A stretch of 35,899 nucleotides of DNA, taken from NCBI GenBank assembly GCA_949319575.1, contig CASGHD010000047.1, forward strand, positions 1 through 35,899, in the 5' to 3' direction. Source of the stretch: an uncultured Anaerolineales bacterium. GTDB taxonomy: Bacteria; Chloroflexota; Anaerolineae; Anaerolineales; Villigracilaceae. Under the pieces are notes generated by a model. It was not told where the DNA came from. It searched no databases and saw nothing but the letters and a program-made list of their open reading frames with translations. This document shows positions 1-35,899 of the stretch, in pieces; within the stretch, counting starts at the first letter, position 1; each line of letters opens with the position of its first letter. The position numbers and the translations under genes are program-made.

Positions 1-327
1 CTCGAAGGCGATGAGATCCGCTTTTCCATCATACAACCACCCTTTATTATCTTTGCGAACGCTATGCAACTCAACCCACAAAAATTCGTCTTGAAGTTCT
101 TTGTCCCCGCGCGACTTGCGTTTTATGCTTTTCACATCCACCTTGTGAGATTTACCATCCCGTTCGATGACATAATCAAAATGTTCGTCAATATTCCCCT
201 TTTCAGACGAAGCCGTGACTTTGAATCCGTGCTGAATCGCAAGCCGCGCGAAGGAATCCTCCGCGCGGCGGCCAAGTTCCAGCGAATCTTTTGTGTCGTA
301 ACGATTTCTGGAATTCTTTGTGAACAT
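1..327 (-). CDS. PD-(D/E)XK nuclease-like protein, partial (C-terminus outside window)
   Basis: An open frame runs from an ATG at 327 to the left edge without a stop (109 codons seen). The translation has the layout of a PD-(D/E)XK nuclease core: an early helix with Glu23 in LGRRAEDSFARLA, then HFD (49-51) followed 12 residues later by D64-V-K66 (KVDVKSIK), which would supply the acidic and lysine catalytic residues. Basic residues follow, then a WVELHSV strand. There is no Shine-Dalgarno sequence. Instead a perfect TATAAT (340-335) ends 7 nt before the ATG, which suggests a leaderless mRNA. It lies downstream of ilvE on the same strand, separated by a hairpin terminator, so it is probably its own transcription unit. 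The fold assignment is an inference from the motif; a restriction or repair nuclease or a plain hypothetical protein are possible. Confidence 0.6.
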   Translation of the reverse strand, partial: MFTKNSRNRYDTKDSLELGRRAEDSFARLAIQHGFKVTASSEKGNIDEHFDYVIERDGKSHKVDVKSIKRKSRGDKELQDEFLWVELHSVRKDNKGWLYDGKADLIAFE

Positions 328-334
328 GAAGTAA

Positions 335-340
335 ATTATA
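335..340 (-). promoter_or_regulatory. -10 box, leaderless promoter of the left-edge gene
   Basis: The minus strand reads TATAAT, then 7 nt, then the ATG at 327. Transcription starts about 7 nt after a -10 box, so the mRNA would begin at or next to the start codon. No clear -35 match is seen at the usual distance. Confidence 0.5.
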
Positions 341-344
341 GCCC

Positions 345-426
345 CAAAAAAACTTTGCCACAGAGAACGCAGAGTTCACAGAGATTTAAGAAGGTCTTTC
401 TCAAAGGTCTCTGTGAACTCTGTGGC
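345..426 (-). terminator. Hairpin terminator after ilvE, built from a CACAGAG-type palindrome
   Basis: On the minus strand, after the ilvE stop, a long imperfect hairpin (left arm CCACAGAGTTCACAGAGA, right arm TCTCTGTGAACTCTG..CTCTGTGG) is followed by CAAAG and seven T residues. This has the form of an intrinsic terminator for the ilv-leu operon. The palindrome belongs to the same family as the one at 4204-4262. Confidence 0.6.
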
Positions 427-441
427 TAATTGCTCTTACTT

Positions 442-1362
442 TTACCCAACATACTCACACCACGCCTCATACTTCGCCACCTTCCCGCGAATCGCATCGT
501 GATACACATTTTGAATCTCACGGGTGATCTTCCCAGATTTTCCATCGCCAATCGTGCGGAAGTCAATCTCACACAAACCAATTACCTCCGCCGCCGTGCC
601 GCACACGAAGACCTCATCCGCGTTGTAGAGTTGGTCGCGTGAGATCGCGGCTTCGACTACTTCGTAGCCGAGGTCGTTGGCAATCGTATAAATGGAATGG
701 CGCGTGATGCCTTCCAAAATCGGCGCGGTGGACGGCGTGACGATCTTCCCATTCCGCACCACAAATAAATTCTCGCCCGTGCATTCCGCCACATAACCTT
801 GCGGATCGAGCATGATCGCTTCTTCAAAACCCAGCCGCACCGATTCAGTCTTCGCTAAAATGCTGTTCACATAATTGCCCGCGATCTTCGCCTTCGTCAT
901 GCTCACGTTCGGATGATGCCGCGTGTGCGATGAAATATTCGCGCGGATTCCCTTTGCCAGCGCCTCGTCGCCGAGATAATTCGACCATTGCCACACCGCG
1001 ATCATCATGGAAAGTTTACCGCCATCTACATTCAAATTCCAACCGCCGCCGTCCAAATACATCAACGGGCGGATGTAGCAATCCGTAAACCCATTAGCGC
1101 GGACGGTATCCTTATGCGCTTTGATCGCCTCTTCCACGCTCCATGGAAATTCACGAAAGCCCAACACACGCGCTGAATCAAATAATCTCTCCACGTGTTC
1201 GCGCAAACGAAAAACGGCGGGGCCCTTCGGCGTGTTATACGCGCGAATGCCTTCGAACACCGCCGCGCCATAATGCAAAGCGGGCGTCAGAAAATGCAAC
1301 GTCGCTTGCTCAAACGGCGCTAACTCGCCGTTCTTCCAGATAAATTTCGATTCCATGCCCAT
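442..1362 (-). CDS. ilvE: Branched-chain-amino-acid aminotransferase
   Basis: A 306-residue class IV (fold type IV) PLP aminotransferase that catalyses the last step of valine, leucine and isoleucine synthesis, using glutamate as amino donor. The N-terminus carries ALHYGAAVFEGIRAY (29-42), typical of IlvE. Lys159 in AKIAGNY aligns with the catalytic lysine of E. coli IlvE (AKAGGNY), and GYVAECTGENLF and VFVCGTAAEV are the PLP-phosphate and substrate-pocket signatures. The length matches the E. coli enzyme (309). The start at 1362 is preceded by GGAG with an 8-nt spacer; a second in-frame ATG lies two codons further on. It is the last gene of the operon, 81 bp after leuB, and is followed by a hairpin terminator. 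A D-amino-acid transaminase or aminodeoxychorismate lyase is less likely given the motifs and context. Confidence 0.95.
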   Translation of the reverse strand: MGMESKFIWKNGELAPFEQATLHFLTPALHYGAAVFEGIRAYNTPKGPAVFRLREHVERLFDSARVLGFREFPWSVEEAIKAHKDTVRANGFTDCYIRPLMYLDGGGWNLNVDGGKLSMMIAVWQWSNYLGDEALAKGIRANISSHTRHHPNVSMTKAKIAGNYVNSILAKTESVRLGFEEAIMLDPQGYVAECTGENLFVVRNGKIVTPSTAPILEGITRHSIYTIANDLGYEVVEAAISRDQLYNADEVFVCGTAAEVIGLCEIDFRTIGDGKSGKITREIQNVYHDAIRGKVAKYEAWCEYVG

Positions 1363-1386
1363 TGCTCAATCTCCTATTCTTTGTGT

Positions 1387-1443
1387 GACCGTGGACGATA
1401 GACCGCAGACCGTTTTTATAGTCTATTGTCCACCGTCCATCGT
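1387..1443. repeat. Intergenic palindrome, GACGATAGAC family, copy 1 (ilvE-leuB gap)
   Basis: GTGGACGATAGAC (1391-1403) and GTCTATTGTCCAC (1421-1433) are inverted and match at 12 of 13 positions. Other members are at 14167-14240, 18072-18127, 19167-19256 and 24661-24720. Confidence 0.8.
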
Positions 1444-2526
1444 CTAAATATTTCTCAAAATCTCTTCCGTCATCTGACAAGTCGTCAACATTCCACCAAG
1501 GTCTGCTGTCCGCGCGCCATCCGTGATCGTTTGATATACGGCTCTTTCAATGGACTCCGCTTCCGCGTCCAACTTGAACGAGTGACGCAACATCATCGCC
1601 GATGACAGGATTGTACCAACTGGATTTGCGATTCCCTTCCCCGCGATGTCGGGCGCGGAGCCGTGGATCGGTTCATACAGACCCATCCTCGCTTCTTTCT
1701 CCGACGGGGAAGCTGGTTCGCCCAAACTAGCCGACGGCAACATCCCCATCGAACCCGCCAGCACGGACGCCTCATCCGTGAGAATATCGCCGAACATGTT
1801 CTCAGTGACGATCACATCGAACGATGCTGGGGATGTGATCAGTCGCATGGAGGCGGTATCAACGAGCATGTGTTCAAGTTCAATATCAGAATTTTCTTTT
1901 CCAATGTTTGTCGTTATCTGCCGCCACATCCGCGATGATTCCAACACGTTAGCCTTATCCACCGAGGTGACTTTCTTCTTTCGTCCGCGCGCCAGTTTGA
2001 AAGCCAATTCGACGACTCGTTTGATTTCATAATCGTAATATTCAAGCGTATCCACCGCGCGCTCTTTGCCATCTTTCATCTCGCGCATTTTGGGCTGACC
2101 GAAATACAAACCGCCTGTCAACTCGCGGATGACGAGAATATCCACATCCTTTAATTTTTCGGGCTTCAACGGCGACGAATCAATTAACGCGGGATTCACT
2201 TTGACGGGACGAAGATTCGCAAATACGCCCAGCCCCTTGCGAAGCGCGAGCAATCCGCGTTCGGGGCGGTCTTTTGCCTTGGGGTCGTCCCATTTCGGTC
2301 CGCCCACCGCGCCGAGCAACACAGCATCGGATGATTTGCAATCGGCTAAGGCTTCATCGGTTAACGATGTTCCATATTTATCAATCGAACAACCACCCAT
2401 CAAGCGTTCTTGAAAATTGAAGGTGTGATTATATTTTTTTGCAATAACATCCAACACACGCGTTGCCTCATGCACAACTTCGGGTCCGATGCCATCGCCA
2501 GGGAGGAGGGTGATTTTGAATTCCAA
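1444..2526 (-). CDS. leuB: 3-isopropylmalate dehydrogenase
   Basis: A 360-residue enzyme for NAD-dependent oxidation and decarboxylation of 3-isopropylmalate to 2-oxoisocaproate. The N-terminus [14 protein letters not shown] is diagnostic, and [27 protein letters not shown] contains the family signature with the metal-binding aspartates; [14 protein letters not shown] is the conserved NAD-site segment. I place the start at a TTG (2526-2524), two residues before the conserved [10 protein letters not shown], preceded by AAAGGA. A longer frame exists to an ATG at 2622, but its first 32 residues are a translation of the palindromic repeat at 2543-2622, so that start is rejected. By sequence alone a close homologue acting on 3-methylmalate or citramalate-derived substrates cannot be separated; in this operon the enzyme probably serves both the leucine and the citramalate (isoleucine) branch. 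Confidence 0.94.
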
Positions 2527-2542
2527 GTTTTTTTCCTTTGTT

Positions 2543-2622
2543 ATGTCGTTGCGAGCGGAGCGAAGCAATCTCCTCACAAACAGAAGGTTGCTTCGTCGGC
2601 TATCGCCTCCTCGCAACGACAT
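2543..2622. repeat. Intergenic palindrome, GTCGTTGCGAGG family, copy 1 (leuB-cimA gap)
   Basis: ATGTCGTTGCGAG at the left end and CTCGCAACGACAT at the right end are exact 13-bp inverted arms, with GAAGCAATCTCCTC / GGTTGCTTCG between them. The same words recur at 10608-10763 and 32311-32479. An ATG inside the arm creates a false upstream start for leuB. Confidence 0.85.
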
Positions 2623-2631
2623 GAATTTTAT

Positions 2632-4188
2632 TTAATGCGCCACCATCAACCCATATTCCATCGAATCAGCCAGCGCGCGCCAACTGGCTTCGATGATGTT
2701 GGTACTCGCGCCAACTGTGCTCCATCTTGAAGTTGAATTGCGCGTGTCAATCAACACACGGGTGATCGCCTCCGTTCCATGATCCGAATCCAATATGCGG
2801 ACTTTGTAATCGGACAAATGGAATTTTTGAATTTGCGGATAATACGACGCCAATGCTTTTCGCAAGGCAATATCCAGCGCATTGACGGGACCATTGCCCT
2901 CCGCCGCCGTGTGAAGCAATTCGCCTTGCACCTTCACTTTGACAGTCGCTTCCGCAAACGTGCCGCGCCCGTCCCGATGCTCCACATTGACAAAGAAATC
3001 AACCAATTCAAACGGCGGCTTGTAATTTAATTCCTGTCGCTTCAACATCATCGCAACAGATGCTTCGGCGGCTTCAAAAGAAAATCCGCGCGATTCGAGT
3101 TCTTTGATCTCATTCAACACGGGCAATACTTCCGCGCCTTCAACCTCCACGCCATGCTCTTCGGCTTTGCTGAGCAAATTTCCGCGACCCGATAAATCCG
3201 AAACGACGACTCGCATCTTGTTGCCGACCAGTTCAGGCTCCACGTGTTGATACGATTTCGCATTGCGCCGCATCGCCGCCACGTGGACTCCGCCCTTATG
3301 CGCGAATGCTGACTTCCCCACGAACGGCAAATGCTCGTCAGGCGTGATGTTCGCCACCTCCGCCACGAAATGAGACAAGTCATATAAATGTTGAATGTTC
3401 CCTGCGGGCAAACACGAGTAGCCCATCTTCAATTCAAGGTCAGCCATGATCGAAACGAGATTCGCATTGCCGCATCGCTCACCGACTCCGTTGATCGTTC
3501 CTTGCACTTGAATCGCGCCTTCACGAATCGCAGTCAACGAATTGACGACCGCGCATTCCGAATCGTTGTGCGTGTGAATCCCAAACGGATGATCGAGCGA
3601 AGTTTTTATATCGCAAATAATTTTTTGCAAATCCCACGGCATTGTGCCGCCGTTCGTGTCGCACAGCACGACAGTCTCTGCTCCCCCGCGAATAGCGGCG
3701 CGAAGAGTTTCGATGGCATACGATGAATCCGCTTTATAGCCGTCGAAGAAATGTTCGGCGTCGTAAATCACACGCTTGTTATTGGACTTGAGATACGCGA
3801 CCGACTGCTCGATGATCCGCAAATTATCTTCGAACGTCGTCTGCAACACCTCTTTGACGTGCAACGTCCATGTCTTGCCGAAGATGGTGCAGACTGGCGT
3901 TTGCGAATCCAACAAGGCTTTGATGTTGGCGTCGTCTTCAGGTCCGCCTTTGACTCGGCAAGTGGAACCGAACGCCGCGATAAGCGAATTCTTCCATTGC
4001 ATATCGCGCGCGCGTTCAAAGAACTCCACATCCTTCGGGTTCGAGCCAGGCCAGCCGCCCTCGATGAAAGCGACGCCGAGTTCGTCAAGTTTTTGCGCGA
4101 TGCGAATTTTGTCATTGCCTGAAAGCGTGAATCCTTCAGACTGAGTCCCGTCGCGCAGGGTGGTGTCGTAGATTTGGATTGGGTTCAT
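2632..4188 (-). CDS. cimA: (R)-citramalate synthase
   Basis: A 518-residue DRE-TIM metallolyase that condenses pyruvate with acetyl-CoA to give citramalate, the first step of the threonine-independent isoleucine route. The N-terminus has IYDTTLRDGTQSEGF (DTTLRDG signature) followed by GGWPGSNPKDVEFF, which separates this CimA family (as in Geobacter) from LeuA, where GFP and EAGFPAAS appear. HTHNDSECAVVNS carries the metal-binding His pair, and NGVGERCGNANL the second family signature. The C-terminal third is a LeuA-type regulatory dimer domain. Together with a bona fide leuA in the same operon, two separate condensing enzymes are present, which supports the citramalate call. The start ATG has GGA 7 nt upstream. 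The homocitrate synthase alternative is disfavoured by the neighbours. Confidence 0.9.
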   Translation of the reverse strand: MNPIQIYDTTLRDGTQSEGFTLSGNDKIRIAQKLDELGVAFIEGGWPGSNPKDVEFFERARDMQWKNSLIAAFGSTCRVKGGPEDDANIKALLDSQTPVCTIFGKTWTLHVKEVLQTTFEDNLRIIEQSVAYLKSNNKRVIYDAEHFFDGYKADSSYAIETLRAAIRGGAETVVLCDTNGGTMPWDLQKIICDIKTSLDHPFGIHTHNDSECAVVNSLTAIREGAIQVQGTINGVGERCGNANLVSIMADLELKMGYSCLPAGNIQHLYDLSHFVAEVANITPDEHLPFVGKSAFAHKGGVHVAAMRRNAKSYQHVEPELVGNKMRVVVSDLSGRGNLLSKAEEHGVEVEGAEVLPVLNEIKELESRGFSFEAAEASVAMMLKRQELNYKPPFELVDFFVNVEHRDGRGTFAEATVKVKVQGELLHTAAEGNGPVNALDIALRKALASYYPQIQKFHLSDYKVRILDSDHGTEAITRVLIDTRNSTSRWSTVGASTNIIEASWRALADSMEYGLMVAH

Positions 4189-4203
4189 GGTAAATCCATT
4201 CAG

Positions 4204-4262
4204 CCACAGAGTTCACAGAGACTCTGAGAAAAATCTCAAAGAACTCTGTGGTCTCTGTGGCT
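4204..4262. repeat. Intergenic palindrome, CACAGAG family (cimA-leuD gap)
   Basis: AGCCACAGAGTTCACAGAGA on the left pairs imperfectly with TCTCAAAGAACTCTG..CTCTGTGGCT on the right. It fills almost the whole 72-bp gap and touches the leuD stop codon. Related to 359-425. Confidence 0.8.
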
Positions 4263-4845
4263 AAGGAAGGTTCGCCTCAAAGTTTGCAATCTCTTTTTCA
4301 AAATTCATAATGTAACCCAGTTCATCCACACCGTTGAGCAGACAAGTTTTGCTGAACAAATCAATTGGGAAGGTGAGCGAACCGCCAGGGTAGGATAAGG
4401 TTTGGGTAGCCAGATCAACTGTCAGGTCGGCGCGAGGCGCTTCTTCAAATAGATCAAAAAGCATCTTGTGAGTCGCGTCATCCACGACGATGGGAATTAA
4501 TCCGTTCTTCAAAGAATTGTTGCGAAAAATATCCGCAAAGGATGTGGAGATGACGGCGCGAAAGCCGTAACTGGTGAGCGCCCAGGGAGCGTGTTCGCGG
4601 CTCGAACCGCAACCGAAGTTGTCGCCTGCCAATAAAATTTGCGCGCCTTGCGACTCAGGCTTGTTGATGATGAAATCTTCCTTCGGCGTTTTATCGTCGT
4701 TGTAACGCCAATGATAAAAGAGCGCGTCGGCGAGTCCGTTCTTGTCGGTGACTTTGAGAAATTGCGCGGGGATGATTTGATCGGTGTCAATATCATTCGC
4801 GGGAATTGCGATCATGCGGGAGGTGAGGGTTGTGAAAGTTGGCAT
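4261..4845 (-). CDS. leuD: 3-isopropylmalate dehydratase, small subunit
   Basis: A 194-residue swivel-domain subunit that joins LeuC to isomerise 2-isopropylmalate to 3-isopropylmalate. [13 protein letters not shown] near residue 19 and [17 protein letters not shown] around residue 75 are the LeuD hallmarks, and the length is that of the E. coli-type protein (about 200). The start ATG has AAAGGA about 10 nt upstream. Normally leuD follows leuC directly; here 773 bp separate them because an opposite-strand HNH gene (4906-5622) lies between. LeuD therefore depends on read-through across that gene or on a promoter in the 60-bp region 4846-4905, where I see no convincing -35/-10 pair. Confidence 0.95.
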
Positions 4846-4905
4846 AAATTACTATTCCTTTTATACTTGATATTATTGCTACCATGTTTTGCCAAGGAGT
4901 AGACG

Positions 4906-5622
4906 ATGGCGATTGTCTATCAAAATGGTATTGCTGGAAAAATTTGCGCAAATCCTGAATGCGGCTGGAAACCTTTAAGTGAATTTGCTCCAGCGCGGTT
5001 GTTTGGATTGCCAGTTGGCGATGGGTATAAATCGCGTTGCAGAATTTGCTGGAATGCACAAAAGCGGGCACAACGAGCAGCTAACCCAGAAAAACATAGA
5101 GAGACTGCACGCAAGTATGTTGAAGCAAACCAAGAACACATTCGTAATCTCAAACGTAAGCATCAAGCAGAAAATCCAGAAAAATATGATGAGGCTCTTC
5201 GTAAGTACCGCGAAACTCATCGCGAAGAAATTAACACACAGGCAAAAGAACGACGCGATAGTGATATAGAACATTATCGTGAAATCGGTCGCAACTCTTA
5301 TGAGCGTCATGCTGAAGAACGCCGTAAGTATTCCCTTGAATACTACAAGCGTTTTCCTGAAAAATCTGTTGCGGCAACAAACCGTCGTCGTGCATTAAAA
5401 CTCTCTGCCGAAGGCGCTCATACCGAAGAACAATGGCAAGCCTTGAAATCCTTTTATGATTTCAAATGCCTCAAATGCGGAAAGCAAGAGCCTGAAGTCA
5501 AATTGACGCGCGACCATGTGATTCCACTTACGCAGGGCGGTTCCGATTCAATTGATAATGTTCAACCTCTATGCGCTCATTGCAATAGTAAGAAGAACAA
5601 CAAGCACATTGACTACCGTTAA
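4906..5622 (+). CDS. Free-standing HNH endonuclease inserted between leuC and leuD
   Basis: A 238-residue protein on the strand opposite to the operon. An N-terminal zinc-knuckle-like segment has Cys14, Cys19, Cys45 and Cys48. Residues about 60-155 are a charged, helical region with loose repeats of the form [12 protein letters not shown] / [12 protein letters not shown] / [15 protein letters not shown]-terminal HNH domain has CLKC (188-191), D203-H204, a GGSDSIDN loop with Asn218, and LCAHCN (222-227), which are the beta-beta-alpha metal residues and the structural zinc Cys. A good ribosome site, AAGGAG, sits 6 nt before the ATG. Its base composition is visibly more A/T-rich than the flanking leu genes. 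Its stop overlaps the leuC stop by 4 bp in convergent orientation. By family it resembles phage and mobile HNH endonucleases, possibly a homing endonuclease; target specificity cannot be read from the sequence. Confidence 0.9.
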
Positions 5623-7022
5623 GACATCATAGTTCGCGGATCGGTAACAACTCCATTAATGGCTGATGCCGCCGCAGTTATTGGGCTTGCCAGGAATGTG
5701 CGCGAACCTTTCCCTTGTCGTCCTTCAAAGTTTCTATTTGAGGTGCTCACACAATATTGACCTGCTGGAATCACATCCGAATTCATTGCAATACACGACG
5801 AGCATCCCGCTTCGCGCCATTCCGCGCCCGCTTCTTTGAAGACTTGATCCAAGCCTTCCTGCTCGGCTTGTTTCTTCACGTCTTGCGAGCCAGGCACGAC
5901 CATGACGCGCGTGTTTTCTGAAACTTTTTTACCTTTCAAGAACGCCGCCGCGAGACGTAAATCCGAGATGCGCGAGTTGGTGCAAGAACCGATAAACACC
6001 ACGTCCACTTTTTGACCGAGCAACGATTGCCCAGGTTGAAGTCCCATGTACGTCATGGCTTTTTCAAACGCGGCTTTCTGCGACGACTCGTTAAATGAAT
6101 CAACTGTTGGGATGCGATCTGTAATCCTCATGCCCATGCCTGGATTCGTTCCGTAGGTAATCATCGGTTCGAGTTCGGAAGCGTCGAGCGTGATGGATTT
6201 GTCGTACACCGCGCCTTCATCGCTGGGCAATGATTTCCACTTTGCAACGGCTTTATCCCACTCCGCGCCTTTGGGGGCAAACTCACGTCCATATAAATAT
6301 TCAAAGGTCGTTTCGTCGGGAGCAATCATGCCCGCGCGCGCGCCGCCTTCAATAGACATGTTGCAAACGGTCATGCGTTGCTCCATGGTGAGTGAACGAA
6401 TCACTTCACCCGTGTATTCAAAGACATGCCCCGTCCCGCCGCCGACTCCGATTTTTGCAATCAGGGCGAGGATGATGTCTTTGGCTGAAACACCGCTCGA
6501 CAATTTTCCGTCCACGCGCACTTCGTATGTCTTCGGTTTCTTTTGAAGCAGACATTGAGTCGCAAGCACATGTTCAACTTCAGATGTGCCGATCCCAAAC
6601 GCCAACGCGCCGAAAGCGCCGTGCGTGGCGGTGTGACTATCGCCGCAGACGATGGTCATGCCTGGTTGCGTGCGACCAAGTTCAGGTCCGATCACGTGAA
6701 CGATGCCGCGATGCGGACTGGTCATGCCGTGCAATTCGATTCCAAACTCGGCGGCATTCGTTTCCATCTGCTTGATTTGGGCGGCGGCTAACGCGTCAGT
6801 CATGGGGACATGCAGAGGCGTGGTCGGAATCGAATGATCCATCGTCGCCAGAGTCTTATCGGGTCGGCGGACTTTGAGTCCGCGCTGGCGGAGTCCCGTA
6901 AAGGCTTGAGGCGACGTCACCTCGTGAACCAGATGCAGGTCAATGTAAAGAACCGCAGGCGCATCCGCCTGTTCGGTCACCACATGCGAGTCCCAGATTT
7001 TTTGAAAAAGTGTTTTATTCAT
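5619..7022 (-). CDS. leuC: 3-isopropylmalate dehydratase, large subunit
   Basis: A 467-residue aconitase-family subunit; with LeuD it interconverts 2- and 3-isopropylmalate. [15 protein letters not shown] is the usual LeuC opening. The three [4Fe-4S] ligands are the Cys in [10 protein letters not shown] and the two in [39 protein letters not shown] carries the substrate loop. The C-terminus ends with VTDPR, as in other LeuC, so the gene is complete despite the HNH gene abutting its stop codon. I chose the ATG at 7022; an upstream TTG seven codons earlier lies inside a simple CTCTAAT repeat and is unlikely. No strong ribosome site is seen (GGAG is 15 nt away), so expression may depend on coupling to leuA upstream. 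Confidence 0.95.
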
Positions 7023-7023
7023 A

Positions 7024-7085
7024 TACAAATCTCTAGTCTCCAATCTCTAATCTCTATTTCTCTAATCCTCTAATTCTCTCTTTTC
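7024..7085. repeat. Degenerate CTCTAAT word tract (leuC-leuA gap)
   Basis: The gap is filled with variants of the word CTCTAATCTCT / CTCTAATTCTC on the plus strand. It is a low-complexity tract with no clear palindrome. It occupies the same position that palindromes occupy in the other operon gaps. Confidence 0.6.
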
Positions 7086-7086
7086 T

Positions 7087-8727
7087 TTACCCAAGCATCA
7101 CCCCAAAATCATTCACCACACGCTCATGCGATTCCGTCTGCGCGATGATGAGTTTATTGACCGCATTGATATACGCCTTCGCGCTGGCGACGATGATGTC
7201 GGTATCCGCGCCGTGACCGCCATACACGCGCGGATAATGCGCCTCGCTTTGCGCGTCCATTGAGGTGTGACCGTTCGCGCCTTGAATGCGGACAGTCACC
7301 TCGCCGAGCGCGTCAATGCCTTCGGTGATGGCGTGGACGTTGAACTCAAGCAACTCGCACGGCACATTGACGATCGCGTTGACGGCTTTGTACACTGCAT
7401 CCACTGGACCCGTGCCGACAGAGGCTTGCGTGTGAATGACTCCATCGGGTCCGCGCAGGCGAACCGTTGCCGTCGGCATTCCCATCGTGCCACAAGTGAC
7501 TTGCATATCGTTGAGCAAATACACATCGCGCGGACGATAAAACTCATCGGCGATCACTGCTTCCAAGTCGGCATCTACAATCACTTTCTTTCTGTCTGCC
7601 AATTCTTTGAAGCGCGCAAAGGCTTTATCGAGTTCCACTTCATCCAACGAATGACCCAACTCGGCAAGCCGCGTGCGAAGCGCATGACGACCCGAATGTT
7701 TTCCCAGCACCAACTTCGTTTGATTCACTCCTACGTCTTCGGGTCGCATGATCTCGTATGTTGTCTGGTGTTTCAACATTCCATCCTGATGAATGCCCGC
7801 TTCATGCGCGAACGCATTCGCGCCGACAATCGCTTTATTCGGTTGCACAACAATGCCCGTGTAGTTGCTCACCAGCTTGCTCACGCGCGAAATTTGTTTT
7901 GTTTGAATGCCCGTCTCCAAATCAAAAACGGGATGACGAGTCTTCAACGCCATCACAACTTCTTCCAACGACGTGTTGCCCGCGCGCTCGCCGATTCCGT
8001 TCATCGTCACTTCGGCTTGCCTCGCCCCCGCGCGAATCCCCGCCAGCGTGTTGGCGGTCGCCATCCCCAGATCGTCATGGCAATGCACAGAGATCGTAAT
8101 GCCGTCGCGCATCCCTGGCGTGTGTTTGATGATGCCGTCAATCAATGTATAAAATTCTTCGGGCGTTGTGTACCCGACCGTGTCGGGAATATTCAACGTC
8201 GTCGCGCCAGATTTGATCGCCTCGCCCAACACCACATACAAAAATTCTGGGTCAGACCGCCCCGCATCTTCGGGCGAAAATTCAACATCATCACAAAATG
8301 TTTTTGCATACGCCACCATTTCAGAAACGCGTTGCACAACTTCTTCGGGATCCATCTTCAATTTGTGCTTCATGTGAATCGGCGACGTCGCCAAAAACGT
8401 ATGAATGCGCGGATGTTTCGCGGATTGCACCGCCTCCCACGCTTTATCAATATCGGATTTATTCGCCCGCGCCAATCCCGCGATGATGGGGACTCTCGCT
8501 TCACTCTCAGGGACAGCTGGGTTGCCCACCTCAACCGCTATCCGTCTGACGGCTTCCAAGTCGTCGGGCGACGCGGCAGGGAACCCCGCTTCGATAATAT
8601 CCACACCCATCATCGCCAGCGACCGCGCCACCTCCAGCTTTTCAGCGGACGTCATCGTCGCGCCTGGAGATTGCTCGCCATCGCGGAGAGTGGTGTCGAA
8701 GATACGAACATAGTTATTGTTTGTCAT
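7087..8727 (-). CDS. leuA: 2-isopropylmalate synthase
   Basis: A 546-residue DRE-TIM enzyme that condenses 2-oxoisovalerate with acetyl-CoA, committing carbon to leucine. [53 protein letters not shown] (metal-binding His pair) and [19 protein letters not shown] are the canonical LeuA signatures, and [16 protein letters not shown] marks the end of the catalytic part. Residues from about 390 form the LeuA regulatory domain ([16 protein letters not shown]), the site of leucine feedback in this family. The start ATG follows AAAGGAAAAAGAC, a good ribosome site. It stands 116 bp after ilvC and 64 bp before leuC. The slightly long length (about 515 is common) lies in the C-terminal half. Confidence 0.96.
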
Positions 8728-8750
8728 GTCTTTTTCCTTTCAATGTCGGA

Positions 8751-8849
8751 GTACACACGTAAACAAGTAGACAAGTACACACGGAACTCGTAACACGTAT
8801 CGCGTAACTCGCAACGTGTCTACCTGTGTACCTGTTTCCCTGTCTACTT
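8751..8849. repeat. Intergenic palindromic tract, GTAAACAAGTACACAGG family, copy 1 (leuA-ilvC gap)
   Basis: The left half repeats AC(A)AGTAGACAAGTACAC; the right half holds the imperfect complement GTGTCTACCTGTGTACCTGTTTCCCTGTCTAC; the centre reads AACTCGTAACACGTATCGCGTAACTCG. The copy at 9932-10037 has the same layout and centre. The right end runs into the ilvC stop codon. Confidence 0.8.
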
Positions 8850-9896
8850 TCCCCAATTCTCAGGTCTCAGCGACCTCACCGCCGCGCCCGTCTGCCACAT
8901 TTCAGAATCACGGATCGCGGCGAGTTCTTTATCCAACGTCTCACGATAATCGGGTTTGCTATTTGCCTCCAACGTGATGCGCGCTTCATTACCCGACACC
9001 ACGCTTTTATACAAATCGCTGAACACAGGCGCGACCGCATCGCGGAACGCGTTCTTCCAATCCAATGCGCCGCGTTGAGCGGTGGTGGAGCAGTTGGCGT
9101 ACATCCAATCCATGCCGTTCTGACCGACGAGTCGAATCAACGATTGCGTCAACTCTTCCACCGTCTCATTGAACGCCTCGGACGGGGAATGTCCGTTCTT
9201 GCGGAGTTCGTTGTATTGCGCTTCCATCACGCCCGCCAACGCGCCCATCAACACGCCGCGCTCGCCCGTGAGATCGGAATACACTTCATTCTTAAACGTG
9301 GTTGGGAACAAATATCCCGCGCCGATGGCGATGCCCAATGCAATCGTCCGTTCTTTGGCTTTGCCTGTCGCGTCTTGATGGACGGCAAAACTCGCGTTGA
9401 TCCCCGAACCGTCCAGAAAATTCGTCCGCACACTGCGACCCGACCCCTTCGGCGCGACGAGCGCCACGTCCACATGCGGCGGAGGGATGACTCCCGTGTC
9501 ATCTTTGAACGTGACAGAAAATCCATGCGAGAAATACAGCATGTCGCCTTCGTTCAAACATTCCACGATCTTCGACCACTGCGAGCGTTGACCAGCATCC
9601 GATAACAAATATTGAATGACTGTCCCTTTTTCAGCGGCTTCTTCCACAGAAAATAATGTCTCGCCTGGAACCCAGCCGTCCGCGATTGCCTTGTCCCAAT
9701 TCTTCGTGCCAGCCCGTTGCCCGACGATCACGTTGATTCCATTGTCGCGCATGTTCATCGCCTGCGCGGGTCCCTGCACGCCATAGCCAAGCACCGCCAC
9801 CACGTCATCCTTCAACACCTCACGCGCCTTCTCAAGCGGAAACTCATCGCGCGTTACCACTTCCTCTTCCGTGCCGCCAAAATTTATTTTTGCCAT
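8844..9896 (-). CDS. ilvC: Ketol-acid reductoisomerase, Bacteroidetes/fungal-like type
   Basis: A 350-residue enzyme that performs the Mg-dependent alkyl shift and NAD(P)H reduction of acetolactate and acetohydroxybutyrate. The N-terminal Rossmann motif is GYGVQGPAQAMNMRDNG, and the C-terminal knotted domain has HSPSEAFNETVEELTQSL, GMDWMYANCSTTAQRGALDW and SKPDYRETLDKELAAIRDSE. These segments read like yeast Ilv5 and the Bacteroides enzyme, not like the common bacterial class I form with GYGSQGHAHALNL (comparison from memory). The start is the ATG at 9896 with AGGAG about 10 nt upstream; a longer frame to 9950 only translates the repeat in the ilvN-ilvC gap. The catalytic acidic residues of the DLTGERG (Asp, Glu) and MEAQYNELRKNG regions are present. 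Confidence 0.95.
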   Translation of the reverse strand: MAKINFGGTEEEVVTRDEFPLEKAREVLKDDVVAVLGYGVQGPAQAMNMRDNGINVIVGQRAGTKNWDKAIADGWVPGETLFSVEEAAEKGTVIQYLLSDAGQRSQWSKIVECLNEGDMLYFSHGFSVTFKDDTGVIPPPHVDVALVAPKGSGRSVRTNFLDGSGINASFAVHQDATGKAKERTIALGIAIGAGYLFPTTFKNEVYSDLTGERGVLMGALAGVMEAQYNELRKNGHSPSEAFNETVEELTQSLIRLVGQNGMDWMYANCSTTAQRGALDWKNAFRDAVAPVFSDLYKSVVSGNEARITLEANSKPDYRETLDKELAAIRDSEMWQTGAAVRSLRPENWGK

Positions 9897-9931
9897 TGGT
9901 AGTTGATCTCCTGATTTATGTATTGTGCAAA

Positions 9932-10037
9932 TCGGTAAACAGGTACACAAGTAAACAAGTACACAGGTGTAACTCGTATCTCGTAACTCGCATCCATGTC
10001 TACGTGTTTCCGTGTTTATCTGTCTCCGTGTCTACTT
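9932..10037. repeat. Intergenic palindromic tract, GTAAACAAGTACACAGG family, copy 2 (ilvC-ilvN gap)
   Basis: GTAAACAGGTACACAAGTAAACAAGTACACAGG on the left, an AACTCGTATCTCGTAACTCG centre, and GTCTACGTGTTTCCGTGTTTATCTGTCTCCGTGTCTAC on the right form an imperfect inverted repeat. The right end lies a few bases from the ilvN stop. Confidence 0.8.
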
Positions 10038-10040
10038 CCT

Positions 10041-10592
10041 TCACGGCGTCATCTCCGCCATACTCATCACATTCTCAAATTGATTCCCGTTCACGCGCCG
10101 CACGCCATCATTGACTCCGCGCGTCATCGAGACTTGCCCCGTGCGGACCATCTCCACGATTCCAATCGGGCGCAGCAACTCGATCAAGCCTTCGATCTTG
10201 TCCTCCGTGCCAGTGATTTCGACTACGACCGAATCAACCGCCACGTCCACGATGCGCGCGCGGAAGATCTCAGCAAGCCCGTTGACTTCGGCGCGGCGTT
10301 CGGGAGCGACTCGCACTTTGATCAGCGCCAGATCGCGCGTCACGGTAGAGTGAAGCGTCACATCTTGCACGTCAATCACGTTGACCAACTTATACAAATT
10401 CGCCTCGATGCGATGCGCGTCAACATCCCCGTTCGGGCATTCCACAACGATCGTCATGCGCGACACTTCGGGGTTCTCCGTCGTCCCCGCGTTGAGCGAC
10501 ACGATATTGAAATTCCGCCGCCGAAACAACGACGTCACCCGATTCAAAACGCCAGGTTTATTTTCTGCCAAAGCAATAAATGTGTAGTTCAT
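10041..10592 (-). CDS. ilvN: Acetolactate synthase, small (regulatory) subunit
   Basis: A 183-residue regulatory subunit of acetohydroxyacid synthase; it activates IlvB and confers valine feedback in characterised members. The N-terminal ACT domain reads MNYTFIALAENKPGVLNRVTSLFRRRNFNI, with the NKPGVLNRV effector loop typical of IlvN/IlvH. A second ACT-like half follows from about residue 85 (RDLALIKVRV). The chosen ATG (10592) has AGGAG 4 nt upstream. An ATG six codons earlier at 10610 falls inside the palindrome and is rejected. It sits downstream of ilvB as usual, though separated by a 169-bp repeat instead of the common short overlap. Confidence 0.94.
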   Translation of the reverse strand: MNYTFIALAENKPGVLNRVTSLFRRRNFNIVSLNAGTTENPEVSRMTIVVECPNGDVDAHRIEANLYKLVNVIDVQDVTLHSTVTRDLALIKVRVAPERRAEVNGLAEIFRARIVDVAVDSVVVEITGTEDKIEGLIELLRPIGIVEMVRTGQVSMTRGVNDGVRRVNGNQFENVMSMAEMTP

Positions 10593-10607
10593 AGTTCTCC
10601 TATATGT

Positions 10608-10763
10608 CATTGCGAGGGCGCTCTTGCTCTATGCCCGAAGCAATCTCCTCATTTCACATGTCGCTGCGAGACGCTCTTGCTCTTTGTCGAAGCAGTCTCC
10701 CGTGTCCAAAAATTTTTCTGTTGCGAGGAGATTGCTTCGGGCTATCGCCCTCGCAACGACATT
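10608..10763. repeat. Intergenic palindrome, GTCGTTGCGAGG family, copy 2 (ilvN-ilvB gap)
   Basis: Two tandem left arms (TCATTGCGAGGGCGCTCTTGCTC...GAAGCAATCTCC and TGTCGCTGCGAGACGCTCTTGCTC...GAAGCAGTCTCC) face a single right arm (GTTGCGAGGAGATTGCTTCGGGC...CCTCGCAACGACA). It fills the whole gap between the two acetolactate synthase subunits. Confidence 0.85.
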
Positions 10764-12444
10764 AGCGTACTGGTCTCTGTATCATCTCATCCAACGCCGC
10801 GCCAGCGGGAACCATCGGATAGACCGCTTCTTCTTGTTCGACGCGGAATTCAAGCACCACTGGACCTTGAGTCTTCCGCGCCCATTCAATCGCTTCATTC
10901 ACTTCCTCAGGCTTGGTCACTCGCTTCGCAGGGACTCCGTGCGCCTCTGCCAGTTTGACAAAATCAGGCGTGAGCATGTTCACCGCCGAATAGCGTTTGT
11001 CAAAGAAAAATTCCTGCCACTGACGCACCATACCCAAGTATTGATTGTTCATAATCGCCACTTTGACATTCGCGCCTTCCTGCACGGCAGTCGTTAACTC
11101 TGCGGCGGTCATTTGGAATCCGCCGTCGCCCGCGATTGCCCAAATTTCCTGATCCTTCGCCGCGAACCACGCGCCGATTGCCGAGGGGAGACCAAAGCCC
11201 ATCGTCCCCGCGCCGCCCGAAGTCAGCCAGCGATTCGGTTTATCCAGAAAATAATATTGCGCCGCCCACATCTGATGTTGCCCCACGTCGGTGGTGACGA
11301 TGGCGTTTCCATCGGTGGCTTTCCAAATATCGGCGATCATGTGCGCCGCGTGTAATTTGCCGTCGTCTTCCCAATTCATAATACTGCGCGCGTCCGCTTC
11401 GGCTTTCCATCCGTTGATCTCCTGTTTCCATTCATCGTGGTCATATTCATCCACCAGCGGGATTAAATCGGTTAACACGGTTTTCAAGTCGCCTACCAAA
11501 GGCACATCTACAAAAACATTTTTGTGCACTTCCGAAGGGTCAATTTCAATGTGGATTTTTTTGGCGCGCGGCGCGTACGTTTTCAACGTGCCAGTCACGC
11601 GGTCGTCGAAGCGCATCCCGAAGGCAAGAATCAAATCGGAATTTTGAACGGCGAGATTCGTATGCGCTTCGCCGTGCATCCCCATCATCCCCAAACTCAA
11701 TTCATTTGAAGCAGGGAACGCGCCCAAGCCCAGCAACGTGCTCGCCACTGGAGTTTGAGTCTTGACCGCGAACTGCATCAACTCCTCTTCGGCTTTCGAC
11801 ATCAACACGCCATGCCCGCATAAAATAATCGGCTTCTTTGCGCGTTCAATTAATTCAACGGCTTGGTCTACTAAATTTTTCGGCGAACGCAACACAGGCT
11901 GATAGCCTGGCAACTTCACATCCTCAGGAAAAACAAACTCGCACGATTCGATTTGCGCGTTCTTGCAAACATCAATCAACACGGGACCTGGTCGCCCACT
12001 GCGCGCGATATAAAACGCTTCGCGAATCGTTTCGGCGATTTGGTCCGCGCGCGTGACCAAATAATTATGTTTCGTGATGGGCAACGTGATACCCGTCACA
12101 TCGGTTTCTTGAAACGCATCGCCACCGATCAAATGCGCCGCCACCTGACCCGTGATGAAAACCGTCGGCACCGAATCCATCATCGCGGTACAAATGCCCG
12201 TCACGAGATTCGTCGCCCCTGGACCCGAGGTCGCCATCGCCACGCCAACTTTCCCCGACGCGCGAGCGTATCCATCCGCCATGTGCGCCGCGCCCTGCTC
12301 ATGCCGCACCAACACATGATGCACGGGGTAATTCAACATCGCGTCATAGATCGGCATGTTCGCGCCGCCAGGATAGCCGAACACAACCTCCACGCCTTCG
12401 CGGGTCAAACATTCCCAAACAATTTCAGCGCCTTTTAATTTCAT
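10762..12444 (-). CDS. ilvB: Acetolactate synthase, large (catalytic) subunit
   Basis: A 560-residue TPP enzyme that makes 2-acetolactate or 2-aceto-2-hydroxybutyrate from pyruvate and pyruvate or 2-oxobutyrate. The N-terminal domain has [15 protein letters not shown] with [18 protein letters not shown], whose Glu activates TPP, and [13 protein letters not shown]. The central domain has [11 protein letters not shown] (FAD region). The TPP-pyrophosphate motif is GDGGFQM...[11 protein letters not shown] (GDG...NN). This pattern separates it from pyruvate oxidase and glyoxylate carboligase. The start ATG has GGAG 5 nt upstream. It lies 39 bp after ilvD, the tightest gap in the operon. Confidence 0.96.
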
Positions 12445-12455
12445 CTCTGCTCCTT

Positions 12456-12488
12456 TTTTTCATCCTTCATCATTCATAATTCATCATT
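12456..12488. repeat. Short CATCATTCATAATTCATC word tract (ilvB-ilvD gap)
   Basis: A run of the words CATCCTTCATCATTCATAATTCATCATTC covers the end of ilvD and most of the 39-bp gap. It partly overlaps the ilvD stop. It resembles in style the other word-tract repeats of the operon but is too short to form a strong hairpin. Confidence 0.45.
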
Positions 12489-14154
12489 CGGATTTCAACA
12501 CCGCGCCCGTATCCGCGCTGGTGACAAAATGCGAATACCGCTTCAACCACTTTGATGTCGTTTTGGATTTAAACTCTGGCAACGCCTCCAGCCGACTCTC
12601 AATCTCCGCTTCGTTCAATCGGACGTTGAGACTGCGCGCCGCCAAATCAATTTGGATCACATCCCCAGCCTTCAACGCCGCGATCGGACCGCCTGCCGCC
12701 GCTTCTGGCGACACGTGACCGATACACGCGCCGCGCGTCCCGCCGCTGAATCGTCCGTCGGTGATCAACGCCACTTTATCGCCAAGTCCCATCCCCATGA
12801 TCGCGGACGTGGGCGACAACATCTCCTGCATCCCAGGCCCGCCCTTTGGACCTTCATAACGAATCACAACACAATCTCCCGCTTTGACTTTGCCCGCCAA
12901 AATCCCAGCCATGGCTTCTTCTTGCGATTCAAAAATCACGGCGGGACCCTCAAACTTCATCATCGCCTCGCTCACGCCGCCCACTTTCACAACCGCGCCC
13001 TTCGGAGCAAGGTTGCCAAACAGAATCGCCAACCCTCCGCGCTTGGAATGGGCGTTGTCATAACGTCGAATCACTTCTTCATCCTGAATATCTTTGCCTT
13101 GAATCGATTCGCCCAATGTTTTTCCCGTCACAGTCATTCTGTCAAAATGCAACATGCCCGTCCCCCACTGAATTTCATTCAATATCGCAGGGATTCCCCC
13201 CGCGCGATGCACATCTTCCATGTGCCACTTGCCCGCTGGACTCACCTTGCAGATGTGCGGAACTTTATCCGCCACCGCGTTGATTCGTTCCAACGGATAG
13301 TCCACGCCCGCTTCGTTTGCCAACGCCAACGTGTGCAACACTGTATTCGATGAGCCGCCCATCGCCATGTCCAATGCAAAGGCATCGTCAATCGCTTCGG
13401 CGGTGACAATATCTCTCGGCTTGATATCACGTTCGATCAATGTCATCACTTGCGCGGCGGCTTGCTTGGCTAACGCTTCACGTTCAGGAGTCTTCGCCAA
13501 TGCCGAGCCGTTATAAGGCAACGCCAAACCTAACACTTCCATCAAACAGTTCATCGAGTTAGCAGTGAACATCCCCGAGCACGATCCGCACGATGGACAG
13601 GCAAATTTTTCTAAAATAGACAATCGCTTTTCATCAATCTTGCTCGCTGAAAATGCGCCCACGCCTTCAAAGACAGAAATCAAATCTATCGTCTCGCCTT
13701 CGGGAGTCATCCCCGCTTTCATCGCGCCGCCTGATACAAATATAGTCGGGATGTTGACTCGCATTGCGCCAAGCAACATGCCAGGCACGATCTTGTCGCA
13801 GTTGGGGATGCACACCATGGCGTCGAATCTGTGTGCCTCGATCATGGTCTCGACGCAGTCCGCAATTAGTTCCCGCGAGGGAAGCGAGTACTTCATCCCC
13901 ATGTGACCCATGGCGATGCCGTCATCCACGCCGATGGTATTAAATTCAAACGGCACACCTCCCGCCGCGCGGACAGCGTACTTCACCAGTTTGCCGAAAT
14001 CCTGCAAGTGCACATGCCCAGGGACAATATCCACATACGAATTGACGATGGCAACGAACGGCTTGTTGAAATCGTCATCCTGCAAACCCGTGGCGCGCAG
14101 CAACGCGCGATGCGGGGCTTTATCAAATCCTTTTTTGACTGTATCGGAACGCAT
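12484..14154 (-). CDS. ilvD: Dihydroxy-acid dehydratase
   Basis: A 556-residue Fe-S dehydratase converting 2,3-dihydroxy acids to 2-oxo acids for valine and isoleucine. The cluster cysteines are in [12 protein letters not shown] and [48 protein letters not shown] is the C-terminal family signature. Length and motifs match IlvD and not the related sugar-acid dehydratases, in agreement with the operon. The start ATG follows AAGGAG with a 4-nt spacer, one of the strongest ribosome sites here. It is the first structural gene of the operon; a leader peptide, terminator and repeat lie between it and the promoter. Confidence 0.96.
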
Positions 14155-14166
14155 AGGTCTCCTTGT

Positions 14167-14240
14167 TGACGATTGACCATTGACGATAGACGATGGATGA
14201 TGGATGACGCTTTATGGTCTATGGTCTATCGTCCATGGTC
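14167..14240. repeat. Intergenic palindrome, GACGATAGAC family, copy 2 (attenuator-ilvD gap)
   Basis: GACGATTGACCATTGACGATAGACGATGG is followed by the imperfect complement TATGGTCTATGGTCTATCGTCCATGGTC. It lies between the attenuator terminator and the ilvD ribosome site, so it is in the untranslated RNA of the operon. Confidence 0.8.
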
Positions 14241-14253
14241 TGATTACAGATAA

Positions 14254-14282
14254 CAAAAAAGCCGCCCGTGGTTAGGGCGGCT
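14254..14282 (-). terminator. Intrinsic terminator (attenuator) upstream of ilvD
   Basis: The minus-strand RNA reads AGCCGCCC - UAACCAC - GGGCGGCU - UUUUU: an 8-bp GC-rich perfect stem (14282-14275 with 14267-14260), a 7-nt loop and a U run that merges with the stem. It lies 21 nt downstream of the stop codon of a Leu/Ile/Val-rich leader ORF. The loop and upper stem contain CCUAACC, complementary to GGUUAGG at 14333-14327 in the leader ORF, which can form the competing antiterminator. Confidence 0.9.
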
Positions 14283-14302
14283 CTTTGCGTTTGCTTTGAG
14301 AT

Positions 14303-14404
14303 TTACTTCACTCTCACCGTTGCCATCCTAACCGAAAAACGTCCTTCAATAATGAGGACTACAATAAGGATCGCAATAAGGGAGAGGGACAAAAGTGTGT
14401 TCAT
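14303..14404 (-). CDS. ilvL: ilv operon leader peptide (attenuation control)
   Basis: A 33-codon ORF beginning MNTLLSLSLIAILIVVLIIE and ending VRVK. Residues 4-19 contain six Leu, five Ile and two Val with almost no other residues (Ser, Ala), the composition of ilv leader peptides in Proteobacteria. It starts about 13 nt after the predicted transcription start and lacks a clear Shine-Dalgarno sequence, so initiation may be near-leaderless. The Leu/Ile/Val block ends at codon 19. Codons 24-26 (TCG GTT AGG) contain the GGUUAGG segment that can pair with the terminator loop. A ribosome stalled in the block leaves this segment free; one that reaches the stop at 14303 covers or clears it. The peptide likely has no function of its own. 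The symbol is by analogy. Confidence 0.85.
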   Translation of the reverse strand: MNTLLSLSLIAILIVVLIIEGRFSVRMATVRVK

Positions 14405-14423
14405 AGGTTCGTGATTTCGCCCG

Positions 14424-14451
14424 ATTATAGGCTGATTTATGAATCCGTCAA
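14424..14451 (-). promoter_or_regulatory. Sigma-70-type promoter of the ilv-leu operon
   Basis: On the minus strand TTGACG (14451-14446) and a perfect TATAAT (14429-14424) are separated by 16 bp. Predicted transcription start is near 14417, about 13 nt before the leader-peptide ATG. This is the best -35/-10 pair in the window. Confidence 0.8.
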
Positions 14452-14517
14452 GGGGCGCGAAAATGACGGCGTGATTCAATACTTTCATACGACATGATCA
14501 TTTCACACACGCTCCGT

Positions 14518-15321
14518 TCATGCCTCGAGTCGAACTTCCGTAATCCGATCCAATCGAAAACTCCGCTCTTCGTTCCGTAGATGGCAGTACGCGATCAAAT
14601 AAACAGAATCTTTCAAGCCCATCACCTGTTTGGGCGTGATCCACCGTTCGGTCTGCTCGCCGTCGCCGTTCACATATTTTATAAACATGCGCTTGTTGCT
14701 ATAGATCGCCTCGCCGAGTTCGGTCGGCAGTTCGATGCCCTCGTTGGGCCACGCGGGCGAGTTGTAAATGCCGATAAATTCATCGAGCGGTTTGTTGAAC
14801 TCTTTCATCTGTTCCATCATCGCAAAGAAGATTCCACGCGCCGCCAACGCGCCGTCCAACGCGCGATGCTTCACCGTCATCGGCAGATGGAACGACTCGG
14901 CGATGAATCCCAAACTATACGACGGCATCTCGTAATATTGACGCGCCAGCATCAGCGTGTCTATCAAATTCGGGATTTGGATGTCGCGCCCGAGCCGCTT
15001 GAACTCGCTATCGAGAAATTGCAAATCGAACTTCGCGTTGTGACAGACGACCACCGCTTCATTCACCAGATTGATAACTGATTCAGCCGCCTCAGCGAAG
15101 CGCGGCGCCGACGCCAACTCGTCATCCGTGAGTCCGTTCGTGCTAGCCGCCCCCACCGAAAGCGGACGTTCAGGATTCACCAATTGTTGATACTGTTGCT
15201 TGATGCGCTTCCCCTCCGTGACGACAATTCCCACCTCACACACGCGGTCGCCAAACCACGGAGAGAGTCCCGTTGTTTCCAAATCTAAAAATGCAAAGCG
15301 CGCTGAGGAGAGATCGAACAT
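14518..15321 (-). CDS. DEDDh 3'-5' exonuclease with C-terminal WYL-like domain
   Basis: About 267 residues. The N-terminal two thirds is a DnaQ-family exonuclease: FLDLETTGLS (ExoI), CHNAKFDLQFLD (ExoII) and HRALDGALAA (ExoIII, the His and Asp of DEDDh) give all four acidic residues and the histidine. The last 65 residues (from about ELGEAIYSNKRMFIKYVNGDG to YLIAYCHLRNEERSFRLDRITEVRL) read like a WYL domain, a ligand- or nucleic-acid-sensing fold more often attached to HTH regulators. I use the ATG at 15321; an ATG at 15348 lies in a palindromic repeat (15334-15403), although the 15321 start has its AAGGA only 1 nt away, so the start is uncertain. Its role may be repair or processing of DNA or RNA ends. 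It is not part of the ilv operon. Confidence 0.82.
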   Translation of the reverse strand: MFDLSSARFAFLDLETTGLSPWFGDRVCEVGIVVTEGKRIKQQYQQLVNPERPLSVGAASTNGLTDDELASAPRFAEAAESVINLVNEAVVVCHNAKFDLQFLDSEFKRLGRDIQIPNLIDTLMLARQYYEMPSYSLGFIAESFHLPMTVKHRALDGALAARGIFFAMMEQMKEFNKPLDEFIGIYNSPAWPNEGIELPTELGEAIYSNKRMFIKYVNGDGEQTERWITPKQVMGLKDSVYLIAYCHLRNEERSFRLDRITEVRLEA

Positions 15322-15333
15322 ATCCTTTATCCG

Positions 15334-15403
15334 TAAGGCGACATTCATGTCGCCTTTTTCAATGATTTTGATTCGGCGTAGAGCGACATAAATGTCGCGT
15401 TAC
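15334..15403. repeat. Two GCGACATnnATGTCGC palindromes between exonuclease and peptidase genes
   Basis: GGCGACATTCATGTCGCC (15338-15355) and GCGACATAAATGTCGC (about 15384-15399) are each palindromic and are also copies of each other. They lie in the gap between two minus-strand genes. A regulatory dimer site or a repeat unit are both possible. Confidence 0.6.
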
Positions 15404-15413
15404 GTTTTGAATT

Positions 15414-16100
15414 CTAAACCGAAAATGTTTTTCCCGCCTCATACGATTCCACGCGATCCTCGCGATACAACGTCACGTCCCCCGCGCCGTAGACGTTCCA
15501 CATCCCGTTGTCGCCGTCGTTCAACATGCCGGTCTGTTCGTCAATGCCGAGCAGTGTGACGTGGGGAATCTGTTTCAAGAGCGAGGGCGCCCAATTTTTG
15601 CCAAACGTGTTGTGATGCGGCAGGACGAGCGAATTGTTTACCAGATTCAATCCCTCGTGGATTTTCCCTTCGTAGGGATCATAATAAAACTCGCACATCA
15701 CCATCGCGCCCGCGCTGGAGCCCGCGATCACCGCGCCGTTTTCAAACGCTTCGACGCAAGCCTTCCACGCCAAACTATCTTTCAGCGTTTGACCAAGATA
15801 ATGAGTGAAGCCGCCGAGCAGGTAGATCAACTTTGCTTCGCGCAAAGATTTTGCTATCGCTTCATCGTTCGCGCTGGCTTTGTCAATCAACGGTAGGGAT
15901 GCAACATCCGTCGCGCCGAGGGACTCGAACCAGCGGACGCCAAAGCCTCCAGCGTGGACGTGGTTGCGGTCCGGCGAGGCAGCCGCAGGGACGATGCGAA
16001 GCGGGGAGTTGAATCCGCCGGCGAGTTCAAGCGCGCGTACATCAGGATCGCGCATCCGCCCGCCGAATTCCGATCCGCCTTCTAAAAGTAAAAAGCCCAT
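15414..16100 (-). CDS. Peptidase S51 / cyanophycinase-like hydrolase
   Basis: A 228-residue class-I glutamine amidotransferase-like serine hydrolase. AVIAGSSAGAMVM contains the nucleophile elbow (Ser129), IYLLGGFTHYLGQTL the preceding GG(N/F)-Q loop, and LVLPHHNTFGKN the likely catalytic His segment. The MS51 family includes dipeptidase E (Asp-Xaa) and cyanophycinase; the sequence alone does not decide the substrate, and no cyanophycin synthetase is nearby. There is no ribosome site, but TAAGAT (16112-16107) ends 6 nt before the ATG with TTGTCG 17 bp further upstream, so the gene appears leaderless. It is divergent from the GGDEF gene at 16185 with an 84-bp shared control region. Confidence 0.8.
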   Translation of the reverse strand: MGFLLLEGGSEFGGRMRDPDVRALELAGGFNSPLRIVPAAASPDRNHVHAGGFGVRWFESLGATDVASLPLIDKASANDEAIAKSLREAKLIYLLGGFTHYLGQTLKDSLAWKACVEAFENGAVIAGSSAGAMVMCEFYYDPYEGKIHEGLNLVNNSLVLPHHNTFGKNWAPSLLKQIPHVTLLGIDEQTGMLNDGDNGMWNVYGAGDVTLYREDRVESYEAGKTFSV

Positions 16101-16106
16101 GTCGAA

Positions 16107-16135
16107 ATCTTATCGTCTTTCAGAATTGTCGACAA
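16107..16135 (-). promoter_or_regulatory. Leaderless promoter of the S51 peptidase, with a TTGTCGACAA palindrome
   Basis: TTGTCG (16135-16130), 17 bp, TAAGAT (16112-16107), 6 nt, ATG. The -35 is embedded in the perfect 10-bp palindrome TTGTCGACAA (16126-16135), which lies between two divergent promoters and could be an operator. Confidence 0.5.
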
Positions 16136-16154
16136 GTGAAATCAATGTCGGCTG

Positions 16155-16160
16155 TATAAT
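16155..16160 (+). promoter_or_regulatory. -10 box of the GGDEF gene
   Basis: Perfect TATAAT, predicted start near 16167, about 18 nt before the ATG at 16185, with a GGAG ribosome site in between. No good -35 is seen. Confidence 0.45.
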
Positions 16161-16184
16161 CAATTCAACAGAAGGAGATGCGCC

Positions 16185-17615
16185 ATGCCAAAGCCAAAGG
16201 CTGGGGATCATTTTGAAAGTCTCTTTGAATACGCTCCCATTTCGTTATGGGAACAGGATTACAGCGGGATAAAAAGTTTCCTCGACAAGTTGCGCGCGAG
16301 CGGGGTCGCAAATTTGGATACGTTTCTCAATGAACATCCTGAAGAAATTGATAAAACTCTTAGGCTGATAAAAGTAACTCACGTCAACCGCGAAACGTTG
16401 AATCTATTCGGCGCAAAAACTGAAAAGGAGTTGCTCGCCAATCTCGACAAAATGTTCCGCGACGAGATGCGCGCGCACTGGCGTTCGGAGTTGACGGCGT
16501 TGTGGAACGGCGAGTTCAACTGGTCGGGGGACGGAGTCAACTATCGTCTGGATGGCGAAGCGCTCGACATCCGTTTGCATTGGCGCATTTTGCCCGAATG
16601 TGAATCCACGTGGGAATGTGTGCTGGTGGCGATCGAAAATATCACCGCGTTGAAACAGGCTGAAAAACGGTTCCGTAATTTGTTCGAGTACGCGCCGATC
16701 TCGCTGTGGGAGGAAGACTATTCGGCGATCAAAAAGGAATTCGACTCGTTGCGCGCGCAAGGCGTGACGGACCTGCGAACGCATCTCAATTCGGACACTC
16801 AGTCTGTTCGCCGCTTCATGGGTATGATCCGCGTCCTCGACGTGAACCGCAAAACGCTCAGCCTGTTCGAGGCGATGGACAAAGACTCATTACTTGCCAA
16901 TCTTGGAAAAATTTTCCGCGACAGCATGGGCGAACATTTCAAAAACGAACTCGTGGATATGTGGGAAGGAAAAACGTACTACGAGCGCGAGGGGATCAAT
17001 TATTCATTGACGGGTGAATCCGTGAACGTGCATCTGCATTGGACGTTGATGCCCGGGCACGAAAACGATTTCGATTGGGTGCTGGTGGCGTTGCAGGATG
17101 TGACCGCGCGCAAGAAAGCGGAGGAATACCTGCGCTACCTCGGCACGCACGATGTGATGACCGGCTTGTACAACCGCGCATTCTTCGAGGAGACCTTGCA
17201 AGACCTCGAAGCGAGCCGCAAAGATCCGATCAGTTTCATCATTGTAGATTTGAACGGGCTGAAATTAGCAAACGATTCGTTCGGTCACAGCGCCGGGGAT
17301 AAATTGATCCGCCGCACAGCCGAGGTGTTGAAAGCCAGCATCGAAAACGGGACGATCCCCGCGCGCATCGGCGGCGACGAGTTCATCCTCATCATGCCGG
17401 GCGCCAACGAACAGGCGGCAAAGGACATGGTCGAGCGCGTGGAATCGCTGGTGATGATGAACAACAAATGTTATCGCGAACCCGAATTAAGCGTGGCTGT
17501 TGGAGCATCCACCAGCGCGCCGGGATTCTCGTTGTTGAAATTCATCAGCCTTGCCGACGATGAGATGTATAAAAACAAGGGCATCCATCATCGCCGCCGC
17601 AGGGATGACGCTTAA
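16185..17615 (+). CDS. Diguanylate cyclase with duplicated PAS-like sensor
   Basis: A 476-residue cytoplasmic protein with no membrane segment. Residues about 12-158 and 164-309 are two copies of the same sensor module, each opening FEYAPISLWE(Q/E)DYS and ending with an LVAxxxVTA/ITA linker; they match so well that an internal duplication is clear. The GGDEF domain (about 317-470) has LNGLKLANDSFGHSAGDKL and the active-site GGDEF at 396-400, so cyclic-di-GMP synthesis is expected. The RxxD product-inhibition site is replaced by ENGT (387-390). GGAG lies 7 nt before the ATG. It converges with the Nudix gene, whose stop is one base away. Confidence 0.92.
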   Translation: MPKPKAGDHFESLFEYAPISLWEQDYSGIKSFLDKLRASGVANLDTFLNEHPEEIDKTLRLIKVTHVNRETLNLFGAKTEKELLANLDKMFRDEMRAHWRSELTALWNGEFNWSGDGVNYRLDGEALDIRLHWRILPECESTWECVLVAIENITALKQAEKRFRNLFEYAPISLWEEDYSAIKKEFDSLRAQGVTDLRTHLNSDTQSVRRFMGMIRVLDVNRKTLSLFEAMDKDSLLANLGKIFRDSMGEHFKNELVDMWEGKTYYEREGINYSLTGESVNVHLHWTLMPGHENDFDWVLVALQDVTARKKAEEYLRYLGTHDVMTGLYNRAFFEETLQDLEASRKDPISFIIVDLNGLKLANDSFGHSAGDKLIRRTAEVLKASIENGTIPARIGGDEFILIMPGANEQAAKDMVERVESLVMMNNKCYREPELSVAVGASTSAPGFSLLKFISLADDEMYKNKGIHHRRRRDDA

Positions 17616-17616
17616 G

Positions 17617-18042
17617 CTATAGTTTGTATTCGTCGAACGGAATCCCTCTTTGATGATTCGCCAGCGCCTGCTTCACGTAGGGGATGATGTTCATCGGCAA
17701 GGCGTTCACATCCACCCAGCGCAGCTCATCGCATTTATCGGGCTCGGCATTGAACGGCTCGCCCTCCCATTGATTGACCACGACAAAGAAATCAACTCGC
17801 TCGTCATCCTCGATGCGGTGCATGACAGTGGAAAATGTCATGTCGCTTAACTGGATTTTGACACCCGCTTCCTCCTCCCCTTCGCGCGCCGCGGCTTCCA
17901 TCACCGTTTCTCCCCCGTCCAAATGCCCGGCAGGGACGCTGTATTCGCCGTCCCGAAACCCCGTGTTGAATCGACGCAACAATAAAACTTGATCTTCTCG
18001 AAAGAAAAATAAATGCACAGTAACGGGGAAGCGGACACGCAT
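17617..18042 (-). CDS. Nudix hydrolase
   Basis: A 141-residue enzyme with a full Nudix box, GHLDGGETVMEAAAREGEEEAGV (Gx5Ex7REUxEExGU, residues about 39-61), which coordinates Mg for hydrolysis of nucleoside diphosphate derivatives. The substrate is not evident; candidates are oxidised dNTPs or nucleotide sugars, as in other short stand-alone Nudix proteins. The start ATG at 18042 has GGA about 9 nt upstream and an A/T-rich region before it. It is a single gene between two convergent or tandem units, with a GACGATAGAC-family palindrome upstream. Confidence 0.9.
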   Translation of the reverse strand: MRVRFPVTVHLFFFREDQVLLLRRFNTGFRDGEYSVPAGHLDGGETVMEAAAREGEEEAGVKIQLSDMTFSTVMHRIEDDERVDFFVVVNQWEGEPFNAEPDKCDELRWVDVNALPMNIIPYVKQALANHQRGIPFDEYKL

Positions 18043-18071
18043 GGGTTATGATCCTTGATATTGCTTATTAT

Positions 18072-18127
18072 GATTGACCATAGACGATAGACCATGGATG
18101 ACGGTCTACAGCCTATTGTCCACGGTC
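18072..18127. repeat. Intergenic palindrome, GACGATAGAC family, copy 3
   Basis: GATTGACCATAGACGATAGACCATGG faces CCTATTGTCCACGGTC. It fills the gap between adenosine deaminase and the Nudix gene. Confidence 0.75.
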
Positions 18128-18139
18128 ATACAACAAAAC

Positions 18140-19153
18140 TTATTGGAAGTGTCTCTCCCACACTCTCTTCTTCTCAATATCTGGAATAAACGACGCTTCA
18201 TACGCATTGCGATTACACACGGCTATATCGTCCATGCTCATGCCGAGAACTTCATGCGCGATGCGGTATTCGTTGTTGAGGTTCGTTTCCAACACTTCGG
18301 GGTCGTCGGAGTTGATGGTCACTTTCACGCCGAGGTCGAATAATTTCTTGAGCGGATGCTCTTCGATAGTTCGAACCGAATTGGTCAGATAATTACTCCA
18401 CGGATTGACCTCGAGCGTGATGCCGCGTTCTTTGATGAGTTCTACAACCTGCATGTCTTCAATCGCATGGATCCCATGTCCGATTCGGTCGGGGCTGGCG
18501 AGTTCAATCGTCTCTTTGACGAACGACGCGGGCGAATCTTCGCCTGTGTGGATGGTGACTTTCAAGCCTGCGTCTTTGGCTTTCATAATCGAGGGGACGA
18601 AATCACGCAGCGGAAAATCCCGTTCGCTGTCGGCGAGGTCAACGGCGGGGATGTGTTGCCTGTGTCGAATCGCCCAGTCCACAGTTTTGACGCAGGATGC
18701 GGGTCCCAAACTCCGCGAGGTGATGGCGATGTAGCAGATCGCCATGTCGAATTCATTTTCGGCGCGGGCTTTGGCGCGGAGCAATCCTTCGAGGCAGGCG
18801 TCCCAATCTACGTTGTGTCCGCTGAACGCCCAATCGGGTGAGAAGCGGACTTCGAACAACTTGATATTTTGCTTTGCCGAGTCTTCGAACAACTCCCACG
18901 CAATCCGCTCGACGACTTTTGGCGAGGTGATGCTGTTCTGAAAAATTCCGAACGCTTTCAACACGGTTTCCAAATCGCGCAGTTGATCGTAGACTTTGAC
19001 ATGCCTGTCCAACTCGTCCGCTTGATACGAGGGAAGTTTCAGGTTATGTTCTTTGGCAACATCAATGATCGTCTGCGTGCGGATCGCGCCTTCGAGGTGG
19101 ATGTGGATTTCAGTTTTGGGAAGGTCGTTGTATTTGGGATCGAAGTTTTTCAT
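18140..19153 (-). CDS. add: Adenosine deaminase
   Basis: A 337-residue amidohydrolase that deaminates adenosine (or a related aminopurine or modified nucleoside) to the inosine form. KTEIHIHLEGA holds the HxH zinc ligands; IHTGEDS (catalytic Glu), IGHGIHAIED (zinc His) and INSDDPEVL (zinc and catalytic Asp) are the remaining signature motifs. The ATG at 19153 has AAAGGATT 4 nt upstream. A longer frame to 19234 translates the GACGATGG repeat and is rejected. Subfamily members act on adenine or on futalosine-type substrates, so the exact substrate is not certain. Confidence 0.88.
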   Translation of the reverse strand: MKNFDPKYNDLPKTEIHIHLEGAIRTQTIIDVAKEHNLKLPSYQADELDRHVKVYDQLRDLETVLKAFGIFQNSITSPKVVERIAWELFEDSAKQNIKLFEVRFSPDWAFSGHNVDWDACLEGLLRAKARAENEFDMAICYIAITSRSLGPASCVKTVDWAIRHRQHIPAVDLADSERDFPLRDFVPSIMKAKDAGLKVTIHTGEDSPASFVKETIELASPDRIGHGIHAIEDMQVVELIKERGITLEVNPWSNYLTNSVRTIEEHPLKKLFDLGVKVTINSDDPEVLETNLNNEYRIAHEVLGMSMDDIAVCNRNAYEASFIPDIEKKRVWERHFQ

Positions 19154-19166
19154 GGGCAATCCTTTT

Positions 19167-19256
19167 GACAATGGACGATAGACGATAGACGATGGACGAT
19201 GGACGATGGACGATGGACAGTGAATCATCGTCAATAGCCTGCGTCCATAGTCGTTG
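19167..19256. repeat. Intergenic palindrome with tandem GGACGAT(A/G)GAC(G) units, copy 4
   Basis: ATGGACGATAGACGATAGACGATGGACGATGGACGATGGACGATGGACAG is an array of 7- to 10-nt words, followed by a short right arm (AATAGCCTGCGTCCATAGTC). It is the longest left arm of this family in the window and lies in the divergent region between adenosine deaminase and the selenoprotein candidate. Confidence 0.8.
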
Positions 19257-19359
19257 TATTTTACCCCGCCATGTTCAACGCGGCGATGCGAGGCTTCGTC
19301 AAAGTAAGATATGCGGCGGGAGACAAGTCTATGCGTTGGATTAAACCAGAAAGGTAAAC

Positions 19360-19968
19360 ATGGATTTCAAACTGACCATCTTCTCCGATTACATCTGACC
19401 ATGGTGCTATGTCGGCCAGGGTGTGGTCGAGAGGTTGAAAGAAGAATACCAAGTGGACGTGGAGTGGCGTCCGTTCTATTTGTATTTCGATACGCCGCCT
19501 GAAGGAAGAGAACTGCCCGAACATGTGACGCGCGCCCGCGCCAACGGTTCGGAGGAGCGGCTGGCTTCCATCGCTGGGATGTATGGGATACCATTTCGCT
19601 CGACGGACCGGGTCTACAACACGCGCCTCGCCCACGAAGCGACGGAATATGCGCGCGCGCATGGCGCGGGAAGCGAGTTTCACAAAATTATTTTTCGCAA
19701 AGTGTATGCGGAGGGATGTGACCCGAGTCAATGGGAAACGCTTCGCTCGGCGGCGGAGGAAGCAGGCTTGAACGCGGACGAAATGCAGCGCGAGGTGGAA
19801 AGCGAAAAATACACGGCGGACGTGGCGGATAAAGTGCGCTGGGCGTATCAGATCGGCGTGACGGGTGTGCCAACGTATGTGATCAACGACCGTTACGCGA
19901 TTGTCGGCGCGCAGCCGTATGAAGTTTTCAAGGACGCGCTGGAGAAGATATTGAAAGAAAAGAATTGA
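19360..19968 (+). CDS. FrnE/DsbA-family thiol oxidoreductase, candidate selenoprotein (in-frame UGA at codon 13)
   Basis: An ATG at 19360 with AGAAAGGT 4 nt upstream opens MDFKLTIFSDYI, then TGA (19396-19398), then PWCYVGQGVVERLKEEY and an uninterrupted frame to a TGA at 19966-19968: 202 residues if the first UGA is read. Family members carry CPWC at this point (SDxxCPWCYIG), so the UGA stands exactly at the first active-site Cys, giving Sec-Pro-Trp-Cys. The rest of the thioredoxin-like fold is intact, with the cis-Pro loop TGVPTYVI near residue 172. Thirteen nt after the UGA, TCGGCC / GGTCGA (19412-19417 and 19425-19430) form a 6-bp stem with the loop AGGGTGT, in the position and style of a bacterial SECIS. 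Conventional gene calling would start at a Met-like codon at 19423 and lose the active site. The alternative is a one-base nonsense mutation of TGC/TGT. No sel genes are in the window. Confidence 0.82.
19396..19430 (+). promoter_or_regulatory. Candidate bacterial SECIS element (recoded UGA plus stem-loop)
   Basis: UGA at 19396-19398, 13-nt spacer, stem UCGGCC/GGUCGA (one G-U pair), 7-nt loop AGGGUGU containing GGU, comparable with the loop of the E. coli fdhF SECIS. The hairpin lies wholly within the coding frame, as bacterial SECIS elements do. Confidence 0.65.
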
Positions 19969-20083
19969 TTACCTTACACTTTCAAAATCGGGACGCTGAT
20001 TCACGCTGAAAACGCAGATTTTTCTTTTTGAATCAGCGAAATCAGCGTTTTTCAGCGTCCAAAAAGGCTTGTGTAAGGTAATC
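19967..20083. repeat. MITE-like element with 13-bp terminal inverted repeats, copy 1
   Basis: GATTACCTTACAC (19967-19979) and GTGTAAGGTAATC (20071-20083) are exact inverted ends. Between them lies an inner imperfect hairpin, GGGACGCTGATTCACGCTGAAAACGCAGATTTTTC / TGAATCAGCG..AATCAGCG..TTTTTCAGCGTCC. The left end overlaps the stop codon of the selenoprotein candidate. A related element is at 32473-32581, and an inner-hairpin-only copy is at 30068-30135. No target duplication is seen. Confidence 0.8.
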
Positions 20084-20166
20084 GGAGAAAAGAACTAAAT
20101 TCGCCGATTCATAAAGAAAGAAAATCTGCGGCTGTAGCGCAAACTGCCGGCGTTAGAGAACATCGG

Positions 20167-21147
20167 CTACGCCAGCGGGGGCGACAACGGTTCTTTCGGC
20201 ACGGAGCGCAGGTCGTTCTCGATTGCCGCGAGCAATAACTGAATCCCCAGCAGGACCGAAAGCGTCGGGAGCATCACCGTCCCGGTAGGCGCGGGGATGT
20301 TGAGACTCGCGTATTGAATCCATTTGACGATGCCGAAGATCAAACCAAAAAGAAATAACGGGGTCCCGACCAGAACGTAAACGCTTCCCATTGTGAAATC
20401 GTAAATGAAGTTCTTGAGAACGATGCGTTTGACGAGGGTACGGAATAACCTCGGCGGAAATTGAAACAGGATGCGATGGATGAGCATGTTCGAGACCTCG
20501 CTGCGGTAACGCGCGGGCATGGGAACATCCTTCACCACCGCGCCGAGCAGGTACAGATTCGCCAGCATCGAAGTTTCAAAATAATAACTTTTGTCAATCC
20601 GCTTCAACGGCAGTTGTGACAAAACATCGGAACGGATGGCGACGAATCCATTGGTTGGGTCGAAGAGATTCCAGTAGCCCGTTGCGGCTTTGGAGAGAAA
20701 ACCCAGCCCCATGTTCCCGATACGGCGGATGAGCGGCATTTGTTGCAGAGACTGAAAATCGCGGAAGCGATTCCCCTTTGTGTAATCTGCCTGACCATGG
20801 ATCAACGGCGCGATCATTTCGGGCATGTGCGATGTGTCCATCTGCCCGTCGCCGTCCACTTTGACGACGATCTGCGCGCCGAGTTCGAGGGCTTTGCGGA
20901 ATCCCGTCACCATCGCGCCGCCCACGCCTTGATTGGACTCGTGACGGATCAACAAAATGCGATTGTCTTTTTTTGCGGCTGCCGCGACGACAGCAGAAGT
21001 TGAATCAGGCGAGGCGTCATCCACGACGATGATGTGCTTGATGTATTTTGGAATCCCATGCAAGACGGATTGAATCTCCCTCTCCACGCGGTAGCAGGGA
21101 ACGACGACAGCGATGTTGTATTTTTGAAAGTTGGGAGTGGATGGCAT
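20167..21147 (-). CDS. Family 2 glycosyltransferase, dolichyl-phosphate-mannose-synthase-like, membrane-anchored
   Basis: A 326-residue GT-A enzyme. VVVPCYRVEREIQSVL, IIVVDDASPDST and VVKVDGDGQMD (DxD-type) are the nucleotide-sugar and metal motifs of GT2, and the FDPTNGFVAIRSDVL segment is typical of DPM1/GtrB-like members. Two hydrophobic stretches near residues 258-278 and 290-315 form a C-terminal membrane hairpin. Members move a hexose onto undecaprenyl or dolichyl phosphate; donor and acceptor cannot be decided here. No strong ribosome site precedes the ATG. It is convergent to the selenoprotein candidate, with a repeat between them. Confidence 0.88.
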   Translation of the reverse strand: MPSTPNFQKYNIAVVVPCYRVEREIQSVLHGIPKYIKHIIVVDDASPDSTSAVVAAAAKKDNRILLIRHESNQGVGGAMVTGFRKALELGAQIVVKVDGDGQMDTSHMPEMIAPLIHGQADYTKGNRFRDFQSLQQMPLIRRIGNMGLGFLSKAATGYWNLFDPTNGFVAIRSDVLSQLPLKRIDKSYYFETSMLANLYLLGAVVKDVPMPARYRSEVSNMLIHRILFQFPPRLFRTLVKRIVLKNFIYDFTMGSVYVLVGTPLFLFGLIFGIVKWIQYASLNIPAPTGTVMLPTLSVLLGIQLLLAAIENDLRSVPKEPLSPPLA

Positions 21148-21201
21148 TTAAAGTGGACTATCTATTTTGGGTGAGATGCTGATGCGCTTGAAGAAATTCT
21201 T

Positions 21202-21268
21202 TGCCACTGATTTCACGAATTCACACGGATTATTTTTAATCAGTGAAAATCCGTGAAATCTGTGGCTG
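21202..21268. repeat. Intergenic palindrome, GCCAC(T/G)GATTnCACGGATT family, copy 1
   Basis: TTTGCCACTGATTTCACGAATTCACACGGATTA pairs imperfectly with AAAATCCGTGAAATCTGTGGCT. Related copies are at 23475-23540 and, in degraded form, 32177-32305. Confidence 0.7.
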
Positions 21269-21295
21269 AGGTCTTCGCTCTCTTGGCGGTAAACA

Positions 21296-22963
21296 TCATT
21301 CCACCGAAATAATAAACTGATAATGTTCCTGCCCGCCCTCTTGCACTTCGATGTCTTGTTCGCTATATTTTCCGCGCATCACATCGGCGATGCGATTGGC
21401 TTCGGCGCGAGGCAGATCCTGTCCGGAATAAAATGTGATGAGTTCATGCTCCGCCGCGTTCGCTTTTTCGAGGAAGAGCGCGACGGCTTCTTCGACCGAG
21501 TTTGACGAAGCCACCAGTTTGCCGTCGAGTAACGCGATCACCTGACCTTCTTTCACATTCACGCCGTCAATCTCCACGTTGCGGACCGCGACGGTGATGT
21601 CGCCGGTCTTGACGGCGGCGAGGGCTTTGATCATTTTCTCCGCAACCGAATCAACCTCCCCGTCGGGTTGAAGCGAGAGCATCGCCGTGAGTCCCTGCGG
21701 AACGGAGCGCGTCGGCACCACCGCGACTTGTTTCACCGTCACATCCTTTGCTTGATTCGCCGCCATGACGATGTTTTTGTTGTTGGGCAAAATAATGACT
21801 TTGTCGGTGGGCAGGTCTTCGAACGATTTCAAAATATCCTGCGTGGAGGGGTTCATCGTTTGCCCGCCTTTGACGACCGCCGCCGCGCCGAGGCTGGCGA
21901 AGATGCGGCTCAAACCGTCGCCCGGCGAAACGACCACCACCGCGATCTGACCGGGTTCGACCGGCGCGAACGCGATCGCGCTCGATTTACTTTTTTGAAT
22001 GTCGTCCATTTGCGCGAGCAAATTTTCCATCGCCACTTTTGTGATCGTGCCAAGCCCCATGATGTAATCAATGGGTTCGTATCTTTTTTCGAGCGGCACG
22101 TGAATGTGCATACGATACATGCCCTCGCCTTCGCCCACTTGAATGGACGTGCCCATCTCTTCGAGCCGCCCGTAAAATTTTTGCAAATCGAAATTCGTGG
22201 GCGGCATAAAATCCACAACCACTTCGTAATCTTGTCCCTCTTCCACTTCATCGAGCGCGCCCTGCAAGTTCATCGCCGAGATCGGCTGCACGCTCATCAA
22301 CGGCGCTTCGAGCGACTCGCCGTAGACATGGCGCAACATTCCCTCCAAAATAAAAAACAAACCTTTGCCGCCTGAATCAACGACGCCGGCTTGTTTAAGA
22401 AGAGGCAGGAGATCGGGAGTCCGCTGGACGGCTTCGTCCGCCGCTCTCACCGCCACTTCAAGGATGGAGATCGCGTCACTCGTGGACTGGAGGGCGGCTT
22501 CCGTTGCGTCAGCCACTCCGCGTATGACGGTGAGAATCGTCCCCTCCACCGGCTTGACCACGCCTTTGTATGCCGTGTCGCGCGCTTCGGCGAATCCTTT
22601 GGCAAGCGACTCGCCGTCCAATGTTTCGCGCTCATGCACCGCGCGCGCAAACCCGCGCCAAATTTGCGAAAGGATGACTCCCGAATTGCCGCGCGCGCCC
22701 ATCAACGCGCCTTTTGCCACCCCCGCCGCCATCTCGCTGACTTTGCGGTGACTCGAATCTTTGATCTCGTTCCAAGCGGATTGCATGGTGAGAGTCATGT
22801 TCGTGCCGGTGTCGCCGTCTGGCACGGGGAACACATTCAACGCGTTGACGGTCTGCTGGTTGACGCGCAGCCAGATCATGCCGGCCTCCACCAGCCGCTT
22901 CATGGATTGTCCATTGATGGTTTTTTTACGCAATTGTTCGACGCGCTCAGTATCCACAGCCAT
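21296..22963 (-). CDS. DAK2-domain protein (FakA/YloV family)
   Basis: A 555-residue protein. The N-terminal DAK2 kinase domain (about 10-205) has NALNVFPVPDGDTGTNM (ATP/Mg-binding DGDTG) and GARGNSGVILSQI, the family hallmarks. The middle and C-terminal parts (GEGEGMYRMHIHVP, VVVSPGDGLSRIFASLGA, IILPNNKNIVMAANQA) match the YloV/FakA architecture. In Staphylococcus, FakA phosphorylates fatty acids delivered by FakB; no DegV/FakB gene is in this window. AGGAG lies about 8 nt before the ATG. It directly follows the Gls24 gene, and rpmB is divergent just beyond, reproducing the rpmB-yloU-yloV neighbourhood of Firmicutes. Confidence 0.9.
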   Translation of the reverse strand: MAVDTERVEQLRKKTINGQSMKRLVEAGMIWLRVNQQTVNALNVFPVPDGDTGTNMTLTMQSAWNEIKDSSHRKVSEMAAGVAKGALMGARGNSGVILSQIWRGFARAVHERETLDGESLAKGFAEARDTAYKGVVKPVEGTILTVIRGVADATEAALQSTSDAISILEVAVRAADEAVQRTPDLLPLLKQAGVVDSGGKGLFFILEGMLRHVYGESLEAPLMSVQPISAMNLQGALDEVEEGQDYEVVVDFMPPTNFDLQKFYGRLEEMGTSIQVGEGEGMYRMHIHVPLEKRYEPIDYIMGLGTITKVAMENLLAQMDDIQKSKSSAIAFAPVEPGQIAVVVVSPGDGLSRIFASLGAAAVVKGGQTMNPSTQDILKSFEDLPTDKVIILPNNKNIVMAANQAKDVTVKQVAVVPTRSVPQGLTAMLSLQPDGEVDSVAEKMIKALAAVKTGDITVAVRNVEIDGVNVKEGQVIALLDGKLVASSNSVEEAVALFLEKANAAEHELITFYSGQDLPRAEANRIADVMRGKYSEQDIEVQEGGQEHYQFIISVE

Positions 22964-23060
22964 AAACGATTCTCCTGTTTGCCCGCCGATCTTCGCAAAT
23001 CCACGCGAATGTTTTTCAATTCGCGCAGAGTAGTGTGGATTAGCGGACTGCTTTTCCTCT

Positions 23061-23417
23061 TTAGTCGGTGTTGCTCACGCGCAGTCCCGCCACGTGGACG
23101 TTGACCGAATTCACTTTCAAGCCGAGCGCCTTCTCCACATGAAAGCGAACCGTGTTTGCCACGCTTTCCGCCACACTGCTGATGCGCGTGCCGTATTCGA
23201 TGATGATGTGGATCTCGATGTCAATATCCTCGCCGTTGTATTTCACTGTGATACCGCGCGAGGGGTCGCGCGTGATGGACTTCATCAACCCATCCGCGAG
23301 GTTGCGCGCTGCCAGCCCCACCACACCATACGATTCGAGCGTGGCTTGGCAGGCAATCGTCGCTACCGCGTTCGGGGAGACGTGGATGCCTCCCAATGTT
23401 GTCGTGTCTTCGCCCAT
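23061..23417 (-). CDS. Asp23/Gls24 family protein (YloU-like)
   Basis: A 118-residue protein with the Gls24 core: GGIHVSPNAVATIACQATLESYGVVGLA, then a DIDIEIHIIIEYGTRISSVAESVANTVRFHVEKALGLKVNSVNVHVAGL segment that is the alkaline-shock protein signature. The family is a cytoplasmic or membrane-proximal scaffold linked to cell-envelope stress; its biochemical role is not settled. I start it at the ATG at 23417, preceded by AGAGGT with a 4-nt spacer. An upstream frame to 23510 translates a palindrome (23475-23540) and is rejected. It forms a two-gene unit with the DAK2 gene 97 bp downstream. Confidence 0.9.
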   Translation of the reverse strand: MGEDTTTLGGIHVSPNAVATIACQATLESYGVVGLAARNLADGLMKSITRDPSRGITVKYNGEDIDIEIHIIIEYGTRISSVAESVANTVRFHVEKALGLKVNSVNVHVAGLRVSNTD

Positions 23418-23474
23418 GGATACCTCTGCTTCTATTTTAACCTGAGTTTTGGTGAAATTGTGGGAATAAAACCT

Positions 23475-23540
23475 CAGCCACGGATTACACGGATTCTCAC
23501 AGAAAAACAAAGATCGGTGTAAATCCGTGAAATCTGTGGC
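23475..23540. repeat. Intergenic palindrome, GCCACGGATTACACGGATT family, copy 2
   Basis: AGCCACGGATTACACGGATTCTCACAG faces GTGTAAATCCGTGAAATCTGTGGC. It sits between the divergent Gls24 and rpmB genes, just upstream of the rpmB promoter. Confidence 0.7.
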
Positions 23541-23572
23541 AAAAGGTTTTTACGTTCGGCATCGCAAATGGC

Positions 23573-23601
23573 TTGCCTGCCATTAAGTCACGTGGTAAAA
23601 T
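23573..23601 (+). promoter_or_regulatory. Promoter of rpmB
   Basis: TTGCCT (23573-23578), 17-bp spacer, TAAAAT (23596-23601). This gives a leader of about 55 nt before the rpmB ATG. Confidence 0.5.
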
Positions 23602-23661
23602 GCCGTGCCTTCAACAGGGCAGATGTATCGGAATTATAGCAAGGAAAGGAAACAGTACGTC

Positions 23662-23847
23662 ATGGCTAAGTGTGCAAACTGCGGAAAGTCCACCACCTTC
23701 GGGCACAGTCGCTCGTTCTCTCAGCGCGCCACCAACCGCAAGTTCAAACCCAACCTCCAGAAGACCATCGTGATGGAAAAGGGTCGCGTGGTTCGCAAGG
23801 TGTTATGCACCAAGTGCATCAAGGCGATGGGCAAGTCGGTCGCGTAA
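23662..23847 (+). CDS. rpmB: 50S ribosomal protein L28 (zinc-binding form)
   Basis: A 61-residue basic protein of the large ribosomal subunit. MAKCANCGKSTTFGHSRSFSQRATNRKFKPN is the standard L28 opening. Two CxxC pairs (CANC at 4-7 and CTKC near residue 51) mark the zinc-containing (C+) version. The ATG at 23662 has AGGA 11 nt upstream; a longer frame to 23605 would add 19 residues absent from L28. It is divergent from Gls24/DAK2 and ends in a clear terminator. Confidence 0.97.
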   Translation: MAKCANCGKSTTFGHSRSFSQRATNRKFKPNLQKTIVMEKGRVVRKVLCTKCIKAMGKSVA

Positions 23848-23869
23848 GGATTTATCCCCGCAACAAGAG

Positions 23870-23893
23870 TCACGGCATTTGCCGTGATTTTTT
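23870..23893 (+). terminator. Intrinsic terminator of rpmB
   Basis: TCACGGC - ATTT - GCCGTGA followed by TTTTTTG: a 7-bp perfect stem, tetraloop and six T residues, 22 nt after the rpmB stop. Confidence 0.9.
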
Positions 23894-23904
23894 GTTTTAA
23901 GCGC

Positions 23905-23952
23905 CAATACGCAGTACGCAATACGAAGTACTGCTTACTACGTACTGCGTAA
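23905..23952. repeat. TACGCAGTACGCAATACG palindromic word tract
   Basis: AATACGCAGTACGCAATACGAAGTACTGC faces TACTACGTACTGCGTAAT. It lies between the convergent rpmB and rpe genes and overlaps the last codons of rpe. Confidence 0.55.
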
Positions 23953-24606
23953 TTTCGCTTGCAAACTTTGGATCCCCGCCTTCGTCCCTTTCGGGTGTTT
24001 GAACACGGCTGTTGCGGCGACGAAGACATCTGCTCCGGCCTTTTTCATCTTCGGGAGAGTCTCCACGTCTATGCCGCCGTCCACTTCGATGCGCGCGGAG
24101 GATTTCAACGCGTCCAATTTTTTGCGGACTTCTTTCACCTTTGCGACAGTGGATGGAATAAACTTCTGACCCGAGTAACCGGGGTTGACGCTCATCACCA
24201 AAATTTGATCCGCATCGCCCAACACCGCTTCGATCGCGCCGACGGGGGTGCCTGGGTTCAAGGCGACGCCGGCTTTGCATCCCAGCGATTGGATGTGTTG
24301 AAGCGCGCGATGAATATGAGGACACGCCTCGATGTGAACGATGATATGGCTCGCGCCCGCTTTGGCAAACGCTTCGATGTGACGTTCAGGTTTTTCGATC
24401 ATCAGATGCACATCGAGCGGAAGTTTCGTGGCGCGTTTGCAGGCTTCGACGATGAACGGTCCCATGGAGATGTTCGGCACGAAGCGACCATCCATCACAT
24501 CAATGTGAATCCAATCGGCGTTGGCAGATTCGCACGCGGCGAGTCCTTCGCCGAGGCGGGTGAAGTCTGCGGAGAGGATGGAGGGGGCGAGGATGAGTTT
24601 TGGCAT
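23938..24606 (-). CDS. rpe: Ribulose-phosphate 3-epimerase
   Basis: A 222-residue TIM-barrel enzyme that interconverts ribulose-5-phosphate and xylulose-5-phosphate in the pentose phosphate pathway. APSILSADFTRLGE, WIHIDVMDGRFVPNISMG (catalytic Asp and metal His), LDVHLMIEKPE, HIEAC, VMSVNPGYSGQKFIPS and IEVDGGID cover all the family motifs. The ATG at 24606 precedes MPKLILAPSIL; an upstream TTG at 24615 is possible. No strong ribosome site is visible. The final residues are translated from a word-tract repeat (23905-23952), so the C-terminal tail may be repeat-derived. Confidence 0.95.
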   Translation of the reverse strand: MPKLILAPSILSADFTRLGEGLAACESANADWIHIDVMDGRFVPNISMGPFIVEACKRATKLPLDVHLMIEKPERHIEAFAKAGASHIIVHIEACPHIHRALQHIQSLGCKAGVALNPGTPVGAIEAVLGDADQILVMSVNPGYSGQKFIPSTVAKVKEVRKKLDALKSSARIEVDGGIDVETLPKMKKAGADVFVAATAVFKHPKGTKAGIQSLQAKLRST

Positions 24607-24660
24607 TGTTCGCAATTTTGCGCGTTAGTGGGCGCGCTTTTCATCCCAGCGCTAAACCAC

Positions 24661-24720
24661 GATAGACGATTGACCATAGACCATTTTCACTGTCCATTGT
24701 CAATTGTCTGTAGTCAATGG
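24661..24720. repeat. Intergenic palindrome, GACGATAGAC family, copy 5
   Basis: GATAGACGATTGACCATAGACCATTTTCACTGTCCATTGTCAATTGTCTGTAGTC forms an imperfect inverted repeat in the rpe-kinase gap. Confidence 0.7.
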
Positions 24721-24721
24721 A

Positions 24722-25789
24722 TCAGCGCGGGTTATATAAAAAGAAGATATAAATCCAAAACGGGATCAACCCGCCCACAGAAATGAGCGCGAGTAAGGCA
24801 AGCCCGATGGTTGCCCAATCCGCCTCATAGGAGGGAGATGTCGAGGGTGGGTAGGCAGGCCGAGGGGTCGATTGAACCGGCTCGTAGGCTGGAATCGGTT
24901 CGGGCTGTTGGTAGGTCGTAACGGCTTCAGGAGTCAATGCCAGGGCAGGCGCGGGGGTCGATTCGCGTTGAGTCCCGAATTTGAGCAGGACGCGTCCGAG
25001 TTGGTCGGCGGTGCGATAACGAGCCGACGGTTCCTTCGATAAAACTTTCATCACGATCTCTTCGAGCGCGGGCGGAATGTCTGGAACGTATTCGCTGATG
25101 GGGATGGGTTGTTCTTCAAGGTGCATGCGGGCGAGTTCGTCGCTGGTGGGGGCGTTGAACGGCAGGGCGCCGGTCAGGATTTCGTACAAGACAATACCCA
25201 GCGAGTACACATCGGAGGCGGGGGATGGCGCGTCGCCAACGGCTTGTTCGGGTGAAAAGTATTGAGGCGACCCCCAGACCACGTCGGCGCGTTCGTCGGG
25301 TTGTATGGTGGAGAGGGCGCGGGCGATTCCGAAGTCTGTGACTTTGAGGCGGCTATCGGGGGTGAGGATCATGTTGTGCGGCTTGATGTCGCAGTGGACA
25401 AGCCCGGCGCGGTGGGCATAGCCGATGCCAGCGCAGGCTTGCACCATGATGGGGATCCCCTCCTCCACGCTGAAACGCCCCCGTTGGCGGAGGATGGTTT
25501 TCAAATCTTTGCCGGGGATGTATTCCATGACGATGTATAACTGTCCGGAGTCGAAGCCGAAGTCGTGCACGGTGACGATGTTGGGGTGCGAAAGGTTCGC
25601 CGCGGCGCGCGCTTCCATTTTGAAGCGTTCTTGAAATGCCGGGTCCTGGGAGTACTTCTCGTGCAGTACTTTAACGGCAACGTTGCGCTCGAGCATCAAG
25701 TCGCGCGCGCGGAACACATTCGACATGCCGCCCGTGCCGAGTTGTTCGAGGAGTTGATAGCGTTTGTTGAGTAACGCGCCGGATTCCAT
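24722..25789 (-). CDS. Membrane-anchored Hanks-type Ser/Thr protein kinase (non-RD)
   Basis: A 355-residue kinase. The glycine loop is LGTGGMSNVF (18-26), the ATP-binding lysine Lys40 (VAVKVL), the catalytic loop HCDIKPHN (132-139) with Asp134, and TDFGIA (151-156) the Mg loop. The residue before the catalytic Asp is Cys133 in place of the usual Arg, so it is a non-RD kinase and probably not controlled by activation-loop phosphorylation in the usual way. Residues about 275-325 are a proline-rich linker, and 328-351 a C-terminal membrane segment. There are no PASTA repeats or other extracellular sensor. No ribosome site is seen, but a perfect TATAAT lies 10 nt before the ATG, so the mRNA leader would be only about 3 nt. 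Confidence 0.92.
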   Translation of the reverse strand: MESGALLNKRYQLLEQLGTGGMSNVFRARDLMLERNVAVKVLHEKYSQDPAFQERFKMEARAAANLSHPNIVTVHDFGFDSGQLYIVMEYIPGKDLKTILRQRGRFSVEEGIPIMVQACAGIGYAHRAGLVHCDIKPHNMILTPDSRLKVTDFGIARALSTIQPDERADVVWGSPQYFSPEQAVGDAPSPASDVYSLGIVLYEILTGALPFNAPTSDELARMHLEEQPIPISEYVPDIPPALEEIVMKVLSKEPSARYRTADQLGRVLLKFGTQRESTPAPALALTPEAVTTYQQPEPIPAYEPVQSTPRPAYPPSTSPSYEADWATIGLALLALISVGGLIPFWIYIFFLYNPR

Positions 25790-25799
25790 GATTGAAAAG

Positions 25800-25805
25800 A
25801 TTATA
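25800..25805 (-). promoter_or_regulatory. -10 box of the Ser/Thr kinase, near-leaderless
   Basis: Minus-strand TATAAT (25805-25800), then 10 nt, then the ATG at 25789. The -35 region shows no clear match. Confidence 0.4.
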
Positions 25806-25824
25806 TCATCCCAAATTCAACCAA

Positions 25825-25855
25825 AAGCCCCCGCGAATTGCGAGGGCTTGGTTTT
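25825..25855. terminator. Terminator hairpin between phnE and the kinase gene
   Basis: AAGCCCCCGC - GAATT - GCGAGGGCTT, followed by GGTTTTT on the plus strand and by TTGG/TTTT on the minus strand. It ends the phn operon on the minus strand and leaves little room for the kinase promoter immediately beyond. Confidence 0.8.
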
Positions 25856-25879
25856 TATATGCGTGATCCGTTCAATGCG

Positions 25880-27724
25880 CTAGACGTATTTCTCGCGCAA
25901 CACGGAGGAGATGTAGTCCATGCTGGCGACCACGATGGCGATGGCGAGCATTTGCGCGCTGGCGGCGCGATAGTTCAACAAGTTGATGTTCTGCTGTAAC
26001 AGGAAGCCGATGCCGCCGCCGCCCACGAAACCGATGATGGTGGACATGCGCACGTTGATATCCCATCGATACATGGTGTAGGAGATGTACGGCGGCACGA
26101 TCTGCGGGATGACCGCATAGATAATGGTCTGCAAGCGGTTTGCGCCGGTGGCTTGAATCGCCTCCAACGGACCGGGCTGGATGCTCTCCACTTGTTCAGA
26201 GTAGAGTTTCGCCAGGCTCACGATGGTATGCAAGCCGAGCGCCATCACCCCGGCAAAGGGACCAATGCCCACCGCGATCACGAAGACGATCGCCATCACC
26301 AACGCCTCGACCGAACGCAAGCCGTTGAGGACCGTGCGGGTCACATAGTAGATGACCAAGCCGGTAGAAAGCGTATCCTTGGGTTTGGTGGTCACCGCCA
26401 GCGCCAACCCGAGCAAACCTCCCACAATGAGCGGTCCCCATAGCACATAAGTCGGCTGACCGATCTGGTACAGCCATTCAACCAACCGCCCAAACAGCCC
26501 GAACAGAGTCGCGCCGGCGAGGGTGGCAAATAGAATGTTGAGGAGCCGTATCGCGCCCGGCGCCAATTTTTCGGAGGCGCGTTGACCCGTCCGTCCCAGG
26601 AAACTGCTCAACGCGCTACCGGTCGCCAGACCTCCAAGCACGGGGGTGGTGATCGCGATAATATCGCCGAGTTGGAACAGGAAGTTTCCTAAAAATGCCA
26701 GCGAGCCAAACCCGGCAATTCCCAGCAACCCCACATTGATTGCCAGGTTGGCAAGTTGGAACAAGCCGTAAAACGCAATCAGCACCGTAACAAACAAGAC
26801 GATCAGGCGCAAAGTTTGGGTGGTTTTGCTCGGCTTGGAGGTTTCTTCCTCGGGCAACGACCAGCGCAACCCCAGGGAAGCAAGGATCGGGGTCAGCGCG
26901 ACGAAAAGCACGTTGACGGGAATATTCTCCGCAAAGGGAACGCTCAGTTTTCCAACCCAACTCACCAAGAGATAACCGATTGCAATCCCCAGGGGCCAGC
27001 CCAATAGCGATAATGCAATGCTCGTCAGCGGGCTTCTGACCGATTTCATCAGATTACGAGCGGCGATGAAACTGAGAGGGATGGCAAGAATAGTGCCGAG
27101 GGTCGTCGCCAGCAACGCGAGGAACACCGTCTCGATGATCTTATTCCACGTTTCACGCGCGGTTTGGGTGAACATCGGAGTGCCCACATTTCGCCGCATG
27201 GTAACGCGGATAAATTGCGCCTCGTCGCTGGGGCGTTTAGGCAGTTTGATCCCGACAGAAAAACTTCCGTCCGCGTCGGTGGTGGCAGTATCGTTGCCCA
27301 GTTCCACCACATTGGTCGGGTCGCTCCCCGGCACAAAGCGAACCGGCCCGCTGGAATTGGGGACGAATTTAAAACCCTCCACGGTGACGATCTCCCCCGG
27401 TTCCGCGCACGACGGGGTGACTGTTACGTACGGACCCGACGTATCCGGCGCCTCGACGATTCCGCCGTCCGCCGGGCAGGTCACATAGACGGGGGCAGTG
27501 AAGGCTTCTGACACCTGTTCGTATTCAAAAATATCCGGCTGAGCCAGCGCGCGCGTCACACGCACGAGGCTTTCCTGGCGTCGTTCACTGCGCAGTTGTT
27601 CAAGATCGATCTTGGTGATCTGGAAGCCGTACGCATAAACGATCAAGCCCGCCAGAACGGCAAGCCCTGTGCCCAAAGACTTCCAAAGGGATGATTTTTT
27701 ATCGTTCTTATTGGGTTCGTTCAT
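25880..27724 (-). CDS. phnE: Phosphonate/phosphite-type ABC transporter permease, enlarged PhnE
   Basis: A 614-residue inner-membrane protein, more than twice the usual PhnE (about 270). After a membrane segment at 16-34 comes an outside region (35-190) with an Ig/IPT-like stretch (about 97-178: CAEPGEIVTVEGFKF...DADGSFSVGIKLP). Residues 190-226 (TWNKIIETVFLALLATTLG...PLSFIAARNL) are the normal N-terminal part of the PhnE permease domain. Residues about 227-455 are an insertion with some six hydrophobic segments. From 456 the PhnE core resumes (VTRTVLNGLRSVEALVMAIVFVIAVG), with the EAA-type coupling loop GPLEAIQATGANRLQTI (518-534) and GGGGIGFLL. The frame is uninterrupted, so this is an architecture, not a frameshift. 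It is the third gene of a phnD-phnC-phnE operon; phnC ends 3 bp upstream. Confidence 0.85.
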   Translation of the reverse strand: MNEPNKNDKKSSLWKSLGTGLAVLAGLIVYAYGFQITKIDLEQLRSERRQESLVRVTRALAQPDIFEYEQVSEAFTAPVYVTCPADGGIVEAPDTSGPYVTVTPSCAEPGEIVTVEGFKFVPNSSGPVRFVPGSDPTNVVELGNDTATTDADGSFSVGIKLPKRPSDEAQFIRVTMRRNVGTPMFTQTARETWNKIIETVFLALLATTLGTILAIPLSFIAARNLMKSVRSPLTSIALSLLGWPLGIAIGYLLVSWVGKLSVPFAENIPVNVLFVALTPILASLGLRWSLPEEETSKPSKTTQTLRLIVLFVTVLIAFYGLFQLANLAINVGLLGIAGFGSLAFLGNFLFQLGDIIAITTPVLGGLATGSALSSFLGRTGQRASEKLAPGAIRLLNILFATLAGATLFGLFGRLVEWLYQIGQPTYVLWGPLIVGGLLGLALAVTTKPKDTLSTGLVIYYVTRTVLNGLRSVEALVMAIVFVIAVGIGPFAGVMALGLHTIVSLAKLYSEQVESIQPGPLEAIQATGANRLQTIIYAVIPQIVPPYISYTMYRWDINVRMSTIIGFVGGGGIGFLLQQNINLLNYRAASAQMLAIAIVVASMDYISSVLREKYV

Positions 27725-27727
27725 GGC

Positions 27728-28480
27728 TTAGCCCACCCTTTCCGCGTCGCGGCCGTAAATATCTTTGAATTTCTTGTCGTCGATCTCGCTCGGCAAACCT
27801 TCAAACACCAGTTTTCCCTCATTCAAGGCGATCACACGATCGGCATAGCGATGGACAAGATCGAGAAAGTGCAGACTGCACAACACGGTGACGCCGTCTT
27901 TTTTATTGATCTCCTCAAGATGCTTCATGATGCTGTGCGCCAGGACCGGGTCGAGGCTGGCGACCGGTTCGTCGGCGAGGATGATTTCGGGGTCCTGCAT
28001 GAGCGCGCGCGCGATCCCCACGCGTTGTTGTTGACCGCCGCTCAATTCATCGGCGCGCTGGTTTGCCTTATCCGCAATGCCGACGCGCTCAAGTTGTTGG
28101 AGCGCCTTGGTCATATCTTCTTTTGGAAAACGGTTCAGGAGACTCCACGCGGGGTTAACGTACCCGAGCCTCCCCGCCAGCACATTGGTCAACACTTTGG
28201 AGCGGTGAACCAGATTGAAATGTTGAAAGACCATGCCGATCTTGCGACGGATGCGACGCATCTCCTCCGGGTTGGCGGCAGTGACATCCTCCCCATTCCA
28301 CAAAATTTGCCCTTCTGTGGGATCGATCAGGCGGTTGATACAGCGCAAGAGCGTGGATTTGCCCGAGCCGCTCAAGCCGATCACCGCCAGAAACTGTCCT
28401 TTGGGCGCGTCGAAGGTCACATTGTTTAGCGCCTTAACGCCCCCATCGTATATCTTTGTCAGGTTCTTTACTTGGAGCAT
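27728..28480 (-). CDS. phnC: Phosphonate/phosphite-type ABC transporter ATP-binding protein
   Basis: A 250-residue ABC ATPase. GLSGSGKSTLLR is Walker A, DELSGGQQQRVGIARAL the ABC signature, ILADEPVASLDP Walker B, and LCSLHFLDLVHRYADRVI contains the switch His, with the PhnC-typical spacing and C-terminus. I start it at the ATG at 28480 (MLQVKNLTKIYDGG), because the frame upstream to 28606 runs through the phnD-phnC hairpin and adds residues unlike the family. No good ribosome site is seen. Its neighbours fix the system type; whether phosphonate, phosphite or hypophosphite is moved cannot be told, and no C-P lyase or phosphonatase gene is nearby. Confidence 0.92.
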   Translation of the reverse strand: MLQVKNLTKIYDGGVKALNNVTFDAPKGQFLAVIGLSGSGKSTLLRCINRLIDPTEGQILWNGEDVTAANPEEMRRIRRKIGMVFQHFNLVHRSKVLTNVLAGRLGYVNPAWSLLNRFPKEDMTKALQQLERVGIADKANQRADELSGGQQQRVGIARALMQDPEIILADEPVASLDPVLAHSIMKHLEEINKKDGVTVLCSLHFLDLVHRYADRVIALNEGKLVFEGLPSEIDDKKFKDIYGRDAERVG

Positions 28481-28564
28481 GGTGGGTTCTCGCAATCTAT
28501 GATTTGATAATGAACATACCAGCCTGCATTGCCCCATTATAAAAAGAAAAAAGCCTTTAATAAA

Positions 28565-28601
28565 GACAATTCGAGCAGGGAATTTTCCCTGCTCGAATGT
28601 C
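28565..28601 (-). terminator. Strong hairpin in the phnD-phnC gap (partial terminator or RNA stabiliser)
   Basis: TTCGAGCAGGGAA (28570-28582) and TTCCCTGCTCGAA (28585-28597) form a perfect 13-bp arm pair, extended by GACA/TGTC with one bulged A. On the minus strand the downstream sequence is U-rich but has no tight T run until about 20 nt later. Such a structure after a binding-protein gene often lowers expression of the transporter genes that follow. Confidence 0.65.
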
Positions 28602-28617
28602 TTCATGATGTAAAGCT

Positions 28618-29715
28618 TTAGCGGAGCGATTCGATCGTGGTGCCGGACTCCACAACCAGCTTGCGGATGAAGTCGTATTCTGCATCGGCGGCGGGTTGCA
28701 TGCCAGACCAGCCATAGAAGTCTTCGCTACCGAGCGATGCGCCCCATGCCTCTGATTCGGCAAACGCCTGGAGCGCGGTTTCGATCTGGGCGCGCACATC
28801 GGCAGGGAACTCGGGACCAAAGGACATGGTGTCATTCGGGATTTCCGGGGAAAGCATCAGGATGCGCACCTTGGAGATCACATCGGGGAACTCTTCGCGG
28901 ATGTTGGCGCGGGCATCGAGAACACGGTAGCCTTCGCAGAGCAGTTTGCTCTTGTCTTCGTTGAGCGCGCAGGAGTTCACATCCACGGGAACTTCCGGAT
29001 CGTCGCCGATCGCCCAGGGGGTCGCGCCTTCAGGAGCCGCCCAGGGGCTATAGAACGCGGCGGCGAAATCTGCTTCACCGGTGTACACAGCGCGGACAGC
29101 CTGCGGATGACCGCCGGCTTCGAGTTCTTCGCCAACCGTTACGCCCGCATCTTTCAGCATCACGGAAGGAACGAGGTAACCGGAGGTGGAACCGGCATCG
29201 GGGAAGGCGAACTTCTTGCCGTTCAGGTCATCGATGGAATCGATGTCGCTGTCGCGAGCAACCACGATCATGGTCCAGTACACGCCCCAACCGCGGCGCA
29301 CAGCCTTGAAGGCAACATCCACGCCACAGAGGTCGTTGGCGAGCACATAACCGAAGGCAGGGATGAACGCCATCGTGTCTGTCGGCGACGCGCACATTTC
29401 TTCGATCGTGGCGGCATAGGAGGTAGGAACAACCACTTCAAAGTTGAGTCCCGTTGCCTCCTTCAAAGCCGCAGCCATCACTTCACCGCCGGTGACGATC
29501 ACGTTTGCGTCCACCGAGGGGACAAACAAGACCTTGATTGGGTGTTCTGCTGATCCAACGGCGGGGGGCGCTTCAGTAGCGGTAGGCGGAACGGCAGTTG
29601 GCGGAACCGCTGTGGGAGCAGGCGGCTCAGTGGCAACCGGGGCGGCAGGCGCGCAGGCAGAAAGCGCGAGCGCGAACACGGTCACCATGGAAAGAAACAG
29701 GTACATCTTTTTCAT
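28618..29715 (-). CDS. phnD: Phosphonate/phosphite-type substrate-binding lipoprotein
   Basis: A 365-residue exported lipoprotein. The signal peptide MKKMYLFLSMVTVFALALSAC ends in the lipobox LSAC with Cys21 as the lipidation site. A Pro/Thr/Ala-rich tether follows (about 22-52, with PPTAVPPTA repeats), then the PhnD/SsuA-type fold: IKVLFVPSVDANVIV, FAFPDAGSTSGYLVPSVML and VDVNSCALNEDKSKLLCEGYRV, the last containing two Cys that could form a disulfide. GGAG followed by AAGAAGA precedes the ATG. It is the first gene of the phn operon; its length exceeds the usual 300-330 mainly because of the tether. Confidence 0.92.
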   Translation of the reverse strand: MKKMYLFLSMVTVFALALSACAPAAPVATEPPAPTAVPPTAVPPTATEAPPAVGSAEHPIKVLFVPSVDANVIVTGGEVMAAALKEATGLNFEVVVPTSYAATIEEMCASPTDTMAFIPAFGYVLANDLCGVDVAFKAVRRGWGVYWTMIVVARDSDIDSIDDLNGKKFAFPDAGSTSGYLVPSVMLKDAGVTVGEELEAGGHPQAVRAVYTGEADFAAAFYSPWAAPEGATPWAIGDDPEVPVDVNSCALNEDKSKLLCEGYRVLDARANIREEFPDVISKVRILMLSPEIPNDTMSFGPEFPADVRAQIETALQAFAESEAWGASLGSEDFYGWSGMQPAADAEYDFIRKLVVESGTTIESLR

Positions 29716-29766
29716 TCTTCTTCTCCTTGATTAATATGTTGGGATATTGATTTTCCCATACTGTGC

Positions 29767-29795
29767 ATCATACAACCAGAAAACAATTTGCACAA
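29767..29795 (-). promoter_or_regulatory. Candidate promoter of the phn operon
   Basis: TTGTGC (29795-29790), 17 bp, TATGAT (29772-29767) on the minus strand, about 50 nt before the phnD ATG. The match to consensus is moderate. I see no convincing Pho-box repeats. Confidence 0.4.
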
Positions 29796-29814
29796 GTGCC
29801 GATTGGGTAAAATG

Positions 29815-30180
29815 CGTGGCTGTAGCAAAGTCCGCCCATGTCACCCTCCCGAAGAACATCGGGACGATGTGAAGGAGCGCGATTTTCAGCGACCGAGGGG
29901 TCTCAGGCATGGTAGAGATGTTTCGCTTCGCTCAACATGACATGGCTAGGTCAAGCAACTTTGCTACGACCATAGGGTCAAGTAGTAGAGAATTATGACC
30001 TGGGCAGTTGTGCTACCCGCCAACCGCGCAAGTTATAAGAGTGTTTCTTGATTCACTCCAAAGGACATAGATGAAAACGCTGATTGCCGCTGATTCAAGA
30101 AAGAAAAATCTGCGTTTTTCAGCGTGAATCAGCGTCCCATTTATTTCGGATAGAGTCTATTGTGTATTGTCGGAAAAATT
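29815..30180. repeat. Intergenic repeat island between phnD and the lipid-kinase gene
   Basis: The 553-bp gap 29716-30268 contains no supportable gene. It holds a degenerate CATGTCACCCTCC...AACATCGGGACGATGTG...CGCTTCGCTCAACATGACATG palindromic tract (about 29835-29945) and an inner-hairpin copy of the MITE-like family at 30068-30135 (AAAACGCTGATTGCCGCTGATTCAAGAAAGAAAAATCTGCG / TTTTTCAGCGTGAATCAGCGTCCC). Confidence 0.6.
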
Positions 30181-30255
30181 TTAAAATTACCGCAACGCAA
30201 TCACTCGACAAACGATGGCGCTCACGCGCCTGGCAATGTGCGATGAACCAACGGG

Positions 30256-30261
30256 TATAAT
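30256..30261 (+). promoter_or_regulatory. -10 box, leaderless promoter of the lipid-kinase gene
   Basis: TATAAT, 7 nt (CCTTCTT), ATG at 30269, with no Shine-Dalgarno sequence. This spacing places the transcription start at the start codon. A weak TGGCAA lies 19 bp upstream. Confidence 0.6.
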
Positions 30262-30268
30262 CCTTCTT

Positions 30269-31207
30269 ATGCGTAGCGCGGTCATCCTCTATAACCCGGC
30301 GGCGGGCAGATTCTCCGTCAGTCCGTTCATCAACTCGGTGGTGAAGACGCTTGAATCGGCCGGGTGGAGCGCCGAAGCCGCAGAAACTAAAAGCGGAGCG
30401 CACACGGTCGAGTTGGCGAAACAAGCCGCACTCGAGAAAAAAGACGCGGTGTTTGCCGTCGGCGGCGATGGCACGATCGGCAATGTTGTCAACGGGTTGA
30501 TCGATTCGGATACCGCGCTGGGGGTCCTGCCGGCGGGAACCGCGAATGTGTGGAGCATCGAGCTGGGTTTGCGTCCGTTTACACTGACGAATTTCTGGGT
30601 GTTGAAACGCAACGCGCAGATCCTTGCCCAGGCGCCCTGTTACGCCATCGATGTGGGCGTATGTAACGACACTTCGTTCGTGATGTGGGCGGGCATCGGG
30701 CTGGATGCGCTCACCATCCACGCGCTCGAGCCGCGCATCCGCCTTGAAAAATTCTTTGCCTTTCCCGAATTCACCGCGCAAACACTCATGCAAGCCGCGA
30801 AATACAACGGCGTGAAATTGCGGCTATGGGCAGACGGGCAGGAAGTGGAAGGGCAATACATCATCGCCGTCGCCACCAACATACGCCATTATCTCGGCGG
30901 GCTTTCGAAACTTTCACCCGATGCCTGTCTCGACGATAACCTGCTCGACTTGTGGTTGTTCAGCGGCAAACATCTCGGCGATGCGCTCCGCCATGCGTAT
31001 GAAATGATGACCGGTCGGCATATTAATTCCGACATGGCGCGCAAGATCTCCTTCCGCTCGTTGCGCATCGAAGGCGAGTCGCCGTTTTTGATCCAGACCG
31101 ACGGCGAGCCGCGCGGTTCCGCGCAACAGGTCAACATCCACATCAAGAACGGCGCGTTAAAATTGCTGGTCCCGCCGCGCGGGATGGAATTGTTGAAAAA
31201 CAAATGA
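30269..31207 (+). CDS. Diacylglycerol kinase-like lipid kinase (DAGK/YegS family)
   Basis: A 312-residue kinase of the DAGK catalytic family. AVILYNPAAGRF opens the domain, and AVFAVGGDGTIGNVVNGL holds the nucleotide-binding GGDGT. GVLPAGTANVWSIELGL is the second conserved loop and FVMWAGIGLDAL the third. ISFRSLRIEGESPFLIQTDGEP covers the C-terminal strand motif. Members phosphorylate diacylglycerol, sphingosine or related lipids. A frame exists to 30215, but the TATAAT and 7-nt spacing support the ATG at 30269, which also starts right at the conserved AVILYNP. Its stop overlaps the start of the next gene (ATGA), so the two are translationally coupled. Confidence 0.9.
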   Translation: MRSAVILYNPAAGRFSVSPFINSVVKTLESAGWSAEAAETKSGAHTVELAKQAALEKKDAVFAVGGDGTIGNVVNGLIDSDTALGVLPAGTANVWSIELGLRPFTLTNFWVLKRNAQILAQAPCYAIDVGVCNDTSFVMWAGIGLDALTIHALEPRIRLEKFFAFPEFTAQTLMQAAKYNGVKLRLWADGQEVEGQYIIAVATNIRHYLGGLSKLSPDACLDDNLLDLWLFSGKHLGDALRHAYEMMTGRHINSDMARKISFRSLRIEGESPFLIQTDGEPRGSAQQVNIHIKNGALKLLVPPRGMELLKNK

Positions 31208-31674
31208 ACCTATACCAACTCTTCAACCGACGGGTGATTCTCGGCGCGCTACTGGTCGCGGGAGCGTTGCTTCTCATCACCATCCTCTCCATCGGATTCG
31301 CATCCCCGCTTCAACCCTCCGACGTGGGGTTTGCCCCCGCCAACCTGACCGTGATCGCCGCCCCCACAGTCACCTCCAACGCGCCGCCCACGCCAACCAT
31401 CGACCCCTTCGCGCCCACGCCCATCCCAACCGGCGTCGCCATCGGCAACTATGCGCAGATCACTGGCACCGACGGCGAGGGACTTCGCATCCGCTCGGAG
31501 GCGGGGCTGAACAGCGAGCTGGCATTCCTCGGCTTTGATTCCGAAGTCTTCCTTGTGCAGGATGGTCCTGTCGTTTTGGATGGATACGTGTGGTGGTTCC
31601 TCGTCGCCCCATACGATGAAACGCGCAACGGCTGGGCGGCGGCAGACTTTTTGAGTTATATTCCATCGCCGTAA
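31204..31674 (+). CDS. Membrane-anchored SH3-like domain protein
   Basis: A 156-residue protein with a membrane segment at about 11-33 and a Pro/Thr-rich tether (48-76). A C-terminal SH3b-like domain (about 80-153) carries LRIRSEAGLNSELAFL, the VR/RSEAG core of bacterial SH3, and YVWWFLVAP and GWAAADFLSYI. The topology suggests an SH3 domain outside the membrane, where such domains bind cell-wall or other ligands. Its ATG overlaps the stop of the lipid-kinase gene, so it is likely made together with it. The partner of the SH3 domain cannot be inferred. Confidence 0.82.
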   Translation: MNLYQLFNRRVILGALLVAGALLLITILSIGFASPLQPSDVGFAPANLTVIAAPTVTSNAPPTPTIDPFAPTPIPTGVAIGNYAQITGTDGEGLRIRSEAGLNSELAFLGFDSEVFLVQDGPVVLDGYVWWFLVAPYDETRNGWAAADFLSYIPSP

Positions 31675-31792
31675 ATCATGTGCCGCGATGTGGCGCAAAG
31701 TTCACTTTGTGATCGCGCGACGAATTAAAGCAAGCGAATGGCAGGATCAATCTTGTCTTACGGATTGCTACATTGATTTGGAGTAATAAAAC

Positions 31793-32152
31793 ATGTCTGA
31801 ACGCCCCACCGGCATCACTGCCAACAAAACAAAGAGGGAACTCTCCATCACGTGGAATGACGGTCACACAAGCGTCTACCCCTTCGACCTGTTGCGCGCG
31901 GCTTGCCCGTGCGCCTCGTGCCGTGGCGGACATGAAAACATGCGCCCGGAACCTGACCCTAATGTGTTCGTTTTGAAAATGGCGGAATCCCCGTCCACGC
32001 GGCTGGCGAATGTGGTCGCCACCGGTTCCTACGCGCTCACCCTCGTATGGGAGGATGGTCACGATTACGGCATTTACAACTGGCATTACCTGCGCGCGTT
32101 ATGTCCGTGCGAGGAGGATCGGAAAAGGTTTGGGGCGCCAATAAAGGCATGA
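31793..32152 (+). CDS. DUF971 / gamma-butyrobetaine hydroxylase-like N-terminal domain protein
   Basis: A 119-residue protein that matches the DUF971 domain: LSITWNDGHTSVYPFDLLRAACPCASCRG near the start and LVWEDGHDYGIYNWHYLRALCPC near the end. Cys in CPCASC and CPC plus His are suited to bind zinc or iron. In eukaryotes the domain precedes the oxygenase domain of gamma-butyrobetaine hydroxylase; as a stand-alone bacterial gene it is often linked to Fe-S cluster handling, which I mention as family knowledge. GGAG lies 9 nt before the ATG. It is a single gene, followed by a repeat island. Confidence 0.85.
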   Translation: MSERPTGITANKTKRELSITWNDGHTSVYPFDLLRAACPCASCRGGHENMRPEPDPNVFVLKMAESPSTRLANVVATGSYALTLVWEDGHDYGIYNWHYLRALCPCEEDRKRFGAPIKA

Positions 32153-32176
32153 ACCACCCCAAATATAATCTTACAA

Positions 32177-32305
32177 GCCTTTAGCCACAGGTTTCAAAAA
32201 TTTACACGAATAAAGCCGACCAGTTTCATCTTGGTCGGCTTTATTCTTTCCCGATTCGGGACAGGAATATCAAAATCCGCGAAAATCCGTAAATCCATGG
32301 TTAAT
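32177..32305. repeat. Degraded GCCAC..GGATT palindrome in the repeat island
   Basis: GCCACAGGTTTCAAAAATTTACACGAATAAAG and, about 90 nt on, AAAATCCGCGAAAATCCGTAAATCCATGG form a weak inverted pair around a TAAAGCCGACCAG..TTGGTCGGCTTTATTC hairpin (about 32213-32247) that could act as a terminator. Confidence 0.5.
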
Positions 32306-32310
32306 TCTCT

Positions 32311-32479
32311 GGTTACCTGTAACTACTCAGCCTGGGAACATGTCGCTGCGAGGCGCTCTTGGTTTTGCCGAAGCAGTCCCCCAACGACGGGAGATTGCTT
32401 CGTCAGGACCCCGAAAAACATCGGGGCAGGGGGGGCAAGAGCCTCCTCGCAACGACATGCCTGAGTAGTTACGGTTACC
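32311..32479. repeat. GTCGTTGCGAGG-family element with extra 19-20 bp outer arms, copy 3
   Basis: GGTTACCTGTAACTACTCAG (32311-32330) and CTGAGTAGTTACGGTTACC (32461-32479) are inverted with one indel-type difference. Inside are the ATGTCGCTGCGAGGCGCTCTTG..GAAGCAGTC and GGGAGATTGCTTCG...CTCCTCGCAACGACAT arms of the family. The right outer arm is shared with the next element. Confidence 0.75.
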
Positions 32480-32581
32480 TTACACAATGGTTTTGGGACG
32501 CAGATTCACGCTGATTCAAAAGGAAAAAATCTGCGCTTTCAGCGTGAATCAGCGTCCTGATTTTGAAAGGATAAGGTAATC
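32473..32581. repeat. MITE-like TTACCTTACA element, copy 2
   Basis: GGTTACCTTACAC at the left end and ATAAGGTAATC at the right end are diverged forms of the 13-bp ends at 19967-20083. The inner hairpin is GGGACGCAGATTCACGCTGATTC..GGAAAAAATCTGCG / CAGCGTGAATCAGCGTCC. Together with the preceding element and the degraded palindrome it forms a 430-bp repeat island in the 463-bp gap before the TPR gene. Confidence 0.75.
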
Positions 32582-32615
32582 AAGCTAATTCTTTAGTTTT
32601 GGGGTTAGTCATGTT

Positions 32616-34448
32616 TCACTTCGTCGCTGTGGGGCTCGGCGTGCGCGTGGGCGTTGGGGTGGCGGTCTTCGTTTGGGTGGGCGAGGCAGTTACAGGCGGG
32701 GTGCGAGTCGGAGTCCGCGCTTTGGTGGGGGTGGTGGCGGGAGTCGATGTGGGGATGTCGCGCAGGTGTTCTTCCGCCACTGCGCGTTGTTCTTCAGTCG
32801 TTGCCTCTTCGGGCAAATCCAACAGTAATTGCCAATACTCGGCGGCTTTGTCGAGCTCGTCGCGTTCTTCATATACCGCGCCCGCCCAGAAATACGCGCT
32901 GGCGCGTTGTTCATCTGTTTCAGCGAGGCTCACCGCTTTCTCGATGACCTGCAACGCGCTCCCGTTGCGCTTCTGGAGCAAGTGCGCGCGCGTCAGGGCG
33001 ATGTTGAAATCGAACAGGTCGGGGTAGTAGACGAGGAGCCGGTCGAGATCTTCATCGGCGGCTTCGCCGTTGCCAAGTTCGATGTTGGCATAGAAGCGAT
33101 AGAGGTACGCCTCGCGCCGGTTGCGGTCGATGCCGATCACGCGGTTCATCACGCGGATGGTCTCTTCGTACTCGCCGTCGGCAAATTGCGTCCTGCCGAG
33201 GAGCATGTACGCATCCGCGTCGCCTTCATTGTATTTCAGGTAAATGTCGAGAACGCGCGCCGCATCGGCAGAGTTGCCGGTTGATTCATATAACTGACCA
33301 AGCAACAGGTACGTGGGCATGTGGGTCACATCGAGTTGGCTGGCGCGCAGGGCGGTGGTCAGCGCGAGATCGAACTCGCCTTCGCGTTGACGCGCCAGCG
33401 CCAGCGTGTAATACACCAGCGGCGAATTCGGCAGGAGGCGGTCGGCATTGCCGAGGTCGGCGATCGCGCCGGCGATGTTGTTATCACGGAGGCGGACTTT
33501 GGCGCGCTCGAGATATGCCTCGCCGAAGTTCGGGTCGAAACGGATGGCTTCATCGAGCAACGGTTCGGTGTTCGCGCCGGGATCGATGTGAATGCGCGCC
33601 CGCGCCAGCCCCACGTACGCGGGACCGAATTCCGCATTCGCTTGAAGCGCAAAGTTGTAGGCGTCGATCGCGCTCGCCATATCGCCTTTCAAGCGATATG
33701 CCTCGCCGATGTAATAGTACGGGTCGGGGCGTTCGGGCTCGAGACGCGCAATCTCCTCCATTGCCGCGATTGCCTCGTCCCAGTTTCCGCTTTTAAACGC
33801 GTTGTCAAACCGGCCTTGAATATCCATGGCGAGCAATGAGCGCGGCGTGTTGACGTATAACGCCGTGGGCGTATGCGGAACTTCGAGCAATTCAGAGAAG
33901 GGGAACGGCGTGCCGCCGGCTTGAGGCTGGCTCGTGACATTGAGCGCGGTGGGTGTAAACGTCCACGTGGGCGACGGCCCCGGCGTCGGCGTGGCAGGAC
34001 GCGCTTGTTGTCGCGCCGGAACGATGAATCCAAAATAAACAAACCCTGCCAACGCGGCGATCAGTATAGCAATTCCACCAAGGCGCAAGACCGGGCTGGC
34101 TTTTACCGCCGCCCATCCCTTGAGTTTCGGCTTTTCGTGCGCGAGCAAAAGTCTTTGTTCCCACACGCGCGGGCGATTGAGTGAAAACGGCTGGACAGTT
34201 TCGTCCGGCGGCAGTGAACCGAGCAGGATCAAGCCGCGCTTGGCGGTGGCATTTTCAGGGTCGAGTTTGAACGCGGTTTGCAGACAGTAGATGCGCTCTT
34301 TCTCCGAATCCACTGTCGCGCTCATCCACACCCAATAGTTTGCATTGCCCTGGTCGGTTTTGAGCAAGCCCGTGAGTAACTCGCGGGCTTTGGCTTTATT
34401 TCCCTCGCGCAGCGCTCCCACTGCCTCCTGGAAAACTTCGTCGGTCAT
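32616..34448 (-). CDS. Large TPR-repeat membrane protein with Thr/Pro-rich tail
   Basis: A 610-residue protein. The N-terminal TPR-like segment (1-75: EAVGALREGNKAKARELLTGLLKTDQGNANYWVW) faces the cytoplasm, and a membrane segment lies at about 121-143. A Thr/Pro linker (150-200) follows. About ten TPR units (210-560) are recognised by repeated A..Y/LL..A patterns such as IAAMEEIARLEPERPDPYYYIGEAYRLKGD. The last 45 residues are almost entirely Thr, Pro, Ala, Ser, Lys and Arg. The protein is a likely extracytoplasmic scaffold; no partner is evident. No ribosome site is seen, but TAAAAT lies 6 nt before the ATG. A nearby AMMECR1 gene lies upstream on the same strand. Confidence 0.85.
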   Translation of the reverse strand: MTDEVFQEAVGALREGNKAKARELLTGLLKTDQGNANYWVWMSATVDSEKERIYCLQTAFKLDPENATAKRGLILLGSLPPDETVQPFSLNRPRVWEQRLLLAHEKPKLKGWAAVKASPVLRLGGIAILIAALAGFVYFGFIVPARQQARPATPTPGPSPTWTFTPTALNVTSQPQAGGTPFPFSELLEVPHTPTALYVNTPRSLLAMDIQGRFDNAFKSGNWDEAIAAMEEIARLEPERPDPYYYIGEAYRLKGDMASAIDAYNFALQANAEFGPAYVGLARARIHIDPGANTEPLLDEAIRFDPNFGEAYLERAKVRLRDNNIAGAIADLGNADRLLPNSPLVYYTLALARQREGEFDLALTTALRASQLDVTHMPTYLLLGQLYESTGNSADAARVLDIYLKYNEGDADAYMLLGRTQFADGEYEETIRVMNRVIGIDRNRREAYLYRFYANIELGNGEAADEDLDRLLVYYPDLFDFNIALTRAHLLQKRNGSALQVIEKAVSLAETDEQRASAYFWAGAVYEERDELDKAAEYWQLLLDLPEEATTEEQRAVAEEHLRDIPTSTPATTPTKARTPTRTPPVTASPTQTKTATPTPTRTPSPTATK

Positions 34449-34454
34449 GCGCTG

Positions 34455-34460
34455 ATTTTA
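34455..34460 (-). promoter_or_regulatory. -10 box, leaderless promoter of the TPR gene
   Basis: TAAAAT (34460-34455) on the minus strand, 6 nt, ATG at 34448, no Shine-Dalgarno sequence. Confidence 0.4.
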
Positions 34461-34515
34461 CCCCACTCATGATGCTCGTTGCCACAAAGCGCGCCGGCAA
34501 TAATGAGAACATCGA

Positions 34516-35085
34516 TCACTCGTGGAATTCCTCCACCTGATACGTGAGCACCTCGAGATGTTTTTTTCGCCACAGATCGTAGTTCGCGCCCACTTTGTAG
34601 CACAGGTTGTCCATGAACTCGTCGGGTTGTGGAATTTTCTTCCACACTTGCGGCAGGAACGTCGCCCGGCGCATATCATCGCGCAGGATGACCCCATCCA
34701 CGCGCGGCTTCAATTTGGATAACAACTCGGCGGCATCTTTATATTCCAGCGGATGCGGGCGCGTCAACCTCGAAATTTCGAGTTGGATCGCCCGTAGGTC
34801 GCGTTCGCTTACGGGGGGAAAGCGCGGATCCTCCAGCGCCGCGGCGACTGCGTGCTCGCGCACATCCTCCGCCAGCGGTTGATACGCCTCCAACGCGCCG
34901 ACACACCCGCGCAGTTCGCCGCGCATCGTCAACGTGACGAATGACGCGCCATCCGCGCGCAAGCGTTCCGTCAGCGATGAAACATCCAGCGGCGGAAGCG
35001 CCTCTCCCTTCACGCGAAATGTCATCGCCTCGCGCGCCATGCGGAGGAGAGTCTGTTGTTCTTCGAGGGTGAGTTTGTCTTGCAT
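34516..35085 (-). CDS. AMMECR1-domain protein (AmmeMemoRadiSam protein A-like)
   Basis: A 189-residue protein. ASFVTLTMRGELRGCVGALEAYQPLAEDVREHAVAAALEDPRFPPV contains the LRGCVG motif and the DPRF segment that define AMMECR1, and IQLEISRLTRPHPLEY and DGVILRDDMRRATFLPQVWKKIP are also conserved. Across bacteria and archaea the domain occurs with a Memo-like and a radical-SAM protein (AmmeMemoRadiSam); neither partner is in this window. No obvious ribosome site precedes the start. Its biochemical function is unknown. Confidence 0.9.
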   Translation of the reverse strand: MQDKLTLEEQQTLLRMAREAMTFRVKGEALPPLDVSSLTERLRADGASFVTLTMRGELRGCVGALEAYQPLAEDVREHAVAAALEDPRFPPVSERDLRAIQLEISRLTRPHPLEYKDAAELLSKLKPRVDGVILRDDMRRATFLPQVWKKIPQPDEFMDNLCYKVGANYDLWRKKHLEVLTYQVEEFHE

Positions 35086-35226
35086 AAAATCTCGCGCTGG
35101 TTAACTGCGAAGCATGACGATATATCATCTGTCGCTACGGCGTCACACGACGCCTTCGGGATTAAAAGCGTGTAAGGTGAGTTGCTTCGGCTACCCTTGG
35201 CGGTTCTCTTTCCTGCGCGGTGAAAA

Positions 35227-35733
35227 CTACTTCTCAAGTTTCCAATACACGCGATTATGATACACCAACGGGTCGCCTTCGCCTTCGCCCTTTGCCGCGA
35301 TCACTTCCGCCACGAACAACGTATTCTCGCCGACCGCGCGCGCGCTCAACACGCGGCAATTGAAGAACGCCATGCCGCCCTCGATCAACGGCGCGGGGAT
35401 CGAAAGCGTTGTGGTTGGCACACCTTCAAACCGATCCGTGACCTGCGGGCGCTTCCCGGCGAAGCGGGCTGAAAGTTCCTCTTGCGCGGCGGATAGGATC
35501 GTCACCGCGAACTCACCGGACTTCTCGACAAGTTCGTGCGTATGGGTCAGTCTCTTCAACGTGACGCACACCAGCGGCGGCTCCAGCGAAATGGACGTGA
35601 ACGAGTTGACGGTCATGCCGTATTGCTGCCCGTCGTGCGCGGCAGTGATCACGGTCACCCCGGTCGTCCAGGCGCGCATGGCGCGGCGGAGGGTTTCCGA
35701 ATCGAGTGGTGGTTGAGGGTCTTGTTGAGCCAT
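35227..35733 (-). CDS. Flavin reductase family protein (FMN-binding)
   Basis: A 168-residue split-barrel flavoprotein. LRRAMRAWTTGVTVITAAHDGQQYGMTVNSFTSISLEPPLVCVTL contains the FMN-binding GMTVNSFTSxSLxPP signature; FAVTILSAAQEELSARFAGK and FFNCRVLSARAVGENTLFVAEV are conserved in the HpaC/FRP-like group. It reduces flavin with NAD(P)H for a partner monooxygenase or serves as a short-chain flavoenzyme; no monooxygenase is nearby. GGAG lies 8 nt before the ATG. It is divergent from the gene at the right edge. Confidence 0.93.
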   Translation of the reverse strand: MAQQDPQPPLDSETLRRAMRAWTTGVTVITAAHDGQQYGMTVNSFTSISLEPPLVCVTLKRLTHTHELVEKSGEFAVTILSAAQEELSARFAGKRPQVTDRFEGVPTTTLSIPAPLIEGGMAFFNCRVLSARAVGENTLFVAEVIAAKGEGEGDPLVYHNRVYWKLEK

Positions 35734-35853
35734 AATGATGTCTCCGAAGCAAAGTCATCATAACGGCGAGGGAGGGGCGAGTCAAGACGAAAATTTTACC
35801 AATAGGGTAGGTCTACTTTCAACGAGCGATCTTTCATGCGCCGGCAACGGGGA

Positions 35854-35859
35854 TATAAT
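35854..35859 (+). promoter_or_regulatory. -10 box, leaderless promoter of the right-edge gene
   Basis: TATAAT, 6 nt (CCCGTT), then ATG at 35866. The upstream CTTTCA (35831-35836) at 17 bp is a weak -35. Confidence 0.45.
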
Positions 35860-35865
35860 CCCGTT

Positions 35866-35899
35866 ATGTCAAACATTCACCCTATCCTTGAATTGCGTG
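35866..35899 (+). CDS. Partial CDS, only the first 11 codons
   Basis: MSNIHPILELR is all that is visible. A perfect TATAAT ending 6 nt before the ATG supports a real, leaderless start. An opening of the form PILELRG is common in ABC transporter ATP-binding proteins, but this is too short to name the product. Confidence 0.4.
   Translation, partial: MSNIHPILELR

Follow-up and report, generated by a model that had tools for sequence, protein, structure and literature searches.

The window, by which we mean the whole stretch of 35,899 nucleotides analysed, carries a gene that very probably encodes a DsbA-family, FrnE-like thiol/selenol-disulfide oxidoreductase with selenocysteine (Sec) at an in-frame UGA, codon 13. 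Sec would be inserted there through SelB and a hairpin downstream of the codon, the terminal UGA would stop translation, and in the predicted cycle Sec13 attacks, Cys16 resolves and an outside reductant resets the enzyme. Comparison with relatives at the sequence level establishes that the UGA is conserved, that the hairpin is under selection and that the Sec machinery is present. An earlier note, made from the letters alone, had proposed a candidate selenoprotein at this place, and the machinery, the conserved UGA and the constraint and covariation of the hairpin support that reading.

Gene, reading frame and predicted product

The features of the gene are as follows.

19348..19354, + strand: ribosome-site-like, purine-rich AGAAAGG upstream of the ATG (read directly)
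19360..19968, + strand: complete CDS of a predicted Sec-containing DsbA/FrnE-like protein, 202 residues with U13 (Pfam DSBA match; 74 orthologous loci)
19396..19398, + strand: in-frame UGA, putative codon for selenocysteine 13, which opens the UxxC motif (of 74 orthologous loci, 70 have TGA and 4 TGC)
19405..19407, + strand: codon of the putative resolving Cys16 of U-P-W-C (Cys in 74/74 orthologous loci)
19412..19418, + strand: 5' arm of the SECIS-like stem, UCGGCCA (pairing and covariation)
19419..19423, + strand: apical loop, GGGUG (second base, 19420, is G in 145/150 distinct Sec sequences)
19423..19425, + strand: GTG start of the mechanical ORF list, a decoy inside the hairpin (ORF list)
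19424..19430, + strand: 3' arm of the stem, UGGUCGA (pairing and covariation)
19870..19872, + strand: codon of Pro171 in a G-V-P-T loop (Pro in 73/74 rows, the other row being a gap; invariant in the 30-sequence alignment)
19966..19968, + strand: TGA as the normal stop of the gene (translation; orthologue frames)

From ATG 19360 the frame reaches TGA at codon 13 (19396-19398) and continues for 189 further sense codons before the stop. With the UGA read as U, the product is MDFKLTIFSDYI-U-PWCYVGQ..., with U13-P-W-C16 as the active site; the codons directly 3' of the UGA encode P-W-C-Y-V, and the TGA stands where DsbA/FrnE-like proteins have their first active-site Cys. The earlier note had described exactly this position, a ribosome site and an ATG 12 codons upstream and an intact frame downstream, and sequence, frame and the 74-locus alignment agree with it. 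A loose Shine-Dalgarno-like motif (AGG, GGA or GAG), sought 4-16 nt before the codon lying 12 codons ahead of the UGA, was found in 62/69 Sec orthologues.

The window protein matched Pfam DSBA (PF01323) at 134.6 bits (cut-off 25.6) and no NCBIfam model above its cut-off. By sequence, the best solved relative was FrnE of Deinococcus radiodurans (5cnw, 6.5e-24, residues 4-201), whose C-P-W-C aligns with U-P-W-C. An AlphaFold2 model built from a 30-sequence alignment (mean pLDDT 95.6, pTM 0.90) has a strand at 3-9, a helix at 14-29 that starts right after U13, and Pro171 just before a strand at 172-175; we take this proline to be the counterpart of the thioredoxin-fold cis-Pro, and both its role and its cis conformation are assumed. 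The translation has, besides C16, a single Cys (residue 120, present in 5/74 rows) and lacks the C-terminal CXXXXC that many FrnE proteins have. No signal peptide is visible by eye in the translation, and the protein is probably cytosolic.

Ordinary annotation had been expected to start at 19423 and hide the active site, and the mechanical ORF list does begin at GTG 19423, giving 181 aa. Taken at face value, that entry would make the upstream codons a leader to a protein devoid of the active site. However, codons 2-12 keep their amino acids while their synonymous codons vary (T6, I7, S9, D10 and Y11 in 69/69 Sec copies), such a start would remove the first strand and the UxxC of the predicted fold, and the GTG itself lies within the hairpin, so we consider a true start there extremely improbable.

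Conservation of the UGA codon among orthologues

Orthologues were sought in 150 genomes of the same family, 140 of which had some match at E up to 0.001. The ortholog set comprises 74 loci in 71 genomes with E below 1e-50, all of which were read. Here too the expectation of UGA or Cys at codon 13 across relatives was borne out (TGA 70, TGC 4), and the homologues do not decay downstream of the UGA: 73/74 loci keep the frame for at least 187 codons from codon 13, the only broken one being a fragment, L097, which was excluded from the codon-entropy count described below but still figures among the 74 loci and in the tree. The frames end in TAA (40), TGA (18) or TAG (16), the TGA set including both the window gene and the broken L097. 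UGA therefore still terminates in this group, the window gene included, where it is very probably read in two ways, at codon 13 and at the terminal stop.

If this were an ordinary Cys FrnE gene hit by a nonsense mutation or misread in sequencing, or a pseudogene, a single in-frame stop would be the trace to expect, and the assembly is in 227 contigs. Yet the same TGA is found in 69 other orthologous loci, which makes a base-call error very unlikely; codons 2-12 and the downstream frame are conserved in all but L097, and the freeze on synonymous change is confined to the hairpin. We give this explanation almost no credence. The orthologue evidence contradicts it, and we rejected it; reassignment of the code (see below) and the start at GTG 19423 were rejected too.

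Two other observations were made among these sequences. Two family loci in different genera, L061 (G031) and L091 (G074), encode an identical protein, which suggests recent transfer or binning contamination. Outside the orthologous group, a more distant FrnE-like gene with U-P-F-C (L054 in G047, L056 in G082) has TGA at the same codon.

A SECIS-like hairpin under selection

The stem-loop predicted by the earlier note was found starting 13 nt after the UGA, with a GGU-containing loop (GGGUG, 5 nt) as claimed; its stem has 7 bp rather than the 6 proposed. With a 5-nt loop, 7 bp and 20 nt from UGA to loop, it falls within published bacterial SECIS constraints, which in one description call for 3-9 nt in the loop, 4-16 bp in the stem, G at the first two positions of the loop, a distance of 16-37 nt between UGA and loop, and an MFE of at most -7.5 kcal/mol (PMC13188914). 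Folding energies were -11.7 kcal/mol for a 47-nt stretch and -12.1 kcal/mol for a 45-nt stretch, the latter no better than chance when compared with shuffles (z -0.93; 43/200 shuffles as good). Folding energy was thus rejected as proof of a SECIS (z -0.93), and because hairpin energy alone is not significant the case is carried by comparative data.

The first of these is codon usage. Over codons 18-23 (VGQGVV), the mean normalised codon entropy in 69 Sec copies was 0.115, versus 0.757 in 79 other conserved columns; in 200,000 random draws of six columns, a value as low as 0.115 never came up. Codon 19 is GGC and codon 22 GTG in 69/69 Sec copies, and codon 18 is GTC in 67/69. Judged by these synonymous sites, the hairpin is under selection in the Sec copies, with six codons nearly fixed at synonymous sites only while the UGA is kept.

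Stem pairing and covariation across phyla

The DNA pattern D-[YF]-[IV]-UGA-P-W-C-[YF], compared with genome contigs, retrieved at least 118 stretches, which are not a fair sample of taxa; the pattern does not reach the stem and so did not favour sequences that can form it. Among the 118 listed loci, 117 match the window protein in blastp at E below 1e-5 and L107 just misses (1.25e-5); 108 keep the frame for at least 150 codons, 7 run off the fetched stretch, and the frames of L107, L142 and L158 end early inside the contig, so that a few loci may be decaying or misassembled. Record titles among the listed matches include deltaproteobacteria (Desulfobacterales and others), Acidobacteria, Planctomycetes, SAR324, Alpha- and Gammaproteobacteria, Myxococcales and Chloroflexi.

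Adding 16 Sec loci from the phylum search to the listed loci gave a wider Sec set of 133 stretches, or 118 once those identical over 38 nt were counted as one. Pairing was found in 92.7% of stem cells, against at most 43.2% in slid controls and a mean of 75.9% (at most 78.1%) in 500 shuffles; 111/118 distinct stretches have at least 6 of 7 pairs and 7/118 pair at fewer than 6. In the 37 distinct Sec stretches of the family the figure rose to 96.9% (slid at most 46.7%), with at least 6 of 7 pairs in 37/37. The Cys set comprised 27 stretches, 25 distinct (the four family copies, L053, L055, 20 fetched sequences and L231, a copy of L050). As it was not matched for relatedness and its members are mostly more distant than the Sec copies, it serves as a rough control; the close one is provided by the four Cys copies of the family. 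Its distinct members paired at 59.4% of stem cells, above their own slid values (28-49%, at most 49.1%), and 5/25, L049 among them, pair at 6 or 7 positions. The second loop base was G in 145/150 distinct Sec versus 7/25 distinct Cys sequences.

For covariation we used 19 Sec sequences, the window's and 18 chosen for spread. They paired at 96.2%, with a covariation score of 0.600 versus 0.239 in shuffled and at most 0.130 in slid alignments, and 24 cells were changed on both sides; for each of these measures 0/500 shuffles were as high. The other two of the five measures, pair count (253/500) and pair types (146/500), did not go beyond shuffles in this set. In these alignments the pairs of the hairpin covary across phyla, and the same architecture turns up from phylum to phylum: 7 bp beginning 13 nt after the UGA, with G conserved at the second loop position.

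Selenocysteine machinery

The assembly that contains the window (3.65 Mb, 91% complete, 227 contigs) has the selA, selB, selC and selD that the selenoprotein reading had called for, all above their curated cut-offs: selB 336 bits (cut-off 242), selA 547 (268), selD 341 (125) and tRNA-Sec 63.4 (47). ARAGORN also called the tRNA locus as tRNA-SeC with anticodon tca (UCA). The same cut-offs were exceeded in 14 control genomes by selB in 2, selA in 1, selD in 2 and tRNA-Sec in 5, which makes the tRNA-Sec score alone the least specific. At gathering scores, Rfam gave no match in the window or the selB locus, and ARAGORN found no tRNA in the window. The selD of this genome (L010, G000:C161:8791-9723) has an in-frame TGA of its own, in TCAG-U-ASK, and is itself a probable selenoprotein.

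Among the 71 genomes with orthologous loci, selA was over its cut-off in 70 (the exception, G136, is TGA-bearing and had no selA match) and tRNA-Sec in 63, which leaves 8 without it in a run that used stricter filters; assembly gaps or filters are the likely cause of the missing matches. Family-wide, the cut-offs were passed in 140 (selA) and 133 (tRNA-Sec) of the 150 genomes. Since the machinery is nearly universal in the family, its presence or absence cannot discriminate, and a codon-level contrast was used instead.

The frame would be open whatever residue were inserted, so the UGA might be read as Cys, Trp or another amino acid by a near-cognate or suppressor tRNA, or have been reassigned in the lineage. 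Reassignment conflicts with the TGA that ends 18/74 orthologous loci, the window's included (as well as the broken L097). The residue aligns with the catalytic Cys, all four family loci without TGA have TGC instead, and both the hairpin and the Sec machinery are present. Such readings are very improbable, if marginally less so than a mutation or the GTG start, and we retain Sec as the residue at codon 13.

Probable changes from Sec to Cys

The four Cys copies of the family come from genomes (G071, G104, G139, G144) that all have selA and tRNA-Sec over the cut-off. Codon 19 is GGT in 4/4 of them and codon 18 is never GTC. Cys copies lacking the codon constraint in genomes that kept selA and tRNA-Sec thus constitute a natural control. 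In the tree, which was made from proteins only, is midpoint-rooted, leaves several forks open and places long-branch rows unsurely, they fall at three places among the Sec copies: L049 beside L046 (100/95), L050 with L051 (100/99) and L040 within a 21-row group with otherwise TGA (98/85). We read this pattern as three putative Sec-to-Cys changes, in each of which the codon constraint imposed by the SECIS was lost. In L049, which is on a short branch, 6/7 pairs are possible, but the 47-nt stretch folds at only -3.4 kcal/mol.

In a second DsbA-like gene of the same genome (G000:C173:22167-22838, - strand; L052/L275), a TGA in frame again takes the place of this active-site Cys, in WEWAEYY-U-PWCYVAAVRL, and the product has a C-terminal CCGEGC. 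Ten loci of this type were read (TGA 7, TGC 3). Two relatives, L102 and L105, match Pfam DSBA and no NCBIfam model, and the gene may represent a little-described Sec-DsbA branch.

Proposed mechanism

In bacterial Sec insertion, SelB, GTP and Sec-tRNA-Sec act at a hairpin, an established mechanism. By analogy, SelB on the hairpin just 3' of the UGA would bring Sec-tRNA-Sec to codon 13, and the terminal UGA would terminate. In DsbA/FrnE chemistry one residue of the site serves as nucleophile and the other as resolving thiol. Selenocysteine would accordingly be the attacking residue of the U13-P-W-C16 site, directed at a disulfide or similar oxidised sulfur of a substrate, and the mixed Se-S bond would then be resolved by Cys16. 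Since the protein lacks the C-terminal CXXXXC found in D. radiodurans FrnE, we infer that the oxidised enzyme would be reset by an outside reductant. Sec in the protein, the redox direction, the location and the partners are likewise predicted from the gene and its relatives, with the redox role taken from homology.

DsbA-type C-P-x-C sites are often oxidising, and the same selenoprotein might not be a cytosolic reductase but act mainly to oxidise or isomerise protein disulfides. Against this, no signal peptide was seen by eye, no DsbB-like gene was present among 7 nearby ORFs scanned, and a review gives FrnE proteins as predicted to be cytoplasmic and drFrnE as a proposed disulfide reductase (PMC8945050). 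Though unlikely, an oxidising role keeps roughly a one-in-four place beside the cytosolic reductase that we favour.

Gene surroundings give no partner. The adenosine deaminase-like gene upstream and the glycosyltransferase-like gene downstream are both on the other strand, Pfam found no redox partner in the 7 nearby ORFs, and the selenoprotein gene stands alone. A MITE-like element (window 19967-20083) starts at the stop codon of the gene and has perfect 13-bp inverted ends, GATTACCTTACAC. It has 43 matches in the genome, itself included, some partial or split, and two further ones are in the window (30074-30142 and 32472-32583). Upstream of the gene is a tandem array (19167-19218) of 7.4 copies of the 7-bp unit GACGATG.

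Known relatives

Publications on DsbA-like UxxC selenoproteins go back to 2005, and the window protein belongs to this already described type, an established family that the earlier note does not mention. We take COG2761 to be the FrnE group. A Sargasso Sea table, in the portion available, lists DsbA-like, COG2761, UXXC with 9 sequences (PMC1088965). Excerpts of that and two later papers describe the same features, PF01323, a UxxC with Sec for the first Cys and a SECIS-like stem-loop after the UGA (PMC1088965, PMC9312934, PMC13188914), the last two listing DsbA-like UxxC as PF01323. Compared by description, these published examples revealed no difference of kind from the window protein. Another paper counted 4 DsbA-like selenoproteins and 3 selenoproteins in Chloroflexi, and one of its figure legends deals with remnants of SECIS-like structures in FdhA and HesB-like protein sequences that have Cys (PMC1794560). 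Related literature also includes PMC12013277, likewise in excerpt. The main text of PMC13188914 contains no word beginning with "anaerolin" or "chloroflex", and in the open-licence PMC literature we found no paper devoted to this Sec-DsbA/FrnE protein in Anaerolineae.

D. radiodurans FrnE (5cnw and others) is homologous over residues 4-201, with C-P-W-C at the same place. The window protein differs from it in having Sec for the first Cys and in lacking the C-terminal CXXXXC, which matters for drFrnE regeneration and is absent from some FrnE proteins, according to the accessible part of PMC8945050. Eukaryotic FrnE/DsbA selenoproteins with Sec, as here, are described for algae and primitive chordates, and in chordates Sec replaces the upstream active-site Cys as it does here (PMC6627142, PMC2874816, PMC3965025, in excerpt). 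In the same excerpts, however, the eukaryotic SECIS is outside the coding region, whereas the window gene has a bacterial-type hairpin inside it. The Rcas_1661 family (seleno)lipoprotein (NF041057), a thioredoxin-like selenoprotein family, showed weak similarity (38.7 bits), far below its cut-off of 190 bits and over residues 90-196 only, and is named a lipoprotein.

Implications for the family

The finding opens no new kind of system. It does show how a widespread redox protein loses its active site in annotation when start codons are called in a simple way. The 70 UGA and 4 TGC orthologous loci amount to a natural experiment on the requirements of a bacterial SECIS, and with the recurring stem they make SECIS rules and the cost of a Sec-to-Cys change directly testable. 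A more tentative suggestion, to which we give rather less than even weight, concerns the family itself. Members of this Anaerolineae family, the window's genome among them, can have a diverged second Sec-DsbA (EYY-U-PWC) alongside the Sec-FrnE, and Sec-FrnE would have turned to Cys at three places in the tree despite kept Sec machinery, losing the SECIS codon constraint each time. Sec at this site may thus be a tunable trait of one protein, ecologically selected according to the supply of selenium or oxygen, and not a side effect of whether the machinery is present or lost.
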